The notes under the pieces were generated by a model. It was given only the letters and a program-made list of their open reading frames with translations. It was not told where the DNA came from and ran no database searches. A stretch of 64,000 bases of DNA from the NCBI GenBank assembly GCA_902777605.1, contig CACYUI010000004.1, forward strand, positions 1 through 64,000, given 5' to 3'. The DNA comes from an uncultured bacterium (GTDB lineage Bacteria > Cyanobacteriota > Vampirovibrionia > Gastranaerophilales > Gastranaerophilaceae). Below, one piece after another: positions 1-64,000 of this stretch (position 1 is its first letter; every line of letters begins with the position of its first letter). The position numbers and the translations under genes were made by a program.

Positions 1-66
1 TGCAAAAGAACACATGATTTGAGAAGAAAGAACACCGATTTTGATGATTTTTAATATAAAAAACAT
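1..66 (-). CDS. possible 5' end of a gene running off the left edge
   Basis: A leftward frame opens at an ATG (64-66) and stays open for 22 codons to the window edge, reading MFFILKIIKIGVLSSQ and onward. It has no clear ribosome binding site. Too little is present to name a family; a later ATG at codon 18 is an alternative start. It may be chance. Confidence 0.25.
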   Translation of the reverse strand, partial: MFFILKIIKIGVLSSQIMCSFA

Positions 67-81
67 AACTTTGTCTTGTTA

Positions 82-104
82 TTGTTAGGTTTCACCCAAC
101 CTAC
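82..104 (-). repeat. REP-like palindrome with GTAGG head (left copy)
   Basis: On the minus strand this reads GTAGGTTGGGTGAAACC followed by TAACAA, a small hairpin (GTTGGGT/ACCTAAC) preceded by GTAGG. It matches the copy at 1008-1030 at 22 of 23 positions, in inverted orientation. A GTAG tetranucleotide ahead of a hairpin is the known signature of REP elements mobilised by RAYT transposases; membership of that family is inferred. Confidence 0.6.
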
Positions 105-144
105 AAACTAAAATATCAAGTATTTATTTTATGCGTTCATTGTG

Positions 145-957
145 TTAATCAATTTGTGCAATCGGATAAATAGATTTATATAGTTTCACAATGTTCAAAT
201 CAATTTCTGCATAGAATCCGCCTTGTTCATTTTTTGCATTTGAGCAGAGTTCGGTTGTTGGCGCAATAACAAGAGAATTTCCAATACATGATACATTGTT
301 ATTACATTTGCCTATTTGGTTGCAGGAAACAATATATACAAGATTGTCGTATGCTCTTGTTTTGTTCATTGCAAGCCACATATCCTGGGCATTTTTTAGG
401 GCAGAGTCGTCATTATATATTTCATTTGGAACAACCCATGCTGTAGGTAGAACTATAATCTCTGCGCCTTGTTTTACTAATTCTTTATAATGAAGTGGAT
501 ATCTAATATCATAGCATATTCCAATTCCAACTTTTCCAAAATCTAAATCAACGGTTACAAGTCTATTTCCTGCGGTAATTCTTTCACCTTCTGTTCCGCC
601 CATATAGTTATACAAATGTATTTTTCTGTACTTATTAACTATGATACCATTTCTATCAATTATAAATGAGGTATTATACAGGTTTCCATTTACACCTTCT
701 ATGACAGAGCCTGCGATAATATTTGTATTGTATTTTTTTGCGAGTTCGCAAACATATCGGATTGTATCACCGCCGTCTTCGGGTTCTGGTAAATTTATAA
801 AAGAATCGTGATCAATACCTGTTGAAAAAAATTCAGGCAGAACGACCAAGTCTAATTTCTTGTCTGAATTTTTCTTTATAAAATAATCTATCTTACGTAA
901 ATTAGCATCTTTATTCCCAATTATTGGGTTTATCTGAATATTTAAAATTCCTGTCAT
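145..957 (-). CDS. carbon-nitrogen hydrolase (nitrilase superfamily amidase)
   Basis: A single-domain nitrilase-fold hydrolase of about 270 residues that should cleave a C-N bond in a small amide; the substrate cannot be told from sequence. The Glu-Lys-Cys catalytic triad is visible: E42 in LPEFF, K112 in KYRKIHLY and C148 in GICYDIRYP. I place the start at the ATG at 957 rather than the one five codons upstream, because AGAGGGT lies five bases before it and the upstream ATG has no ribosome binding site. TATTATAAT just upstream is a good -10 box. A paralogue lies at 20207-21037. The gene stands alone between two inverted REP-like palindromes, so it may have a mobile history. Omega-amidase or another small-amide amidase are plausible alternatives. 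Confidence 0.85.
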   Translation of the reverse strand: MTGILNIQINPIIGNKDANLRKIDYFIKKNSDKKLDLVVLPEFFSTGIDHDSFINLPEPEDGGDTIRYVCELAKKYNTNIIAGSVIEGVNGNLYNTSFIIDRNGIIVNKYRKIHLYNYMGGTEGERITAGNRLVTVDLDFGKVGIGICYDIRYPLHYKELVKQGAEIIVLPTAWVVPNEIYNDDSALKNAQDMWLAMNKTRAYDNLVYIVSCNQIGKCNNNVSCIGNSLVIAPTTELCSNAKNEQGGFYAEIDLNIVKLYKSIYPIAQID

Positions 958-1007
958 AATACCCTCTGACATGAATTATAATATAAACATATGTTATTTA
1001 TGAGCAC

Positions 1008-1030
1008 GTAGGTTGGGTGAAACCCAACAA
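1008..1030 (+). repeat. REP-like palindrome with GTAGG head (right copy)
   Basis: GTAGG followed by the perfect hairpin GTTGGGT-GAA-ACCCAAC. It is the inverted partner of 82-104, so the two palindromes face each other across the amidase gene, like a paired REP (BIME/REPIN) arrangement. Confidence 0.6.
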
Positions 1031-1140
1031 CAATTTTTGAGTGCAAAAATTAGGACAAAATGTGCAAATAAGCAGACATTTTAGTTACCAAAATCGGACA
1101 TACCGGACTTTTATACTCAACATATTTCCGACCATAATGT

Positions 1141-1163
1141 CACCCTGAATTTATTTCAGGGTC
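1141..1163. repeat. dispersed-type palindrome (ACCCTGAA / TTCAGGGT)
   Basis: An 8-bp perfect inverted repeat, ACCCTGAA (1142-1149) and TTCAGGGT (1155-1162), around a TTTAT loop, in non-coding DNA between the amidase and tRNA-Ser. There is no T-run on either side, so it is not a convincing terminator. The rest of 1031-1280 shows no gene. Confidence 0.5.
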
Positions 1164-1280
1164 TTGCCAGAACATAGTAAACACGCCACTTTTGCAAGAT
1201 GCCCTGTTAAAAGGTACGAGTTTCAGGAAATAAAATAGTCAAACTGACAAAACCGTACTACTCGTCAAACTACACGCAAA

Positions 1281-1318
1281 ATAAAATCGGATAAGACATC
1301 AAGTCTATCCGATTTTAT
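1281..1318 (-). terminator. intrinsic terminator of the tRNA-Ser gene
   Basis: Long hairpin immediately after the tRNA-Ser gene on the minus strand: arms ATAAAATCGGATAAGAC (1281-1297) and GTCTATCCGATTTTAT (1303-1318), with one bulged base and a short loop, ending in a T-rich stretch. It starts only two bases after the tRNA 3' end. Confidence 0.85.
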
Positions 1319-1320
1319 AA

Positions 1321-1406
1321 GGAGGAATAGGGATTCGAACCCTAGGTACGCTCGCACGTACGACGGTTTTCAAGACCGCTCCAATCAACCACTCTGGCAT
1401 TCCTCC
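1321..1406 (-). tRNA. tRNA-Ser (anticodon TGA)
   Basis: Full cloverleaf on the minus strand: acceptor GGAGGAA/TTCCTCC, anticodon arm GCGGT-CTTGAAA-ACCGT giving anticodon TGA, a class II long variable arm (GTACG/CGTAC) and T arm TAGGG-TTCGAAT-CCCTA. The terminal CCA is not encoded. The discriminator position reads T, where serine tRNAs normally have G. A terminator follows directly. Confidence 0.95.
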
Positions 1407-1530
1407 ATAAGTATTCAATTGGCTTCTATCGTTATATTATATTAAACATACTTTATTGTAAAGGGGTTTATAATGTAAATGTCATTTACATTCTTCTGAT
1501 TCATGGTACAATAAATTTGGGGAGTATGTA

Positions 1531-2139
1531 ATGTTCGACTATTTCAAAGGATACATCACAGATAAGAGAAAAACTTCTAAAGGTGCATTCGTAACGGTTG
1601 ATATATCAGGTTTAGGTTATCTTCTTGAAGTTAATGACAGGGACTTTATTGCACTAAATGTTTCTGAAGATATGCCGCAAAAGATTTATGCACTTTTGAC
1701 TCATAGGGAAGATGCAATGTCTCTTTATGGATTTTTAAACAAAGAAACAAGGGACATTTTTCAAATTCTTTTGTCGGTTTCGGGAGTTGGTGCAAAAATG
1801 GCGTTGGCTCTTTTGAACGAGTTTGATGCTTGCGATTTGATATCACTTGTTATAGATGGAAACTTTAAGGAGCTTACCCGAGCAAAAGGTGTCGGTCCTA
1901 AATTAGCGCAAAAGATTATTTTAGAATTAAAAGATAAACTAATTAAGACCGAGCTTCCAAGAACAAACGAATCATTACCAAAAAATCAGGCAATCAATGA
2001 TACTCAAGCAGTTCTTCTATCTCTCGGATATGATGATAATGAGATAGAAGATGCGCTGAAGAAGATAATGCCAACGATATCAGACAGTACAAATTCGGAA
2101 GAAGTTCTTAGAAAAGCGTTAACTACTCTCTCAATGTAA
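1531..2139 (+). CDS. ruvA: Holliday junction branch migration protein RuvA
   Basis: RuvA binds four-way Holliday junctions as a tetramer and loads the RuvB helicase during recombinational repair. The 202 residues match the usual length. The N-terminal OB-fold (residues 1-62) is followed by two helix-hairpin-helix DNA-binding motifs, SVSGVGAKMAL and RAKGVGPKLAQKI, and after a linker by the C-terminal RuvB-contacting domain (about 150-202). GGGGAG lies just ahead of the ATG. It is a lone gene here; ruvB and ruvC are not in the window. Family assignment is secure. Confidence 0.97.
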   Translation: MFDYFKGYITDKRKTSKGAFVTVDISGLGYLLEVNDRDFIALNVSEDMPQKIYALLTHREDAMSLYGFLNKETRDIFQILLSVSGVGAKMALALLNEFDACDLISLVIDGNFKELTRAKGVGPKLAQKIILELKDKLIKTELPRTNESLPKNQAINDTQAVLLSLGYDDNEIEDALKKIMPTISDSTNSEEVLRKALTTLSM

Positions 2140-2215
2140 AATAATGTAACTATTTCTAAAAATAATAGCAATTTTTATTTTTAGGAGTTTTAAAGAGAGT
2201 AGAAGAAGGTTAGTT

Positions 2216-3823
2216 ATGAATTTGAAAATCCTGCAATCAACAAATATCAATCCAACCACATTTAGAAGAGACAAGGTAAAAACAAATGGGGATAGAGGAA
2301 ATTATGCAAATTCTAACCTTGAAAAATCACCAAATCAAGATTGTTTTGAAATGTCTATAGGATATGTTAATGATACGCATGGGCAAACAAATAATATGAT
2401 GAGAATTCTTTCAGGATTAAAGGGTGATTTAAGGCTTTCTGCAGGAGATAATGATATAGGTGATGAAAAAAATAAAGCTATTCACAAGGCTACATATAAG
2501 TTTTTAAATATTGCAGGTGTAACAGCGACTGCGCTTGGTAATCATGAAATGGATGCAACGCAAGCTGACCTTATTGATTCTATGAAAGATTATAATGGTG
2601 ATGTATTAACCATAAATATGAGCAAAGACAGGCTTGATAAACAAGATCCAAAAGATGTTAAAGAACTTGGGAGAGAGGATCTTTTAAAAAGTTTAAAACC
2701 TTCTAAGATAGTTAAAGTAAAAGGTGAAAATGTAGGGCTTTTGGGTACTGCTCCTATAGATTTACAAGACAGACTTACACATCCGACATATCATACAGAT
2801 TGCCATGTTCATCCGCTTGATGAGAGTATACAAGATATTCAAAAAGAGGTTGATAATTTAAAATCGCAAGGTGTTAATAAGATAGTACTTCTTTCTCACT
2901 TAGGTCACAAGAAAGACAAAGCAGTTGCTCAACAAACAGATGGTATTGATGTTATTATTGGCGGTCATACTCATGAACTTGTTAGAGATATTAAAGAAGG
3001 TGAAAACCTGTTTTATACAAAATCAGGAGAACCTGTTATATTAACAGAAGCAGGTCGTGACGGTAACTATTTTGGACTTCTCAATTTAGAATTTGATAAA
3101 AATGGAGTTATAACAAAAGCACAAAACAATTTAGGTGAAACCGGATTATTTCACAGAAACATAATTAACCAATATATATTTAACGGAATTTTAGGAGAGC
3201 CTGAAAATGTAGGTTATGTAAAAGAAGCTCTTCCTCCGCCAAAGTCTTTGACAGAAGAAAATCCGCACGCAAATTTTGTTTGTGATGTTATGAAGGAAGA
3301 AACTGATTCTGATATTGCAATTTGGCACAATTGTGGTGTTAGAAACTTCTTCCATGAAGGAGAATTGAACTCAAGAGATGTAAAAGACATTTCTCCTTTC
3401 TTAGATTTTGTAGCTGTAGCTGAGGTTTCAGAAAAAACAATTGTAGATTTATTTAAACAAGCAATCAGAGACACATATTCAACAAGCAGCCGCAAACCTG
3501 GTCTATTTGCCGTATCTGGTCTAAATTATACGGTTAATACAGATAACGGAACTTTAGCCGCTATGAACTTTATTGATAAACAAGGCAAAATACATTCTAT
3601 TGATGTAGAAAATCCAAGTGAAGATAAAAAATATAAAGTTGTGACAGACGAATTTTTAATGTCAGCAGGTGCTGATTTTAAAACTTTAGCTCCAGAAGAA
3701 GATTATATTAAAAAGTATTCTTACGATAAAGATGTTATGGTATGTAACTATTTAAAAAAACACAGAGAACCTATTATAATCAACCAACTGGGGCGTATTA
3801 ACTATACTACCGACAACAAATAA
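2216..3823 (+). CDS. 5'-nucleotidase/2',3'-cyclic phosphodiesterase-like metallophosphatase, copy 1
   Basis: A UshA-type two-domain enzyme of 535 residues, expected to dephosphorylate nucleotides or related phosphoesters with two metal ions. The calcineurin-like metal motifs are all present: D53-x-H55 (NDTHGQ), GD at 77-78, GNHE at 108-111, SHLGH at 227-231 and GGHTHE at 249-254. The C-terminal half (about 330-535) is the 5'-nucleotidase substrate-binding domain. UshA relatives are normally exported, yet no signal peptide is seen; the N-terminus instead has a lineage tag-like stretch, NINPTTFRRD. The gene is followed after 11 bases by a close paralogue, so this is a tandem duplication and probable two-gene operon. 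The substrate is unknown. Confidence 0.85.
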   Translation: MNLKILQSTNINPTTFRRDKVKTNGDRGNYANSNLEKSPNQDCFEMSIGYVNDTHGQTNNMMRILSGLKGDLRLSAGDNDIGDEKNKAIHKATYKFLNIAGVTATALGNHEMDATQADLIDSMKDYNGDVLTINMSKDRLDKQDPKDVKELGREDLLKSLKPSKIVKVKGENVGLLGTAPIDLQDRLTHPTYHTDCHVHPLDESIQDIQKEVDNLKSQGVNKIVLLSHLGHKKDKAVAQQTDGIDVIIGGHTHELVRDIKEGENLFYTKSGEPVILTEAGRDGNYFGLLNLEFDKNGVITKAQNNLGETGLFHRNIINQYIFNGILGEPENVGYVKEALPPPKSLTEENPHANFVCDVMKEETDSDIAIWHNCGVRNFFHEGELNSRDVKDISPFLDFVAVAEVSEKTIVDLFKQAIRDTYSTSSRKPGLFAVSGLNYTVNTDNGTLAAMNFIDKQGKIHSIDVENPSEDKKYKVVTDEFLMSAGADFKTLAPEEDYIKKYSYDKDVMVCNYLKKHREPIIINQLGRINYTTDNK

Positions 3824-3834
3824 AGCAGGAAACT

Positions 3835-5415
3835 ATGCAAATTATCCCTATTAATCAGAATCAAATCAATAAATATAATTTTTCATTCCGTAAAACTGAT
3901 AAAACAAACGGACAAAATATTCTTGAAAAAACCCCTAAAAAAGATAGCTTTGAAATAACAATAGGGTATATAAATGACCTGCATGGGCAAACAAACAATA
4001 TGATGAGAATACTTTCAGGTATGAAAGGAGATTTAATTGTTTCCGGCGGAGATAATTATATAGGCGATGAAAAAAATAGGGCAGTTCATGATGCGACGGT
4101 TAAATTTTTAAATCTTATTGGTTTGAGAGGTACTGCGCTAGGCAATCATGAAATGGATACAAAACAAGGAGATTTAAAAACTTCTGCAGAAAAGATGAAC
4201 GGCAGTATTTTTGCATTAAATTTAGAACAGACTCCGTTAGAAGAACAAACAACTGAAGAAATTGAAAAATTTAATAAAACAGATTTAAAAGAATTTATAA
4301 AAAAATCTGACATTATAGAAATTAATGGAGAAAAGATTGGTCTTTTAGGAACAACTCCCGTAGATTTATCTAATAGAGCTACGCATCCGGATTATCATAG
4401 AGATTGTAAAGCTTTTGATTTAAATAAAACAACTGAACTTGTGCAAAAAGAAGTCGATAATCTCAGAAGTCGAGGTGTTAATAAAATTGTAATGCTCTCA
4501 CACCTTGGAATAGAGCGAGATAAAGAAGTTGCTAAAAATACAGAAGGTATAGATGTAATAATAGGCGGACATACACACGAACTTTTGGAAGGTATTAAAG
4601 AGGGTGAAAACTTGCTTTATTCAAAAAACGGAGAGCCTGTAGTTATAACAGAAGCAGGTAAGGATGGAAAACATTTTGGTAACTTAAATTTAAAATTTGA
4701 TAAAGACGGAGTTATAACAAAAGCGCAGAATAATTTAGCAGATACAAGCTTGTATCACCGAAATCTTGTTCACCAGTATATATTTAATCAAATACTTGGC
4801 AAGCCAGAAATTGTAGGCGAAATAGAAGAAGCTCTCCCTCCAGCAAAATCTTTGCTGGAAGAGAATCCTCATGCAAACTTTATGTGTGATGCTATGAGAG
4901 AAGAAATGGATGCTGATATTGCAGTTTGGAATAATGCTGCAACAAGAAATTTCTTCAAAAAAGGAATAATAGATTCAAGTGATATAAAAGAAATAGCTCC
5001 GTTTGCGGATAATATTTCTGTAGCAGAAGTATCCGAAAAAACTATAGTAGATGCGTTTAGAAAAGCGACAGAAATTTCATACAGTTCAATAGGTAACAAA
5101 CCCGGATTATTAGCAGTATCAGGTTTAAATTATACTGTGAGTCCAACTAAAAAAACTCTTGTGGAAATGAATTTTGTCGATAAAAACGGAGTAGAGCATC
5201 CTATAGATATAAATAATCCAAGAGAAGATAAAAAATATAAAGTAGTTGCGGATTCTTTTATTATGTCTTGGGGAGCTGATTATGATGTGCTTTCGCCAAA
5301 GGATAAATGCACAGAATATCCGTTCACCAAAGCCGATTTAACTTGTGAATACATAAAACATATGAATAAACCTGTTGTAGTAAATCAAGTTGGCAGAATT
5401 AAATATTCTGATTAA
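3835..5415 (+). CDS. 5'-nucleotidase-like metallophosphatase, copy 2
   Basis: Paralogue of the preceding gene along its whole length (526 residues), with long identical stretches such as HGQTNNMMRILSG and GVNKIV. Metal-binding motifs are intact: D48-x-H50, GD at 72-73, GNHE, SHLG and GGHTHE. It too lacks a signal peptide and begins with the lineage tag MQIIPINQNQINKYNFSFRK. It is 11 bases downstream of copy 1 and most likely cotranscribed. Its 3' end overlaps the convergent nnrD gene by 17 bases. Two intact copies suggest different substrates or dosage; neither can be told from the sequence. Confidence 0.85.
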   Translation: MQIIPINQNQINKYNFSFRKTDKTNGQNILEKTPKKDSFEITIGYINDLHGQTNNMMRILSGMKGDLIVSGGDNYIGDEKNRAVHDATVKFLNLIGLRGTALGNHEMDTKQGDLKTSAEKMNGSIFALNLEQTPLEEQTTEEIEKFNKTDLKEFIKKSDIIEINGEKIGLLGTTPVDLSNRATHPDYHRDCKAFDLNKTTELVQKEVDNLRSRGVNKIVMLSHLGIERDKEVAKNTEGIDVIIGGHTHELLEGIKEGENLLYSKNGEPVVITEAGKDGKHFGNLNLKFDKDGVITKAQNNLADTSLYHRNLVHQYIFNQILGKPEIVGEIEEALPPAKSLLEENPHANFMCDAMREEMDADIAVWNNAATRNFFKKGIIDSSDIKEIAPFADNISVAEVSEKTIVDAFRKATEISYSSIGNKPGLLAVSGLNYTVSPTKKTLVEMNFVDKNGVEHPIDINNPREDKKYKVVADSFIMSWGADYDVLSPKDKCTEYPFTKADLTCEYIKHMNKPVVVNQVGRIKYSD

Positions 5416-6211
5416 TTATTTCTCGAATGGCAATTGGTAAATATTTTAGTATATCAGATGCAAGAACAGAGTATTCTGTTAGTTCTTCTGAAGCAATTTC
5501 TCCTGAACGAGAATGTAAATAGACTCCCAGTTTTGCGGCTTCAAAAGAGTTCATACCTTGTGCAAGAAGTCCTGATATAATACCTGCAAGAACATCTCCG
5601 CTGCCGGCTTTTGCAAGTGCAGAATTTCCATGTTGATTAATGAAAATGTTTTTTCTCTCGCAGATAACTGTTCTGTGGGTTTTTAAGACAACAATACAAT
5701 CATATTTACTTGATAATTTTTTTGCAGAACCTTCGATATCCGATAAAACATCGCCTATGCTTGTTCCAAGAAGTCTGGCGGCTTCCATTGGATGTGGTGT
5801 TATTATTGTATTTTGTGGTAAAGATACATTCTTAATTGATGATAAAATATTCAATCCGTCAGCATCAATGACAGTCGGGATTTTAACATTTTTAATAACT
5901 TTTTTAAATAAATTTTTTGAGTTGCTACTCAATCCTAATCCGCATCCAATTAAACAAACTGTGTATTTATCCAAATTTTTAAGCCCTTCAAGAGTACTTA
6001 AATAAACAGCTTCAGGTAAAAGCTTTGAAACTGAATTAATTATGTTTTTATCAGATGCTAATGCTACAAAGCCACCACCGGCTTTTAATACACTTATGGA
6101 GGACAAAAATGCAGCTCCTATGTAATTTTTAGATCCTGAAAAATTGATTACTTTTCCAAAATTTCCTTTATTCGAGTCTTGCGGTCTTATCGGCATTTTG
6201 TATTCTTGCAT
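5399..6211 (-). CDS. nnrD: ADP-dependent NAD(P)H-hydrate dehydratase
   Basis: Repairs hydrated NADH and NADPH by ADP-dependent dehydration. It is the carbohydrate-kinase-like C-terminal half of YjeF only (about 270 residues); the NnrE epimerase half is absent here. Family motifs seen are NKGNFGKV near the start, TPHPMEAARLLG in the middle and the nucleotide/anion site AKAGSGDVLAGIISGLLAQG. I start it at the ATG at 6211 because TGAGG precedes it by six bases; a longer TTG start at 6232 would overlap pdxA. It is the last gene of a leftward run (kinase, pdxA-like, nnrD) and overlaps the convergent nucleotidase gene by 17 bases. Confidence 0.9.
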   Translation of the reverse strand: MQEYKMPIRPQDSNKGNFGKVINFSGSKNYIGAAFLSSISVLKAGGGFVALASDKNIINSVSKLLPEAVYLSTLEGLKNLDKYTVCLIGCGLGLSSNSKNLFKKVIKNVKIPTVIDADGLNILSSIKNVSLPQNTIITPHPMEAARLLGTSIGDVLSDIEGSAKKLSSKYDCIVVLKTHRTVICERKNIFINQHGNSALAKAGSGDVLAGIISGLLAQGMNSFEAAKLGVYLHSRSGEIASEELTEYSVLASDILKYLPIAIREIINQNI

Positions 6212-6219
6212 ATAATACC

Positions 6220-7155
6220 TCAATATGCACAATATTTAATGGCTTCTATCATAGATTCAGGGTTAGCAATATTTTTACCGGCGATATCAAATGCCGTTCC
6301 ATGGCTTGGAGATGTTCTTAAAATATCTAAACCTATAGTCATGTTAACTGTTTTTTCAGAAGCCACTGATTTAATAGGAATTAGTCCTTGGTCATGGTAA
6401 CAAGCTATATAACAATCGTAAGGTGCTTTTTCTCCGTTTAAATAGTTTTGAACACCTTTTATAAATAAAGTATCGGCCGGTAGAGGATTTGTTATGTTTA
6501 TTCCTCTGTTTCTTACCGCCTCTATTGCAGGTAAGATTACCGTATCCTCTTCTTTTCCTAAAAGTCCGTTTTCTCCGGCATGAGGATTTAGGGCGCACAG
6601 AGCAAATGACGGCTTATTTATGTACAATTTATTTTGGAAAAAGCTTCTTAATCTTTCCACTTTTTCTATAATGAATTCTTTTGTCAAAGTTCTACTAACT
6701 TCTTTAAGTGGTAAATGACGAGTTAAAAGAAGTACTCGAAAATCTTTAGATACAAAAAGCATTTCCGCTTTTTGACCTTTTTTTGCAAGAAAATGTTCTA
6801 AAACTTCTGTTTGACCGTTAAATTTATGTCCTGCAATATTCATTGCTTCCTTTGAAGTAGGCGCTGTAACTATATATTTTGGTTTTATTACACAAGCTTT
6901 TTCAAGTAGTCTATAAGAGAAATCTCCGGCTTCATTAGAAATCTCTCCCGGGTGGACTTTTGAATTATATTCAACTTCTACTATTTCATAATTATCTTTA
7001 AGCTTACCGTATGTATTCAATACTTTTGAATTAGAAATAATAACGATATCTCTTGGTGGTAAATTAAGCAGATTCAGAGCTTTTATCGTGATTTCCGCGC
7101 CAATACCGTTTGGATCACCTGTCGTTATTGCAATTTTATTTGAATAATTTTTCAT
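6220..7155 (-). CDS. pdxA: PdxA-family dehydrogenase (4-hydroxythreonine-4-phosphate or 4-phospho-D-threonate/erythronate dehydrogenase)
   Basis: Zn-dependent NAD(P) oxidoreductase of the PdxA family, 311 residues. The TGDPNGIGAEI nucleotide motif (12-22) and the three metal-binding histidines, H147 (TRHLPL), H192 (NPHAGE) and H254 (YHDQG), are all present. Three bases upstream on the same strand lies a DUF1537 sugar-acid kinase. That pairing is known for PdxA2 proteins, which oxidise 4-phospho-D-threonate or erythronate in four-carbon sugar-acid breakdown rather than making vitamin B6. I therefore infer the PdxA2 role, but B6 synthesis cannot be excluded from sequence; no other pyridoxal synthesis gene is seen in the window. 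Confidence 0.88.
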   Translation of the reverse strand: MKNYSNKIAITTGDPNGIGAEITIKALNLLNLPPRDIVIISNSKVLNTYGKLKDNYEIVEVEYNSKVHPGEISNEAGDFSYRLLEKACVIKPKYIVTAPTSKEAMNIAGHKFNGQTEVLEHFLAKKGQKAEMLFVSKDFRVLLLTRHLPLKEVSRTLTKEFIIEKVERLRSFFQNKLYINKPSFALCALNPHAGENGLLGKEEDTVILPAIEAVRNRGINITNPLPADTLFIKGVQNYLNGEKAPYDCYIACYHDQGLIPIKSVASEKTVNMTIGLDILRTSPSHGTAFDIAGKNIANPESMIEAIKYCAY

Positions 7156-7158
7156 TTT

Positions 7159-8469
7159 TTAGTCCAATTCATGACAATCAAAGTAATTTAGGATTTCAAT
7201 AAGAGTTTTTGTGTTACCTAAATTTCCTGATTTTGTAACAATCCATTGCCCATTTGCATCTATACACAAAGAAATAGCTGGTGCTACTTCATCCACTAGC
7301 TTAAGTTCTTTAGAGTTAATCTTATCGCAGCATTTATAAGATGTTTCACCGCCTAAAGTAATTAAAACAGCTTTTATTCTTTCAAGTACTTGTTTTGTTA
7401 GTTCTGCCAAATAATCAGTAATCATGCCGGCAAGTTTTTCTTTTGTAAGTTCAGCATTAAAAGAATCTTCAGAGAAACCATCAAAATTTGCGATTAAATG
7501 TGATGTGTGTACACAAACTGTAATTCCGCTTTTTAGGTTAGAAACTATCCTTGAAACAATTTCTTCCTTTACACCATCGATTATATCTTTTATATCAAGC
7601 GGAATAAAATTAATGTTGTCATAATCATCAGAACTCTCAAGTTTTTCAATTTGTTCTGCTGTAATTTTGGTAGCTGTACCCGAAACAATAAATTTAGGTA
7701 ATTTTTCTATTTTAAAAATTTCTCGTTCATTTTCTATGTCCGCAAGCCATATTTTCCCCAAAACTTGTGCACCTGCTGCAGCACCGGTTGGTAGAATTTT
7801 TTTATCGCATTTTTTTATTGCTAATGCAATTTGTTCAATGTCAGTAATTGAAGCAGAGTCAGCAATTATTAGCTTTTTACCTTCTTTTATTAATTCGTTT
7901 ATTTTAATAAGGATTGGCCCTGCTCCGTTCATAACGGTTTTAAGGTCTATTGTTCCTACAATATCCTTTTGTTCTTCTTCCAGCTGAGATTTTAAAAGAG
8001 TCGGAATATGTGATTCTACTATCGGAGAATGAGGATCCATAGCGATTTCCGTCCTTCCGATAGGAATGCCTTTTAACAGGTGATATCCTCCGACTGTAAT
8101 TCTGCCTTCTTGAGGAAATGCAGGCATAATAATCGCAGCATCATATTCTAAAATATCTAACATTTTTAATGTTTCAATTGCTATATGTCCTCTTAAAGTA
8201 GAATCAATTTTTTTGTAAAAATATTCAAACGAAAAATTGTCAACAAAAGTTTTTACAGCATTTTCAACTCTGGTTAAAGCTTCCAGAGGTGGGCAATTTC
8301 TAGATTCACTGGAAAGAGCCCAAACTTCAGTGCACTCTTTTCTATTTGGAGAATAAAAGTGATCCAGTAATATCTTAGTTTTTGCGCCTTTAATGTGAAA
8401 CTGGAGCGCTGTATCATTTGCACCGGTAAGATCATCGGCGATTATTCCTACTAAATCGGTAAAAATCAT
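7159..8469 (-). CDS. four-carbon acid sugar kinase family protein (DUF1537; D-threonate/erythronate kinase-like)
   Basis: ATP-dependent kinase of the DUF1537/four-carbon acid sugar kinase family, 436 residues, with the N-terminal signature GIIADDLTGANDTALQF that binds the sugar acid and a C-terminal nucleotide-binding domain including ILPTGAAAGAQVLGK and LITLGGET. In characterised systems such kinases (OtnK, DtnK, LtnK) phosphorylate erythronate or threonate at C4 and hand the product to a PdxA2 dehydrogenase, which is the next gene here, three bases away. The substrate preference is not deducible. SD-like AAAAGG lies upstream with a long spacing. ssb precedes it by 20 bases, so transcription may extend from there. 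Confidence 0.85.
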   Translation of the reverse strand: MIFTDLVGIIADDLTGANDTALQFHIKGAKTKILLDHFYSPNRKECTEVWALSSESRNCPPLEALTRVENAVKTFVDNFSFEYFYKKIDSTLRGHIAIETLKMLDILEYDAAIIMPAFPQEGRITVGGYHLLKGIPIGRTEIAMDPHSPIVESHIPTLLKSQLEEEQKDIVGTIDLKTVMNGAGPILIKINELIKEGKKLIIADSASITDIEQIALAIKKCDKKILPTGAAAGAQVLGKIWLADIENEREIFKIEKLPKFIVSGTATKITAEQIEKLESSDDYDNINFIPLDIKDIIDGVKEEIVSRIVSNLKSGITVCVHTSHLIANFDGFSEDSFNAELTKEKLAGMITDYLAELTKQVLERIKAVLITLGGETSYKCCDKINSKELKLVDEVAPAISLCIDANGQWIVTKSGNLGNTKTLIEILNYFDCHELD

Positions 8470-8489
8470 GATATTATACCTTTTTGTAA

Positions 8490-8819
8490 TTAACCTTCAG
8501 CATCTCTTTTTGAGCCGAGAAGTCTTACATTATTAGCTACAACTAAAAATCTTTCTCTTTCTTCACCGGTTTGATCAGTCCATTTGCTTATAGAAATTCT
8601 ACCATCTGCAACAACTTGTCGTCCTTTTTTGATATATTCACCTGCAAATTCTGCTTGTTTATCCCAAACCTCAATATTAAACCAATCAGTTACTTCTTCT
8701 TTTGTCTTGGAATCCCATCTTCCCACAGCTAAAGAAAAAGTTGTTTTTACTTTTCCTGATTCAAAATATTTTATCTCAGCATCCTGTCCTGCTCTTCCGA
8801 TTATAGTTGCTGTATTCAT
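8490..8819 (-). CDS. ssb: single-stranded DNA-binding protein
   Basis: Single OB-fold SSB of 109 residues that coats single-stranded DNA in replication and repair. The N-terminus (NTATIIGRAGQDAEIKYF), the VTDWFNIEVWDKQAE strand region and GRQVVADGRISISKW are typical. It ends at KRDAEG and lacks the long Gly/Pro-rich tail with acidic DDIPF tip of E. coli SSB, resembling the short cyanobacterial type; protein-protein recruitment through that tip would then be absent. AAGGAG precedes the ATG. A terminator of the upstream foldase gene and a TATAAT box near 8855 suggest it has its own promoter. Confidence 0.92.
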   Translation of the reverse strand: MNTATIIGRAGQDAEIKYFESGKVKTTFSLAVGRWDSKTKEEVTDWFNIEVWDKQAEFAGEYIKKGRQVVADGRISISKWTDQTGEERERFLVVANNVRLLGSKRDAEG

Positions 8820-8868
8820 TTTATTCTCCTTGCTAGTTACCCTAATTTGTTAATATTATATCATAAAA

Positions 8869-8895
8869 ACGGGGATTTTATATTAAATCCCCGTT
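8869..8895 (-). terminator. intrinsic terminator downstream of the foldase gene
   Basis: Perfect 11-bp stem AACGGGGATTT (8869-8879) / AAATCCCCGTT (8885-8895), followed on the minus strand by TTTT. It lies eight bases after the foldase stop codon and separates it from ssb. Confidence 0.9.
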
Positions 8896-8902
8896 ATGTT
8901 AG

Positions 8903-10000
8903 TTATTTTATTTCTTTTTTCTTTGGCTCAGGAACGCTTATTTTAATCTTAGAAGGATCATATTCTTCTTTCAAATATTCTATTTTTGCTGTTTTCATTT
9001 CTCCTGCAGTAAAGTTTTTGAGAACTGCAATTTGTTTTTGCGTTTCTAAATAAAACTTAAGTTCATCTTTAACTTTCGCAAATGGAGTAGTGCCGGCTTC
9101 CATTCTATCTGTAACTTTAATAATATGGAATCCGTATGGAGATTGAACAATGTCGCTAATTGTATTTGGTTTCATAGCGAATGCTGCTTTTGCAAATTCT
9201 GGAACCATTGCTTCTTTAGGGAAAAATCCTAATTCCCCTCCTCTTTCTCCGCTTGTTTTATCATCGGATTTTTGTTTTGCTATTTTTTCAAAGCTTTCAG
9301 GATTTTTCTTTACCTCAGCTAAAATTGCTTCAGCTTTAGCTTTTTGAGAAGCCATTTGCTTTTCTAATTCTGTATTTAAATCTGTAGGATTAATATCTTT
9401 ATTTTTTTCTTTAATATTTTGAATCATTTCAAGAGTGTTTGCTGATATCAAGATGTGAGATGCTCTTACTTGTTCACCGTGTGTAAATTCTTTTTTGTGA
9501 GAATCGTAATACTTTTGTGCTTCTGCATCTGAAACATTTATTTTTTCGATTGAATTTACAAGCTTTCTTATTTTAATTTGAGATTTTAAATCCTCTGTAA
9601 ATTGAGCATTTGAGATTCCTCTTTGTTTCAAAATTGCGTTAAGTTGTTCTTTTGAACCAACTTTGTCTGTAACTGCCTTTAATTCATTCTGTATGTCTTC
9701 ATCAGTTGCTTCAATTCCTCTTTTTGCAATTTCTTGATCAAGAATTGCTTTTACGATAAGCTCATTCACAACTTTTTCTTTAAAAATATTCAAAAGAGGA
9801 TTGTTTTTATCATCTACATTTTTTGAACCGCCAAAAGCTTTTAAGAAAGATTTGTCAACGGCTCCGTTAAAAGCTTTATCAAAGTCAGCTTGTGTTATAA
9901 CAGTATTATTAACTTTTATTATGCCTTCACTTTTTTGCATAAAACTACAACCAGTAAGTAAAACAGTTGATACAACTAAAGTTGCTAATAGTTTTTTCAT
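8903..10000 (-). CDS. peptidylprolyl isomerase lipoprotein (parvulin/SurA-PrsA-like foldase)
   Basis: Extracytoplasmic folding catalyst of 365 residues. A lipoprotein signal peptide ends in the lipobox LLTGC, so Cys19 should be lipidated and the protein membrane-anchored. Residues about 35-170 form a SurA_N-like chaperone domain. The parvulin rotamase domain (about 175-330) shows RASHILIS and GGELGFFPKEAMVPEFAKAA, and SPYGFHIIKV near its end; an insertion between these strands is Lys/Gln-rich. A short charged tail ends PKKKEIK. GGAGTAATAT precedes the ATG. It is transcribed away from trhP and ends in a strong terminator. Likely role: maturation of exported or outer-membrane proteins. Confidence 0.9.
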   Translation of the reverse strand: MKKLLATLVVSTVLLTGCSFMQKSEGIIKVNNTVITQADFDKAFNGAVDKSFLKAFGGSKNVDDKNNPLLNIFKEKVVNELIVKAILDQEIAKRGIEATDEDIQNELKAVTDKVGSKEQLNAILKQRGISNAQFTEDLKSQIKIRKLVNSIEKINVSDAEAQKYYDSHKKEFTHGEQVRASHILISANTLEMIQNIKEKNKDINPTDLNTELEKQMASQKAKAEAILAEVKKNPESFEKIAKQKSDDKTSGERGGELGFFPKEAMVPEFAKAAFAMKPNTISDIVQSPYGFHIIKVTDRMEAGTTPFAKVKDELKFYLETQKQIAVLKNFTAGEMKTAKIEYLKEEYDPSKIKISVPEPKKKEIK

Positions 10001-10087
10001 ATATTACTCCTTATATTCCCTCTCTTTTTGATAACAAGTTAATTCTACTTCAAAACATAAAAAATGTTAACCGACAATTAAGCATTC

Positions 10088-10118
10088 TTTACAAAGTTAA
10101 CTTTCTTTATGTTAATAT
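10088..10118 (+). promoter_or_regulatory. promoter for a short or leaderless trhP transcript
   Basis: TTTACA (10088-10093) resembles a -35 box. A -10 candidate TAATAT (10113-10118) ends exactly six bases before the trhP ATG; no Shine-Dalgarno sequence is present. The spacer to this -10 is 19 bases, so GTTAAT (10111-10116, spacer 17) is the alternative. Either way the leader would be zero to a few bases. Confidence 0.45.
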
Positions 10119-10124
10119 TTATAT

Positions 10125-11393
10125 ATGAACAAACCTGAATTATTAATGCCTGCGGGTAATGTAGAAAAATTAAAATATGCAATAAAATACGGTGCAGATG
10201 CAGTATATCTTGGTGTGGTTGATTTTAGTCTGAGGGCTATGAGAAAAGGCGAATTAATTACAATGGACAATCTTAAGACAGCAATAGATACTGCTCATGA
10301 AATGGATGCTAAAGCGTATTTAACACTCAATATTTTTGGGTTTAATAATGATATAAAAGCTTTAGAATATTGTATAGATAAAATATCAGACTCTCAACCT
10401 GATGCACTAATCATAAGTGATCCGGGAATTATTAGGCTAGCTCAAAAATATATGCCCAAAATTCCTATCCATGTTTCTACTCAGGCAAATATTTTAAACT
10501 ATGAAGCAGTAAGATTTTGGCAGGATATTGGCGCAACAAGATGTATTCTTGCAAGAGAACTGCCTATAAAGGATGTTGCTGAAATAAAACAACGAGTTCC
10601 TGAAATGGAGTTGGAATGTTTTATACACGGTGCACAATGTGTATCTTTCTCTGGAAGATGCCTTTTAAGCGACTATATGACAAATGGTGAAAGAAAAGCA
10701 AATTCAGGAAATTGCTCACAACCTTGCAGATGGAGTTACAAGTTACTCGAAGAAACGAGACTAAATGAGTATCAAGAAATTATACAGGATGATAAAGGTA
10801 CTCATATCCTTTCTACAAAAGACTTATGCTTGGTTAAACATTTAAAAGAAATGATTGAAGCAGGAATAGATTCATTTAAAGTAGAAGGAAGAACTAAGAG
10901 TTTATACTATGTTTCTGCTGTTGCAAAAGCATACAGGGAAGCAATAGACACCGTTTTGCAAAATCCGCAAGCCGATATGCAGCCATATTTTGAAGAACTT
11001 TTAAAAGTTGGTAACAGAGGGTATACAACAGGATTTTATTTGGGTGATGGGGAATATCCTTCTGACGGATATAGTTATGATATTTCAAAAGGACTTGCCG
11101 GCGCTGATTTCTTATGTGAAATTTGGAATTATGAAAACGGCTATTATAGAATCATGACAAAAAATAAGTTCTATAAAAATGAAGATATAGAAATTATCAC
11201 TCCTAAAGAAAAGCTTATAACTCAAGTGACAGAAATAATTGATTTAAAAGGTGAAGAACAAGAACTTGCAAACACCAATCATGAACTTTTGGTTAAGTTC
11301 TCAAAAGAACCTAGAAGTTGGGAATATGGACTTATAAGAACAGTTGGTATAAAAAACGGTGTTAATGAAACTTCTAAATGTGCTTGTTCTTAA
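10125..11393 (+). CDS. trhP: U32 family protein, tRNA 5-hydroxyuridine synthesis protein TrhP-like
   Basis: Peptidase U32-family protein of 422 residues. It follows E. coli TrhP (YegQ) closely in sequence order: KPELLMPAGNVEKLKYA at the start, IHVSTQANILNYEAVRFW, ECFIHGAQCVSFSGRCLLS and FKVEGRTKSLYYV. Four cysteines, C172, C179, C197 and C201, would bind the family's iron-sulfur cluster. TrhP hydroxylates U34 of some tRNAs using prephenate as oxygen source; these proteins are not now thought to be proteases here. The C-terminus is short and ends in CACS. There is no ribosome binding site and a -10 box sits next to the ATG. Its stop codon overlaps that of the convergent gene by 4 bases. Confidence 0.85.
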   Translation: MNKPELLMPAGNVEKLKYAIKYGADAVYLGVVDFSLRAMRKGELITMDNLKTAIDTAHEMDAKAYLTLNIFGFNNDIKALEYCIDKISDSQPDALIISDPGIIRLAQKYMPKIPIHVSTQANILNYEAVRFWQDIGATRCILARELPIKDVAEIKQRVPEMELECFIHGAQCVSFSGRCLLSDYMTNGERKANSGNCSQPCRWSYKLLEETRLNEYQEIIQDDKGTHILSTKDLCLVKHLKEMIEAGIDSFKVEGRTKSLYYVSAVAKAYREAIDTVLQNPQADMQPYFEELLKVGNRGYTTGFYLGDGEYPSDGYSYDISKGLAGADFLCEIWNYENGYYRIMTKNKFYKNEDIEIITPKEKLITQVTEIIDLKGEEQELANTNHELLVKFSKEPRSWEYGLIRTVGIKNGVNETSKCACS

Positions 11394-12010
11394 ATTATTG
11401 GTAAATACATAGTACCGTTAGGAGCATCTTCGAGAGGCAATTCTCCTTTTAAAACTCGCTCCATTATTTTATTATTTTCAGGATTTGCAAAACGAAATCC
11501 GTTTTTCCAGTGAGCAAGTGATGGAGATGGTATTTTTGTCATTGTCGGACTCTCTATTTTCATAGAATCTAGTATAATTCTGCCATCACAACCTTCTTTT
11601 TTGGAGGCTTCAATTAATTTTGGTATTGCATAGGTATACGCACCCTGACGAGCAAACTCAGGTTTTACTTCAACCATATTTAGGTATATATGTGGTTTTA
11701 ACCTTTTATCTCCTCTTGAATCTATACAAAGATAGTTATTAGGGAAATGGTTGTCATATCCCTGAAAATCATATGCCCTATATTCTGTCCAAAAAGATTT
11801 AAAACGACTATCGTTTATGCCGGAGTTGAATTTGCCTATAATAATCATAGGGTTGTTTGACAAAACTTCAGGAGCTTGTGCTGTTCCCGATATTTCAACC
11901 GTATCTTTAGCAAGAGGCGGTTTTAATTTTATACCAAACAACCGTTGCGTAATTGATTTTATTTTGCTATATACGGGCTTTATTTCACCATAATAAATCG
12001 ATTTAATCAC
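11390..12010 (-). CDS. GNAT-like putative acetyltransferase (lineage-specific)
   Basis: 206-residue protein without a firm family match. The C-terminal half has the shape of a GNAT acetyltransferase core: YLNMVEVKPEFARQGAYTYA resembles the acetyl-CoA loop (strand, then R/Q-x-x-G), followed by an ILDS strand and HWKNGFRFANP, like the N-acetyltransferase end of 'neighbouring fold position, then GF'. Start is GTG at 12010 with AAGGA seven bases upstream. The stop codon overlaps that of trhP (TTAA). Two other proteins in the window (14978 and 35916) have the same loose GNAT pattern. Substrate unknown. Confidence 0.55.
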   Translation of the reverse strand: MIKSIYYGEIKPVYSKIKSITQRLFGIKLKPPLAKDTVEISGTAQAPEVLSNNPMIIIGKFNSGINDSRFKSFWTEYRAYDFQGYDNHFPNNYLCIDSRGDKRLKPHIYLNMVEVKPEFARQGAYTYAIPKLIEASKKEGCDGRIILDSMKIESPTMTKIPSPSLAHWKNGFRFANPENNKIMERVLKGELPLEDAPNGTMYLPII

Positions 12011-12109
12011 AAATTTGTCCTTCTATAATTATATAAAGTATTTATTTTGTAATAATTTGACTAAACTGTTACATTATGTAACTATTAATTATATTGCAGA
12101 GGAGAAATT

Positions 12110-12586
12110 ATGTTCATTAAGCCTGACTACAATCTAAAAAACATATATGAAATTGATTTTCAAGAACTTAAAGCGCAAGGAATAAAATGTATTATGTTTG
12201 ATCTTGATTCAACTGTTATGGTTTCAAAATCTGCATCATTTCTCCCTGAAACAATAGAATGGTTTAATTCTTTTTTGAATGATTTTGAAGTTGCAATTAT
12301 TTCAAATAATACAAAAGATTCTTATATAGAAAACGCTTCTAAAATTGCTCCATGTAGAGTTATAGGTAAGGCTAAAAAACCTGATACTAAAGTTATGAAG
12401 GCATATTTAGATTCAATTAATGTGAAACCTTCAGAAGCCGTAATGGTGGGCGATAGACCCTTAACAGATATTCTTGCAGGAAAATGGCTCGGATGCAAAA
12501 CTATTTTAGTCGGTTCAATTAATCCAAATGAAAATTTACCTACAAAATTAGTAAGAGCTTTGGAAAGAAGCACAATAAAACATTAA
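12110..12586 (+). CDS. YqeG family HAD-superfamily (IIIA) phosphatase
   Basis: 158-residue haloacid dehalogenase-type phosphatase. Motif I is FDLDST (D31 nucleophile, D33 acid/base), motif II is IISNN, the motif III lysine lies in the AKKPD region and motif IV is MVGDRPLTDI. These fit the YqeG family, members of which act on phosphatidylglycerophosphate in some lineages (Gep4/PgpA-like) or remain uncharacterised. GAGGAGAAATT precedes the ATG. It stands alone, and its TAA stop overlaps the stop of the convergent aminotransferase gene (TTAA). Confidence 0.88.
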   Translation: MFIKPDYNLKNIYEIDFQELKAQGIKCIMFDLDSTVMVSKSASFLPETIEWFNSFLNDFEVAIISNNTKDSYIENASKIAPCRVIGKAKKPDTKVMKAYLDSINVKPSEAVMVGDRPLTDILAGKWLGCKTILVGSINPNENLPTKLVRALERSTIKH

Positions 12587-13683
12587 TCTCTTAAATATTC
12601 TGAAAATTTTTCAAGTGCTTTAATTAAATTATCAGCACAAAATCCGACTCTAACATATCCTTCCATTTCAAGTGTTTCTCCCGGAAGTAGTGCAACACCT
12701 GTTTTTTCTTGCAAATCTTTGCAAAGTTCTTTAGATGAAATATCCTTCAAATATCTTATAAGTGCCGTTGTTCCGCCTTGAGGGTAAATACATTCTACCA
12801 ATTCCTCATTTTCTGCCCATGTTTTTAAAATATTATAACCATTGTGCAAGATATTGAAATTTCGTTCACTTATTTTTTCTCTGTTTTCCAAAGCAATTGA
12901 TGCAAAATAATCATCCAAAGCACTTATGCTTATTGTGTTGTACTGCCTTTGGTGATTGATTTCATTTATCAAATCTTCTCTTGCACATATCCATCCGACT
13001 CTGAGCCCTGGGAGTGAATAAGTTTTAGACATGCTTCCAACCGAAATACCTTTTTGATAAATATCTGCGACTGAAATAGAATAAGGCTCACCAAACAAAT
13101 TTAAACCTCTGTATACTTCGTCAGACAATACCCAAACATTATTATCTTGAGCTATTTTAACTATTTTCTTAAGCATATAATCAGGAATTACCGCACCTGT
13201 CGGATTGTTAGGGTTGTTTAAACACAAAAGCTTTGTATTCGGTGTAATAATTTTTGCTAATTCATCCAAATCGGGAATCCAATTATTTTCTTCTTTCAAA
13301 AAATATAATTTTACATTTGCATCCAATGATTCGGGAATAGAATAATGCTGCTGATAAGTCGGTACAATGGAAACAACTTCGTCTCCTTTTTCCAATAGCG
13401 ACATGAAAATGAGTTGATTAGCACCAATTGCTCCATGAGTTATTGTTATATTCTCAAGCTTTTGATTTGTATATAAACCCTTTATGGCATTTTTTAATTT
13501 CAAAGAACCTGTTATATCACCGTAACCAAGTGCAACATCCATTATAGAATTAGAATTGGTATCGGTAATTTTGCAAAGTTCATTTACTGATAAAGGTTTT
13601 ATACAGGTTGTGGTTAAATCATATTTAGCACTTGCCTCGTACTTATTCATCCACTCTTCGATTTTAAATGGAGCTATTCTCAT
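12583..13683 (-). CDS. PLP-dependent class I/II aminotransferase
   Basis: Fold-type I aminotransferase of 366 residues. The PLP sites are visible: NNPNNPTGAV (substrate/PLP loop), LSDEVYRGL (Asp binding the pyridine nitrogen) and SVGSMSKTYSLPGLRVGW with the Schiff-base lysine. The family covers aspartate/alanine-type and C-S lyase-type enzymes; the substrate cannot be told. It is followed 43 bases upstream on the same strand by deoB, so the two may be cotranscribed. The short gap between them contains C/G runs. Its stop overlaps that of yqeG by 4 bases. Confidence 0.88.
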   Translation of the reverse strand: MRIAPFKIEEWMNKYEASAKYDLTTTCIKPLSVNELCKITDTNSNSIMDVALGYGDITGSLKLKNAIKGLYTNQKLENITITHGAIGANQLIFMSLLEKGDEVVSIVPTYQQHYSIPESLDANVKLYFLKEENNWIPDLDELAKIITPNTKLLCLNNPNNPTGAVIPDYMLKKIVKIAQDNNVWVLSDEVYRGLNLFGEPYSISVADIYQKGISVGSMSKTYSLPGLRVGWICAREDLINEINHQRQYNTISISALDDYFASIALENREKISERNFNILHNGYNILKTWAENEELVECIYPQGGTTALIRYLKDISSKELCKDLQEKTGVALLPGETLEMEGYVRVGFCADNLIKALEKFSEYLRD

Positions 13684-13726
13684 TTTTTATCCATTGCCCC
13701 CCCTATTTACCCCCACCATTTACCTC

Positions 13727-14914
13727 TTAGCCAAGCCATTCTTCGATTCTTTTTGATATAGTATCAAATCCGTTTTCTATACCCAAATCTTTTGGCTCTA
13801 TATTTTTTGAATAATAAAGCACAGGAACTTGCTCTCTTGTATGATCCGTACCTTCAACCGTCGGGTCACATCCATGGTCTGCAGTAATTACAAGCAAATC
13901 GTTTTCTGTAATTAACGGAAGTATATTTTCTAAATAATCATCAATTTCTTCTATTGCATGTCCATAACCTTTTGCATCGTTTCTGTGACCAAAAAGCATA
14001 TCAGTATCGACAAGATTAGTAAAAATGATTTCTCTTGTATCATCTGTGATATTTGCATCTTTATATTTGATAGAGTTCAAATCAAGAGTACCGTCTAAAG
14101 CCTTGATAGTCAGTTCCAAGCCTTCTCTATTAGAACCTGTATGAATAGCGTGTGTTATACCTGCTTTAGAAAAAATATCTTCTATTTTACCAATTCCAAT
14201 AACCTTAACTCCTCTTTCTTTATATTTATCGAGAACTGTTTTTTGGGGAGGCTGCATAGAATAATCTCTTCTGTCTTTTGAAATTCTAGTAGGTTTTCCG
14301 TCTATAACTTTGTATGGGCGAGCAATTACTCTCGCAACATTATAATTTCCTTCATCAAGAATTTTTCTTGCAATCTCACACCATTTATAAAGTGTTTCCA
14401 GAGGAATTAAGTCTGTATCAAGTGCAATCTGAAAAACGCTATCAGCAGATGTATAGACAATAGGGAATTTTGTTCTATGGTGCTCTTCATTTAGTTTTTC
14501 AATAATAGCAGTCCCGCTTGCAGGAATATTTGCCAAAATCCCGCCGCAATCAGTTTCTTTGATAAATCTTTCAATAAGTTCTTTTGGAAATCCGTCAGGA
14601 AAAGTTGCAAATGGTTTTTCAGAAATTAGACCTGCAATCTCCCAATGTCCTGTCGTTGTGTCTTTACCCTTAGATTTTTCTCTTAAAGTTCCATATTGAG
14701 CAATAGGTGTCGCTGTTTTTGAAATACCTTCAAATTCCTGAATATTGCCTATTCCCATTGTTTCTAAAACAGGAACATCAAGTCCGTTGTTAAATTTGCA
14801 TACATTTTTGAGCGTATTACATTCTGCTACATCGCCAAAATCTGCATGATCAGGCATTGCTCCTATGCCCATAGAATCAATAACTATAATAACAGCTCTT
14901 CTTTTTGTTCCCAT
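13727..14914 (-). CDS. deoB: phosphopentomutase
   Basis: DeoB interconverts (deoxy)ribose 1-phosphate and 5-phosphate in nucleoside salvage, using two Mn ions and a phosphorylated threonine. The 395-residue length is typical. Seen are IVIDSMGIGAMPDHADFGD at the N-terminus, GKDTTTGHWEIAG with the catalytic threonine, LVDTDMLFGHRNDAKGYGHA and ITADHGCDPTVEGTDHTREQ with the metal ligands. AGGAGGAATTTAT precedes the ATG at 14914. It fits functionally with the nucleotidase-like genes upstream in the window, though they are not linked in an operon. Confidence 0.97.
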   Translation of the reverse strand: MGTKRRAVIIVIDSMGIGAMPDHADFGDVAECNTLKNVCKFNNGLDVPVLETMGIGNIQEFEGISKTATPIAQYGTLREKSKGKDTTTGHWEIAGLISEKPFATFPDGFPKELIERFIKETDCGGILANIPASGTAIIEKLNEEHHRTKFPIVYTSADSVFQIALDTDLIPLETLYKWCEIARKILDEGNYNVARVIARPYKVIDGKPTRISKDRRDYSMQPPQKTVLDKYKERGVKVIGIGKIEDIFSKAGITHAIHTGSNREGLELTIKALDGTLDLNSIKYKDANITDDTREIIFTNLVDTDMLFGHRNDAKGYGHAIEEIDDYLENILPLITENDLLVITADHGCDPTVEGTDHTREQVPVLYYSKNIEPKDLGIENGFDTISKRIEEWLG

Positions 14915-14977
14915 ATAAATTCCTCCTAATGTGTAAATTATAACACATTAGCAAAAATTTTTTTTACTTGTTTTTTT

Positions 14978-15574
14978 ATGAATATGAATATTTTATCTTT
15001 TTCATGTACAAATTTTGGTGCAAAATTCATAAAAAAAGCAGAAATTTCAAAATTTAATGCTGCAAAACAACAGGGATACCTTCCCGTAGATGCGTCATTG
15101 GTTGAGTTAAATCCCTATAATAAAAATGATATAGAAGCTGTTGCAAAAACTGTAAGAAAATGGGGATATGATGATGAATTTGGTTATTGTATATTAGATG
15201 ACCTTAATGCTATAAAGTGTGGTGAAGTCGATTCTAAAACCGATAAGATATATGCAGTAACAGTCCAAAATAATAACTTTAGAAAACTTGATTATAATAA
15301 AATAATAGGACTTGGTGAAACTACAAAACGCACTAAACATAAAACAGAAATTAATTTTCTGCAAGTTGAACCTGAGTCAACATACTTGAGGGGGAGTAAA
15401 AAATATATTAATACTGGTAGAACTCTTGTAGAATATTTTATGTCCAAGAATAACTTTAAAGAACTAATTGTTAAAGCTACATACAAAGCAGCTAATTTTT
15501 ATGAAAAATTGGGGTTTGAAATTATTGATACAAAAGAGCTTATCTACTCTTGGCAAACATTGTTAAAAAAATAA
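14978..15574 (+). CDS. GNAT-like protein with N-terminal FGAKF tag
   Basis: 198-residue protein not matching a named family. It begins with the lineage tag pattern ILSFSCTNFGAKFIKK. The second half looks like a GNAT acetyltransferase: INFLQVEPESTYL strand, a loop RGSKKYINTGRTLVEYFM, then ELIVKATYKAANFYEKLGF, where AxxFYxKLGF is the classic C-terminal GNAT signature. No ribosome binding site is seen before the ATG, which follows a T-run. It is divergent from deoB. Acceptor substrate unknown; could be a protein, amine or antibiotic. Confidence 0.6.
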   Translation: MNMNILSFSCTNFGAKFIKKAEISKFNAAKQQGYLPVDASLVELNPYNKNDIEAVAKTVRKWGYDDEFGYCILDDLNAIKCGEVDSKTDKIYAVTVQNNNFRKLDYNKIIGLGETTKRTKHKTEINFLQVEPESTYLRGSKKYINTGRTLVEYFMSKNNFKELIVKATYKAANFYEKLGFEIIDTKELIYSWQTLLKK

Positions 15575-15664
15575 TTTTGTAACAAAATTTTAAGATAATA
15601 TTTTTTTTAGTCAATTTTTTATTAAACAAATACTTTATAACACTATAGGAAGTGTGAAGTTTTA

Positions 15665-16426
15665 ATGACATATTATAACAGCATAAATTTGTTTAATAAT
15701 GTAGGCAGAACTGTTTCTCTTGGAAATATTGGTTTTAGAGGAACAACGGTACCTTATACTGATAAATTTGAAACAGGCAAAGATTCTTTTAGTACAAACC
15801 CTCTCAATGATTTTGGCAATAAATCAAGTATTACAAATGTTGCAAAATCAAATCCTGAAATAATGCGTATTTTAAAAGAAAACAAAATTCCTCTCGAGGT
15901 AAATATTGAAGAGTTGGAAAAACTAAAACGCGGACATTTGATGAACTCAAGAATAACTGTTGCAAAAATGTATTCAGCTTTGCCGGAAAATATTAAACAA
16001 ACCGTAAATATGGCAGATTTGCAAGAAGCAGCAATGTTACATGATTATGGAAAAGTATTAATACCAAAAGAAATTTTAAATAAAAAAGGTGCATTAAACC
16101 CTAATGAAAAACAAATAATGGATTTGCATTCCGAATTAGGATACGAATTACTTAAATCAAAAGGAGTTCGACCTTCAGTTCTTAAACTTGTCAAATATCA
16201 CCACCAAAATTCGAACGGTACAGGATATCCTAAGGTCAATAATGATTTTGAATACAATACAGAATTGGCAATGTTGGCAGCTGCTGATAAATATTCAGCC
16301 TTGACAGAAAATCGCAGTTATAAGTCCGCAATGCCCAGAAGAGAAGCACTAAATATTATAAAAGAGGATGTAGATACAGGACAGCTTCCTCAAGAAGTTT
16401 ATGATGCGCTTGAACACTCAACATGA
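15665..16426 (+). CDS. HD-GYP-like HD-domain phosphohydrolase
   Basis: 253-residue protein with a tag-like N-terminus (SLGNIGFRGTT) and an HD-GYP-type phosphodiesterase domain. Metal-binding residues look complete: H91, H126-D127 in HDYGK, H155, H179-H180 and the aspartate in AAADKYSALT; the GYP motif reads GTGYP (185-189). HD-GYP enzymes hydrolyse cyclic di-GMP or related signals. There is no sensory domain beyond the short N-terminus. It converges on a second, degenerate HD-GYP gene across a shared terminator, so the two may be an old duplication. Whether c-di-GMP is the substrate is inference. Confidence 0.8.
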   Translation: MTYYNSINLFNNVGRTVSLGNIGFRGTTVPYTDKFETGKDSFSTNPLNDFGNKSSITNVAKSNPEIMRILKENKIPLEVNIEELEKLKRGHLMNSRITVAKMYSALPENIKQTVNMADLQEAAMLHDYGKVLIPKEILNKKGALNPNEKQIMDLHSELGYELLKSKGVRPSVLKLVKYHHQNSNGTGYPKVNNDFEYNTELAMLAAADKYSALTENRSYKSAMPRREALNIIKEDVDTGQLPQEVYDALEHST

Positions 16427-16432
16427 TACTAT

Positions 16433-16464
16433 AACGGCGGTTTTGATTTATCAAAACCGCCGTT
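16433..16464. terminator. bidirectional terminator between two HD-domain genes
   Basis: Perfect 14-bp stem AACGGCGGTTTTGA (16433-16446) / TCAAAACCGCCGTT (16451-16464) with loop TTTA, and T-runs or A-runs inside and flanking the arms that serve both convergent genes. Confidence 0.95.
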
Positions 16465-16473
16465 TTCATAACT

Positions 16474-17838
16474 TTATTTCATTAAATTAAATAATGCGTT
16501 TACTACATCCGGATCCCACTTTGCACCGGCCTCTTCTTTTATTATATCTAAAGCCTGTTCCTGTGTCATTGCGCTCCTATAGGATCTATCTGATGTCATT
16601 GCTGTATATGCATCCGCAACAGCTATTATTCTTGAACCAAACGGTATTGAATTTCCTTTCAATCCTTCAGGCTCACCTTTTCCGTCCCATCTCTCTTTAT
16701 GATAATGAATATATGGAATAACTTCTGATAAGAAATTAATGTTCATTAAAAGGTTTACACCAACATTTGGGTGGTTTTGAAGCTTGTCCCATTCATCTTT
16801 AGAGAGTTTTCCTTGTTTTGTAAACAATGATTCAGGAAGTGTAATTTTACCGATATTTTGTAAAAGACCTGCGTAATATACAAGGTCAGTTGTTTTTTCA
16901 TTCAAACCAAGTTCTTTGCATAGTTTCTTTGAAAGCTCTGCCGTATTTTGTGAATGGGCAACTTTGTATTGACCTTTTTCATCAACCGCTTTTGCAAGTT
17001 TTTCAACAAATGCTTGTTGTTGAGTTCCTAAATCGCCAATAAGAGCAGTAAGTTCAGCTCTCATATGTTGTAAATCCTGTACGGAGCTGCTTTCTTTTAT
17101 CAAAATTTCTGTTTCTTCAATAACTTTTTGCAGGTTCATAGATGTCCCGAACAATCTTCCGATAGTTTCAAGAAGATTCATATATGCTCTTTTTATTGTT
17201 TTTTCTTTATAGTTTTCAATAACTATTACACCAACGACATAAGCATTGTTGTGTATTGGCACAACTGAGAGTGATTTTACATCATACTCTTTTAGTTCAT
17301 ATTTTGGAACAAAAGATTCAAGTTGAGAAACATCTTTTATTTGTATTTTTTCAATAGTTTTAAATGCTTTTACAACAAACGAATCATCATCTTCTGTGTA
17401 ACCTAATTTTTTTGCATAAATATCTTCATCAAAATCAACAGAAGAACCAACAAGTCCTAATAATTTGTTTTCGAGGTTCAAACCTTTTGTATAATCTTTT
17501 GTTAAGTATATATGACACGCATCTGCCTCAAGAATTTGAGCAAGTGTTTTTGCTATTGAATTATATACAACATACTCATCTTGTGAACTAAAACCAAGTA
17601 CGCAAAGGGTATTGTCAAGAGAATATATAGATATTAATTCTTTTAGCTGTGATTTTAATTTTTCGGTTTTATCCTTTACATCCTTACCAATTTTATTAGC
17701 TAAATCTTCTGATATTAAGTATTCGGAAATAAAATCCCCCATGTTTAATGCGAAAATTTCTTCAAGCGGATCATTTTCCATTAAATCGAGTGTTCTGCCG
17801 AAAAGTGATGCGCCCAATTCTTCTTCTCTATCTGTCAT
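16474..17838 (-). CDS. GAF and degenerate HD-GYP domain protein
   Basis: About 454 residues: a central GAF-like sensory region (about 90-240 of the start used here) and a C-terminal HD-GYP domain. The HD motif has changed from the usual LHDIGK to LQNIGK, and the GYP motif from WDGxGYP to WDGKGEP, so metal ligands are missing. Other parts of the domain (HPNVGVNLL, IHYHKE, AVADAYTAMTSDRSYR) are kept. I expect a catalytically weak protein acting as sensor or binding partner. The start is set at the ATG at 17838 because GGAAGGAATATT precedes it; an in-frame ATG at 17886 lacks a binding site. TATATATAAT upstream may be its promoter. Confidence 0.82.
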   Translation of the reverse strand: MTDREEELGASLFGRTLDLMENDPLEEIFALNMGDFISEYLISEDLANKIGKDVKDKTEKLKSQLKELISIYSLDNTLCVLGFSSQDEYVVYNSIAKTLAQILEADACHIYLTKDYTKGLNLENKLLGLVGSSVDFDEDIYAKKLGYTEDDDSFVVKAFKTIEKIQIKDVSQLESFVPKYELKEYDVKSLSVVPIHNNAYVVGVIVIENYKEKTIKRAYMNLLETIGRLFGTSMNLQKVIEETEILIKESSSVQDLQHMRAELTALIGDLGTQQQAFVEKLAKAVDEKGQYKVAHSQNTAELSKKLCKELGLNEKTTDLVYYAGLLQNIGKITLPESLFTKQGKLSKDEWDKLQNHPNVGVNLLMNINFLSEVIPYIHYHKERWDGKGEPEGLKGNSIPFGSRIIAVADAYTAMTSDRSYRSAMTQEQALDIIKEEAGAKWDPDVVNALFNLMK

Positions 17839-18020
17839 AATATTCCTTCCTACATTAAACTTCATCTGTGAAGCGGGATTTTTCATGCCCCGTTATTATA
17901 TATAACGGCAAAATTTTTTAAAACTTTAATGTTTTTCTAAAATTTTATACTTTAGTTGGAGATTTATTATACTTATATAGCAAAATCAATAGTTTTCGGG
18001 TTTACATCTCGTAATAAACA

Positions 18021-18875
18021 CTATGAATTTATAGAAAAATAGACATCTTTTAATCGTTTTTTGCTTATGTGAGTATAAAGTTGAGTAGTTGAAACATCAC
18101 TATGTCCAAGCAACTCTTGCACTATTCTTAAATCAGCACCGTTTTCTAACAGGTGAGTTGCAAAACTATGCCTAAGGGTGTGAGGAGATATATTTTTATG
18201 AATGAGTTTTCCTTGCTCATGGATAAAGCTATATACATCTTGTCTTGTTATAAGCCTCCCATTATCGAGTATCAGTAGTCGTTTTGTATCAAGATTGTAT
18301 TTTTTTATAAGCAAATCTCTTTGTGGTAAATATGCTTTGACAATGTTTTTTGCGGTGTCTCCGATTGGTATAATACGCTCTTTTGAACCTTTTCCGAAAC
18401 AGCGGACATATTTTGACGACAAATCAATATCGCTAATTTTTAAATTAACTAATTCTGAAACTCGAAGTCCGCAACTGTATAAAAGCTCCATGATAGTATG
18501 TTGAACAGGAGTAAGATTCGAATGGAGCAATTCTTCTATCTCTTTAACAGAAACTACTTTAGGCAATCTTTTAGGTACTTTTGGTTGTTCTAATGTTGCA
18601 GCAGGGTTTTTGTCAAGTATGCCTGTTGATGTTGCCCATTTAAAGAAACCTCTAAGTGATGCAACTTTTCTTATGATACTCGTTGGCGCAAGTTTGCGTT
18701 CTCTAAGCTCTCTAACATAACTGTTTATAATTATCCTGTCAATTTCTGACAGGCTATTTTTTCCTGTAACATCTGCAAAATTTTCTAAATCACGCCTATA
18801 CGCATCGATTGTATTTTGCGACAAGCCCTTCTCAATTTCTAAATATTCTAAATATTCACCGATGGTTTGGTACAC
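18021..18875 (-). CDS. xerD: tyrosine recombinase XerD-like
   Basis: Site-specific recombinase of 284 residues, expected to act with dif and FtsK to resolve chromosome dimers. The N-terminal SAM-like core-binding domain (1-90) and catalytic domain carry R138 (GLRVSEL), a lysine in GKGSKER, H232 and R235 (HTLRHSF), H258 (LLGHSD) and nucleophile Y267. Start is GTG at 18875 with AAAGGA six bases upstream, inside the end of dacB, so translation is probably coupled. Its neighbours are housekeeping genes, so I read it as chromosomal Xer rather than a phage integrase. XerC is the alternative name. Confidence 0.88.
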   Translation of the reverse strand: MYQTIGEYLEYLEIEKGLSQNTIDAYRRDLENFADVTGKNSLSEIDRIIINSYVRELRERKLAPTSIIRKVASLRGFFKWATSTGILDKNPAATLEQPKVPKRLPKVVSVKEIEELLHSNLTPVQHTIMELLYSCGLRVSELVNLKISDIDLSSKYVRCFGKGSKERIIPIGDTAKNIVKAYLPQRDLLIKKYNLDTKRLLILDNGRLITRQDVYSFIHEQGKLIHKNISPHTLRHSFATHLLENGADLRIVQELLGHSDVSTTQLYTHISKKRLKDVYFSINS

Positions 18876-18878
18876 TAC

Positions 18879-20210
18879 CTATCCTTTTAAATAAATTACT
18901 CTTATTAAATAATCTTCCAATGTTTTCTTGTCAGAATTTGTTGATTTTGGATCGTTAATAATAATGCAGAAAGCATAATTTTTACCTTTTTGAGATGTTA
19001 TATATCCTGCAATAGAACTTATATCAGATAGAGTTCCCGTTTTTGCTCTTAAATTATCCTTCAATGGTATCATTCTCGTAGAAAGAGTTCCTTCGCCCGG
19101 CACTGGCAGGTGCTTGAGAGTTTTGTTTTCTTTAAGCTTTATAAGATAATTTGTAACAAATTCTGCATCTACAAGGTTATTCTTTGAAACTCCGCTCGCA
19201 TCTACAACTCTTATTTTATTTGAGTCCAATCCTAGTTTTGTACAATATTCGTTAAAAACTTTCAAACCGTTTGTGTCAGTTCCATTGTTATATTTTTTAG
19301 CTCCTGCCAACTTTAAAACTGTTTCTGCCATCATGTTGTTGCTGTTTTTTAAAATATCATCAATTGCACTTGATATAGGGTGGCTTATTTGTGTAAGTTT
19401 TTTATCTGAAGATTGTTTTTTTGATATTTTGTATGGATTTTTTAAATAAATATTTCTGTTTTCAAGACTCTGAGTCAGTTTAAAATCAAAATATCTTGCT
19501 AGGTTACTAATCGGAATTGTAACAGAAATAGGAGAAGTTACTGTACCTGAAAGCGTTAGTGCATTAGATGAAACAGAGCTGTCTCTGCTTACTTTTACAT
19601 TATTCGTATCGCCGGTTACAATATTATTTAAAAAGACTATTGGATATCTGCTCGGATTAATTATAAGTGGGGTTTCTCCTTTAACAGTTGGCATTACAGT
19701 TATTGTCAGCAAATTTTTATCCATGTTATAAGCATTAAATTTAGGCATTGAAACATTTGTATTGTCATCCCATTGCCATCCTTCACCCCAATCCTTCATT
19801 TCTAAAATACTGTTGTCTATATAAATCTGTTTTACATTTTTAGGGTTAACTGCTTCGATAATATCCTGTAAATTATCGTTAGTAAAATAAGGATCTGCTC
19901 CCAGTTTTATAAGATAACCATCTTCTCCCCTTTTGTATAATTCGGTGCTGAATCTATAATCTTCTCCCAAAGTGTCAATTGCAGCAGGAAGTGTTAATAG
20001 TTTCTGTACTGATGCAGGGTGAGAAAGTATATTTTCATTGTGTTTAAATAAAACCTTGCCGTTCTCAATATTTTTTACTGAAATTGATATAGAACTCTTA
20101 GGAATACCTGATTCTGTAATTACCGAATTGAAATCAGCATTAAATCCTTTTGCTATAACCTGCGCAGAAAAAAAGACAGATATAATTATAAAAAGAAATA
20201 TTTTTTTCAT
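18879..20210 (-). CDS. dacB: D-alanyl-D-alanine carboxypeptidase/endopeptidase (PBP4, peptidase S13)
   Basis: Low-molecular-weight penicillin-binding protein of 443 residues that trims or cleaves peptidoglycan peptides in the periplasm. A Sec signal peptide ends near IAKGF. The serine-type motifs are SxxK at 67-70 (HPASVQKLLT), SNN (ILKNSNNMMAET) and KTG (LRAKTGTLSDISS). The long insertion between the first and second motifs is typical of S13 enzymes. The start codon overlaps the stop of the amidase upstream (ATGA), and xerD follows after three bases, so the four genes from the acyltransferase to xerD form one operon. Confidence 0.93.
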   Translation of the reverse strand: MKKIFLFIIISVFFSAQVIAKGFNADFNSVITESGIPKSSISISVKNIENGKVLFKHNENILSHPASVQKLLTLPAAIDTLGEDYRFSTELYKRGEDGYLIKLGADPYFTNDNLQDIIEAVNPKNVKQIYIDNSILEMKDWGEGWQWDDNTNVSMPKFNAYNMDKNLLTITVMPTVKGETPLIINPSRYPIVFLNNIVTGDTNNVKVSRDSSVSSNALTLSGTVTSPISVTIPISNLARYFDFKLTQSLENRNIYLKNPYKISKKQSSDKKLTQISHPISSAIDDILKNSNNMMAETVLKLAGAKKYNNGTDTNGLKVFNEYCTKLGLDSNKIRVVDASGVSKNNLVDAEFVTNYLIKLKENKTLKHLPVPGEGTLSTRMIPLKDNLRAKTGTLSDISSIAGYITSQKGKNYAFCIIINDPKSTNSDKKTLEDYLIRVIYLKG

Positions 20211-21037
20211 TTTACTATAACCTCGTATGACTCTTTAATATCTTTTAATATAGTACATTTGTTCCTGAATTCATACATTTTATTCAAATCGACTTCTGCG
20301 TATATTCCGCCCTCTATCTCTTCAATTTCATCAAGAATTTTTCCCTCATAATCCAAAATCATTGAGTGTCCAAGGTTTTCTGTTCCGTCTGCAAGAAGCC
20401 CTGTTTGAGTTAGCGCAATCATGTATGATTGGTTTTCTACCGCACGAGAAGTTGTCATGCTATCCCAAGGTATTTTTTTTGATTTTCCCCAAGCAGCAAG
20501 GTTTGCAAGAATATCTGCACCGGCTTTCCTGTATGCTCTGAATATTTCAGGGAAACGAATATCATAGCATATGGTAATACCAATTTTTATACCATCCAAT
20601 TCAACCATTACAGGATTTTTTCCTTTGGTAATGAAACTTCCTTCGTTAGCTCCATAATATGAAAATAAATGATTCTTGTTGTATGTTGCAACTAATTCTC
20701 CATCTCTGTTAATGACAGGACAAGTGTTGTATAACTTATCACCCTCATTTCTTATAAAACTTCCGCCTATGATATTTGTATTATATTCTTTTGCAACACC
20801 TTTGAGCATTTTTACCGCTTTTGAATTTTCTATATTCTCCGCGTGTTCAGGGAAAATCTGAGGATGCCATCCTACAGTCCAAACTTCAGGCAGGAAAACA
20901 AAATCTGCTCCGCCATATTTTTTTAGGTTAGCTTGGAGCAAATTTTTCATAGTATCAATATTCAAATCAAATTCACCAATTAAGGCTTCCATTTGTATTG
21001 CGAGGAGTCTGACGGCTTCCTTTTGAATAATCCCCAC
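20207..21037 (-). CDS. carbon-nitrogen hydrolase (nitrilase superfamily amidase), second copy
   Basis: 276-residue amidase with triad E51 (FLPEVW), K121 (YNKNHLF) and C157 (ITICYDIRFPE); a paralogue of the gene at 145-957. The GTG at 21037 is needed to include the first core strand (RLLAIQMEA) and has GAGG eight bases upstream. This start lies inside the end of the acyltransferase gene (58-base overlap), and its stop overlaps the dacB start. Such overlap implies tight coupling. Omega-amidase (2-oxoglutaramate hydrolase) or a deaminated-glutathione amidase are reasonable guesses; sequence does not decide. Confidence 0.87.
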   Translation of the reverse strand: MGIIQKEAVRLLAIQMEALIGEFDLNIDTMKNLLQANLKKYGGADFVFLPEVWTVGWHPQIFPEHAENIENSKAVKMLKGVAKEYNTNIIGGSFIRNEGDKLYNTCPVINRDGELVATYNKNHLFSYYGANEGSFITKGKNPVMVELDGIKIGITICYDIRFPEIFRAYRKAGADILANLAAWGKSKKIPWDSMTTSRAVENQSYMIALTQTGLLADGTENLGHSMILDYEGKILDEIEEIEGGIYAEVDLNKMYEFRNKCTILKDIKESYEVIVK

Positions 21038-21684
21038 TTGTAGACCTCTTTGTACGCCTCTGGCGCTTTCTTTTCTATATCTTCTAAACTTGCTTGCAAT
21101 TGTTGGCGAGCGAGTTCTTCATCAGTATCTTTTCCTACATATATGGGTTCTCCATATATATTAATAAGGTTGGTAATGAAAACAGGCATTCTCAGTTTAT
21201 CCCAAGAAGGGAATTTGACAAATGTAAAATCAGCTGAATACCAGTATATAGGAATTATAGGAACTCCCGCCAATTTTGCAATTTTTATAACGCCCTCTTT
21301 TACTACTCTTGGAGGACCTTTTGGTCCGTCAACCATCATAGCACAATTTTCACCGTTTTTAAGCGCAGATAACATTTGCATAGAAGCTTCAACGGCACCT
21401 TTTTTGCCTTTTGAGCCGCGTATTGTTTTGAAACCCCATTGTTCAACCGTTTTGGCTATAATTTCTCCGTCTCTGGAACGGCTTATTAAAACATTTAAAA
21501 TGCTTCTATTCTGAACACCATGAATGCACATTTGGTGACAATGCCACATTGCATAAATTCTGGGACCTTCTATTTTAGGATGGTTAACTTCAATAATGCG
21601 TGTAAAAAATTCTTGTAATCTTAGTATTCGATATACAAGATTAGCTACTTTATCAACATTTTCCCCATCTAATAATCTAACCAT
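20980..21684 (-). CDS. DUF374 lysophospholipid acyltransferase family protein
   Basis: Membrane-associated acyltransferase-like protein of 234 residues. DUF374 hallmarks are AMWHCHQM, an SRSRDGEIIA stretch where the HX4D-like site is expected, RGSKGKKGAVEA and DGPKGPPRVVKEGVIKIAK followed by GVPIIPIYW. In some bacteria DUF374 proteins act in lipid A or lysophospholipid acylation. It is the first gene of the acyltransferase-amidase-dacB-xerD operon. There is no Shine-Dalgarno; a TATAAT box ends six bases before the ATG. The last 58 bases overlap the amidase gene. Confidence 0.85.
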   Translation of the reverse strand: MVRLLDGENVDKVANLVYRILRLQEFFTRIIEVNHPKIEGPRIYAMWHCHQMCIHGVQNRSILNVLISRSRDGEIIAKTVEQWGFKTIRGSKGKKGAVEASMQMLSALKNGENCAMMVDGPKGPPRVVKEGVIKIAKLAGVPIIPIYWYSADFTFVKFPSWDKLRMPVFITNLINIYGEPIYVGKDTDEELARQQLQASLEDIEKKAPEAYKEVYKWGLFKRKPSDSSQYKWKP

Positions 21685-21690
21685 AATGTC

Positions 21691-21696
21691 ATTATA
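21691..21696 (-). promoter_or_regulatory. -10 box giving a leaderless acyltransferase transcript
   Basis: TATAAT on the minus strand, followed by GACATT and then the ATG. Transcription would begin at or next to the start codon. No convincing -35 box is seen. Confidence 0.5.
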
Positions 21697-21741
21697 CTAC
21701 AACTTTTATTAAATGTGCTATACTTAACATAAGGAGTAGTT

Positions 21742-22341
21742 ATGTTTAAGAAATTTTTAGTTATAGTTGGTTTGTTAGCCGGTTCTTGTGTATTTGCGAA
21801 TTATAATGATATTTATATTGCAAATATTCAATATGATTGGATTGATAAATCTGAAGTCGAAAAAGAAGCAATAATCAGCGAAGTTCATGACATTATATTT
21901 GAGAATCCTGTGCAAAAAATTTCCGGCATGCGCTCACAGTTTAAAGACAGATTGAAAGATAAAAATCATATAGAGAATTATTATGCGGCATCTGCAGGAT
22001 ATAAAGAGTTCAAAGGAAATAATATTTCAGCTTTTTATGCAGGAAAAATGAAAAGTATTTATATGTATGCACTGCAAGACAAAAAAGATGTTTCAAAAGC
22101 ATATTATTATGATGCACTGGGAAATTTAAAATATATAGATTTTATAGAAGGCGAATATCCTGACTATCCTTATTATTCAATACAATACAGTATTTCAGGA
22201 AGACCTGTTAGTGCTATATACTTTGTTTCCAAAGATTGTCAGTATCTTTATTCTCCAAAAGGCGAATTTAAAGGAGTCTGGTACAAACATAATATGTATA
22301 ATGAAAAGAACAAAATTATTTTAAAAAGGACAACATATTGA
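21742..22341 (+). CDS. secreted protein of unknown function
   Basis: 199 residues with a clear Sec signal peptide (MFKKFLVIVGLLAGSCVFA, cleavage near Ala19) and an otherwise soluble, Tyr-rich body. Short repeated strands such as AYYYDALGNLKYIDF and SIQYSISGRPVSAIYFVS resemble the antiparallel hairpins of MORN/YD-type or outer-surface proteins, but I recognise no named family. AAGGAG precedes the ATG. Its stop codon overlaps the TTG start of pncC (TTGA), so the two are coupled. Confidence 0.75.
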   Translation: MFKKFLVIVGLLAGSCVFANYNDIYIANIQYDWIDKSEVEKEAIISEVHDIIFENPVQKISGMRSQFKDRLKDKNHIENYYAASAGYKEFKGNNISAFYAGKMKSIYMYALQDKKDVSKAYYYDALGNLKYIDFIEGEYPDYPYYSIQYSISGRPVSAIYFVSKDCQYLYSPKGEFKGVWYKHNMYNEKNKIILKRTTY

Positions 22342-22823
22342 TAACTTCAGAAGAGATTTCAAAAATTTTGATAAAAAATAATTTAACCATTGCAACTACA
22401 GAGTCTTGCACGGGGGGGCTTTTAAGCTCTAAACTTACCGACATCAGCGGAAGTTCAGCCTTTATTCACTTAAATTTTGTTACTTATTCAAATGAAGCAA
22501 AACAAAAAATTCTCGGTGTAAGAAAAGAAACTCTTGAAAATTTTGGTGCCGTAAGCGAAGATTGTGCTTATGAAATGGCACAAGGGCTTTATAAAGTTAC
22601 AAATGCAGATATTTGTGTTTCGACTACAGGTATTGCAGGACCAACAGGCGGAAGTGAAGATAAGCCGGTTGGGCTAATGTTTTCAACAATATATACAAAA
22701 GACAAAGCTCTAACATATCAGGTAAAATTTCATCCGGAAACTCCAAGGATTGAGATGAAAGAACTGTTTGCACAAGCTGTGCTGGAAAAACTTTACAAAT
22801 TCTTAAAAGATTGTGGATTTTAA
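22338..22823 (+). CDS. pncC: nicotinamide-nucleotide amidohydrolase (CinA C-terminal domain protein)
   Basis: Deamidates NMN to nicotinate mononucleotide in pyridine nucleotide recycling. It is a stand-alone CinA C-terminal domain of 161 residues with the signatures ATTESCTGGLLSSKLTD, GAVSEDCAYEMAQG and STTGIAGPTGGSEDKPVGLM. The start is a TTG that overlaps the stop of the upstream gene, with AAAGGA eight bases ahead. Together with nnrD it serves NAD(P) pool maintenance, though the genes are far apart. Confidence 0.93.
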   Translation: MITSEEISKILIKNNLTIATTESCTGGLLSSKLTDISGSSAFIHLNFVTYSNEAKQKILGVRKETLENFGAVSEDCAYEMAQGLYKVTNADICVSTTGIAGPTGGSEDKPVGLMFSTIYTKDKALTYQVKFHPETPRIEMKELFAQAVLEKLYKFLKDCGF

Positions 22824-22848
22824 TACTTATTTGATATAGCATGAGTTT

Positions 22849-23631
22849 ATGTTTTTGGACTTGAGTAAGCGATTGTTTATCGCACTAACTATCACAATAT
22901 GTTTGATATTACCTGCAAACTCAGAAGATATTAGTAGCTATATGTCTGATGTTAATGAAAAAATTCAAAATACTTGGAAACCTCCCGAAGGGATTATTGA
23001 AGGACATACAGAAGTTATTTTTAAAGTAGGTAAAACGGGTGACTTATTATATTATCATATAGTTGAACATTCAGGAGATAAAGCTTTCGACAAAACCGTA
23101 GTTGAAACACTAAAGAATTGCCCTTTTAATGAGCTTCCTGATGATGCAGAAAGTGAATGCATCACTGTAAGATACTCTTTTGACCTGCATGCAGCAGATT
23201 CTGAAAAAATGAAGCAATACGCAGAGCTTGCAGAAAAGTATTCTTATTCAGACAAAAAGCTTGCGCTAAAGTATCTTGATATGGCTATAGACGAAATAAA
23301 AGGTGACAGTCTAGCCTATTTCTTATACGCAAGAAGGTGCAAAATTAATAAGGAATTGGGTAATAATGAAGCTGCAAACAAAGATTTAGCCGAATTTAAT
23401 AAGTTGAAAAATTTGAATAACGAAAAAAGAATAAAAGTCTGCCGAAGAAAAGCGCAAGAAAGCAATGATCCGTTTGCATATTTTGCTCTTGCAAATGCAT
23501 ATGAATCAGCCGGAGATTTTGATAATGCACTCATATCCATAAATCAAGCGATAAGCATGACACCACTCAATAATGCTTATAAAAGATATAGAGCAGAACT
23601 AATTATGAGGCACGATAAAGAAATAAATTAG
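22849..23631 (+). CDS. exported TonB C-terminal domain and TPR protein
   Basis: 260 residues: a signal peptide or anchor (LFIALTITICLILPANS), a TonB-C-like domain (about 30-110; MSDVNEKIQNTWKPPEG, VIFKVGKTGDLLYYHIVEHSGDKAFDKTVVETLKNCPF), then TPR helices (about 120-250; SYSDKKLALKYLDMAIDEI, DPFAYFALANAYESAGDFDN). The N-terminal module is the energy-transducer type found alone in many cell-envelope proteins. No ribosome binding site is obvious. Its TAG stop overlaps the stop of the convergent small regulator (TTAG). The specific partner is unknown. Confidence 0.8.
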   Translation: MFLDLSKRLFIALTITICLILPANSEDISSYMSDVNEKIQNTWKPPEGIIEGHTEVIFKVGKTGDLLYYHIVEHSGDKAFDKTVVETLKNCPFNELPDDAESECITVRYSFDLHAADSEKMKQYAELAEKYSYSDKKLALKYLDMAIDEIKGDSLAYFLYARRCKINKELGNNEAANKDLAEFNKLKNLNNEKRIKVCRRKAQESNDPFAYFALANAYESAGDFDNALISINQAISMTPLNNAYKRYRAELIMRHDKEIN

Positions 23632-23837
23632 TCAAAGTCTATGAGCTGAGAGCATTTTATTTCAAGTGCATCCGCTATTTCGAAAAGCTTTTTAAGACTT
23701 ATACGCTTATGACCTGTTTCAACTCTTGCTATATATTCTCTGGATAAATCTACTATTTCTGATAATTTTTCTTGAGATAGCCCTTTTTCTTCGCGATATT
23801 TCCTTATGTTTTTACCTAATATATTTAATCTTGACAT
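23628..23837 (-). CDS. small XRE-family helix-turn-helix regulator
   Basis: 69 residues forming almost only a Cro/C1-type HTH domain: LGKNIRKYREEKGLSQEKLS, then the recognition helix region SREYIARVETGHKRIS. Proteins this size usually act as dimeric repressors. It is divergent from the 62-residue protein at 23901; in the intergenic region ATGTGAAC (23836-23843) and ATGTGACC (23871-23878) form an imperfect direct repeat that could be its operator. Targets are unknown. Confidence 0.85.
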   Translation of the reverse strand: MSRLNILGKNIRKYREEKGLSQEKLSEIVDLSREYIARVETGHKRISLKKLFEIADALEIKCSQLIDFD

Positions 23838-23900
23838 GTGAACTATTTTGTCATAAATTTATTTATATGTATGTGACCTATAAGGTACGAAGAGGAAATT

Positions 23901-24089
23901 ATGATTAACTATATAGATAAAAAAATAGACGGAAGATTTAATTGTATTAAAGAAAACATTGAATCTATAAGGCAGAGTTTGGATAATTTAGCCGGTGATA
24001 TTGAAGTGATTGGCTATCTGTCGTTTCTAAAAGAACATATAAAAGAAAAGTGCGGTGATACTATTACAAAAATAAAAGAGGATAACTAA
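23901..24089 (+). CDS. small protein of unknown function
   Basis: 62 residues, predicted mainly helical, with a short amphipathic stretch (FNCIKENIESIRQSLDNLAG). AGAGGAAATT precedes the ATG, and a terminator begins inside its last codons, so it is expressed as its own unit. It is divergent from a small XRE regulator, which may control it. No family recognised. Confidence 0.6.
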   Translation: MINYIDKKIDGRFNCIKENIESIRQSLDNLAGDIEVIGYLSFLKEHIKEKCGDTITKIKEDN

Positions 24090-24109
24090 AAAGTCACCCT
24101 CTTTTATAT
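24074..24109 (+). terminator. terminator overlapping the end of the 62-residue gene
   Basis: Arms AAAAGAGG (24074-24081) and CCTCTTTT (24098-24105), with the stop codon inside the 16-base loop region, then TATATA. The stem is only 8 bp, so efficiency is uncertain. Confidence 0.6.
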
Positions 24110-24125
24110 ATCCATGCTGTATCAA

Positions 24126-25805
24126 CTATACAGAAGCAAGTTTAGATTGACTTTCAAGTTGTAATGTTACAGTTGTAATATCACAAACTGATGAAGGTCC
24201 AAAGTATTGAATAGCCCCTGGGAATAAGTATCTGTCATTAAGCGCCCAATCTTCTCTGTTTGCTTCCAATTTCTTGAATACAGGGCCGTCAAGTTCAACG
24301 AGTGCTTTTTTGATAACAGGCTTCATTTCACCGTGGCGTCTTTCCATGTTCATCATCATTGTAAGAGGAACACCGCCTGCAATCCAATCGTTAGCCGGTT
24401 CTGTTAAGTTTCTTACGGATGACAAGTAACCTGTTAACCCGAAGTTAATTAAAGCAAATGCGTTGAAACCTAATGAATAGCAATAATCTGCATCAAAGTT
24501 AGATGGGAATGCGCATCTGCCTTCATATCCGAAGAAGTGTGATTGAGTAGAGAACTTGCCTGAATACTTACCGGCTTTTTTCAGCTCACTCAATTTAGCT
24601 TCAATCATAGAGATAAGAAGTTTTTCAGTTTCAATCTTTGATACTTGTACATTACCGTGAGGATCTCTGTCCATTAGTAATTGAGATTTAATTAATGAAG
24701 GAAGAGATTTGAATACTGAAGAATTTTCGCTGGAAAGTGAATTTTCAATGATAGCGATTTTTTCAGCATCAGTACCGTTAGAGTATTTGCTATCTTTTTC
24801 AAGAGATGGCATAATGTCATTCAAGTTAGCAATCATTGATTTAAGTTCAGGAACAAATTCGATTAAACCTTCAGGAATAACTGCAATACCAAAGTTTTTA
24901 CCCATTTCAGAACGGCGGACGATGATGTCTGTCATATAATCAATTATTGAAGAAAGTGACATTTTTCTTTGTTCAACTTCTTCTGAAATTAATGTAATGT
25001 TTGGTTGAGTTTGGAGAGCTGCTTCAAGAGCTACATGCGAAGCGCTTCTACCCATGATTTTAACAAAGTGCCAATATTTTTTAGCTGAATTTGCATCTCT
25101 TTCGATGTTTCCGATTAATTCACCGTAAGTTTTTGTAGCAGTGTCAAAACCGAAAGAAATTTCGATTTGTTCATTTTTTAGGTCACCGTCAATTGTCTTA
25201 GGGCATCCGATAACTTGAATACCTGCGTTATGAGCAACAAACCATTCTGCAAGAAGTGCAGCATTAGTGTTAGAATCATCGCCGCCTATTATTACAACAG
25301 CAGAAATGTTTAATTTTTTACAAACTTCCCAAGCAGATTGGAATTGTTCTTCTGTTTCCAATTTTGTTCTGCCGGAACCTATGATGTCGAAACCGCCTGT
25401 GTTGCGGTAGTCATTGATAAATTCATCGTTGAATTCTACATACTTGCCTTCAATAATACCGCTTGGACCGCCTAAGAATCCGTACAAATTGTTTGAAGGA
25501 TTAGCTTGTTTTAAAGCATCATATAAACCTGCAATAACATTGTGTCCACCCGGAGCTTGACCACCGGATAGTATTACACCAACATTTCTCAAACTGCTTG
25601 AAGATGATTCTGTAGTAGTTTGGAAAGTTACTGTTGGTTTTCCATAAGTATTTTTAAATAAAGCCTTGATTTCATCTTGGTTAGCAACTGATTGAGTTGC
25701 AGAACCTTCGATTGATTGAAGGTGGTTGATACCTGAAGCTAATGATGAAGGTAATTTTGGCTGGTATTTAAGTCTTTCAACTTGTAATGGTGATAGATTT
25801 GTCAT
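24126..25805 (-). CDS. pfp: diphosphate--fructose-6-phosphate 1-phosphotransferase (PPi-PFK, long form)
   Basis: Reversible glycolytic phosphofructokinase using pyrophosphate instead of ATP. The 559-residue size fits the long PFP clade of plants and some bacteria. Seen are [10 protein letters not shown] (80-89), GGDDSNT (174-180), whose second Asp is the hallmark of PPi use, [10 protein letters not shown] (202-211) with the PPi-specific lysine, and [25 protein letters not shown] precedes the ATG. It is a lone gene. A PPi-linked step suits a fermentative organism with tight energy budget; no ATP-PFK is seen in this window. Confidence 0.95.
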
Positions 25806-25907
25806 AAAAGTTTTCCTTTCTTATATTAAACCCAACGATGTTTGATTACAGTTTAACACAAAAGCAAAAAATATTTTTACTTGTTTTAGTAAAAAAAAGG
25901 AGATATT

Positions 25908-26258
25908 ATGCACATTAATTTTGTAAACAATCAATCACTAAATTTCAGCGGATATTTACCTTTATCAAAATATAAAGGAATTTTATTGAAACTTACAGAA
26001 AGTGATAAAGAACATATAGCAAGCCTACAAAAGCAAATAACAGATTTGGAATGTAACATGTATGAATATTCTTCGCTACATACTTCAAAAAAAAGAACAA
26101 GTGATATACAAGAACGCAATTATAAAGCTTATTGCAAGTATGTTCAAGCTACCATAAATAGCTTAAGAGATAAAATAAAAGAAACCAAAGTACATAGGCT
26201 TAAAATACAAAAAGCTATTCAATCTCAAGAAAAACTAAGTTTTGAAAAATTAGTTTAA
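25908..26258 (+). CDS. coiled-coil protein with N-terminal FSGY tag
   Basis: 116 residues. It opens with the tag-like HINFVNNQSLNFSGYL and continues as a charged helical region (about 25-110) likely to form coiled coils (KEHIASLQKQITDLECNMYE). AAAGGAGATATT precedes the ATG. Its stop overlaps that of convergent zupT by 4 bases. No known family; I infer a structural or adaptor role only from the coiled coil. Confidence 0.6.
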   Translation: MHINFVNNQSLNFSGYLPLSKYKGILLKLTESDKEHIASLQKQITDLECNMYEYSSLHTSKKRTSDIQERNYKAYCKYVQATINSLRDKIKETKVHRLKIQKAIQSQEKLSFEKLV

Positions 26259-27064
26259 TATCCGTTAAGTAATAATAAACTTGCCCAAATGATTATGATA
26301 CCTGACATAACACCTGTGATTGCGTAGTGCCAGTCACCGTATTCGTGAGAAAGCGGTAGGAGCGTATCAAAAGAAATGTATATCATGATTCCAACAACGG
26401 CAATTAATAAAAATCCGATAAAAGCTTCCGGTAAGAACCAATTAAGAAGCCCAAGCCCGATGATAGCACCAATCGGTTCTGTTATACCTGTCCAAAAAGA
26501 ATACCAAATAGCTTTGCGTTTCTTACCTGTAGCATGGTATATAGGAAGTGCAACAGCAATACCTTCAGGGATGTTATGAAGTGCAATTGCAATTGCAACA
26601 GAAGCACCGAGAGCAACATTTTGAGATGAGACAAGGAAAGTTCCTAAACCTTCGGGGAAGTTATGGATTGCAATGGCAATCGCTGTTAAAAGACCTGCTC
26701 GCTTTATTCTGTGTTTTCTTTTACAATGCTCGTCTGCTAGAGCACAATCATCATCAAAATCATCTTCTTCGACATGGTCGGGGATAAATTCATCAATAAG
26801 TTTAGCTATGACGACACCTGTTATAAAACCCAAAAATAAAAGCCAATGATATTTAACAGGATAATAAGATTGCAAAAGTCCTTGAGCCGTATCTAAAATT
26901 TCAGTTAGGGAAACAAAAATCATGACACCTGCAGAGAACCCTAAACCTAAAGATAAAATTTTAAGGTTATTTTTGTGAACAAAGAATGTAATAAAGCCGC
27001 CGATTACAGTTGCAAATCCGGCTAAAAAAGTCATTAAAAGAGGTATCTGCCAGTGTTCTAACAT
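26255..27064 (-). CDS. zupT: ZIP family divalent metal transporter
   Basis: Inner-membrane importer of zinc and other divalent cations, 269 residues with about eight membrane helices. The two ZIP metal-site helices read HNFPEG and HNIPEG, as in ZupT. A cytoplasmic acidic and His/Cys-containing loop (DHVEEDDFDDDCALADEHCKR, split across the loop) lies between helices 3 and 4 and may sense metal. GGAAACAAATAGCA is the weak ribosome site. The gene is monocistronic. Iron, zinc or manganese preference cannot be told. Confidence 0.93.
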   Translation of the reverse strand: MLEHWQIPLLMTFLAGFATVIGGFITFFVHKNNLKILSLGLGFSAGVMIFVSLTEILDTAQGLLQSYYPVKYHWLLFLGFITGVVIAKLIDEFIPDHVEEDDFDDDCALADEHCKRKHRIKRAGLLTAIAIAIHNFPEGLGTFLVSSQNVALGASVAIAIALHNIPEGIAVALPIYHATGKKRKAIWYSFWTGITEPIGAIIGLGLLNWFLPEAFIGFLLIAVVGIMIYISFDTLLPLSHEYGDWHYAITGVMSGIIIIWASLLLLNGY

Positions 27065-27192
27065 TGCTATTTGTTTCCTTACGAAATAATAATATCATAA
27101 AAAAAATTTTTTAACCCCTTTACAAAAATTTTTTAGCAAGTTATATTCAAAGAGTGGTTAGTAAAACAAAACCGCAGATGACAATTAAATAT

Positions 27193-27270
27193 GGGAGCGT
27201 AGCTCAGTTTGGTTAGAGCGCATGCCTGTCACGCATGAGGTCGCGAGTTCGAGCCTCGTCGTTCCCGCCA
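27193..27270 (+). tRNA. tRNA-Asp (anticodon GTC)
   Basis: Complete cloverleaf: acceptor GGGAGCG/CGTTCCC, anticodon arm CATGC-CTGTCAC-GCATG giving GTC, T arm GCGAG-TTCGAGC-CTCGT, discriminator G and encoded CCA. Its last 17 bases plus flank (27258-27274) recur with one mismatch at 28165-28181. Confidence 0.97.
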
Positions 27271-27279
27271 TTTAAATAT

Positions 27280-27301
27280 AGCCCGCAATGCGGGCTTATT
27301 T
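27280..27301 (+). terminator. terminator after tRNA-Asp
   Basis: Stem AGCCCGC (27280-27286) / GCGGGCT (27290-27296) with loop AAT, followed by TATTTAT. It separates tRNA-Asp from the fic gene. Confidence 0.8.
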
Positions 27302-27314
27302 ATTAGGAGATATT

Positions 27315-28067
27315 ATGTATAATAATCGCTTTGCAGATAATGATGAATACAAAAATAAAATAGATACTCATAGACCATTAGATGAAAATATTCTAAAACA
27401 AATTAAAGCCTATTTTAAAATCAGTTTTACTTATACTTCAAATGCGATTGAAGGAAATTCATTAAGTCTAAATGAAACAAAAATTATTATAGAAGATGGT
27501 ATAACTATTGGTGGGAAACCAGTAAAAGACCATTTGGAAGTTATAGGTAATTCAAATGCTTACGATTTACTTTTTGATATTGCAAATCAAAATGTTACTA
27601 TATCTGAAGATATAATACTGCAACTCCATAAAATACTGTATTCTAACATTGATGAAACAAAAGCAGGTAAATATAGAGATTGCAATGTCTTAATAACCGG
27701 TAGTGAGTACGAATTACCAAAATATAATGATGTCCCAAAATTAATGAAAGAATTTTGTGCAAGTATAGAATCAAACAAAGAAAAAATGCATCCTGTTGAA
27801 TTTGCAGCTTGGTTGCATGAAAGATTGGTAAGTATCCATCCGTTTATAGATGGCAACGGACGCACAGCTCGTTTATTAATGAATTTGGCGTTACTTCAAG
27901 CAGGATATAACATTACAACAATTTCTCCTGTTGTTAGAAATGATTATATAGCATGTTTGCAAGATGCTCAATTAAAAAATAATACTATTTCGTTTACAAA
28001 CTTTATATCAGAAATGGTTTTGGAAAGTCAGAAGGAATATTTAAGAATAATTGAAAGATTAAAATAA
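27315..28067 (+). CDS. Fic domain protein (AMPylator, class II self-inhibited)
   Basis: 250 residues. The Fic active site reads HPFIDGNGRTAR (H175-R186), complete for AMP transfer to a hydroxyl side chain. The N-terminal inhibitory helix motif S42-x-x-x-E46-G47 (SNAIEGN) is present, as in class II Fic proteins that need relief to be active. Start is the ATG at 27315 with AGGAGA four bases upstream. The gene lies between tRNA-Asp and a decayed second tRNA-Asp 3' end, so it was probably delivered by an insertion at the tRNA. No separate antitoxin is seen. The target is unknown; toxin, phage defence or housekeeping regulation are all possible. Confidence 0.9.
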   Translation: MYNNRFADNDEYKNKIDTHRPLDENILKQIKAYFKISFTYTSNAIEGNSLSLNETKIIIEDGITIGGKPVKDHLEVIGNSNAYDLLFDIANQNVTISEDIILQLHKILYSNIDETKAGKYRDCNVLITGSEYELPKYNDVPKLMKEFCASIESNKEKMHPVEFAAWLHERLVSIHPFIDGNGRTARLLMNLALLQAGYNITTISPVVRNDYIACLQDAQLKNNTISFTNFISEMVLESQKEYLRIIERLK

Positions 28068-28146
28068 TAATGCCACTTTTATTGTGGCTATAAGACAAAA
28101 TATTTTTGCTGAGGTATCATTCATAGTGTTTGTAATATTTCTTAAA

Positions 28147-28181
28147 GAGTTTGAACCTGATCTTGTCGTTTCCGCCATTTA
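28147..28181 (+). pseudogene. decayed tRNA-Asp 3' end
   Basis: GAGTTTGAACCT resembles the tRNA T arm (GAGTTCGAGCCT), and 28165-28181 matches 27258-27274 of tRNA-Asp and its flank at 16 of 17 positions, including CCGCCATTTA beyond the tRNA. Five extra bases sit between the two parts. An imperfect hairpin (28191-28207, ACAG-A-CC/GGCTGT) follows, like the terminator after the intact tRNA. I read this as an old attachment-site duplication. Confidence 0.6.
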
Positions 28182-28386
28182 CAATAAAAAACAGACCGCA
28201 AGGCTGTCATATTGTTGAACGCATAAGAGGTAAGTACTCCCTGTGTGTTGTTTTAGATTTTGAGTTTTGCTCAGTTAAGAGAATCTAATGTATATAAATG
28301 ATTTTTGTGCAAAACAAATGTAACAATTTGTGAAAATATATGGCTGAATTAGGTAATAGAGCTACTAATTATGCAGGTGCTATAAT

Positions 28387-28461
28387 ATGGTTATATCAAA
28401 AGGTGTTGTAGTATATGGCGGTGACGATATTACTGCTGATATACAAAAAGTAGTTAAGTAA
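28387..28461 (+). pseudogene. 3' fragment of an OmpH/Skp-family chaperone gene
   Basis: The 24-codon open frame MVISKGVVVYGGDDITADIQ-KVVK* has the pattern of the conserved OmpH/Skp C-terminus (V-V-x-x-G-x-V-x-YGG-x-DIT). There is no intact N-terminal part upstream, only short broken frames (for example one from 28340), so this is a truncated remnant. The rest of 28200-28386 shows no gene. Confidence 0.55.
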
Positions 28462-28480
28462 AGGTAAAGGAAAATAAAAA

Positions 28481-28921
28481 ATGTCAGAATATTTTGTATT
28501 AGCAGAAAATATAAGTTTTAAAAATAACAGACTAACTTGTATTAACATTTATGATAGATTATCATCTATTGCTATGCCTGCTGAATTTAAATTTGACTTG
28601 GCAATTATGTGTGGTCCAAATTGGAGCATTGGTGAACATAAATTATCAGTTAAAGCAGTAGGAAGCAACGGTAAGGAAGTTTCAATAGGAACTTTGGATG
28701 TAAATATTCCTAGCGAAGATTTTGTATACAATGCATTTGCAAACGATCTAAAAATTATTATGGACTATAGTGTTTCTGATTTAACATTTGTGGTATATGA
28801 TAATGATAAAGAAATACTTTCGAGAAAATATCAAGTAGTACCAATGTTGGTTCCTCAAAGAAAAGAAAATTCTGAAGAAAATAAATCAGAAGAAGAAAAC
28901 CAAGAATCGGTAAATGTATAA
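28481..28921 (+). CDS. cytoplasmic protein of unknown function (DUF6941-like)
   Basis: 146 residues: an N-terminal beta-rich domain (ISFKNNRLTCINIYDRLSS, SIGEHKLSVKAVG, VSIGTLDVNIP) of the type seen in small DUF6941-like proteins, and an acidic low-complexity tail (ENSEENKSEEENQES). The family guess is tentative. AAAGGAAAAT precedes the ATG. The SnoaL-like gene follows after 14 bases, so they may be cotranscribed. Confidence 0.65.
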   Translation: MSEYFVLAENISFKNNRLTCINIYDRLSSIAMPAEFKFDLAIMCGPNWSIGEHKLSVKAVGSNGKEVSIGTLDVNIPSEDFVYNAFANDLKIIMDYSVSDLTFVVYDNDKEILSRKYQVVPMLVPQRKENSEENKSEEENQESVNV

Positions 28922-28935
28922 TATTTGGAGAAAAA

Positions 28936-29352
28936 ATGCAAATAATTGAACATAATAAAATATTGATGAAAAATTTTGAAACAATGATAAATACAGCCGA
29001 TGAAACACTTGCAGAAGAACTAGTGGCAAGTGATGCTCCCTTTTATACTCCTGCAAGTCCAAAACCGCTATACGGAGGGAAAGGTTATTTGTCAGTTGTG
29101 AAATGGATGCGTAGCGGTTTTTCTGATGTTCAGTGGCATATAAAAGATATGGTAGCAGATAAAGATAAAGTTGCTGTAAGATGGGATATGACAGGAACTC
29201 ATGATGGTGAATTTTTAGGCATTAAACCTACTGGTAAAAAGATTTCAGTTTGTGTCATGAATTTTTATTATTTCAATTCGGATGGCAAAGTTATAAATGA
29301 TATAGCAGCAGAGGGTATGATAGGTATTTTGCGCGGCATTGGCGCTATGTAA
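28936..29352 (+). CDS. SnoaL-like/ester cyclase domain protein (NTF2 fold)
   Basis: 138-residue protein with the alpha+beta barrel pattern of SnoaL/ester cyclase proteins: YGGKGYLSVVKWMRSGFSDVQW, KVAVRWDMTGTHDGEFLGIKPTGK and VMNFYYFNSDGKVINDIAAE. Such folds cyclise polyketides or hydrolyse small ligands, but most bacterial members are uncharacterised. Gly-Gly-Ala-Gly spacing before the ATG (TTTGGAGAAAAA) gives a good ribosome site. Function in this organism is unknown. Confidence 0.8.
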   Translation: MQIIEHNKILMKNFETMINTADETLAEELVASDAPFYTPASPKPLYGGKGYLSVVKWMRSGFSDVQWHIKDMVADKDKVAVRWDMTGTHDGEFLGIKPTGKKISVCVMNFYYFNSDGKVINDIAAEGMIGILRGIGAM

Positions 29353-29413
29353 CCAAAATAATTTACGGCAGAATATCTTTGCTTACCAGTATGTGTATTG
29401 AATTAATAATAAA

Positions 29414-30706
29414 TTAGAATTTCATAAGCAGCCAATTAAACCTGTTATTTCCTATAAACTCTGAATTTAGTGCTAAATCACGAGCTTCAGTATTATCAGG
29501 CAAATTAAATTCGGGGTTGCATATAACTCTGAATTTGTTATGATTTTTTATCTGATCAAGTTCTTGTGTGTTATATGACTCATAAATTTTTTGAGAAATC
29601 ATCTCTGATAGAGAATAAGCATGGTGTTTTCTAAGAGCAGAGTCAAGCGCAAAACCAAGAGGTCCTGTTATTATAAGTCCATTCGCACCTTCGTTTTCCT
29701 TGATTACCGCAAATTTCGCCAAACTAGATGCATATTTGTCTATTGCGCTATATCTTGCGTGTTTAAAGTCTTTTGAAAAGTCATCGGTTACTCTGATACT
29801 ATTTTTATCATATAACTTGTACATTGGTTTCAGAACAAGCTCGCTATGAGGATCTGTAGAATCTTTTGGTGCTAATTTTTCCAATGATAATAAAAGATTT
29901 TTAAGCTTTTTCCCTTGAGCATTTTTTGGTACCATAAATATTTCAGAAGTTGCGACTTGACCAATTCCGCAGCTTGCAATTTGCGGTCCGATTTGTTTTT
30001 CTATTCCAAAAGCATTGCAGAAGTTGTTAATTAATTTTGAAGCAGAAGCACCTGCGTTTGCAATTTTTACCAAACCTTGTTCATTTGTGAAATAACTGCT
30101 TCCGGTGGCATCAACTATTGCAGAATTATCGGTGATAGCTCTTATGTTAGATATACCACAGCCTCCGCCTGTAATTACTACTGAATAGTGGTCGCCAGCA
30201 TGTATCATACCTTTATCGTGCAATTTTTGTGCAACTGCAAGACCACTTCCCATTGAATCTTGAAATGTTCTTACTTTAAAATCTTCAGCAACTTTTACAC
30301 CTTTTTCCTTCAATTTAGCCGTAATTTCGTTAAAATTGATATTGCTCATCCCTAAACCGGTAATTCCACGAATGTTATCTGCATAAAGCAATTTATTGTC
30401 ATGAACAGTTCCGGGAAGAAAAAATACTGCTTCTTTTACAGTGTCATCTGTTGGTTTTTGCTTTAATCCTTCTTTATATAAAGTTGATAGTTTCTCTGAT
30501 AATTTATTTAAAAAGTCTTCTTGATTTTGGTATATTCTTTTACCTTGTGTATTAACAATACTTTTTATTTTATGGATTGTTTTATTAGAACCGTTTTCTA
30601 TTAAAAGCATCTTTAAAGAATTTTCCCCAACGCTGCCACCAATGTCTGCCAAAAGTCTGCTTTTAAAGTTTGTATTTTTGTCATTATTGATAGGTAAAAT
30701 TCTCAT
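29414..30706 (-). CDS. ROK/ASKHA-fold putative sugar kinase with N-terminal tag
   Basis: 430 residues. After the tag-like start MRILPINNDKNTNFKSRLL comes LADIGGSVGENSLKMLLIE, the phosphate-1 loop of the ASKHA (hexokinase/ROK) fold, and later VITGGGCGISNI and DSMGSGLAVAQ. That suggests a glucokinase- or ROK-type carbohydrate kinase, larger than the usual ROK enzyme of about 300 residues. The ROK zinc motif is not obvious. The start is the ATG at 30706, seven bases after AAGGAG; a GTG two codons earlier is less likely. Substrate unknown. Confidence 0.65.
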   Translation of the reverse strand: MRILPINNDKNTNFKSRLLADIGGSVGENSLKMLLIENGSNKTIHKIKSIVNTQGKRIYQNQEDFLNKLSEKLSTLYKEGLKQKPTDDTVKEAVFFLPGTVHDNKLLYADNIRGITGLGMSNINFNEITAKLKEKGVKVAEDFKVRTFQDSMGSGLAVAQKLHDKGMIHAGDHYSVVITGGGCGISNIRAITDNSAIVDATGSSYFTNEQGLVKIANAGASASKLINNFCNAFGIEKQIGPQIASCGIGQVATSEIFMVPKNAQGKKLKNLLLSLEKLAPKDSTDPHSELVLKPMYKLYDKNSIRVTDDFSKDFKHARYSAIDKYASSLAKFAVIKENEGANGLIITGPLGFALDSALRKHHAYSLSEMISQKIYESYNTQELDQIKNHNKFRVICNPEFNLPDNTEARDLALNSEFIGNNRFNWLLMKF

Positions 30707-30795
30707 ACACACACTCCTTAATTTCCTGACTACAATTGTTATAAAAATTGTAAAAGAAAAATTTGTTATTTTACAAACATTTTGTTTATAAATTG

Positions 30796-31488
30796 TTACA
30801 AATTATTTTCTAACCATTTGTTGTACAAGTCAGGACGCTTAGACTGTGTTCTTTTTATCTTTTGTTCTTGTCTAAACTCTTCTATTAATTTGTGATTTCC
30901 GTTTAATAATACTTCGGGAACTTCTAAGCCGCAATATTCTCTGGGCTTTGTATATTGAGGATATTCAAGTAATCCATCAGAAAAACTGTCATCGTGTGCT
31001 GATTCTATTTTTCCTAAAGTTCCTTCTATTTTTCTTGATATGCTGTCAATTAAACAAAGAGCAGGGAGTTCTCCGCCTGTTAAAACAAAATCGCCAATAG
31101 AAATCTCTTTTGGTTTTATTATTTCTCTTATTCTTTCGTCAAAACCTTCATAATGACCGCACAAAATAACTATTTGCTCATATTTTGCCAGTTCATTAGA
31201 TAGTTTGTCAGTAAATGGTTCGCCTTGTGGAGTCATCATTATTGTTAAACTGCTTTGCATTATACTGATTGTTTTATAGCAGTCTACATAAGGCTGCGGC
31301 ATTAAAACCATTCCTGCACCGCCTCCGTATGGTGTGTCATCAACTTTTTTATGTTTATCAAGAGTATAATCTCTGGGGTTATGAGTTACAACTTCAATAA
31401 TTCCCTCCTCAGAGGCTCTTTTCATTATGCTAAAATCCATATGAGATTGTATTAATTCGGGAAATAATGTTAATACCTCAAATCTCAT
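30796..31488 (-). CDS. trmD: tRNA (guanine-37-N1) methyltransferase
   Basis: SPOUT-class enzyme that makes m1G37 in tRNAs reading CNN codons, guarding the reading frame. 230 residues, as expected. Motifs: RFEVLTLFPELIQSHMDFS at the start, DDTPYGGGAGMVLMPQP, the knotted SAM site LCGHYEGFDERI and SIGDFVLTGGELPAL, and the C-terminal PREYCGLEVPEVLLNGNH. Its start overlaps the rimM stop (ATGA), the common rimM-trmD arrangement; rpsP and rplS are not adjacent here. Confidence 0.97.
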   Translation of the reverse strand: MRFEVLTLFPELIQSHMDFSIMKRASEEGIIEVVTHNPRDYTLDKHKKVDDTPYGGGAGMVLMPQPYVDCYKTISIMQSSLTIMMTPQGEPFTDKLSNELAKYEQIVILCGHYEGFDERIREIIKPKEISIGDFVLTGGELPALCLIDSISRKIEGTLGKIESAHDDSFSDGLLEYPQYTKPREYCGLEVPEVLLNGNHKLIEEFRQEQKIKRTQSKRPDLYNKWLENNL

Positions 31489-31997
31489 GATAGCAGTCCT
31501 TCGATGTTATTAATTTGTATTCTTCTATTTTTTATATCAACTGATAAAACAATAGCTTTTACAAATGGAACTAATGATATTTGCTTTCCCACTGTTTTGA
31601 CAGATAATAAATCACTTGCCCCATTGTTAGACACTCCAACAACTGCACCAACCTTTTTTTCTCCGTCATAAACATCTAGACCAACCAGCTCATCAATTAA
31701 ATATTCATCTTCCTCAAGATGCTCTCTGGCCGTGGACTCGTTAACAAAAATAACTTTATTTTTGTACTCCAAAATATCATTTAAAGTGTTAATGCCTTTA
31801 AATTTTATAATTGCACATTTAGGAGTAAACCTTAGCCGAACAATCTCTAATGGTACATATTCACCATTTATTTGAACAAACACTTCTTTTAATGCGCTAA
31901 GAAATTCCTCTCTATTCTTGGAATAACCGAGTTTAGCTTCCCCTTGTACTCCATGAAAATTTAAAATCTTGCCAACAGAAACAAAATTACTCTTCAT
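31485..31997 (-). CDS. rimM: ribosome maturation factor RimM
   Basis: Binds S19 during 30S assembly. About 170 residues: an N-terminal RimM barrel (VSVGKILNFHGVQGEAKLGY) and a C-terminal PRC-barrel domain (LIDELVGLDVYDGEKKVGAVVGV, VPFVKAIVLSVDIKNRRI). I start it at the ATG at 31997, which overlaps the last codons of the upstream RG-rich gene in another frame; a longer upstream frame would only be that gene's coding sequence read out of frame. Its stop overlaps trmD. The three genes are therefore coupled. Confidence 0.93.
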   Translation of the reverse strand: MKSNFVSVGKILNFHGVQGEAKLGYSKNREEFLSALKEVFVQINGEYVPLEIVRLRFTPKCAIIKFKGINTLNDILEYKNKVIFVNESTAREHLEEDEYLIDELVGLDVYDGEKKVGAVVGVSNNGASDLLSVKTVGKQISLVPFVKAIVLSVDIKNRRIQINNIEGLLS

Positions 31998-32970
31998 CGT
32001 CTGACTTCTTTGGCTTTCTTCCTCTTTTAGGTTTTTCTTCTTGGACTTTTTCATCAGTTGCAGGTACTGCAACCGGCTCTTCTGCTATTTTTACATCTTC
32101 TTTTTGATGTTTTGTAACCATGTAATCGGCCGGTTTATCCGCTCGTTCTTCGTTCCACCTGTCAAGTCCCATTTGAGCACGAATCAATTTTATTCCTACA
32201 TGGACTCTCCATTCATCCATTTTAAGTTGTGCAGCAATAATTTTGTGACAACCTATTGGAGGCAATGGTAACAATGGCTCATACAAAGCTTTAATAGCCA
32301 TCATTTGATCAGGTGAAATAGCAAGTTTTCTCTTTGGAAACGGTAGTTTAGGAAGCATCATTTTGTGACGAACCAAATTAATTCCAAAGAAAACCTTTTG
32401 TGGTTCTACCCCAATCTTTGCCCCTATGACTTCATGAGCATCAGGGTTTGGCAAAGGTAACATTGCTTTATAAAGAAGTTCAATTTGTTCTAATTGCTCC
32501 TTTGATATAAGCAGTGGTTTTGCTTGTTTATGCGGTTTTCTTTGCATTGGACGCCTTTGCTGAGGTCTACCGCCACCAGATGCGTAATTATTTCTAAATC
32601 CGCCAGGTTTTCTTTGTTGAAAACCACTTCTGTTATCTCTTTGTTGATATCCGCCATCGCGTCTTTGGTAATTTCCTTGATAACGGTTATTATCTCTTTG
32701 ATAATTTCCTTCTCTTCTATAGCCGCTATCATCGCGTCTTTGGTAACCGTTATTATCTCTATAATTGTTTTTGTAACCTTCTTGAGGTCTGTTGTAGTTT
32801 CTTTGTTCTCTGTTTTCTGCAGAATATGAGCTATATGAACTATAACTCTGCATAGGTTTTTCTTCTGTCTCACTCCCCTTATCAGCATATAGACAATTAG
32901 GACATATCACTCTTTTGGGGTTTTTAGTTTCAAATTCAGCACCACACTTAATGCACTTGTTTACATACAT
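31987..32970 (-). CDS. zinc-ribbon, RG/Y/N/Q-rich putative RNA-binding protein
   Basis: 327 residues in four parts. A zinc ribbon with C6-x2-C9 and C23-x2-C26; a disordered region (about 41-145) built from Arg, Gly, Tyr, Asn and Gln with repeated YQRRD/YQRDN units; two copies of a roughly 54-residue helical domain (155-208 and 218-270, sharing LYxxxLPLPxxxxHxxIxxxxxxxxxxVxxGIxLxRxxM); and an acidic then basic tail (PKRGRKPKKS). RG/YQ-rich disordered regions usually bind RNA or drive condensates. It is upstream of and overlaps rimM-trmD, which supports a ribosome or RNA role. I do not recognise the repeated domain. Confidence 0.75.
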   Translation of the reverse strand: MYVNKCIKCGAEFETKNPKRVICPNCLYADKGSETEEKPMQSYSSYSSYSAENREQRNYNRPQEGYKNNYRDNNGYQRRDDSGYRREGNYQRDNNRYQGNYQRRDGGYQQRDNRSGFQQRKPGGFRNNYASGGGRPQQRRPMQRKPHKQAKPLLISKEQLEQIELLYKAMLPLPNPDAHEVIGAKIGVEPQKVFFGINLVRHKMMLPKLPFPKRKLAISPDQMMAIKALYEPLLPLPPIGCHKIIAAQLKMDEWRVHVGIKLIRAQMGLDRWNEERADKPADYMVTKHQKEDVKIAEEPVAVPATDEKVQEEKPKRGRKPKKSDDEE

Positions 32971-33133
32971 ATTAAAAGCCTCTTAACCAATAAATAAATT
33001 CTAATAAAATATCCTTTAAATTAACCGTAAATTAAATAATATATGAGATTCAATCAAACAAAAGTTAAAAATATAACTCAACTTTCATGACTTATTATAA
33101 TACATAGCTTTAAATTTTGCAAGATGTAATAAA

Positions 33134-33589
33134 CTAGATGCCTTCGTCGTCAGAATTTCCTTCTTCGCCTTCTGTTTTAGGTGTGCTAACTTGTACTCCC
33201 ATACTCTCTAATGCAGCTCTTGATTTTGGAGCAAGCGCAGTATCTGAAAAGTTCTCAAGTACTGTTTGATAACACTCTATTGCTTCATTTTTCATTCCAC
33301 GCAATCTGTAAATATTTCCTGCTTTAAAATACAAAGGTGCAAGAGCAGGGTTAACAGCCATTAACATTTGGTTATCCAATTTTATTTTAATTCCTATAAG
33401 TTCTTCATTATCTTGCGGTGATAATAGTGCTCGGCCGTATATTTTTTTAGTCAGGTTATCTATTGAGTCAGACATTTGTGCTATATCTTCTTTAGATAAC
33501 TTTGCTGACTTTTTAGCTGCTGATACATCCAAGCTAATTGCTGTAAGCAAGAAAAATAATGTTATTATGCTTAAAATAATTTTTTTCAT
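33134..33589 (-). CDS. exported TPR-like protein
   Basis: 151 residues with a Sec signal peptide (IILSIITLFFLLTAISLDVSAA) and a single TPR-like helical pair (ALAPLYFKAGNIYRLRGMKNEAIECYQTVLENF), followed by an acidic tail (EGEEGNSDDEGI). Probably periplasmic. It has no close partner; nagZ is divergent. Function unknown beyond a likely protein-binding role. Confidence 0.7.
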   Translation of the reverse strand: MKKIILSIITLFFLLTAISLDVSAAKKSAKLSKEDIAQMSDSIDNLTKKIYGRALLSPQDNEELIGIKIKLDNQMLMAVNPALAPLYFKAGNIYRLRGMKNEAIECYQTVLENFSDTALAPKSRAALESMGVQVSTPKTEGEEGNSDDEGI

Positions 33590-33661
33590 TTAATACTCCG
33601 CTCAAAATTTATTATACCCTAACTTAATTATAAATAAAAGTTGATTTTTTTACTCAGTTAT

Positions 33662-34636
33662 ATGTATGATTATTTTATGAAAAATGATATTTGGCAAATG
33701 TTTATATTTGGTACCGGAGACTACCTTGATTATGCTTTAAATAATGGACTTGGCGGAGTTATATTTTTTACTAGGGATATAAATTCGAAAAAACAATTTA
33801 AAGAGTTGATAAACAGTATAGTTAAAAAATCTTTAATTTATCCCTTCTTATCAATTGATCAGGAAGGAGGGAGAGTAGAAAGAACAGAAAATATCCATCC
33901 GAGATACTTATCTCCTCGTTTTGCTTATCAAAAAGGAGAAGAATTTTTGAAAGAACAAACAACCAATATTGCTTGTGAATTAAGTGAATATGGTATAAAC
34001 TTAAATTTTTCGCCGTGCGCTGATGTAAATACAAATCCGAATAATCCAATTATTGGTGAAAGAGCATTTTCGGACAAAACAGATGATGTTATAAACGGAG
34101 TTAATATTGTCTCAGAAATTTATCGTAAATATGGTATTATTCCTTGCATAAAGCATTACCCAGGACATGGTGATGCTGATAAAGATAGCCATCTTACCTT
34201 ACCTCAAATAAATTTACCGCTTGAAAAAATGGAAAAAGTTCATATAGCACCATTTAAGCGTGCCGTAGAAGAAGGTATAGAAATGATAATGGCTGCACAT
34301 CTTCATTGCACTTGCTTTGATAAAGAGGTTTTGCCGGCATCTTTGAGCAAGAATGCCATAGGATATTTAAGGAATAAATTGAATTATAACGGTGTTATTA
34401 TATCTGATGATATGGTTATGAAAGGAGTGCAAGATTACGGAAGTCTTGAAGCAGTAATAACGGGTATAAATGCGGGGTTAGATATGTTTATATTTAGAGA
34501 TGCAGATAAAAATGCGTATGAAACCGTTGAACTACTGATAGAAACTTCAAAAAAAGATGAAGAACTTTCTGCTAAAATATCTAAATCTATTGAAAGAATA
34601 AGAAATTTAAAAACAAAACTAAAAGGATGTGCATAA
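33662..34636 (+). CDS. nagZ: beta-N-acetylhexosaminidase (glycoside hydrolase family 3)
   Basis: Cytoplasmic NagZ-type enzyme of about 324 residues that removes N-acetylglucosamine from anhydromuropeptides in peptidoglycan recycling. It is a single GH3 TIM barrel with FLSIDQEGGRVER, the flexible loop KHYPGHGDADKDSH carrying the His-Asp catalytic dyad, and ISDDMVMKGV with the nucleophile Asp. The start is uncertain: ATG at 33662 is used, another ATG five codons on would also work, and no ribosome binding site is seen. A terminator stem is built from its last codons. No signal peptide, as for NagZ. Confidence 0.9.
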   Translation: MYDYFMKNDIWQMFIFGTGDYLDYALNNGLGGVIFFTRDINSKKQFKELINSIVKKSLIYPFLSIDQEGGRVERTENIHPRYLSPRFAYQKGEEFLKEQTTNIACELSEYGINLNFSPCADVNTNPNNPIIGERAFSDKTDDVINGVNIVSEIYRKYGIIPCIKHYPGHGDADKDSHLTLPQINLPLEKMEKVHIAPFKRAVEEGIEMIMAAHLHCTCFDKEVLPASLSKNAIGYLRNKLNYNGVIISDDMVMKGVQDYGSLEAVITGINAGLDMFIFRDADKNAYETVELLIETSKKDEELSAKISKSIERIRNLKTKLKGCA

Positions 34637-34653
34637 AGCACATCCTTTTTAAT
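34621..34653 (+). terminator. terminator whose stem contains the nagZ 3' end
   Basis: Perfect 12-bp stem AAAAGGATGTGC (34621-34632) / GCACATCCTTTT (34638-34649), loop ATAAA, then TT. The left arm encodes the last residues of NagZ and the stop codon TAA lies in the loop. Confidence 0.92.
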
Positions 34654-34673
34654 TTAATACTTATTAAATTGTT

Positions 34674-34961
34674 CTAAGACGCAGGTGCTGCTGCCTTTTC
34701 CGCATCAAAGCATGCTTTGCAGAGTACATCTCTACCTTGAGTTGGGTTAAAAGGAACTTGAGTTTGGCAGCCGCATTTTGCACATACCGCATCAAAAAGT
34801 TTCTTTTTACCTCTGCGTTGTTGTTTCTTTGCCTTTCTGCAGTCAGGGCATCTTTTGGGCTTATTTGTCAAACCTTTTTCTGCATAAAATTCTTGCTCGC
34901 CTGCTGTGAATACAAATTCAGCGCCGCAATCTTCACAAATAAGCTTTTCGTCTTCGTACAT
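34674..34961 (-). CDS. small zinc-ribbon protein
   Basis: 95 residues with four Cys pairs: C-x2-C (CEDCGAEF), C-x2-C (RCPDCRKAKKQQRRGKK), C-x-x-C (CAKCGCQ) and C-x2-C (LCKACF). It fits the small zinc-ribbon proteins (zf-trcl type) seen in many anaerobes and cyanobacteria, with a basic linker that could touch RNA or DNA. AGGAGAACGGTC lies upstream of the ATG. Role unknown; often suggested to be transcription- or ribosome-associated. Confidence 0.8.
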   Translation of the reverse strand: MYEDEKLICEDCGAEFVFTAGEQEFYAEKGLTNKPKRCPDCRKAKKQQRRGKKKLFDAVCAKCGCQTQVPFNPTQGRDVLCKACFDAEKAAAPAS

Positions 34962-35086
34962 GACCGTTCTCCTAAATTAAATTAACCATAGTCCTAAAAA
35001 GCATTAGAACACAGCAATTATTCTATACTTTTTTCACAAAATCGTCAAGTGTGTAAATGTTTTATGAGTAGTAAATTGAATAGTGT

Positions 35087-35521
35087 TTATTTGCCCGTAG
35101 AACCGAATCCGCCTGCACCTCTTTCTGTATCAGAAAGTTCTGTTACAACTTGGATCTCGGCCTGTTCGTACTTGGCAATAACCATTTGAGCAATTCTTTC
35201 CTGTGGTTCTATTGTGTATGCTTCGTTAGAAATATTAACGATAGGAACACAAACTTCTCCTCTATAGTCCTCATCGACTGTGCCTACACAGTTTATTAAA
35301 CTAATTCCGTGCTTAATTGAAAGTCCTGATCGCGGACGAATTTGAGCTTCATATCCGTGCTCTAGTTCAATTTTGAGTCCTGTTGGTATAAGCTTTCTCT
35401 CTAACGGTTGTAAAGTTATTGGCTCATCAATGGCGGCACACAGATCCATGCCAGCAGCACCTTTAGTCTTATATTCAGGAACAGATTTGTTATGTTCCAT
35501 TCTATATATTTTTAAAATCAT
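35087..35521 (-). CDS. dut: dUTP diphosphatase
   Basis: Homotrimeric dUTPase of 144 residues that keeps uracil out of DNA and supplies dUMP. The five family motifs are seen: AAGMDLCA (I), RPRSGLSIKHG (II), GTVDEDYRGEV (III, with catalytic Asp), RIAQMVIAKY (IV) and RGAGGFGSTG (V). The start is the ATG at 35521 with AGGAG six bases upstream; eight in-frame codons before it lack a site. It may share a transcript with the 79-residue gene 30 bases upstream. Confidence 0.95.
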   Translation of the reverse strand: MILKIYRMEHNKSVPEYKTKGAAGMDLCAAIDEPITLQPLERKLIPTGLKIELEHGYEAQIRPRSGLSIKHGISLINCVGTVDEDYRGEVCVPIVNISNEAYTIEPQERIAQMVIAKYEQAEIQVVTELSDTERGAGGFGSTGK

Positions 35522-35551
35522 ACTTCTCTCCTCGCATATTGTCATAAAAAT

Positions 35552-35791
35552 TTATGCAGTAATAATTGTTTTTCCGTCAATAATTTCTTTTGGGAAAATT
35601 GTTAAAGTTTCAATTCCCATAGATTTATCAGAGCTTTTGTTTATTTTTGTTGGCGGCATAGGAGAAATCTCTCCGTCAATTTCCTCATTACTATTTTGAA
35701 TATTTCCATTAGCACCCAAAAAACTGTTAGCATATTGTATAAATAAATTTCTTCTAACAGGGTTACTCATAGCAATTGACGATACATTCAT
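35552..35791 (-). CDS. small protein of unknown function upstream of dut
   Basis: 79 residues, Ser/Asn/Pro-rich, no transmembrane helix or known domain. GAAAGGTAATAACT lies before the ATG and dut follows after 30 bases, so cotranscription is likely. It could be disordered. No family recognised. Confidence 0.5.
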   Translation of the reverse strand: MNVSSIAMSNPVRRNLFIQYANSFLGANGNIQNSNEEIDGEISPMPPTKINKSSDKSMGIETLTIFPKEIIDGKTIITA

Positions 35792-35903
35792 AGTTATTAC
35801 CTTTCTTCGTTATAACCCGCCTTATTCGGCTGTGATAATTGCGCCTAAAATCAAGCAACTCAATTTTACAATAAAATAAAAAATCTGTAAATAAATTTTT
35901 ATG

Positions 35904-35909
35904 TATAAT
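35904..35909 (+). promoter_or_regulatory. -10 box for a leaderless GNAT-like transcript
   Basis: TATAAT followed by GTTAAT and then the ATG at 35916. No ribosome binding site or clear -35 box. Confidence 0.45.
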
Positions 35910-35915
35910 GTTAAT

Positions 35916-36494
35916 ATGATTAGGCGATTGGTCGATGGGTTAAAATATCCACCATTAAAGTACAATTCTCAAAAAATACCAAAAAACTTAATATGGCATT
36001 CTAAAGATAAATATGATGTGCATTATTTTAGTATATTTGATACTAATAATCCGGCTAAATATTCCAGAATGGCTTGTATCAAAGAAAGCACAATCATTGA
36101 TGAAGTTGAAAAAACATCTTTGTATATTTTGAAACTTTTTGCTAATCCGAATAGACAAGGAATGGGGACTAAAATGCTCAATTTGGCTAAGAAAATTAGC
36201 AGTGATATTGGGTGTGAAGGTCGTTTTCATTTGTGTGCTTCAGGTTGTTTTACTCCTGAAAATGTACCACATATTTTTTATCGTAAATTTGGCATGAATT
36301 GTGAAATAGCTCAAATAAATTCTAAAATGGACGAGTTTATAAAAGAAGGTAAAAAAGCAACTACAAATGATTTTAAAAGGATAACGATGTTTTACCCGCC
36401 TGTTACAGAAAAACAAGAAACTTTAGAACAAAATATACCGCTAAAAAATGATAAAGTGAATATATTTACATTGTTAAAAATGTTTGAAATTTAG
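35916..36494 (+). CDS. GNAT-like putative acetyltransferase
   Basis: 192 residues with a GNAT-type core: LYILKLFANPNRQGMGTKML is a good match to the acetyl-CoA loop (R/Q-x-x-G-x-G/T), then LCASGCFTPENVPHIFYRKFGM, where FYRKFGM is the classic C-terminal element. Of the three GNAT-like proteins in the window this is the clearest. The start at 35916 rather than 35901 is chosen because a TATAAT overlaps the upstream ATG. The acceptor substrate is unknown. It precedes the restriction-modification locus. Confidence 0.65.
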   Translation: MIRRLVDGLKYPPLKYNSQKIPKNLIWHSKDKYDVHYFSIFDTNNPAKYSRMACIKESTIIDEVEKTSLYILKLFANPNRQGMGTKMLNLAKKISSDIGCEGRFHLCASGCFTPENVPHIFYRKFGMNCEIAQINSKMDEFIKEGKKATTNDFKRITMFYPPVTEKQETLEQNIPLKNDKVNIFTLLKMFEI

Positions 36495-36621
36495 CTGGTA
36501 AATATATTTTGTAATAATTACTAAGATATTATCATTTTATTGTAAATTTATGTTATATCTTATACTATAATTCCATATCTTTTTAAACAATGACTGTTTT
36601 TTAGTGCTAGGAGATAATAAT

Positions 36622-37464
36622 ATGAAAGAGTGTAGGAATCGAGCAACAGGCTGGAAGTATGCTAAACTTACCGGACATATAAATGAAAATCAGGTCAAAT
36701 TTCTAATTGATACAGATGAAGAGTATAGATTAGAATTTCTTGAACGAGTGGGGTGTACTAATGATACCATTATCCGTTGTACTGTAGGCGGTTTACATGA
36801 AAAGAATGTTGCAGGTATATTAGGACGAAAAACAAAATCAAAAACAGATTTAAAAATCTATTGTAGCAGTGGTAAACAGATTAATGTTTCTATAAAAAAG
36901 AGTCTTGGAGGACAAGTATATTTTGTCCGTGTAGACCTGTTTTTTCAAGTTTTTGAAAAGCAATTCGGAAAAATGATTCCAGAAAATGTAAAGCGGGCAA
37001 TGAGGCTTTTCTGGGCTGCGGCAGATGATGCTGTTAGTATTATAGAGCAATATGCTGATAAAAGTGATGTAAAAAACTATAATCTACAAATTCGTCACAA
37101 AAGTCTAAATGCAACAACTTTGCTTCATTACAATTCCAGTCTTTATAAAGCTATGTTGATTTGGTTTGTAGAAAACGCATATGAATTGACTAAACTATCA
37201 TTTACTATGGGAGCAGCACAAAATCCGCAAGATTGGTCTGAGTATGTTTGGTATATCAATACTTTGGGTGAAGTTCAAGTGGACGAGATTTTTCATATTG
37301 AAGAGTTATGTTCGGCTGCAAAAGATAACGCTGTTAAAAAAACTGTTTATGGCGATTGCAATGGCGGAACAACCATACAGCTTCCATTTGGTTTTGTGCA
37401 GTGGCATCAAGCGCAAATGCAATTTCATCACTTATATTGGAAAGTAAAAGAACTTTACGATTAA
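36622..37464 (+). CDS. candidate type II restriction endonuclease
   Basis: 280 residues, no named family recognised. The call rests on position and one motif. It is tail-to-tail with a C5-cytosine methyltransferase 44 bases away. Residues 76-93 read D-(13)-V-S-I-K-K (TDLKIYCSSGKQINVSIKK), the D...xSxK form of the PD-(D/E)xK nuclease core. The C-terminal half (NGGTTIQLPFGFVQWHQAQMQFH) may hold target recognition. AGGAG is eight bases before the ATG at 36622; a GTG six codons upstream is less likely. It could also be an unrelated orphan. Confidence 0.6.
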   Translation: MKECRNRATGWKYAKLTGHINENQVKFLIDTDEEYRLEFLERVGCTNDTIIRCTVGGLHEKNVAGILGRKTKSKTDLKIYCSSGKQINVSIKKSLGGQVYFVRVDLFFQVFEKQFGKMIPENVKRAMRLFWAAADDAVSIIEQYADKSDVKNYNLQIRHKSLNATTLLHYNSSLYKAMLIWFVENAYELTKLSFTMGAAQNPQDWSEYVWYINTLGEVQVDEIFHIEELCSAAKDNAVKKTVYGDCNGGTTIQLPFGFVQWHQAQMQFHHLYWKVKELYD

Positions 37465-37508
37465 ACATAATTTTGCCGGATTTCAGAGGAAATGTTTATA
37501 TATATTCT

Positions 37509-38585
37509 TTATTCAAGTTGTTGCATTGCTTCAAGCATCTGTTTTGCAATAGCCATAGAAAGAAGAGGTGGAACAGCATTCCCAATTTCCAAACGCTTCA
37601 TCCCATCTGAACCATAAAACTTGTAATCATCAGGAAAACTCTGTAGGCGAGCCCCCTCTCTAATCGACATAGCTCTCGAATCGCGAGGATGAATGCATCT
37701 AGACGAAGACGGACAAGCGAAATTTCTTGTTACTGTTGTAGATGGTCTATTCCACCATAGTTTTGCATATGTATTGGAGTATCCGCTTTTTGGTTTTAGT
37801 TCCTCTGGTAAATCATCCTTGCTTTGTCCATCACCCAATGCTTGCATAAGTCTAATAAGATGCTCACCATTTTTTGGTGCTATATGCTCAGTTAACTTCA
37901 CATCATTCTTTCTTACAAAATCAAGGAAATCGTTATCAGGCTTTTCTGTATAATCCATTGCTTTCTCGCCGCTTTTTAAAGAAGGTAAATCTGCAAAGGC
38001 ATCTTTAAGTGTGATGTAAGGAAGAAGACCTTCGCCATGAGTTGGCATAGGGTATTCAAAGTTATTATTTCCCTTGAAACCGACTAAGATGACTCTTTCG
38101 CGATGCTGTGGCACACCATAATTAACTGCATCTAAGACTTTATATTTTAGCGAATAACCTATTTCCTCAAATTCCTTCTGAATTCTAATAAATAATCTTC
38201 CTTTATCCATGCTTAATATTCCAACAACATTTTCAAAAACGAAAGCCTTTGGTTTTAAGATTTGAAGAACTCGTTTATACTGCATGAATAAATTTGCTCG
38301 ATCATCCATTTGACGCTTACCAACTGTAGAATAAGATTGACATGGTGGACCTCCGACTATGATGTCAACAGGCTGCCCTTTAAGAGTATCTGAGAGAACT
38401 TCCTCTGTAAGGCTTGCAATATCACAGTTCAACATTTTGACATCTGGATGGTTGAGCGAATATGCGATAGAGATGTCCTTCTCTATCTCATTTGCAGCGA
38501 TGATATTGTATTCAGGTAATTTAGAAAAACCATAACTTAATCCGCCAACACCAGCAAATAAATCAATTACATTGTATAATGTCAT
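37509..38585 (-). CDS. DNA (cytosine-5) methyltransferase
   Basis: 358-residue m5C methyltransferase with all main motifs: I DLFAGVGGLSYGF, IV GGPPCQSYS with catalytic C82, VI FVFENVVG, VIII QHRERVILVGF and X IGNAVPPLLSMAIA. A target recognition domain of modest size lies between VIII and IX (about 185-310), with WWNRPSTTVTRNFACPSS typical of single-specificity enzymes. The recognition sequence cannot be read from it. It is convergent with the candidate nuclease, as in many type II systems, and preceded by a region of remnants and repeats, so the pair looks acquired. Confidence 0.93.
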   Translation of the reverse strand: MTLYNVIDLFAGVGGLSYGFSKLPEYNIIAANEIEKDISIAYSLNHPDVKMLNCDIASLTEEVLSDTLKGQPVDIIVGGPPCQSYSTVGKRQMDDRANLFMQYKRVLQILKPKAFVFENVVGILSMDKGRLFIRIQKEFEEIGYSLKYKVLDAVNYGVPQHRERVILVGFKGNNNFEYPMPTHGEGLLPYITLKDAFADLPSLKSGEKAMDYTEKPDNDFLDFVRKNDVKLTEHIAPKNGEHLIRLMQALGDGQSKDDLPEELKPKSGYSNTYAKLWWNRPSTTVTRNFACPSSSRCIHPRDSRAMSIREGARLQSFPDDYKFYGSDGMKRLEIGNAVPPLLSMAIAKQMLEAMQQLE

Positions 38586-38605
38586 ACTTTATCTTTTCTT
38601 CATCC

Positions 38606-38728
38606 TCATCTATGTTTGGCAGAGCAGTCAATATGTTTAGTTCCATTATCGAAATCTTCGACAAAACAATCATTCCCAAAATTAAAAGTTTGTAGGTCTA
38701 ATACAAGAACACTATTTGTTTTGTTGAC
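38606..38728 (-). other. open remnant with no start codon, upstream of the methyltransferase
   Basis: A 40-codon open stretch on the minus strand reads ...SVLVLDLQTFNFGNDCFVED and continues to a stop. There is no ATG, GTG or TTG in frame before the upstream stops, so it is probably the 3' end of a lost gene. It fills the gap between the methyltransferase and the first tRNA-end repeat. Confidence 0.35.
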
Positions 38729-38755
38729 TTATTAAAGCTAACTTACTTTTATAAT

Positions 38756-38917
38756 GGTGTCGACGATAATGTTACTATTTTGGAACCCTACGACAGTGGA
38801 ATTGTATCACAAAAAATGTTACCTAACAACATTTATCAACGCATAGTTTATATTATGAAACAGTCCACACAAGAGTATTACAACATCAGAATGGTGTTAG
38901 GATTAGAATGTAAATAG
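38756..38917 (+). repeat. tRNA-end module repeat, copy 1
   Basis: Starts GGTGTCGA, the complement of the tRNA-Leu-like 3' end at 41329. On the plus strand it stays open to a TAG at 38915 and reads GVDDNVTILEPYD...EYYNIRMVLGLECK, without a plausible start codon upstream. The amino-acid pattern GVDxVTxxEPxD and YYN(I/M)xxV(L/V)G is shared with copies 2 and 3, so the similarity spans the whole element. Confidence 0.6.
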
Positions 38918-38947
38918 GTGTTGGGGTTCAGCCAACCGAAAATTGAT

Positions 38948-39649
38948 TTAAAGCATTTTTAACATTGCTTTTTTTAAATCATAGTTCTTAACTATTGATA
39001 GATTCCAAAATTTCTTTTTTAACAAGCTTACTCGTCTGCTTTTACCTATTCGGTCCATACTTAATAAACGAACTCTGTTCTCATAAGAATTAGGATAAAC
39101 GGATTTCCAACCTTGCTCAGGAGCGGCAAGTTGTATTTTTTCATGATAAGGTCGTTTGGGAGTTATCTTATCCATAGAAAATCCAAAATCTTCTATGAGC
39201 CTTTTTCTTATGTGGTAAGTTTTCGGATACATTGTTCTATAAGTTCTATCAAAGGCACTTTTTGACAATTTAACTTCGTCAGAAATTTCATCAGTCATGA
39301 GAGTTTCGCTTGCACAAATAAATTTTTTTACACCCATTAAAGTATCTAATATTGCATTATCTCTTTTTACTTGCCTTTCAATTACGGGAGTTTTATCTAT
39401 CATGGGTATAAGTAACTCTGTATCAACTTTTGAATTCTTTTTATATATCTCATAATTTCTATGGTTGATTTTTGATTGTTTTAGCCCTTCTTTATGTATT
39501 TGGTCAACCATAATCATATGAGCAACAGAATGATTTTGTTGTCCGACTGTGTAGTATGTTTGCATACTACGGTTAAACTTCTCCTTATCAGTACTTTTAT
39601 AAGATTGATAAGCATTTATAACACTGTTTCTAACAACATCATATTCCAT
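38948..39649 (-). CDS. protein of unknown function in tRNA-end module
   Basis: 233 residues, basic and predicted helical, no signal peptide or membrane segment. Segments such as SKSAFDRTYRTMYPKTYHIRKRL look nucleic-acid-binding but no family is recognised. The ATG at 39649 follows AGGA by six bases; an ATG two codons upstream abuts the AGGA. It sits between repeat copies 1 and 2 of the tRNA-end array, with the repeat copy 2 immediately upstream of its start, and probably arrived with that array. Confidence 0.55.
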   Translation of the reverse strand: MEYDVVRNSVINAYQSYKSTDKEKFNRSMQTYYTVGQQNHSVAHMIMVDQIHKEGLKQSKINHRNYEIYKKNSKVDTELLIPMIDKTPVIERQVKRDNAILDTLMGVKKFICASETLMTDEISDEVKLSKSAFDRTYRTMYPKTYHIRKRLIEDFGFSMDKITPKRPYHEKIQLAAPEQGWKSVYPNSYENRVRLLSMDRIGKSRRVSLLKKKFWNLSIVKNYDLKKAMLKML

Positions 39650-39670
39650 ACACATTCCTAATTTATATTT

Positions 39671-39829
39671 GGTGTCGATAAGGTTACTATTTTGGAACCC
39701 TTTGACAATGAGATTATAGCAAATTTAGGTAATAAGTACAATACTTTTCATAAGTTGATATTGCTTATGAAATTAGATGCGCAAACATATTATAACATCA
39801 AAATGGTATTAGGTTATGAAGTTCAGTAA
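39671..39829 (+). repeat. tRNA-end module repeat, copy 2
   Basis: Begins GGTGTCGATAAGGTTACT and reads GVDKVTILEPFD...TYYNIKMVLGYEVQ before a TAA at 39827-39829. That stop directly abuts the stop codon of the convergent membrane-protein gene. Minus-strand TATAAT sequences inside it could drive the gene at 38948-39649. Confidence 0.6.
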
Positions 39830-40597
39830 TTATTTAAACAAACTAAGAATAAAAAGTATAAAACCACCAAATATAGATACAAATAATATTGTCAGTACAA
39901 TTGGATTAACTGGTGAATATAGGTTAGTTCTTAATGTTTTTTTATATCCGTTTTGAATATAATCTTCAATAATCTTACCTAAAGTTTCTTTTGTATGATT
40001 TCCATTGCCAATAAACCTATATGAAAAGTCTTTCATGTACTGAGAGTAGTAGACTATCTTATACAATTTGTTTAAATTAACAGGAGCATAATGAATTGAA
40101 TAAGAATAACTGTTGGCTTTTATATTTATATATAGTCCTTGTATAGCAGAGTATGTTCCCGGAAGGTGTTTGTTTAGTGCTATACATGTATCTACTACCA
40201 ACTCCAAAGAGTCAATATCTTTATAGATGATTTCTTTGACACTATTTTTGTTTAAATATGACAATAAAAGCTTATCTTCTAAAAAATCTATAAATTTGAT
40301 AAAAGTTTCAGAATCATATGCAGAAGCCTCATCTGCAACACGCTCTTTTAATTCATAGATTAATAAAAACAGGAAAAATAAAGGAGTTATTAATAATACT
40401 AAAAAAACAAATTTCATTCCTAAATCTGCTTCACAGAATGAAGAAAACATCCAACAAAAGCTTTCCCACAAGGTCATTCCTGAGTTTAAAGCAATTAATA
40501 ATAAAGAAATATCAATTGCAGAAAAAACTAGAATAAATGCAAGTATGCATATTATAGTCTGATTGCACGCACTTGATGTTAAATTCTTTATTCTCAT
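39830..40597 (-). CDS. membrane protein with PH-like cytoplasmic domain, module A
   Basis: 255 residues: two N-terminal membrane helices (IICILAFILVFSAIDISLLL and FVFLVLLITPLFFLFLLI), a soluble middle domain (about 110-220) and one C-terminal helix (VLTILFVSIFGGFILFILSL). The middle domain (IYKDIDSLELVVD, LYINIKANSYSYSI, MKDFSYRFIG, LGKIIEDYI) parallels that of the protein at 40782 and looks like a bacterial PH-type domain. Start ATG at 40597 has a weak binding site. Unknown function; tRNA-end context suggests an accessory, perhaps defence, role. Confidence 0.6.
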   Translation of the reverse strand: MRIKNLTSSACNQTIICILAFILVFSAIDISLLLIALNSGMTLWESFCWMFSSFCEADLGMKFVFLVLLITPLFFLFLLIYELKERVADEASAYDSETFIKFIDFLEDKLLLSYLNKNSVKEIIYKDIDSLELVVDTCIALNKHLPGTYSAIQGLYINIKANSYSYSIHYAPVNLNKLYKIVYYSQYMKDFSYRFIGNGNHTKETLGKIIEDYIQNGYKKTLRTNLYSPVNPIVLTILFVSIFGGFILFILSLFK

Positions 40598-40617
40598 AAA
40601 ACTCACAATACTACTAT

Positions 40618-40755
40618 GGTGTCGATGGGGTGACTAAAATAGAACCCGATGACATATATAATTTATCATATTTTGATAATGTTGTAAATCTTATTCACTT
40701 ATTAAAAAACTCTACGGAAGATTATTACAATATGAAAAAGGTTGTCGGGTTGTAA
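40618..40755 (+). repeat. tRNA-end module repeat, copy 3
   Basis: Begins GGTGTCGATGGGGTGACT, closest of the three to the tRNA-Leu 3' end (GGTGTCGATGGGGGGACT at 41330). It reads GVDGVTKIEPDD...DYYNMKKVVGL and stops at 40753-40755. Shorter by about 20 bases than copies 1 and 2. Confidence 0.6.
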
Positions 40756-40763
40756 GTGAAATT

Positions 40764-40785
40764 GGTGCAAATAATTGCACCCTAC
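40764..40785 (-). repeat. REP-like palindrome with GTAGGG head
   Basis: On the minus strand GTAGG then the hairpin GGTGCAA-TTAT-TTGCACC. The TAG within its head supplies the stop codon of the gene at 40782-41318. Same GTAG-plus-hairpin design as 82-104 and 1008-1030 but a different stem sequence. Confidence 0.6.
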
Positions 40786-41318
40786 AGACTAACTAGTAAT
40801 ATTGTATAAAGAAGCATTCCAAAAGAACAAACAATTGCAACAAGTGCAATCAACAATATAATAATTGAAATTTTGTCAAATATGTTTCCATTTTTGAAGT
40901 CTAAAAATGTAAGTTTATACCAGGGTATTAATTTGTGGTACCTTACATAATATTCAACAATAGCCTTTAAGGTATTAAGATTTTTTCTGGGTGTACATGT
41001 TATTTCATAGGAAAAGTTTGGAATATTGTTGCTGTAATCTATAATGTTGAATAACACCGGGAAATTTGTTGCTGAGTGTATAATATCATAATCAACATAC
41101 TCTAATATATTTGAAGTTCCGTCATTCAATAATATATTAATTAGCAAATTGTGATTAACAGTAACACCTCTTCCCCCAGAGATATAATCGACATTAAGCT
41201 GTACTTTTAATGAACTGATACTGTTATATTCAATTCGTACTTGCTCCGAGTTTTCATTTACATAATGAAAACTCTGTCTTTCAAATACAATTTTCTTTAC
41301 TTTTAATGCATGATTCAT
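40782..41318 (-). CDS. membrane-anchored PH-like domain protein, module B
   Basis: 178 residues if started at the ATG at 41318. A soluble beta-rich domain (about 25-140: IEYNSISSLKVQLNVD, LLINILLNDG, IPNFSYEITC, LKAIVEYYVRYHK) is followed by a C-terminal membrane helix (IIILLIALVAIVCSFGMLLY). The soluble part is a paralogue of the middle domain at 39830. An in-frame extension to 41477 would translate the tRNA-Leu-like sequence and is rejected. No ribosome binding site is clear. The REP-like element at 40764 forms its stop codon. Function unknown. Confidence 0.6.
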   Translation of the reverse strand: MNHALKVKKIVFERQSFHYVNENSEQVRIEYNSISSLKVQLNVDYISGGRGVTVNHNLLINILLNDGTSNILEYVDYDIIHSATNFPVLFNIIDYSNNIPNFSYEITCTPRKNLNTLKAIVEYYVRYHKLIPWYKLTFLDFKNGNIFDKISIIILLIALVAIVCSFGMLLYTILLVSL

Positions 41319-41328
41319 AATTCTAAAA

Positions 41329-41475
41329 TGGTGTCGATGGGGGGACTTGTCTTGCTCGTTCGCGTTTAACGGGTCTACGGTTTTTCTTTTCAGAAACTTC
41401 GTTTCTTCCAAAGAAAAGACCTTCGCCCTCAGCTCACCCTCAAACGTGCGCGTATACCGATTCCGCCACATCGAC
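41329..41475 (-). pseudogene. broken tRNA-Leu(GAG)-like gene
   Basis: The 5' part is a good tRNA-Leu: acceptor GTCGATG, TG, D arm GCGGAATCGGTATACGC, then G, CACGT and loop TTGAGGG (anticodon GAG). After the anticodon loop the sequence no longer pairs; about 80 foreign bases follow, with a hairpin AGAAAC/GTTTCT. The 3' part, AGTCCCCC-CATCGAC-A-CCA, restores the T-stem strand and the acceptor, which still pairs perfectly with the 5' end. A further fragment of the same 5' end (GTCGATGTGGC) lies at 41561-41571. Confidence 0.6.
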
Positions 41476-41560
41476 ACAAATTATTAAATTATCACTTCGT
41501 GATGCGTATACCTCCCCTCTCACAAAACCTGACATTTAGTCAGCTTTTGTTCGGCAGAGT

Positions 41561-41571
41561 GCCACATCGAC
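41561..41571 (-). pseudogene. extra fragment of tRNA-Leu 5' end
   Basis: GTCGATGTGGC on the minus strand repeats the first 11 bases of the broken tRNA-Leu. About 75 bases on, GGTATACGCATCACG resembles its D/anticodon-arm region. Together they look like a second, more decayed tRNA copy. The rest of 41476-41637 shows no gene. Confidence 0.4.
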
Positions 41572-41637
41572 AAGAATGTGTCTTTCGACCTAACAATCCT
41601 AGCATAAAAAAAATATTGTTTCAAATGATTTTTATAT

Positions 41638-41666
41638 TTGCCTATCTTCTAATAATCCTGTAAAAT
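41638..41666 (+). promoter_or_regulatory. promoter of the alkD-like gene, leaderless
   Basis: TTGCCT (41638-41643), 17-base spacer, TAAAAT (41661-41666), then TCAATT and the ATG at 41673. This is a well-formed sigma-70 promoter placing the transcript start at the start codon. Confidence 0.65.
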
Positions 41667-41672
41667 TCAATT

Positions 41673-42320
41673 ATGAATTTAGAACAAATAAAAAAACAAC
41701 TACCAAACATAAAACGCACAACTTTTGGTATTTCAATACCCGAACTCAGAAAATTTGCAAAAAAAGTTGCAAAAGACAATTACAAGGAATTTGTCGAATT
41801 AGATGATTATTCGTCTTTTGAATTAAAACTTCTTCATGCATTCGTCCTAGGTTATGCTAAAGATGACATAAATTCTTTATTAAAATATTTTAAAGCTTTT
41901 ATTCCTCAAGTTGATGATTGGGCGGTTAATGATTCTCTCTGTCAAAATTTTAAAATTGCAAGAAAATATCCAAAAGAAGTTTGGAATTTTGTTATGAAAT
42001 TATCTAAATCAAAAAAAGAATTTGAAAGCAGAATAGTCTCTGTAATTTTGCTTTCTCACTATCTTAATGACGAATACATTGAAAAAGTTATTGAGGTTTT
42101 AGATTCTCTAAACACTGATTATTATTATTCTCAAATGGGGGTTGCATGGGCTATAGCAACTGTTATGGGAAAATATCCCGAAAAATGTTTGAGTTATCTT
42201 AAATCAAATAATTGTAATTTGGATAAAATTACATACAGCAAATCTCTCCAAAAAATTAGGGAATCTTTTAGAGTGTCTAAACAAATTAAAGAGCTTACAA
42301 AATCAATGCAGCGGCATTAA
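41673..42320 (+). CDS. AlkD-like DNA alkylation repair protein
   Basis: HEAT-like repeat DNA glycosylase family, 215 residues, expected to remove bulky or cationic alkylated bases. Family stretches: FGISIPELRKFAKKVAKD, the conserved VDDWAVNDSLC containing the acidic/aromatic site, MGVAWAIATVMGKYPEKCLSYL and KSLQKIRESFRVSKQIKEL. It is transcribed from a promoter abutting the ATG, without ribosome binding site. Next to the tRNA-Leu insertion site, so it marks the return to ordinary chromosome. Stop codons of this gene and convergent lysR abut with no gap. Confidence 0.9.
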   Translation: MNLEQIKKQLPNIKRTTFGISIPELRKFAKKVAKDNYKEFVELDDYSSFELKLLHAFVLGYAKDDINSLLKYFKAFIPQVDDWAVNDSLCQNFKIARKYPKEVWNFVMKLSKSKKEFESRIVSVILLSHYLNDEYIEKVIEVLDSLNTDYYYSQMGVAWAIATVMGKYPEKCLSYLKSNNCNLDKITYSKSLQKIRESFRVSKQIKELTKSMQRH

Positions 42321-43211
42321 TTACATATCAAATTTTTCTGCTTTTTCTTTATAAATATCAACTAAAATTTTTAAAAAAATTTTCAAACTTTCACGCTTAT
42401 CGTTTGTGTGAACACAGAGGTAACATTCAAATTTTTCATCGCATACAAAAGGTGTCCAAGCAAATTCGCCCGTAAAATCGTTGAAAAACCCCGGAGTTAG
42501 ACAAACAGCTTTCTCTGCTGCTATATTCGTAAGTGTAGTTTCGTGGTTTTCACTATTTAAATAGTCAATGTTTAGCGTATTGATTATTTTTTGCTGCAAA
42601 GCTCTGAGTTGCGGCGGAGATCCTCCTCCAACAAGCAAAGTCTCGCCTTTCAAATCCTCAATTCTTATTCGCTTATTCCAGCTTAAAGTGTTCTCTTTTT
42701 TTGTTATCAAATAAATATAGCTTGTATAAAGAGGAATAAGTTTTGTATCGGGAACATGTTTCATCTCGTTATCAAAAGTAAAATAAATATCTTGATTTCC
42801 TTTCAGGAATTCGTCAGGTCTATAGAATCCATTAAAAATAGGTGTTATAGAAATTTCCGGATAAATTTCCGAGAATTTTTTTATGGCTTCAGGAAGAAAA
42901 TATAAACAGCTCCTTGTCGGGATTCCGATTGTAATATTGTCAGAATACTTTCTACTCATATTTTGTGCTTGCTCGATTGCCTGTCGCATTTCTTCTTTTA
43001 TTGTTCTTAATGATGCGCAAAATTGTTCTCCCGCTGGTGTTAAAAATGCACCTTTCCCTGAACGGTTAAAAAGTAAAAATCCGATTTCCTTTTCAACTTC
43101 TTTTATCTGATAAGACAGTGTTGCCTGAGAAATGTATAAATTCTCTGCTGCTCTATTAAAATTTTGCGTTCCAGCAAGTTCAAGGATGTAATCTATTTGT
43201 TTGTTATTCAT
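42321..43211 (-). CDS. LysR-family transcriptional regulator
   Basis: 296 residues. N-terminal winged HTH (MNNKQIDYILELAGTQNFNRAAENLYISQATLSYQIKEVE) and C-terminal effector-binding domain (from about 90). The ATG at 43211 is used; TATTAT lies six bases upstream with no ribosome site, so a leaderless transcript is likely. It is divergent from the aldo/keto reductase and probably controls it and the two flavin genes behind it. In the 110-base gap, TTAATTGAAAAATTAA (about 43224-43240) is an interrupted dyad that could be its binding site. The inducer is unknown. Confidence 0.9.
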   Translation of the reverse strand: MNNKQIDYILELAGTQNFNRAAENLYISQATLSYQIKEVEKEIGFLLFNRSGKGAFLTPAGEQFCASLRTIKEEMRQAIEQAQNMSRKYSDNITIGIPTRSCLYFLPEAIKKFSEIYPEISITPIFNGFYRPDEFLKGNQDIYFTFDNEMKHVPDTKLIPLYTSYIYLITKKENTLSWNKRIRIEDLKGETLLVGGGSPPQLRALQQKIINTLNIDYLNSENHETTLTNIAAEKAVCLTPGFFNDFTGEFAWTPFVCDEKFECYLCVHTNDKRESLKIFLKILVDIYKEKAEKFDM

Positions 43212-43321
43212 AATTAAATAATATCTTAATTGAAAAATTAAATCAATAATCGCACTTTTTAATTGGATTTTTCGATTAGTATAGTTTAAAATCAATTTAT
43301 AAAGAAAAAAAGGAGGAAATT

Positions 43322-44314
43322 ATGCAATATGTTAAGTTTGGTAACACAGGCATGGATGTATCAAGAATCTGTTTAGGTTGTATGAGTTTCGGAAAACCTG
43401 GGAAAGAAAACGGCGTTTTTCCTTGGGCAAAAGATTATAATGAAGCAAAACCTATTTTTAAAAAAGCAATTGATTTAGGAATAAATTATTTTGACACTGC
43501 TAATGTTTATCAGCTTGGAACTTCTGAAGAAATTACGGGAAAATTGATAAAAGAATTCGGACTTGACCGTGACGAAATCGTTGTTGCGACTAAAGTACAT
43601 TTTGCAATGAGAGAAGGAAAACCAAACGGCGGCGGCTCTTCCCGCAAAAATATAATGTCAGAAATTGATCATTCTCTTAAAAGGCTGGGGTTAGATTATG
43701 TTGATGTTTATCAAATTCATCGTCTTGATCACGAAACTCCTATGGAAGAAATTATGGAAGCTCTTCACGATGTTGTAAAATCAGGTAAAGCAAGATATAT
43801 TGGCGCCTCTGTAATGTGGGCTTGGGAGTTTGAAAGATTAAATCAAATAGCAGAAAGAAACGGCTGGACAAAATTTGTGTCTATGCAAAATCAGTATAAC
43901 TTGATATACAGAGAAGAGGAACGGGAAATGATGCCTCTTTGTCAGGATAGAAAAGTCGCTGTTGTTCCTTGGTCACCGCTTGCAGGAGGAAGATGTGCTC
44001 ACCCTTGGGGTACAAAAACATACAGAAATTCCATTGATGAAGTGTCACCTGCAGTTTGGGGAAGTACTGAAGAGCAAGACAAAATTGTTGTTGATAATTT
44101 AGAAAAAATATCTAAAGAATTGGGTTACTCGATGGCACAGGTATCTTTAGCATGGATGCTTTCAAAACCTTATATTACTTCTCCGATTGTAGGATTTACT
44201 GATGAAAAACATGTTGAAGAAGCTGTAACTTCTTTGGATATTAAGTTATCGGATGAAACTATTAAAGCTCTTGAAGCTCCGTATGTTCCACACATCAAGA
44301 CAGGTGCATTTTAG
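43322..44314 (+). CDS. aldo/keto reductase
   Basis: NADPH-dependent TIM-barrel oxidoreductase of 330 residues. The catalytic tetrad is visible: Asp in INYFDTANVY, the tyrosine of the same segment, a lysine in VVATKVHF and His in VYQIHRLD. The C-terminal NADPH site reads SPIVGFTDEKHVEEA. It resembles the YajO/tas-type sub-family used on small aldehydes or quinones. AAAAGGAGGAAATT gives a strong ribosome site. It heads a rightward redox operon and is divergent from the LysR regulator. Confidence 0.92.
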   Translation: MQYVKFGNTGMDVSRICLGCMSFGKPGKENGVFPWAKDYNEAKPIFKKAIDLGINYFDTANVYQLGTSEEITGKLIKEFGLDRDEIVVATKVHFAMREGKPNGGGSSRKNIMSEIDHSLKRLGLDYVDVYQIHRLDHETPMEEIMEALHDVVKSGKARYIGASVMWAWEFERLNQIAERNGWTKFVSMQNQYNLIYREEEREMMPLCQDRKVAVVPWSPLAGGRCAHPWGTKTYRNSIDEVSPAVWGSTEEQDKIVVDNLEKISKELGYSMAQVSLAWMLSKPYITSPIVGFTDEKHVEEAVTSLDIKLSDETIKALEAPYVPHIKTGAF

Positions 44315-44355
44315 GGGTAAATATTGTATAATAAAAATGTAGGGAGAAATTTTAT

Positions 44356-44994
44356 ATGAAAGTATTATTGTTTAACGGTTCACCGCATAAAAACGGATGT
44401 ACTTATACAGCACTTGAAGAAATTTCAAAAACGCTCAAAGAAGAAGGTGTTGAGTCTGAAATATATCAAATCGGTATTAAATCAATAACTCCGTGTAGAG
44501 GGTGTTATGCTTGTTCAAAAATAGGGAAATGCGTAATAGACGATGATGATGTAAATAATTTTGTTCAAAAGTGCAAAGAGTTTGACGGATTTATTTTCGG
44601 TTCGCCGGTACATTATGGTTCTGCTTGCGGTGGAATTACTGCATTTTTAGACAGAGCATTTTTTGTAGCATTTTCTTCGGGGCAGGGTGATGTATTCAGA
44701 CATAAACCGGGTTCTGCAATTGCAAGTGCAAGAAGAGCAGGTACTACGGCAGCCTTAGACCAACTAAATAAATACTTTGCAATTACTGAAATGCCTATGA
44801 TTTCAGGCAGATATTGGAATATGGTGCATGGTGCAACTGCAGATGAGGTTAAACAAGATTTGGAAGGAATGCAAAATATGAGAGTTCTTGCCCGTAACAT
44901 GGCTTGGTTTTTAAAGCTTAAACAGGCAGGTGAAAAAGCAGGAATAGAACTTCCAAAAAGAGAAGAAACGGTTTATACAAACTTTATACGCTAG
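44356..44994 (+). CDS. NAD(P)H-dependent FMN reductase/flavodoxin-fold oxidoreductase
   Basis: 212 residues of the FMN-reductase/iron-sulfur flavoprotein type. The FMN phosphate loop reads FNGSPHKNGCTYTAL, followed by CRGCYACSKIGKC, a cysteine-rich stretch that in related proteins holds a 4Fe-4S cluster, and FGSPVHYGSACGG. Probable NAD(P)H-linked reductase of flavins, quinones or nitro compounds. GGAGAAATTTTAT precedes the ATG. It lies between the aldo/keto reductase and flavodoxin genes. Confidence 0.88.
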   Translation: MKVLLFNGSPHKNGCTYTALEEISKTLKEEGVESEIYQIGIKSITPCRGCYACSKIGKCVIDDDDVNNFVQKCKEFDGFIFGSPVHYGSACGGITAFLDRAFFVAFSSGQGDVFRHKPGSAIASARRAGTTAALDQLNKYFAITEMPMISGRYWNMVHGATADEVKQDLEGMQNMRVLARNMAWFLKLKQAGEKAGIELPKREETVYTNFIR

Positions 44995-45002
44995 GAGGAT
45001 TT

Positions 45003-45485
45003 ATGGCTAAAAATTTGGTTGCATATTTTTCAAAAACAGGTGAACAGTATGGAGTAGGCGAGATTACAAAGGGTAATACCGCGATAGTTGCTGAAATTAT
45101 TGCTGATAAAATTGGAGCTGATGTTTTTGAGATAAAGGTAGTTAATGACGACTATCCGACCAAATATAATCCTCTTATCCAAAGGGCAAAACAGGAAAAG
45201 ATGGCAAATCTTCGTCCTGAACTTGTCGGAAGAGTTGACAATATTGAACAGTATGACAACATTTTTATTGGTTACCCGAATTGGTGGAGTGATATGCCGA
45301 TGCCTGTTTATACATTCTTAGAAAGCTATGATTTTTCTGGCAAAAATGTTTATCATTTCTGTACTCACGAAGGCTCCGGCGGTGTAAAGAATAACGGTTT
45401 TGATTTATATGGTCATATTGCCCAAAAGGATAGAGCGCAAGCAGAAACAAAGGTTGCTGAATGGCTTGACGGTCTAAAGGGGTAA
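45003..45485 (+). CDS. flavodoxin family protein
   Basis: 160-residue flavodoxin-like electron carrier. FMN-binding parts: YFSKTGEQYG (phosphate loop, degenerate T/S-x-T-G), IFIGYPNWWSDMPMPVYTF and FCTHEGSGG. AGGAGG precedes the ATG eight bases after the preceding stop. It ends the LysR-controlled redox operon and is followed by GGGGTAAATAT repeats and a strong terminator. The partner reductase may be the FMN reductase before it. Confidence 0.9.
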   Translation: MAKNLVAYFSKTGEQYGVGEITKGNTAIVAEIIADKIGADVFEIKVVNDDYPTKYNPLIQRAKQEKMANLRPELVGRVDNIEQYDNIFIGYPNWWSDMPMPVYTFLESYDFSGKNVYHFCTHEGSGGVKNNGFDLYGHIAQKDRAQAETKVAEWLDGLKG

Positions 45486-45546
45486 ATATAAGGGGTAAAT
45501 ATATTAAAGTAAAAAAACAAGTGCAGTAACTTGAAGTAGTATATAA

Positions 45547-45585
45547 AAAACAGGAAGTGAAGATTTTCACTTTCTGTTTTTATTT
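45547..45585 (+). terminator. terminator of the redox operon
   Basis: Long stem AAAACAGGAAGTGAA (45547-45561) / TTCACTTTCTGTTTT (45566-45580) with one G-T pair, loop GATT, then TATTT. Its 3' half recurs as GATTTTCACTTCCTGT at 46124-46139, where it pairs perfectly with the left arm. Confidence 0.9.
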
Positions 45586-45654
45586 GTCTTCTACCGTCGG
45601 GAGAGGGCAATTTTTCTTAGGGATAGTCTATTTTTATTTATCCCTTATAAAAAT

Positions 45655-46053
45655 GGGTGAGGGGTTAATAATGTTATAATTGAAACATGAAACACAAAAA
45701 CACAACTCTAAATCAAGTAAAAATGCTCCGCAAAAATATGACAGAACAAGAAAGAGTTTTATGGAATATTTTGCGAAATAACCAATTTTATGGTCTTAAA
45801 TTTCGCAGACAAGTTCCTATTGGAAATTATGTAGCAGACTTTGTTTGTGAAATGCATAATGTGATAATTGAACTTGATGGCGGACAACACAACAAACCTG
45901 AAAACATAGAAAAAGATAAACAAAGAACAGATTTTTTAGAAAGTAAAGGTTATAAAGTTTTAAGATTTTGGAATAATGATATTGATAATAATTTAGATGG
46001 GGTTTGTGAGGTAATTTATCGAACAATTTTTAAGGAAGACTGACCCCTCACCC
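45655..46053. mobile_element. candidate DUF559 gene element with inverted repeat ends
   Basis: Perfect 11-bp inverted repeats GGGTGAGGGGT (45655-45665) and ACCCCTCACCC (46043-46053) flank one DUF559 gene. Outside them lie CTCTCCC-type repeats (45599-45607 and 46092-46104) and a direct repeat of the terminator half (45562-45577 and 46124-46139). It looks like an insertion into the redox operon terminator. No transposase is inside, so movement would need help in trans. Confidence 0.5.
45687..46043 (+). CDS. DUF559 (Vsr-like) endonuclease domain protein
   Basis: 118-residue protein of the DUF559 family, which shares the PD-(D/E)xK fold of very-short-patch repair nucleases: MLRKNMTEQERVLWNILRN, FYGLKFRRQVPIGNYVADFVC (Asp of the core), IIELDGGQHNKPE (E-x-D, then Q/H) and KGYKVLRFWNNDI. 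The family is often found repeatedly inside genomes, framed by repeats, as here. TATAAT, preceded by TG and one base as an extended -10, lies six bases before the ATG, with no ribosome site, so it is probably leaderless. True function is unknown. Confidence 0.88.
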   Translation: MKHKNTTLNQVKMLRKNMTEQERVLWNILRNNQFYGLKFRRQVPIGNYVADFVCEMHNVIIELDGGQHNKPENIEKDKQRTDFLESKGYKVLRFWNNDIDNNLDGVCEVIYRTIFKED

Positions 46054-46216
46054 GAATTTCTAAAACTCGTTGCCTCGTTTTGAAATTCTTTCCTCTCCCG
46101 CAGGGAGAAGGATAGTTTGTTATGATTTTCACTTCCTGTCTGTTCTTCCTCCCCCTATAAATGGTGGTGAGTAGTTTATTGTTACTCTTTTTCCCAAAGT
46201 TGTATATAATTATTTA

Positions 46217-46870
46217 TTATCTTATAACTTTTGATATTTCTGATTGAATAGAATTTGCTTTAGATATGTATTTTGACAAAATATCGTACCTGTAGTTAGA
46301 TTCTCCGTACGGTATTTTCATTGACATTAATTCGTCAACACTTTTGTTTATATTTTCCAACTTATCTAATGAACTCTTTATTTCCATCACAGTTGAGAGT
46401 TTCCCCGGTATTTTTGAGAGTAACAATTCGCAAGAATTGAGCAAGTTTCTTTTTATATTATCAATATTTTGTTTAAATTTGGCTGTAATTCCGCCCGAAA
46501 TTTTAGCGGAAAGGCTTGCTTGATTGTACATTGCACTAAGAGTTTTTATATTTTCCGACAAACCTTTTCTTTTTTCAAATAGTGATTCTGCAAGTTCAAA
46601 ATCGCGAATATCTTTTGCAGCTTGAATTTGTTTATCTAAATCTATAATTTCTTCTTCTGTTTTAGCAATCTGGTATTCAAGCTTAAACGCATCATCGCTT
46701 ATATCTTTGTATGCATCCTCTTTAAGAAGATTGAAGTCGTAATCGTTCAAATGTCTTTGTGTCGGAGAAATGTTTTTTGCGGCAATATCTTCCGGCTGAA
46801 GAAAAAAGTTATTTTCGTCAGTGCTTGTTTTGAAAGTATTCTTGCTGCTTGTAAATATGTCGCCTTGCAT
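46217..46870 (-). CDS. coiled-coil protein of the fliW-csrA region
   Basis: 217 residues, helical and charged. Two coiled coils are likely (about 60-115, KLEYQIAKTEEEIIDLDKQI and onward, and 150-185). There is no signal peptide or membrane segment. The ATG follows a TATAAT by seven bases and has no ribosome site. Its promoter overlaps the end of the preceding TPR gene. Position after csrA suggests a flagellar or motility role, but no known flagellar protein is recognised. Confidence 0.6.
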   Translation of the reverse strand: MQGDIFTSSKNTFKTSTDENNFFLQPEDIAAKNISPTQRHLNDYDFNLLKEDAYKDISDDAFKLEYQIAKTEEEIIDLDKQIQAAKDIRDFELAESLFEKRKGLSENIKTLSAMYNQASLSAKISGGITAKFKQNIDNIKRNLLNSCELLLSKIPGKLSTVMEIKSSLDKLENINKSVDELMSMKIPYGESNYRYDILSKYISKANSIQSEISKVIR

Positions 46871-46877
46871 AGCTACA

Positions 46878-46906
46878 ATTATACAATTAATTAATCATTT
46901 GTTCAA
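46878..46906 (-). promoter_or_regulatory. promoter of the coiled-coil gene, leaderless
   Basis: Minus strand: TTGAAC (46901-46906), 17-base spacer, TATAAT (46878-46883), then seven bases to the ATG. It lies inside the 3' end of the upstream TPR gene. Confidence 0.65.
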
Positions 46907-47468
46907 TTTTTTCTTTTTGTAAAAGTGCCGGATAATAATCTGGCAATAATTTTAAGCATTCGTTTATGTAAAACATTGCATTTTCAAAATTATTTATATC
47001 CAAAAAATATTTTGAAAGTAAAAAATGAAGCTCCGGATCATTATAATAAATCTCTTTTGCTTGTTCAAAATATTTGAGTGCTGCACTTTTTAGTTTGTTT
47101 TCATACATTACCCTGCCGACAAATTTATATGTTTCCATATTTATTGTTGCCAAATATTCCAGTGAACCCAAAAACTGTTCAACATACCCGATTTTTTGGT
47201 TTTTTAGAAGAAAATCAAGATCAATTTCCAAAAAATTTCTTATTTCAAAAAATGTCGGAAAATCTTGTAAATATCCGTTTAGTATATTAACAAGTCTTTT
47301 TCCCCAAATAGCGCGAGGGGAATCTATACCGCTGAAAATTTTCTCTGCAGTATTCAAATCATCATCAAGAATTGCAAGATAAGCATGCTCTATTGAGTTT
47401 GGGGTAATTTTCAATTCTGAGCAATCATCATTAAAAAAGAAAAGTTTTTCTTTATAGAGATTAGTCAT
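46887..47468 (-). CDS. TPR protein downstream of csrA
   Basis: 193 residues with two or three TPR-like helix pairs in the C-terminal half (LKYLATIN-like repeats SAALKYFEQAKEIYYNDPELHF and NFENAMFYINECLKLLPDYYP). No signal peptide. Its start overlaps the csrA stop by eight bases, so it is translated with csrA. A scaffolding role in the flagellar or CsrA regulon is plausible but unproven. Confidence 0.75.
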   Translation of the reverse strand: MTNLYKEKLFFFNDDCSELKITPNSIEHAYLAILDDDLNTAEKIFSGIDSPRAIWGKRLVNILNGYLQDFPTFFEIRNFLEIDLDFLLKNQKIGYVEQFLGSLEYLATINMETYKFVGRVMYENKLKSAALKYFEQAKEIYYNDPELHFLLSKYFLDINNFENAMFYINECLKLLPDYYPALLQKEKIEQMIN

Positions 47469-47796
47469 TCTTTTTATAAATTCTTATAGTCTTAGATTTT
47501 TTGTTATCATCAACAACAACTTCATCAGAAGCTTGAACTTGTTCGATTTTATTATCGTTCAAACCGCCGCCTTGTTTAATCAATTCTGATACGGAATCAA
47601 CTGCAGAAACCTGTGCTGTTTTACCCATAAGGTTAGCCAGTTTGATTTGCAGATAGATTTCTTCTCTATAAATTTTAACATCCTTATCTGCTTTTATAGC
47701 TATTTTGCAAGAACCATTCTTAGCCTCGACAACAGTGATTTCAATGTTGTCGTTTATCATAATTTTTTGACCGTTTTTTCTTGTTATTACTAGCAT
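47461..47796 (-). CDS. csrA: carbon storage regulator CsrA
   Basis: RNA-binding dimer that blocks translation at GGA motifs, including that of flagellin mRNA. The N-terminal 60 residues are typical (MLVITRKNGQKIMINDNIEITV, CKIAIKADKDVKIYREEIY). At 111 residues it has a 45-residue C-terminal extension, ending with a basic KKSKTIRIYKKND, absent from ordinary CsrA. In bacteria with fliW, CsrA is held by FliW until flagellin competes; fliW is the preceding gene (gap 13 bases). The extension might alter FliW binding or RNA choice. Confidence 0.93.
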   Translation of the reverse strand: MLVITRKNGQKIMINDNIEITVVEAKNGSCKIAIKADKDVKIYREEIYLQIKLANLMGKTAQVSAVDSVSELIKQGGGLNDNKIEQVQASDEVVVDDNKKSKTIRIYKKND

Positions 47797-47809
47797 TTTG
47801 TTCCTTACA

Positions 47810-48241
47810 CTAAACTATCTTAAACATAGGATGACTAATACTGTATCCTGAACCTGATAATACTATTTGACCTGCGGTTTGATTATCCAAATTGAAAATC
47901 AGTGGTGCAAGTAAATTAATAGTAGTACCTTTAGGATTATCTTGCGGAATAGAGGTGATATTCATTACAAGAATACTTTCAGCGTTGGTAATATTAAGTT
48001 CAGTAATCACATTATCATCTAAGTTTACCGAGTAATCAAAATCCAGTGCGGCTACTGATATAATCGGAAAGGCTAAAGCAGGATCTTCTACCGATTGTAG
48101 CCATTTGAAAAGGGTATCCTTGTTAGGCTCAATGATGATATATTTTGTTAATTCATCAAAACCGATAATAGGCAGACGAAAGTCGAATATGCGGCTCTCA
48201 TCAATCTCTACTTCTCCAAATCTAACTGTTTCTATTTTCAT
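47810..48241 (-). CDS. fliW: flagellar assembly factor FliW
   Basis: 143 residues. FliW binds flagellin and CsrA in turn, coupling flagellin synthesis to assembly. The family pattern is seen: RFGEVEIDESRIFDFRLPIIGFDELTKY (start loop), PALAFPIISVAALDFDYSV and the C-terminal NLLAPLIFNLDNQTAGQIVL. AGAAAGATAGAGA precedes the ATG. It lies between an exported TPR gene and csrA on the same strand, and a flagellin-like gene sits at 63196. Implies the organism makes flagella or keeps their regulation. Confidence 0.95.
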   Translation of the reverse strand: MKIETVRFGEVEIDESRIFDFRLPIIGFDELTKYIIIEPNKDTLFKWLQSVEDPALAFPIISVAALDFDYSVNLDDNVITELNITNAESILVMNITSIPQDNPKGTTINLLAPLIFNLDNQTAGQIVLSGSGYSISHPMFKIV

Positions 48242-48253
48242 TCTCTATCTTTC

Positions 48254-49024
48254 TTAAAAACTTGATGACATTTGACTTGTCAATAATGATTGAATAAGTC
48301 TAGGATCTATATTGGATGTTTTATCATTTCCTAATAATAAGTTTAACATAGAATAATCATTATTAACATTACCATTTGTTTTTCCTGTTAACATTAACAG
48401 CTCAGAATTGTAATTATTCCCGCTTATTAAATCGCCAAAACCTGCTTGCTGTAATGTTCTAAGAGCAGCAACGACTTCCTCGTTGCTTGGTGTAGCTTGG
48501 CTTGAAAAATCTTTATAATCTTTAAATTGCTTAGGCGTTATGCTTTCGTTTCTATTCATTTCTCTCATGAGGTTTTCAATTTTTTGTTTTTCGTAAGTAC
48601 CTCTTGCTTTTTCAGAGAAGCCGCTACCAAATTTTCCTCTAACAAATCTGTCAAATTCTGATTCTTCTGATGCTGGTTCATTACACTTATCAGGAGATTC
48701 TAAGCAATTTTTACCCTTTGTAGCATAATATTGTAATTGCCCGCTAGGTGATAATGATAATACTTTTTCGTAGTTTTTAATTGCTTCTTCTTGATTACCT
48801 ATTTGAGCGGATGACATCGCTAAATAGTAATATGCAACTGAATTAGACGGGTCTTTTTGTACAATATTTTTCAACAAAATATATGACTGAGAATAGTTTT
48901 TTGCTTTGTACATTCTTATAGCACTTGCAAGTGATGAATTTGTAGTTGATGTTTTTGCACTTGCAATGTTAATAGTTGCTGTGGCGAAAAATATTACTAA
49001 TATTGCCAAAATAGACTTTTTCAT
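48254..49024 (-). CDS. exported TPR protein upstream of fliW
   Basis: 256 residues with a Sec signal peptide (ILAILVIFFATATINIASA) and a TPR domain (about 25-100: ALASAIRMYKAKNYSQSYIL, SVAYYYLAMSSAQIGNQEEA, NYEKVLSLSPSG). The remaining half is polar and of unknown fold, with no further repeats. It begins the leftward fliW-csrA transcript, 12 bases before fliW. Probably periplasmic; could chaperone an exported flagellar part, but that is inference. Confidence 0.75.
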   Translation of the reverse strand: MKKSILAILVIFFATATINIASAKTSTTNSSLASAIRMYKAKNYSQSYILLKNIVQKDPSNSVAYYYLAMSSAQIGNQEEAIKNYEKVLSLSPSGQLQYYATKGKNCLESPDKCNEPASEESEFDRFVRGKFGSGFSEKARGTYEKQKIENLMREMNRNESITPKQFKDYKDFSSQATPSNEEVVAALRTLQQAGFGDLISGNNYNSELLMLTGKTNGNVNNDYSMLNLLLGNDKTSNIDPRLIQSLLTSQMSSSF

Positions 49025-49110
49025 TTTATTATCCTTCTATTAATGCTCTTCTTTTATTAAAACGAAATCATTTCAATTTTGTTCATTTCAGTGTTAATTA
49101 TACAACATGT

Positions 49111-50064
49111 TTATAATGATAACAAGCTATCTGTCAATAAAAAATCGCAAATTTCATCTTCAAGGTGGATGTTATACAGATTGTTTATCTCTTTTATAAA
49201 ATAACAAGGGCTTGTAACATTAACCTCAATTATTTTTCCGTCAATTACATCCAGTCCGGCCATGGAAATTCCCATTGAATTTAATTTTTTTGCCACTCCT
49301 GTAAAAGCTGATATTTCTTCATTAGAAAGTTCTGCATTAGTTATAAAGTTGTCATTGTGAGTATTAAACTTAAAATCATCCCCTGTTGGTAATTTTTTTA
49401 CACTGTATCTTAAGACTTTATCTCCGAGTGTAAGCACTCTCTTATCTCCGTTTTTTACACCTTTAATAAATTTTTGTACCATGACAAGAGTTGTTTCATT
49501 GTTTGTCATTGTATTAATTATTGTTCTTGTATTTGGATCTCCTTCATACAGATACATAACGCCTGAACCAAAACATCTGTTAAGTGGCTTAAGCACAATT
49601 TCTTTGTGAATTGAAAGAAATTGCTCTATTTCTTCTAATGAGGCAGTTACAATATTTTCGGACATTAAATCTTTGAAATATACGCTGTGCAATTTTTCGT
49701 TAAAATCTCTAATTGCGCGTGGAGAATTTATAACTTGAGGTTTAGTAACGAAATCAAAGATGTATGTTGCGTTAATATAATCTATGTCTACCGGAGGATC
49801 CGGTCTAAACATAACTAAATCAAAAGAATCAATTTCTTTTTCAATTTGTATGTTTTTATAAAAAATATTATCTTCAGAAACAAAAGTTTCGTAACATTTT
49901 GTGTATGCCACATCTTCTTTTAAAGAAAGGTTTGGTATCGTTGTTATATATACTTCTGCGCCCCTATCCAAGAAACCTTTTATTATCCAAAAATTTGTAA
50001 CAAGTTTATTAAACTCAAAATATTTTAATTCCAGTTTATCTATAATAAATAGTATTTTTCTCAT
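49111..50064 (-). CDS. gshB: glutathione synthetase (ATP-grasp)
   Basis: Joins gamma-glutamylcysteine and glycine. 317 residues, prokaryotic GshB type. Seen are the N-terminal substrate strand (MRKILFIIDKLELKYFEFN), FRPDPPVDIDYINATYI that shapes the active site, and ATP-grasp parts VLKPLNRCFGSGVMYLY, KGVKNGDKRVLTLGD and IEVNVTSPCYF. GGGGATGTTTAT precedes the ATG. It is divergent from the radical SAM gene. Family assignment is good, though some ATP-grasp ligases look similar and no gshA is in the window. Confidence 0.85.
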   Translation of the reverse strand: MRKILFIIDKLELKYFEFNKLVTNFWIIKGFLDRGAEVYITTIPNLSLKEDVAYTKCYETFVSEDNIFYKNIQIEKEIDSFDLVMFRPDPPVDIDYINATYIFDFVTKPQVINSPRAIRDFNEKLHSVYFKDLMSENIVTASLEEIEQFLSIHKEIVLKPLNRCFGSGVMYLYEGDPNTRTIINTMTNNETTLVMVQKFIKGVKNGDKRVLTLGDKVLRYSVKKLPTGDDFKFNTHNDNFITNAELSNEEISAFTGVAKKLNSMGISMAGLDVIDGKIIEVNVTSPCYFIKEINNLYNIHLEDEICDFLLTDSLLSL

Positions 50065-50151
50065 ATAAACATCCCCTTTGTTTTTAATGTATCACTAATA
50101 TAAAATTGTTACAATCTGAAAATAGGGTATTGTTTATGATACGATAGCTTT

Positions 50152-52707
50152 ATGAATTGTTTTTTTAGAAATCAGCACGAAGCTTTATATAGAGCAAATA
50201 AACCATATCAGTATGTGGGCGGTGAATTTCTTTCGTATAATAAAGATTGGGATTCATCATCGGTTAAATTTGCGTTTGTGTTTCCCGACAAATACGAAAT
50301 TGGGATTAGCAATCTTGGTGTCAGAATTATTTATGACAGAGTTAATAAAGTTGACAGATTTTTAGCAGATAGAGCCTATGCTCCTGAAGTTGATTTTAAG
50401 CCTGAATTTTTATACGGAGTTGAATCTAAAAGAGCGCTAAAAGACTTTGACGGAGTTGGTTTTTCTCTTCAATATGAGCTATCTTATCCTACTGTTCTAA
50501 AGATGTTAGAGATGTCAGGAATAAGTGTCAAAAATTCAGAAAGAAGTGAAGAAGAACCTATCGTTTTCGCCGGCGGTCCTTGCACTTTTAATCCTTTACC
50601 GATGTCTGATTTTATAGATGTTTTTTGTATCGGTGATGGTGAAGATATGATGGTTGAAGTGTGCGAGGTTTTAGAAAAAACTAAAGGGATACCGAGAAAA
50701 GAAAGAGTAAAAGCTTTATGTGAGATTGAAGGCTGTTGGGGGTTAAATGACGGTATAACAAAGACGGTTAATAAGCGTATTTCTCCGTTGACTCTTGAGA
50801 ACGCTTCAACATCTTACCCTATACCGTTTTCAAGTTCTGTTCATGATAGAGCAATCGTTGAAATTAGAAGAGGGTGTGGGAGAATGTGCCGTTTTTGCCA
50901 GCCGGGGCATGTAACACTACCAATTCGAGAGAGAGAAGCGGAAGATATAATTAAAATTACAAAAGATTTGGTTAAAAATACAGGGTATGAAGAATATTCG
51001 CTGCTATCACTTTCTTCGAATGATTACAGTAACATTTCAGAAGTTATAAAAGAGCTTTCGGTAGATTTTAACAAGAAAAAAATTAATGTTTCACTCCCGA
51101 GCCAGCGCATTGACGGATTTAGTTTAGAGCTTGCAAATCTGATGCAATCCGTGAGAAAAGCCGGCATGACATTAGCACCGGAAGCAGGGAGCCAAAGACT
51201 TAGAAATGTTATAAAGAAAAATATTTCTGAAGAACAGATTATCAATGCTGCGCTAACTCTTTATGAAAATGGCTGGAGTAAATTGAAATTTTACTTTATT
51301 GCAGGACTTCCTTCTGAAACAATTCAGGATATGGACGAGATGGCAGAGCTTTTAAACAAAATAAAATACAGAGCAAAATTACTAAAGAAAGAAAAAGAAC
51401 TGTCACATGGTTTTGAAATAACCTGTACTGTATCAATATTCGTTCCCAAACCGTTTACTCCGTTTCAATGGTGCGGTCAAATGGATTTGGGGATTGTGTC
51501 TGAACATATTAGGTACTTAAAAGAAAAAACAAAAGGAATTAAAGGTCTTAATATTAATTATCACGAAAGCTCGGTTTCTCAAATTGAAGCGGTCTTGACT
51601 CGTGGGGATGCGTCTTTGTGTGATTATATTTATGCTCTTTATAAAAAAGGATGTTACCTTGATGCTTGGGGTGAGCATTTTGATAAAGATGTTTGGTCTG
51701 ATACTGCAAAAGAATGTGGTTTTGCTCTTTCAGATCTTGCACAAAAAGAATACGACTTGGAGGAAAATTTACCTTGGGATTTCGTGAATGTAGGTATATC
51801 AAAAGAATGGCTTCAAAAAGAGTATGAGACTGCTCTTATGCAAGGATGTGAATTTAATCTTCAAAAGACATGTGAGCACGGTTGTGTAAATTGTGGAGTT
51901 TGTTTAAATTTAAAAACAAAGAAGGTTCTGGCAAAACCATATAGAGCTTCTGAGAAAGCTCAACATGTTCTGGATACTAAGCCAGTTGATCCTACACGAG
52001 CTAATGTTGATACTAATATTCCAGTGTACAGATACAGATTGAAGATTACTAAAAAAGGACTTTTACGCTACTTCTCTCATTTGGATTGGCAAAATACTTT
52101 TCATAAGGTATTAGCAAGAACCGGCTTAAATATGGTTTATACTTTAGGTTTTAATCCTACAATGAAAGTGTCTATGGGAATTGCGCTTCCTCTGTTTGCC
52201 CAGAGTGAAGGTGAGCTAGTCGATATAGAAATATACGACAATATATCCAAGCAAGATTTGGTTGAATTAATTAATTCAAAACTTCCAGAAGGCGCAAAAA
52301 TTGTTGATGTAAAACAAATCGAAAGGTATGCTATTGCAGTTGATATTGAGGCACATTGGGCTGAGTATAAAATTACGCCGTATGCAAAGTCCGATAACGG
52401 TTCTAATACAGTAACCCTACTTTACAAAAATGAAGATTTTATGTATGATGTAAACAAGGTTTTATCTTCCCCTGAAGTATTAATAACGAAGAAAAACAAA
52501 AAAGGTTTTGAAAAAACAACAGATTATAAAAAATCTATCGGAAGTTATAGATTTGAAGAAAACAATCTGTTCATATACCTTAAAGTAGGTCAAGGCTCAG
52601 ACATTCCGTCTTTGAGAGCAGATGCTCTCATGGAGCTTGTCAATCCGAAACAAATTTTTGAGATTACAAGATTGAGATTTCTTGACGAAAAACTAAACGA
52701 AATGTAG
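50152..52707 (+). CDS. TIGR03960-type B12-binding/radical SAM protein fused to DUF2344
   Basis: 851 residues. N-terminal cobalamin-binding-like region (about 1-220; FAFVFPDKYEIGISNLGVRI), radical SAM core with the cluster motif C-x3-C-x2-C in RRGCGRMCRFCQPGHV (about 242-249), and a C-terminal DUF2344 domain from about 630 (RYRLKITKKGLLRYFSHLDW). This fused form occurs beside RNase E/G in many bacteria, as here (rng begins 19 bases on), and has been proposed to modify rRNA or tRNA, but the reaction is unknown. A weak TACGAT lies six bases before the ATG and no ribosome site is seen. Confidence 0.93.
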   Translation: MNCFFRNQHEALYRANKPYQYVGGEFLSYNKDWDSSSVKFAFVFPDKYEIGISNLGVRIIYDRVNKVDRFLADRAYAPEVDFKPEFLYGVESKRALKDFDGVGFSLQYELSYPTVLKMLEMSGISVKNSERSEEEPIVFAGGPCTFNPLPMSDFIDVFCIGDGEDMMVEVCEVLEKTKGIPRKERVKALCEIEGCWGLNDGITKTVNKRISPLTLENASTSYPIPFSSSVHDRAIVEIRRGCGRMCRFCQPGHVTLPIREREAEDIIKITKDLVKNTGYEEYSLLSLSSNDYSNISEVIKELSVDFNKKKINVSLPSQRIDGFSLELANLMQSVRKAGMTLAPEAGSQRLRNVIKKNISEEQIINAALTLYENGWSKLKFYFIAGLPSETIQDMDEMAELLNKIKYRAKLLKKEKELSHGFEITCTVSIFVPKPFTPFQWCGQMDLGIVSEHIRYLKEKTKGIKGLNINYHESSVSQIEAVLTRGDASLCDYIYALYKKGCYLDAWGEHFDKDVWSDTAKECGFALSDLAQKEYDLEENLPWDFVNVGISKEWLQKEYETALMQGCEFNLQKTCEHGCVNCGVCLNLKTKKVLAKPYRASEKAQHVLDTKPVDPTRANVDTNIPVYRYRLKITKKGLLRYFSHLDWQNTFHKVLARTGLNMVYTLGFNPTMKVSMGIALPLFAQSEGELVDIEIYDNISKQDLVELINSKLPEGAKIVDVKQIERYAIAVDIEAHWAEYKITPYAKSDNGSNTVTLLYKNEDFMYDVNKVLSSPEVLITKKNKKGFEKTTDYKKSIGSYRFEENNLFIYLKVGQGSDIPSLRADALMELVNPKQIFEITRLRFLDEKLNEM

Positions 52708-52726
52708 TTATGTAAAGGATTAAAAA

Positions 52727-54460
52727 ATGAAAGACACGAACGCAAACAAGATTGTTATAGCCGAGCGTGATAATATTGCTGCGGTTATAGAAAACGGAAA
52801 AGTTGCTGAATTTTATGTTCACAGAGGCGAAATTATTTTGGGCGATGTTTATTTGGCTCAAGTTGAAAATATCTTACCTTCAATTGAAGCAGCATTTGTG
52901 AATGTAGGTTCTGATAAAATGGGATTTTTGCATGCGCAAGATATTGGTGGTAAAGGGGCACTTCAAGACAAACTAAAACCGAAACAAAAACTTGTTGTAC
53001 AGGTAGTAAAAGAGCCTGTTGGTCACAAAGGTCCACGCGTTACTACTGAAATTTCATTGCCGGGAAGATTTTTGGTACTCATGCCTAACGAAGCAGGTAT
53101 AAATGTTAGTAAAAAAATTACTTCATCTAAAGAAAGGGCAAGACTTAAATCTCTTGTTAATCTTCTTAAACCGGTTGGTGTAGGTATTATTGTAAGAACA
53201 GAGGCTGAAGGTCAAACTGAAGCTGATATTCAAGAAGATTTGGAAATTCTTTTGGAAAAATGGAATAATATTGTTACTTCTGCAGAAAGTATGACTCCTC
53301 CAAGTCTTTTGTACAGAGATCAAGATTTGTTATACAGAGTAATAAGAGAAGCGTGTAATGAAGAAACACAAGAAATTATTGTAGACACAGCTTTTGCGTT
53401 AAACAGAGTTCAAAACATTCTTCAAAACTGGCATATGAACAAAAATATAAATGTTAATTTGTATAAGGGTTCCGAACCGTTGCTTGTAGCAATGGATATA
53501 CATAAAGAAATAAAAGCTGCGCTTCAAATGAAAGTTAATTTGCCTTCGGGAGGTTATTTGTTTATTCAAACAACAGAAGCTTTGACAGTTATCGATGTAA
53601 ATAGCGGTAAATTTACAAACTCTGCAACTCAAGATGAAACTATACTAAAAACAAATATAGAGGCAGTTCACGAAATAGCTCGTCAGTTAAGACTTAGAAA
53701 TATAGGCGGAATGATAATTATTGACTTTATTGATATGACAAACCGTATTGATAAGCTTGCGATGATGGAAGAGCTTGAACTTGCGGTAGAAGCTGATAAA
53801 GCAAAACCGCAGGTAGGTCAACTTTCTGACTTAGGTCTTGTTGAAATGACTCGTCACAGACAAGGTCAGGCTTTGAGTGAAATATTTGCAAAAAGATGTC
53901 CTCATTGTCAAGGCAACGGCTATATAATGGAAGATTTAAAATTTGCATCTGCAACTTCCGAGGGTGAATATAGAGCTAAAGCTGCAAAAATTAAACTTCC
54001 GATGAACGACAGAAAGAAATTTTCAAATAACAAGTTTAAGGGCGGAAATGAACAAAACGCGAACAAACAACAGGAAGAATTAAAAGAGCTTAAGGAAATT
54101 CCTCAACCACAAGAACCTCAAATAGAGCAGGCTGAAGCACCGTCCGTTGTTGCTCAAACAGAAGTTCAGGAAATAAAACAGGAAAAAGAAGAAAAACAAA
54201 CCAAAGCTAAAACAAGAGGTAGAGGTAGAAAGAAAATTAAAGAAGTTGATGTTAAGGACGAAAAAATAGCTAATACAGTTATAAATTCTGACGCGGAAAT
54301 AGCTCCTGTTATTGCTGAAAAAAAAGCAGAAGAAAAGAATGCTGAAGAAAAAGAAACTTCTGAACCAAAAGAAGTAAAAGAGGTAAAGCGTTCAAGACGA
54401 CCAAACAGAAATTCTCAAAAAAGAACAAAAAGGACAACTAAAAAGAATGATGAAGAATAA
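52727..54460 (+). CDS. rng: ribonuclease E/G family endoribonuclease
   Basis: 577 residues. S1 RNA-binding domain (about 35-125; GEIILGDVYLAQVENILPSIEAAFVNVG), 5'-sensor/RNase H-like region, and the DNase I-like catalytic site with Asp in ALTVIDVNSGKFT and in GMIIIDFIDM. The Zn-link is CPHCQGNG. The C-terminal 130 residues are a Lys/Glu-rich disordered tail with RGRGRKK (about 490-577), shorter than that of E. coli RNase E but possibly a docking or RNA-binding arm. Starts at an ATG after AAAGGATT. Overlaps the next gene by 14 bases. Confidence 0.95.
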   Translation: MKDTNANKIVIAERDNIAAVIENGKVAEFYVHRGEIILGDVYLAQVENILPSIEAAFVNVGSDKMGFLHAQDIGGKGALQDKLKPKQKLVVQVVKEPVGHKGPRVTTEISLPGRFLVLMPNEAGINVSKKITSSKERARLKSLVNLLKPVGVGIIVRTEAEGQTEADIQEDLEILLEKWNNIVTSAESMTPPSLLYRDQDLLYRVIREACNEETQEIIVDTAFALNRVQNILQNWHMNKNINVNLYKGSEPLLVAMDIHKEIKAALQMKVNLPSGGYLFIQTTEALTVIDVNSGKFTNSATQDETILKTNIEAVHEIARQLRLRNIGGMIIIDFIDMTNRIDKLAMMEELELAVEADKAKPQVGQLSDLGLVEMTRHRQGQALSEIFAKRCPHCQGNGYIMEDLKFASATSEGEYRAKAAKIKLPMNDRKKFSNNKFKGGNEQNANKQQEELKELKEIPQPQEPQIEQAEAPSVVAQTEVQEIKQEKEEKQTKAKTRGRGRKKIKEVDVKDEKIANTVINSDAEIAPVIAEKKAEEKNAEEKETSEPKEVKEVKRSRRPNRNSQKRTKRTTKKNDEE

Positions 54461-54875
54461 AATTCTTGTGATTATAATGGCTTTAACGCTTGCTCTTCCT
54501 GTGTATTCACTTCAGGAAGAGGGTGTGATGCCTGCCCAAGAAAATACTGTTGAGCAAGTTCAAACAAATGAAAATATTGTTCAGAATGATGAAGTGGTAG
54601 ATAATGCTTCAGAAGAGAAAATTTTGACTAAGGAATCTTTTAAGCAGCCGACAAGTAAAAGAAAAGTTGCTAAAAAATTTATTATAGCAATGCTGAGTGT
54701 TGGTTTGTCTTCGTTGATAATATATGCTGCTTTGAGTTTATATAATAAATTCAGAGATAATTTATCTCAAACACAAGCGCTTGATAAAAAAGAAGAGCCA
54801 AGTTCTTTGGAAACTCCCGATAATTTGAACGATGCTATAAAATCATTCTTAGACAGAACTCATTGGGAAAACTAA
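54447..54875 (+). CDS. membrane protein of unknown function after rng
   Basis: 142 residues: a signal peptide (ILVIIMALTLALPVYS), an acidic region (EEGVMPAQENTVEQVQTNENIVQNDE is about residues 25-50), then one membrane helix (FIIAMLSVGLSSLIIYAALSLY) and a soluble tail. The ATG lies inside the last codons of rng and rsmI follows three bases after its stop, so it is translated from the same mRNA. No family recognised. Confidence 0.7.
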   Translation: MMKNKILVIIMALTLALPVYSLQEEGVMPAQENTVEQVQTNENIVQNDEVVDNASEEKILTKESFKQPTSKRKVAKKFIIAMLSVGLSSLIIYAALSLYNKFRDNLSQTQALDKKEEPSSLETPDNLNDAIKSFLDRTHWEN

Positions 54876-54878
54876 ATT

Positions 54879-55688
54879 ATGGCAAGAGAATTTGATTTTT
54901 ATGTGGTTCCGACTCCTATCGGTAATATATCGGATATTACACTGCGTGCAATTGATATTCTGAAAAATGTTGATATTATTGCATGTGAAGATACAAGAAC
55001 TACGCAAAAACTTCTCAATCATTATGAAATAAAGACAAAATGTGTTTCATATCATAAGTACAATGAGCGAGAGAGGGTGAAATTTTTTCTTGATGAATTA
55101 AAAAGCGGAAAAAAAATTGCACTTGTATCTGACGCGGGTACTCCAATGATTTGTGATCCTGGCGGGGTAATCGTAAAAGAACTTTTAGATAACGGTTTTT
55201 CTGTAACTTCACTTCCTGGAGCATGTGCAGTTACGACTTTTGTATCCCAAATACCAAGGAATAGCGAAGAATTTACTTTTGTTGGTTTTATTCCTAGAAC
55301 TGAGGCTCAAATTGAAGATATTGCAAAAAAATATGCCAAGCAAAATTGTATATTCTATGATTCGCCTGAAAGGATAATAAAGACTCTTGAAATTATAAAA
55401 AAGACAAGAGGTAATATAAAAATTGCGTTGGGTAGAGAACTTTCAAAACTGTTTGAAGAAATTAATTTAGACTATATTGATAATGTAATAGCGCATTACT
55501 CTGAAGGAATAAAAGGCGAAATTGTCTGTATGCTATATGCGGACGAAAACAGTAATAATTCTGATTTAGAATTTAAAATTAGGGATTTAAAGAAAAAAGG
55601 ATTTAAGGATAAAGAAATTTCCGTAATTCTGTCTACACTTTTTGATTTGAATAAAAATGAAATTTATAAAAAAGCGCTTGAATTGTAA
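54879..55688 (+). CDS. rsmI: 16S rRNA (cytidine-1402-2'-O) methyltransferase
   Basis: Tetrapyrrole-methylase-fold enzyme acting on C1402 in the decoding centre. 269 residues. Hallmarks: FYVVPTPIGNISDITLRAIDIL at the start, CEDTRTTQKLL, ALVSDAGTPMICDPGG (SAM site), FVGFIPRTEAQ and FYDSPERI. The C-terminal region is shorter than usual but complete. It is the last gene of the radical SAM-rng-rsmI run, linking RNA modification and turnover. Confidence 0.97.
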   Translation: MAREFDFYVVPTPIGNISDITLRAIDILKNVDIIACEDTRTTQKLLNHYEIKTKCVSYHKYNERERVKFFLDELKSGKKIALVSDAGTPMICDPGGVIVKELLDNGFSVTSLPGACAVTTFVSQIPRNSEEFTFVGFIPRTEAQIEDIAKKYAKQNCIFYDSPERIIKTLEIIKKTRGNIKIALGRELSKLFEEINLDYIDNVIAHYSEGIKGEIVCMLYADENSNNSDLEFKIRDLKKKGFKDKEISVILSTLFDLNKNEIYKKALEL

Positions 55689-55757
55689 AGCTTTGTAAAA
55701 ATGTAGTCAATTTTCACACCAAAAATGTTTTTATAAACATGGAAGAAGTGTGTTGTT

Positions 55758-56441
55758 ATGAATACTATGCCCGTAAATAGTAATAATAATGTATCCATGC
55801 AAGGTAATTGGTGGAGAAAATTTAAAGATTGTGTCGGTCAAAAGACTATTAACACCTTTAAAGAACGCACTTTTAAAGATTCAGCACGACTTCGAGAGGT
55901 GAGAGATAAACGAAATGACATAATGTCTTCTCCAATGTGGAACAGAGGAATTATGGGCGCAACGGCTCTTGTTACACAACCTGTTATTGATAATTACAAT
56001 CACAGAGTTGATGAAGAAACACGCGTTGTTTCAAGAAACAGGACTTTGGCAAAAATTATTGCAGGAACTACAGTAGGAATGTTTGTTGTAAGAGGTCCTA
56101 TATATAAAGCCATAGAAAATATGACAAACCTAAAAGGGACATCGAGATACAGTAAATCTCTTCTTCCCAAAAAGTTTATAAATGAAATTGCGAAAAACGA
56201 TAGTTTTTTAAAGAATTATCGTTCTGCGCTGGCTATGTTTATTGCTCTTTTAGCTATGTGCGGAACAAACTTCCTGCTTGATGCACCGCTTACAATATTT
56301 TTAACGAATTTGTTTAATGACAAATCAGGAATAAAGCCACCAAAAGAAGATGATGAGAAAAAAGCTTTGTGTGTAGATATTAATCAAACAAATGCAAAAG
56401 AGGTTGATATTGCAAAACAAGGGGAGGTGAAGTATGCGTAA
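55758..56441 (+). CDS. membrane protein of unknown function, pair member 1
   Basis: 227 residues. N-terminus MNTMPVNSNNNVSMQGNWW resembles the tag seen in other proteins here. Two membrane helices are likely (about 90-115, TLAKIIAGTTVGMFVVRGP, and 155-190, ALAMFIALLAMCGTNFLLDA); the N-terminal soluble part is basic. GGAAGAAGTGTGTTGTT precedes the ATG. It overlaps the next gene by eight bases; the proteins are probably partners in one complex. No family recognised. Confidence 0.7.
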   Translation: MNTMPVNSNNNVSMQGNWWRKFKDCVGQKTINTFKERTFKDSARLREVRDKRNDIMSSPMWNRGIMGATALVTQPVIDNYNHRVDEETRVVSRNRTLAKIIAGTTVGMFVVRGPIYKAIENMTNLKGTSRYSKSLLPKKFINEIAKNDSFLKNYRSALAMFIALLAMCGTNFLLDAPLTIFLTNLFNDKSGIKPPKEDDEKKALCVDINQTNAKEVDIAKQGEVKYA

Positions 56442-57027
56442 TTCACTTTTCCAAAAACCTTTAGAATGGATTTATGAAGGATTTAAAAAAGATACCTCAA
56501 AGATGCTCGTTATAACAGGTACTGCCGGCTGGGCATTGTCTTCTCTTGCGCAAATTACTGCAATTCTCGTAAACCCTAACATTTCAAAAGAAAAGAAAAG
56601 CTTCTTGATTCCTCAAGAATTCTTAGATGCAGTAGTAAATGTCGGTGCATTTTTTGGCATTACAATGTTTGCTAAAAAGACAATTGCAAGATTGTTTTCG
56701 ACTGGCAAATTTGCACCTCAGTCGGTTAGAGATTATTTGAATAAGAATAAGGATTTATACAAAGATAAAATTGGCAAGATGTCATTTGATCTAGATGAAG
56801 TGTTAAAAGCTGATAATAAATTCCCTAAAGATTCATATTATTCAACTAAAAATTATTACACAACTTTAGGTACAGTAGGTGCAAGTATATTATCTTCTAA
56901 TATAGTTACACCACTTATCAGAAATGCTATGGCATCTAATGTGCAAAAAACATATATAGACATGAAGAAAAATCCTGAAAAATATAATGCTTATCAACCG
57001 AAATGTTCTTCTAATATGAAGATATAG
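56434..57027 (+). CDS. membrane protein of unknown function, pair member 2
   Basis: 197 residues with likely membrane segments at about 20-45 (LVITGTAGWALSSLAQITAI) and 68-90 (AVVNVGAFFGITMFAKK), and a third weak one near 145. GGGGAGGTGAAGT, inside the end of the upstream gene, is its ribosome binding site. Translation is therefore coupled. Transcription ends at the hairpin at 57049. Function unknown. Confidence 0.7.
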   Translation: MRNSLFQKPLEWIYEGFKKDTSKMLVITGTAGWALSSLAQITAILVNPNISKEKKSFLIPQEFLDAVVNVGAFFGITMFAKKTIARLFSTGKFAPQSVRDYLNKNKDLYKDKIGKMSFDLDEVLKADNKFPKDSYYSTKNYYTTLGTVGASILSSNIVTPLIRNAMASNVQKTYIDMKKNPEKYNAYQPKCSSNMKI

Positions 57028-57048
57028 CTTTTTAAATATATTTTATAT

Positions 57049-57075
57049 AACCTAGCCGTTTGGCTAGTTGTTTGA
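57049..57075 (+). terminator. terminator after the membrane-protein pair
   Basis: Stem CTAGCC (57052-57057) / GGCTAG (57062-57067), extended by AAC/TTG-type pairing, loop GTTT, followed by TTGTTTG. Short stem, modest T-run. Confidence 0.65.
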
Positions 57076-57116
57076 AAATATTTACCCTGCTAATCTTATC
57101 TTTGTATGGAAAAGAT

Positions 57117-57329
57117 TTATTTAATAAGCGTTTCAAATGGAAGCCCCAATGCTTCCAGTATAGGAATGATAGTAGTGAGTGTTGGATTGATTTCTCCACG
57201 CTCAATTCTTCCTATGTATGTACCGTCAATTCCTGCTTTTTGTCCGAGTTCATCTTGTGATAAGCCAAACCTGTTTCTTTCAGCGCATAAATTTCGACCA
57301 AATTGTTTTATTTTTGACTTATCCCTCAT
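57117..57329 (-). CDS. XRE-family helix-turn-helix regulator
   Basis: 70 residues from the ATG at 57329, though a TTG at 57359 would add ten. HTH domain: FGRNLCAERNRFGLSQDELGQKAG, recognition region GTYIGRIERGEINP. It is divergent from the acetyltransferase gene at 57448. The spacer has two copies of ATGTTC-(T)-AAAAATA (57374-57386 and 57395-57408) spaced about 21 bases, likely its operator. It may control itself and the acetyltransferase. Confidence 0.88.
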   Translation of the reverse strand: MRDKSKIKQFGRNLCAERNRFGLSQDELGQKAGIDGTYIGRIERGEINPTLTTIIPILEALGLPFETLIK

Positions 57330-57373
57330 GTATTCTATGTTGTCATGCTTATTTTTCAATGCCCAGTGCGTAG

Positions 57374-57408
57374 ATGTTCAAAAATAATACATATATGTTC
57401 TAAAAATA
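57374..57408. promoter_or_regulatory. direct-repeat operator candidate for the XRE regulator
   Basis: ATGTTCAAAAATA (57374-57386) and ATGTTCTAAAAATA (57395-57408) repeat in the same orientation, 21 bases apart, two helical turns, between the divergent regulator and acetyltransferase genes. Confidence 0.55.
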
Positions 57409-57447
57409 TGTTGTTTTTAAGTATAAGATTTAATATCGGAGTATTAA

Positions 57448-57927
57448 ATGAAAAAGAAATCATTAATAAAAAAAATAATAAGTAAAATATTTAATTTTTA
57501 TAAAGAAGATGCAGAATTGATTTTTGTATTCTTTGGAATAAAAATTAAGTTCAAGAGCCCAACAATAAACAGACTTGAAGAAATTTGCGTAATTCCGAAT
57601 TTGAAAGAGCTACAAGAAAAAAATACATTTATTCCTCATCCTGTAGGCATTGTAATAAACGGGAATGTGAAATTTGGCAATAACTGTACAATTTTTCAGA
57701 ATGTAACAATTGGTGACAGTTATTCAGGAGGCAGCGAGGACAGATATCCTAAAGTCGGTAATAATGTTACTTTCGGTGCAGGCTCAATCGTTATTGGGAA
57801 TATTACAGTAGGTGACAATGCGATTATTGGAGCGGGAGCGGTTGTAGTAAAAGATGTTCCTCCAAATTCTGTTGTTGTAGGGAACCCTGCAAAAATCATT
57901 AAGCAAAAAGTTGAAAATTCATTATAA
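57448..57927 (+). CDS. left-handed beta-helix O-acetyltransferase (serine acetyltransferase-like)
   Basis: 159 residues. Hexapeptide repeats from about 65 on: GIVINGNVKFGNNCTIFQNV, then GNNVTFGAGSIVIGNITVGD and AIIGAGAVVVKDVPPNSVVVGNPAK. This is the CysE/colanic-type trimeric acetyltransferase fold. The N-terminal 60 residues are basic and do not match the CysE helical domain, so it may be a glycan or serine acetyltransferase; I would not fix the substrate. GGAGTATTAA precedes the ATG. Divergent XRE regulator likely controls it. Confidence 0.8.
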   Translation: MKKKSLIKKIISKIFNFYKEDAELIFVFFGIKIKFKSPTINRLEEICVIPNLKELQEKNTFIPHPVGIVINGNVKFGNNCTIFQNVTIGDSYSGGSEDRYPKVGNNVTFGAGSIVIGNITVGDNAIIGAGAVVVKDVPPNSVVVGNPAKIIKQKVENSL

Positions 57928-57969
57928 ATAATTTTTGTGTTAATATATTTCTATTGGAGTATAGAAATT

Positions 57970-58251
57970 ATGATTACAATAAAAGATGTTGAACATGTAG
58001 CAAAATTAGCTCGTTTAGAATTAACGGAAGAAGAAAAAGAGAAATTTACCAAGCAATTAGGCGATGTGTTGAAGCATGTAGATGCTATGAATGAAGTTGA
58101 TACATCTAATGTTGAGCCTATGGCACATGCAATTGACTTTGTTAATGTTACAAGAGAAGACAAGGTTTATTACGAACAAACAAAAGAAGAGCTTATGCAA
58201 AATGCACCTGATGAAGAAAATGGTTTCTTCAGAGTACCTAAAATTAACTAG
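57970..58251 (+). CDS. gatC: Asp-tRNA(Asn)/Glu-tRNA(Gln) amidotransferase subunit C
   Basis: Small GatC subunit (93 residues) that belts GatA and GatB in the amidotransferase making Gln-tRNA or Asn-tRNA. Typical: MITIKDVEHVAKLARLELTEEE, VLKHVDAMNEVDTSNVEPMAH and a C-terminal NGFFRVPKI. The start is set at the ATG at 57970, ten bases after GGAG; an upstream in-frame TTG is less likely. gatA and gatB are not adjacent. pyrG follows, without apparent link. Confidence 0.95.
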   Translation: MITIKDVEHVAKLARLELTEEEKEKFTKQLGDVLKHVDAMNEVDTSNVEPMAHAIDFVNVTREDKVYYEQTKEELMQNAPDEENGFFRVPKIN

Positions 58252-58353
58252 GGGCAAAGGAATTAAGGGGTAAAGGGTAAATTAAATATTAAGGAATTAG
58301 AAAAACAACTCTAAGCTATAGGGATTGGCGATTTTGTTTATGGAGATTCAACT

Positions 58354-59958
58354 ATGACTAAATATATATTTATAACCGGTGGTGTTGTAAGTTCACTAGG
58401 TAAAGGTATTATAGGAGCATCACTGGGAAAACTTTTGCGTGCAAGAGGTTTTTCGGTCGCGATACAAAAGTTTGATCCGTATATAAATGTTGATCCGGGA
58501 ACAATGAGCCCATTTCAGCATGGAGAAGTTTTTGTGACGGATGACGGAGCTGAAACTGACTTAGATTTGGGACATTATGAAAGATTTATTGACTCAAATT
58601 TTTCTCACCTTAGCAGTGTAACTTCGGGAAGTGTTTATCAGACTGTTATACAAAAAGAAAGGCGCGGTGATTATTTGGGTGGTACGGTTCAGGTAATTCC
58701 GCATATAACAAACGAAATTAAATCAAGAATTGTAAAAGCTCAGAAACAATTCAAGCCTGATTTTCAGATTATAGAAATCGGGGGAACAATCGGTGACATT
58801 GAAGGTCTGCCTTTTATTGAATCAATAAGACAATTTAAAACAGAGCAAGGTATTGGAAATGCAATAAATATACATTGTACTTTACTTCCATATCTTCAAA
58901 CATCAGGTGAACTTAAAACAAAACCTTCTCAACACAGTGTTTCCGTATTAAGAAGTTATGGACTACAGCCGGAAATATTGGTTTGCCGTACTTCAAAGGC
59001 TATTCTTAAGACAGAGAAAGAAAAACTTGCGCTATTCTGTTCGGTAGCAAAAGATGCCGTTATAGAATGCAGGGATATGAAAAGTATTTACGAAGTTCCG
59101 CTTGCACTAGAGGAGCAAAATTTTGCTAATGTTGTTCTTAAACTTCTTCAAGTTCCTGAAAGGAAACCTGATTTGACAGCTTGGACAGAATTAGTGGAAA
59201 AAATTAATCATCCGAAAGCTTCAATAAAAATTGCAATTGCCGGAAAATATACCAAACTTTCTGATGCCTATATTTCTGTTGTTGAATCAATAAAGCATGC
59301 CGGATATGCAGATGGAGTTAAAACAGAAATAAAATGGATTAACTCTGAAGAATGCGTTGATTTTGATAAATGCAAAGAACTTATGCAAGATGTAGATGGT
59401 GTTATTGTTCCGGGCGGTTTTGGTATTAGAGGCATTGAGGGTAAACTTAATGTTATCAAATATGTAAGAGAAAATAATGTGCCATTCTTGGGTATATGTC
59501 TTGGGATGCAATGTGCAGTAATTGAATATGCAAGAAATGTTGCAAAAATTCAGGGTGCAAATTCAACAGAGTTTGATGAAAATGCTCAAAATCCTGTTAT
59601 AGACTTGATGCTTGAACAAAAAAATGTAAAAGGATATGGCGGTACAATGCGCTTAGGAGCATATGATTGCAAAATTAAAACAGGAACAAAAGCGCATGAA
59701 GTCTATGGCTCAAATAAAATATCAGAACGTCACAGACACAGGTATGAAGTTAATACGGATTATATCGAACCGTTAAAGAAAGCAGGTCTAGTATTTTCAG
59801 GCATGTCTCCTGACGGCATGCTATCTGAAATTGTAGAGTTGCCCGAACTAGATTGGTTTGTAGCATGCCAATTCCATCCGGAATTCAAATCAAGACCTGA
59901 AAGACCTCATCCGCTATTCAAAGGCTTGATAGATGCTGTTGTAAACAAGAATAAATAA
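58354..59958 (+). CDS. pyrG: CTP synthase
   Basis: Converts UTP to CTP with glutamine. 534 residues, complete. The synthase domain begins [18 protein letters not shown] and has [39 protein letters not shown] split over two motifs; the glutaminase half has PGGFGIRG, the nucleophile in [16 protein letters not shown] and [12 protein letters not shown]. Upstream GGGGTAAAGGGTAAAT repeats lie in the gap to gatC. No ribosome site is strong (GGAGATTCAACT). The convergent FKAKF-tag gene ends two bases away. Confidence 0.98.
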
Positions 59959-59960
59959 AT

Positions 59961-60368
59961 TTATTTCTTAATTGTTCCGGCAACAACCTCTTTATACATG
60001 TTGTTTTTAGGTGCACTGTTTCCAAGCTTTATAATCGTGTCAAAACCGAATTTTAGCGGATTCATTTTCTTTTTAGAATTAAAGATGAAAGGTTCTGACA
60101 TTTCATAATCTTGTATTGTTTTTGGAATTGTTATATTTTTCTTTGGTGTATATCTTGTAAAAATAACATACGGGTACCCATCAGGGGTAGTATAAAGTTC
60201 AAAGTCTAATTTTCTTGTAAGAAACGCTGAATCAATATTTTTTCTTGCTTTATTAAGTTTTTCAAATCGCCCCGTCTCGACTGCAAATTCAGCAACATCT
60301 TTGACTGATTGTGAATTTAAAAATTTAGCTTTAAAACTGGTTAAATGATTGTTATATCTTATTTCCAT
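59961..60368 (-). CDS. FKAKF-tag protein, tandem paralogue 1
   Basis: 135 residues. After the tag MEIRYNNHLTSFKAKFLN comes a short domain (SVKDVAEFAVETGRFEKLNKARKNID, then LYTTPDGYPYVIFTRYTPK). It is paralogous to the next gene: SxKxxAEFxxExGxxxxLNxARKxID and GYPxxIFxRYxPK align. No domain name is known. The pair is in tandem six bases apart on the minus strand, opposite pyrG. The common tag plus shared domain makes this a lineage-specific family. Confidence 0.6.
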   Translation of the reverse strand: MEIRYNNHLTSFKAKFLNSQSVKDVAEFAVETGRFEKLNKARKNIDSAFLTRKLDFELYTTPDGYPYVIFTRYTPKKNITIPKTIQDYEMSEPFIFNSKKKMNPLKFGFDTIIKLGNSAPKNNMYKEVVAGTIKK

Positions 60369-60374
60369 TACTAC

Positions 60375-60797
60375 TTAAACCTCAATATCTGTTTTTTTTG
60401 GTGCATTAACAACAACATCTTTAAATATCTTATTTCTTGTTACATAGTATCCCATTTGAATAATTTTTTTGTAGCCAAATTCTTCAGGACTTATTTTTTC
60501 TTTTGCCTGATAGATTATAGGTTTTGATATTATATAATCTTTTTCTTCTATTGGATTAACAACTTTTGGGAAATATCTTTTAAAAATTGCAAAAGGATAC
60601 CCCTCTAAATTAGTACCTAAATCAATATGAATTCGTACTTTTACTGCTGAAAAATCTATTTGCTTGCGAGCATTATTTAACTCTTTATATTTGCCATGTT
60701 CAATAGACCACTCTGCAATTTTTCTTATTGAATAAGTATCAAGAAATTTTGCTTTAAAATCAATTTTATTATTTGAATTTATAGGTGAAATTTGCAT
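60375..60797 (-). CDS. FKAKF-tag protein, tandem paralogue 2
   Basis: 140 residues, first of the tandem pair. Begins MQISPINSNNKIDFKAKF, the clearest example of the N-terminal tag in the window, and continues SIRKIAEWSIEHGKYKELNNARKQIDFSA and GYPFAIFKRYFPKVV, matching the neighbour. AAGGAACATTT precedes the ATG. It precedes its paralogue by six bases. Unknown role. Confidence 0.6.
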   Translation of the reverse strand: MQISPINSNNKIDFKAKFLDTYSIRKIAEWSIEHGKYKELNNARKQIDFSAVKVRIHIDLGTNLEGYPFAIFKRYFPKVVNPIEEKDYIISKPIIYQAKEKISPEEFGYKKIIQMGYYVTRNKIFKDVVVNAPKKTDIEV

Positions 60798-60842
60798 AAA
60801 TGTTCCTTATACAAATTAAAAAACATATAAAATTTTTTTTTG

Positions 60843-61589
60843 CTAGCTTAGTTTCAAAAATGCTTCAATTTTTGCTTTAACAGAAGTCGAAGCATAATCA
60901 TCTATATCTATATAAAGTCCGTTATATTTGTCTGCAAGATATTTTGCCAGTTGTGATTTTGAACAAAAAGCTTGTGCATAAAATACCGTAGGGACATTAG
61001 GATTAACATACATTTCTAAATCTAAATCTGCAGGTGTTCCGGCTTCTACACATCTTATCCATCCATATACATGTGTAGTGTCAGGGAAAAGTTTTAGTAT
61101 TTCTAAATCATTAGGCGGAACTCCCCAAAATCCGGGGGTGAAATTCGGGTTCGATGATATATTATTCTCTTTTTTTGGAATTTCTGCATGTGGAAGGATT
61201 GTCGGTATATGATTAACAATATTATTTGTAATCATTGTGACTTTATCGTAAAGCGGAAGAATGCTCCTGCATATTGTTATTTCTTTTTTATTCTCTGTAT
61301 CTTCAAAGATGCTTGTTATTACATTAAAACCCATGTCAGACAATATTTTTGAAGCGAACCAACCGCTGTCACATTTATCTTTTCCTATTGGTGCAATAAT
61401 TAAATCTGGCTTCAAAAATATTGTATTATCAATAATATTTCTGATAATTTTACAGTATGATTCAGGTAAAATATTTGTTTTGGGATAAGCAAAATCAATA
61501 TCCAAATCAATCCATTCGGCATTCGGATATTTTGTTTTCGTATCATTAATTATCTTAGGGTGCGGATATCCCCAAAAACCTATTTTCAT
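60843..61589 (-). CDS. protein with two GFWG-P repeats, unknown function
   Basis: 249 residues from the ATG at 61589. Two halves each open with GFWG(Y/V)P (residues about 3-8 and 155-160), suggesting internal duplication. Other stretches, PDLIIAPIGKDKCDSGWFASKIL and YNGLYIDIDDYAS, look like a Rossmann-like or polysaccharide-deacetylase-type alpha/beta fold, but I recognise no family. TATTAT lies six bases before the ATG with no ribosome site, so it may be leaderless. It is divergent from the TSCPD gene at 61667. Confidence 0.65.
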   Translation of the reverse strand: MKIGFWGYPHPKIINDTKTKYPNAEWIDLDIDFAYPKTNILPESYCKIIRNIIDNTIFLKPDLIIAPIGKDKCDSGWFASKILSDMGFNVITSIFEDTENKKEITICRSILPLYDKVTMITNNIVNHIPTILPHAEIPKKENNISSNPNFTPGFWGVPPNDLEILKLFPDTTHVYGWIRCVEAGTPADLDLEMYVNPNVPTVFYAQAFCSKSQLAKYLADKYNGLYIDIDDYASTSVKAKIEAFLKLS

Positions 61590-61666
61590 ATAAATATAAT
61601 AACTCAAAAATTTGATATTTATAAAATGTGTATGCTATAATTTTGTAACGGATAAAAGGAGTATAT

Positions 61667-61978
61667 ATGAGCGATAATATTGAAATTAAAACTATTGACG
61701 GGATTGATGAAGTAAAATTTCAACCTTCAGGTGTATGCAGCAAATTAATGCTTTTAAAAATAAAAGATAACCAAATATTGGATATGGAAACAATAGGAGG
61801 TTGTAACGGCAACCTCAAAGGTATAGGATCTTTGGTAAACGGAATGAATATTGATGAAGTTATCAAAAGGCTTCAGGGATTACCTTGCGGCAGCAGATCT
61901 ACAAGCTGTCCCGATCAATTATCAATAGCTTTAAAACTATACAAAGAAGAGAAATCTGGGGTAAATGTAGGAGTATAA
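61667..61978 (+). CDS. TSCPD domain protein (TIGR03905 type)
   Basis: 103 residues with the TSCPD family pattern: VCSKLMLLKIKDNQILDMETIGGCNGN, and C-terminal RLQGLPCGSRSTSCPDQLSIAL. The cysteines may bind metal or a nucleotide cofactor; related domains sit at the C-terminus of some ribonucleotide reductases. Here the domain stands alone. AAAGGAGTATAT is the ribosome site. Role unknown. Confidence 0.85.
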   Translation: MSDNIEIKTIDGIDEVKFQPSGVCSKLMLLKIKDNQILDMETIGGCNGNLKGIGSLVNGMNIDEVIKRLQGLPCGSRSTSCPDQLSIALKLYKEEKSGVNVGV

Positions 61979-62043
61979 AACTACATAAATAATTATAGTA
62001 TCCCCGCCGCTTAAGGTAGGGGAGTAAGGGGTAGGGGTTAAAA

Positions 62044-63036
62044 ATGCACAATATTACATTAATAAAAGGTGATGGAATAGGACCTGAAATTTCGGATGCG
62101 GTTTTAAAAATTATAAAAACTGCAGGAGTTGAAATAAATTGGGATGTCCAAACTGCAGGGGCAGATGTTATAGAAACAGAAGGAGTTCCACTTCCTGATA
62201 GAGTAATAGATTCGGTAAAAAGAAATAAAGTTGCACTAAAATCACCTGTCACAACCCCTATAGGGAAAGGATTTCGTTCTGTTAATGTTCAACTTCGTAA
62301 AGAATTGGATTTGTATTCAAACTTAAGACCTTGCTATAATCTCCCAAATGTAAAAACGCGTTATGATAATGTGGATATTGTTGTTGTAAGAGAAAATACA
62401 GAAGATTTGTATGCCGGGATTGAAAGACAAATTGATAACGATACGGCAGAAAGTATAAAAAGAATTACTCGTACTGCATCAGAAAGAATTGCTAAGTTTG
62501 CATTCGATTATGCAGTAAAAAATAATAGAAAATTTGTAACTGTTGTTACAAAAGCTAATATCTGTAAACTTTCTGACGGATTGTTTTTAGAAAGCGCAAG
62601 AAATATAGCACAGAATTATAATTTACCCCTAAAAGAAATTCTTGTTGATAACTGTTGTATGCAGCTCGTACAAAATCCAAACCAGTTTGATGTTCTGCTT
62701 CTTCCAAATCTATATGGTGATATTGTGTCAGATTTGTGTGCAGGTTTGATAGGCGGGCTTGGTGTTGCGCAAGGTGCTAATATAGGAAAAGATTATGCGG
62801 TTTTTGAACCTGTGCACGGTTCTGCTCCTGATATAGCCGGACAAAATAAGGCAAACCCCACAGCAATGCTCATGTCTGCTATTGAAATGCTTAATTATAT
62901 TGGAGAAGATATAGCTGCTAAAAACATAAAAGAGGCGCTTTTCAAAACATTAGAAAACAATATAAAAACAGCAGATCTTGGTGGAAATGCAAGTTGTCAA
63001 GATTTTACGGATGCAATTGTTAATAATATATGTTAA
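62044..63036 (+). CDS. NAD(P)-dependent isocitrate/isopropylmalate-type dehydrogenase
   Basis: Beta-decarboxylating dehydrogenase of 330 residues. N-terminal IKGDGIGPEI, substrate-site FRSVNVQLRKELDLYSNLRPC (the Ser-x5-Arg pattern of isocitrate type), VVRENTEDLYAGIE, the Lys-Tyr catalytic region VTKANICKLSDGLF and NLYGDIVSDLCAGLIGGLG. The isocitrate-type loop favours NAD isocitrate dehydrogenase over LeuB. It ends in AEMLNYIGED-like helix and NAKxxAL. Preceded by G-rich repeats (GGTAGGGG). Exact substrate is inferred. Confidence 0.88.
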   Translation: MHNITLIKGDGIGPEISDAVLKIIKTAGVEINWDVQTAGADVIETEGVPLPDRVIDSVKRNKVALKSPVTTPIGKGFRSVNVQLRKELDLYSNLRPCYNLPNVKTRYDNVDIVVVRENTEDLYAGIERQIDNDTAESIKRITRTASERIAKFAFDYAVKNNRKFVTVVTKANICKLSDGLFLESARNIAQNYNLPLKEILVDNCCMQLVQNPNQFDVLLLPNLYGDIVSDLCAGLIGGLGVAQGANIGKDYAVFEPVHGSAPDIAGQNKANPTAMLMSAIEMLNYIGEDIAAKNIKEALFKTLENNIKTADLGGNASCQDFTDAIVNNIC

Positions 63037-63195
63037 TTTTTGTAAATATTTTTAGAAAACATGTTATAAAGTAAAAGAAATGTGGAATTTATAAAGTATT
63101 CTATATAAAGTGTAATGGATTACTGTAATTATTTTAAATCTGATTGCTTTTTATAGCATTTGTGTTCCCAATTAAACTTTTGAAAGGAAATCTTT

Positions 63196-64000
63196 ATGGA
63201 AATTAATGCAAATCAAGCACCTATAAGTGCGAAAAATGCTGCAGACTCAGCAAACATAATAAATAGTCAAATGAGTCACAAAAATGGTATTAAACAAGGT
63301 ATGGTGCCTGATAACTTGGCTGCATATAATGTAACACCTAATATAATGGATAATATTTTAAATTTTGATGTTTTGTCGGATAAGTTTGTTAATTTTACGG
63401 ATATGCTTGGTACTGTGCAAGGAACCCTTGCAAAAATGCAGGAACAAGGCAAATGCTTATGTGATTTAATAAATAAAGCGCATGAAGAAGGACAAAGTGA
63501 AGAAACTTTAAAGGAAATAAATAGTGAAGTAGCATCTAAGGTCGCAGAAATTGACGGTCTGTATAAAAGTGCGGAATTCAATGGAATTAATCCTTTTGAG
63601 GCGCCTTTTGGTATTACAATTCCAAATTGGCAAAATGTTTTCGGAGTTGAAGAAACTTCTGAACCTGTAGAAAACCAAATTGCAGAATTTTTAACCTCAA
63701 TTGATTTTAATTTTGATATGTCTGTCAATATTGACGGAAAAGAGTTTAATATGCAAGCAGCGGCAACCATTAATATCGGATATACTGAAGATGGTGCTTT
63801 ACAAATATCTGTGGATGCAAGTATGGATTATGATTTGTCAGGAATTGTAGAAAGTGGTGCAGAATCAGAAAATGCGCTTGATATTATAACACGATTCTTA
63901 AGTCTTCTTAGCGGAAAACAGGACGGTTTTGATTATGCTGCAAACTTTATAAATAAACTTTTTGAAAAAGCTTCAACTTCACTTGATGAATTCAAGTATT
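63196..64000 (+). CDS. flagellin-like protein (cut by the window end)
   Basis: The frame opens at the ATG at 63196 after GAAAGGAAA and stays open through 64000, so it is truncated by the window. EINSEVASKVAEIDGLYKSAEFNGINPF is like the flagellin segment (EVxxLxxEIDRIAxSTEFNGxKLL). The usual flagellin N-terminal D0 helix is not evident; the start has polar, coil-prone residues. It could be a flagellin variant or another hook/filament relative. The window also carries fliW and csrA, its usual regulators. Confidence 0.65.
   Translation, partial: MEINANQAPISAKNAADSANIINSQMSHKNGIKQGMVPDNLAAYNVTPNIMDNILNFDVLSDKFVNFTDMLGTVQGTLAKMQEQGKCLCDLINKAHEEGQSEETLKEINSEVASKVAEIDGLYKSAEFNGINPFEAPFGITIPNWQNVFGVEETSEPVENQIAEFLTSIDFNFDMSVNIDGKEFNMQAAATINIGYTEDGALQISVDASMDYDLSGIVESGAESENALDIITRFLSLLSGKQDGFDYAANFINKLFEKASTSLDEFKY

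Follow-up and report, generated by a model that had tools for sequence, protein, structure and literature searches.

Genomic islands stacked in tandem at the 3' end of a single RNA gene have been described at ssrA in Dehalococcoides (McMurdie et al. 2011, PMC3146451). These islands involve a 540-aa serine recombinase, DsiB, the 3' end of whose gene overlaps attL, and a second serine recombinase of about 200 aa; 15 of the 31 islands lack an integration module and were called possible cis-mobilizable elements (PMC3146451). The authors suggested that the DsiB gene is perhaps fully functional only on the circle or beside an island that carries a 3' fragment (PMC3146451). A gene split by integration is also known from the archaeal suicidal integrases (SSV, pTN3 and pT26-2), in which attP lies within the gene and integration yields int(N) and int(C). 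These enzymes are tyrosine recombinases and have been described as exclusively archaeal (PMC8371274). A literature search on self-splitting serine integrases and on mobile elements of Gastranaerophilales, with subscription journals mostly outside its reach, gave nothing closer than these two reports.

The DNA analyzed here, hereafter the window, is a stretch of 64,000 nucleotides from an uncultured bacterium of the Gastranaerophilales. Next to a tRNA-Leu(GAG) gene, at its 3' end, the window carries a stack of three cassettes with one gene each (38757-41331). We consider it probable, at roughly 0.85, that this array consists of non-autonomous cassettes of an element family that is driven by a large serine recombinase (LSR) and integrates at the 3' end of tRNA-Leu(GAG/CAG). 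Comparison of sequences has shown the anatomy of the units, the identity of the LSR, its split gene, the rejoining of that gene at one locus (L279), the additional 5 bp in the putative attP and the movement of units. The Dehalococcoides ssrA islands are the closest match. Their target, however, is tmRNA with insertion in the T-loop, and their host is another one, while the target here is tRNA-Leu. No conserved tail was reported for them, and DsiB alignments diverge in that part, whereas a conserved coding block of about 50 aa is found here at the distal junctions. In addition, most units here contain a single gene, and the difference in spacing between attP and attB is visible. The family shares att sites without an integrase and tandem stacking at one site with cis-mobilizable elements and with ICE-IME accretion. 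In contrast to those elements, the units here are mostly 0.4-2 kb, usually with one gene, and include a piece of the integrase gene. The novel features are the conserved, selected tail on small cassettes, its in-frame reuse and the attP/attB geometry visible at a tRNA.

The limits of the cassettes in the window are set by TGTCG, the core of the tRNA end. The 9-mer TGGTGTCGA occurs on the plus strand at 38755, 39670, 40617 and 41329, that is, four times in 2.6 kb, and has 11 matches in the 2.0 Mb genome as against 1 for a reversed-pattern control. The 3' end of the tRNA from T-loop to CCA (41329-41349, minus strand), a predicted attB-type landing site, is the same as that of the intact tRNA of a relative (G056) and has its core at 41331-41335. 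Cassette 3, proximal to the tRNA, lies on the minus strand between TGTCG cores (40619-41331, 712 bp). It contains a gene for a 178-aa protein without a PADLOC family (40782-41318, minus strand) and a repeat on the plus strand (40618-40755; GVDGVTKIEPDD...KKVVGL; profile A1, E 4.3e-18), which is the putative integrase tail and attP half-site; the spacing from its core to GAACC, read directly, is 22 nt. In cassette 2 (39672-40619, minus strand, 947 bp) a gene for a 258-aa protein of no family (39830-40606, minus strand) is combined with a putative tail and half-site at 39671-39829 on the plus strand (profile A1, E 1.6e-27; spacing 22 nt). The distal cassette 1 (38757-39672, minus strand, 915 bp) has a gene for a 235-aa protein of no family (38948-39655, minus strand), and its putative tail and half-site (38756-38917, plus strand; profile A1, E 1.1e-26) contains one extra codon and shows a spacing of 25 nt. 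Three diverged copies that start with the complement of the tRNA 3' sequence, next to leftward genes, had been noticed in a sequence-only reading of the window; all three were recovered by the repeat search and by the TGGTGTCGA matches. That reading had also assigned one gene to each module, which holds; it had placed the gene downstream of the repeat, however, whereas the mobile unit consists of a gene followed by its repeat. A faint match to a further tail, near 38.6 kb (E 0.026, from a small search), was left out of the count. A restriction-modification pair lies next door to the array.

The tRNA-Leu(GAG) of the window is broken. The 5' 39 nt (41437-41475, minus strand) are 100% identical to the intact tRNA-Leu(GAG) of G056, and the 3' part of about 21 nt also matches it; ARAGORN and Rfam gave no tRNA at the site. 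These facts confirm the break proposed earlier, but the bases then called foreign lie outside the cassettes. They belong to a dispersed T-loop repeat, TAR, which was recognized from its genome copies and replaces the middle of the tRNA (41350-41436, minus strand). Copies 85-93% identical stand behind tRNA-Glu, -Thr, -Val and -His in the window's genome, where TAR interrupts the T-loop of a tRNA 3' fragment that has been displaced. At another tRNA-Leu (L263), an intact tRNA is followed by a terminator, a T-arm copy split by TAR, and then an LSR gene. This looks like the layout before the damage; in the window, the stretch from the anticodon loop to TAR is missing. The breakage is an event separate from the cassettes, namely an unrelated T-loop repeat plus a deletion, and in the window it may be a local misassembly at a repeat. 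An intact tRNA-Leu(GAG), which had been suggested as a check, is present in G056, whereas no other copy was found in the 43 contigs of the window's assembly.

The profile of the repeat matches 166 of the 383 genomes of the order that were searched, and 78 repeat loci were fetched from a second collection; the genomes compared are mostly metagenome assemblies. Records with an organism name are mostly Candidatus Gastranaerophilales from gut and rumen. In 36 loci the sequence extends at least 4.5 kb past the last copy. A tRNA-Leu (GAG, CAG or AAG) lies there in 30 of them, always on the strand opposite to the repeat and with the repeat 3' of it, and in none of the 36 was a tRNA-Leu found on the other flank or in the other orientation. 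Of the six exceptions, two (L121 and L125) fit an intervening parent element of 16-18 kb.

The plus-strand frames of the repeat are coding-like. In 22 copies, mostly from relatives, pS was 0.62 and pN 0.30 over all pairs, with values of 0.36 and 0.11 for the closest pairs, and the constraint is clearest in the predicted frame; the coding test that had been called for therefore came out positive. An open frame of about 40-60 codons is present in 85 of 108 copies. On the strength of this constraint and these open frames, each repeat might be taken for a short protein in its own right, expressed together with the genes beside it and overlapping the tRNA end only incidentally. However, no start codon was found upstream of the core in 86 of the 108 copies, and 19 of the 85 intact copies also lack one in their first ten codons. 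The conserved block, moreover, starts at the core of the tRNA end. Since the block starts at this point and a start codon is mostly absent, the repeat resembles the final part of a longer gene; at two loci, L279 and L254, it forms the C-terminus of an LSR. A stand-alone short protein was rejected because there is no conserved start codon, and we regard it as very improbable. The open frames are thus protein-coding, as the competing interpretation in the sequence-only reading had it, although as an integrase 3' end and not as separate proteins; its remark that part of the amino-acid pattern is the tRNA end in antisense was correct.

By these indications the repeat is the last 50 or so codons of an LSR. 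As the 3' end of an integrase gene with its own attP inside, the repeats would be both attachment sites and protein-coding. Some repeats have stops or frameshifts, as expected for relics and equally for loss of function. AlphaFold modelled the tail from a single sequence with low confidence (mean pLDDT 50). A viral origin of the repeat was also considered and was rejected, as a search of IMG/VR with a conserved-peptide pattern confirmed no relative.

A frame scan through the core gave open reading frames of about 560 codons that enter the tRNA. In two parent elements the product matches Pfam PF00239, PF07508 and PF13408 (Resolvase, Recombinase and zinc-ribbon), the combination expected of an LSR in one protein of about 450-650 aa; in a third, it is the PHROG 95 integrase. 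With a C-terminal query such genes were found across the order, and 30 loci were fetched. The stop codon lies in the T-loop of tRNA-Leu in 24 of them (...SKKLNVDGGT-stop or close), and the frames that end at the tRNA encode about 565-572 aa where complete. Among the remaining loci, the frame reads on past this point in three, and in two it stays open into the repeat. The frame passes the core into the repeat in L279/L268 and in L254. The order in L279 is a tRNA with CCA, a one-gene cassette, the repeat and the LSR gene, and the LSR's own C-terminus is there the repeat of the cassette. Eleven parent regions were taken, most of which span from the tRNA or the LSR gene to the distal repeat over 5-18 kb. 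Most parents have an ORF of 60-97 aa before the LSR gene, a small serine recombinase of about 200 aa and a protein of about 450-500 aa, one of which weakly matches the phage G2P replication family (E 1.4e-4); their cargo includes type I or IIG restriction and AbiH. The integrase gene, with attP within it, is thus found split as in a self-splitting integrase, truncated at the tRNA and with its tail at the distal end. It shares the split gene with the archaeal suicidal integrases, but in place of an SSV-group tyrosine recombinase it has the serine recombinase domains of a bacterial LSR, and the part that corresponds to int(C) is a non-catalytic tail.

Cutting at the core delimited 66 cassettes of 387-4151 bp (median 1.1 kb), att-bounded units without an integrase as in cis-mobilizable elements. 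A single ORF is present in 42 of the 66. The cargo consists of many small proteins of no recognised kind and of matches to defence models, among them PsyrTA, GmrSD, DpdF and Fic/RhuM. One-gene cassettes in arrays beside one anchor are also a feature of integrons, and the one gene per unit, with insertion at one site beside an anchor, might suggest a system of the integron or tyrosine-integrase type, in which the repeat would serve as an attC-like site or as an arm of a tyrosine attP. Yet no tyrosine recombinase (PF00589), and no integron integrase, was found in the cassettes, on which ground this candidate was rejected. In one genome with repeats (G177), the tyrosine recombinases are limited to two Xer-like ones. 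In addition, a tRNA gene serves as the anchor, and the gene that spans the core encodes a serine recombinase, the LSR. Unlike that of typical integron cassettes, the cargo lies on both strands (51 genes on the minus and 48 on the plus strand). We give such a system even less credit than the short-protein explanation.

The LSR-driven family is further characterized by the gain and loss of its cassettes. In the window's genus, tRNA-Leu(GAG) is flanked by two conserved blocks, one upstream, which includes dUTPase, and one downstream. Nothing stands between the blocks in L211 and L228, one gene in L202, L216 and L224, and more in others. Whether CCA is encoded in the tRNA gene depends on the adjoining unit, and L202 and L210 show a CCA-bearing tRNA end, or one like it, on the distal side. 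A cassette of 550 bp is 98.9% identical between tRNA-Leu(CAG) in L158 and tRNA-Leu(GAG) in L156; on one side its alignment breaks off at the core, and on the other it extends into the similar tRNA genes. A second cassette, of 620 bp (95%), lies at tRNA-Leu(CAG) in L154 and is enclosed by two repeats in L156; its flanks are unrelated and its alignment ends at the cores. These comparisons indicate that the cassettes of the family are mobile units with their ends at the core. Their transfer from one tRNA gene to another is precise, and the putative moving agent is a related element in trans. The repeated insertion at one tRNA end inferred earlier from the window is borne out by empty and filled sites in the same synteny and by cassettes common to different tRNA-Leu loci; in related genomes the modules do come and go as units that end at the core. 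The three cassettes of the window did not recur as units among the fetched loci, where only their tail repeats and the tRNA flank matched. What has been shown is thus mobility in the family and not of the window's own cassettes.

The spacing of short motifs gave a separate view of the same sites. Between the start of TGTCG and the start of GAACC, all 97 tRNA ends examined have 17 nt, and 91 of 120 repeats have 22 nt. In serine integrases, the motif of the zinc domain lies 5 bp further out in attP than in attB (PMC3783163), and the repeats and the tRNA ends differ by the same 5 bp. The two distances, together with the published shift, suggest that the repeat is a P half-site and the T-arm of the tRNA a B half-site; the T-arm sequence GGTTC would thus be the target motif. 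The other half of the putative attP in the parents has GGCTC or GGTTC at the mirrored distance (24 cases), so that the parent attP is near-symmetric: GGCTC-N12-TGTCG-N17-GAACC. The argument from spacing is independent of the gene structure, yet it agrees with the split-gene picture.

Unlike the parent attP, the cassettes have no GGCTC motif in their left half-site, so that either recognition is loose on that side or cassettes move only together with a parent. Alternatively, homologous recombination involving tail repeats and tRNA ends might account for most of the spread of cassettes, the LSR acting on parents only. The missing motif would fit this explanation, as would the finding of identical cargo joined to differing tails, with breaks inside the repeat. 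On the other hand, the boundary next to the tRNA shares just the short core and the tRNA end, and the movement is nevertheless exact there. We think such a mainly homologous spread unlikely.

In the preferred reading, integration by the LSR proceeds as follows. The parent attP lies within the LSR gene, some 50 codons short of the gene's end. The gene is cut on integration: about 565 codons from its start come to lie against the tRNA, with the stop in its T-loop, and the last 50 or so codons, the repeat, stay at the far end of the element as the P half-site. Each cassette has the tRNA-end core on one side and the P half-site, or tail, on the other, and the LSR would presumably act on it in trans. 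Where a cassette lies between the tRNA and a parent, the tRNA-cassette junction would be attB-like and the tail-parent junction would be attP. Since such a cassette restores the full-length LSR, the LSR could then excise it (attP x attB), and a cassette could be inserted by attL x attR. Parents could be deleted when tail repeats recombine by homology, which would leave arrays such as that of the window; the same process would also make mosaic tails, which are seen. The window's genome contains no LSR of this group, hence no matching integrase, in line with the absence of an integrase noted earlier. The window may therefore be an array left without its parent. It is conceivable, at somewhat less than even odds, that this arrangement is a switch. 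The parent against the tRNA would make a truncated LSR, and any cassette inserted between them would supply the tail and turn the junctions into attB and attP, allowing an integron-like exchange.

The LSR-driven family would explain a widespread gene-capture hotspot, present in the 166 genomes, that looks integrase-free. It would give a conserved version, in another phylum, of the idea raised for the Dehalococcoides islands, and would extend self-splitting integrases to bacterial serine recombinases. It also provides testable attB/attP pairs at conserved tRNA ends, and searches that use the tail as a tag can find cassettes so far unrecognised, among them some that carry defence genes. An enzyme whose C-terminus a neighbouring cassette can supply would bear on the control of directionality in serine integrases. 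If the switch is true, each cassette would bring the last piece of the enzyme that moves it.

Within window 35087-41475, the tRNA and its cassette array are inverted with respect to the dUTPase block, taking the arrangement in other members of the genus as reference. An inversion breakpoint is therefore located near the tRNA. An extra copy of the tRNA-Leu 5' end (GTCGATGTGGC) was found upstream of the tRNA at window 41484-41570, followed by other sequence, and comparable 5'-end copies seem to be present upstream of tRNA-Leu in relatives. At 3.4-6.4 kb in two of the fetched loci, L204 and L205, a putative transposase/ATPase pair and an integrase N-terminus, as judged by eye, were observed behind tRNA-Leu(GAG).

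Displaced tRNA 3' fragments carry a repeat of about 90-130 nt within their T-loop, with copies at window 41350-41436, in the fetched loci L028-L034 and at L263:1860-2040. This repeat was found behind tRNA-Glu, -Thr, -Val, -His, -Gln and -Leu, and each copy terminates in the 3' end of its respective tRNA.

The parent elements have in common a protein of about 500 aa (L270:8694-10190 and orthologues), which showed a weak match to a filamentous-phage replication protein family. This match suggests that the elements, once excised, would replicate by a rolling-circle mechanism.

Another large serine recombinase is encoded in the window's own genome (L281:961-2530, G000:C30), and its reading frame likewise heads to the 3' end of a tRNA, in this case a tRNA-Glu. 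The design seen at tRNA-Leu may be used also at another tRNA.
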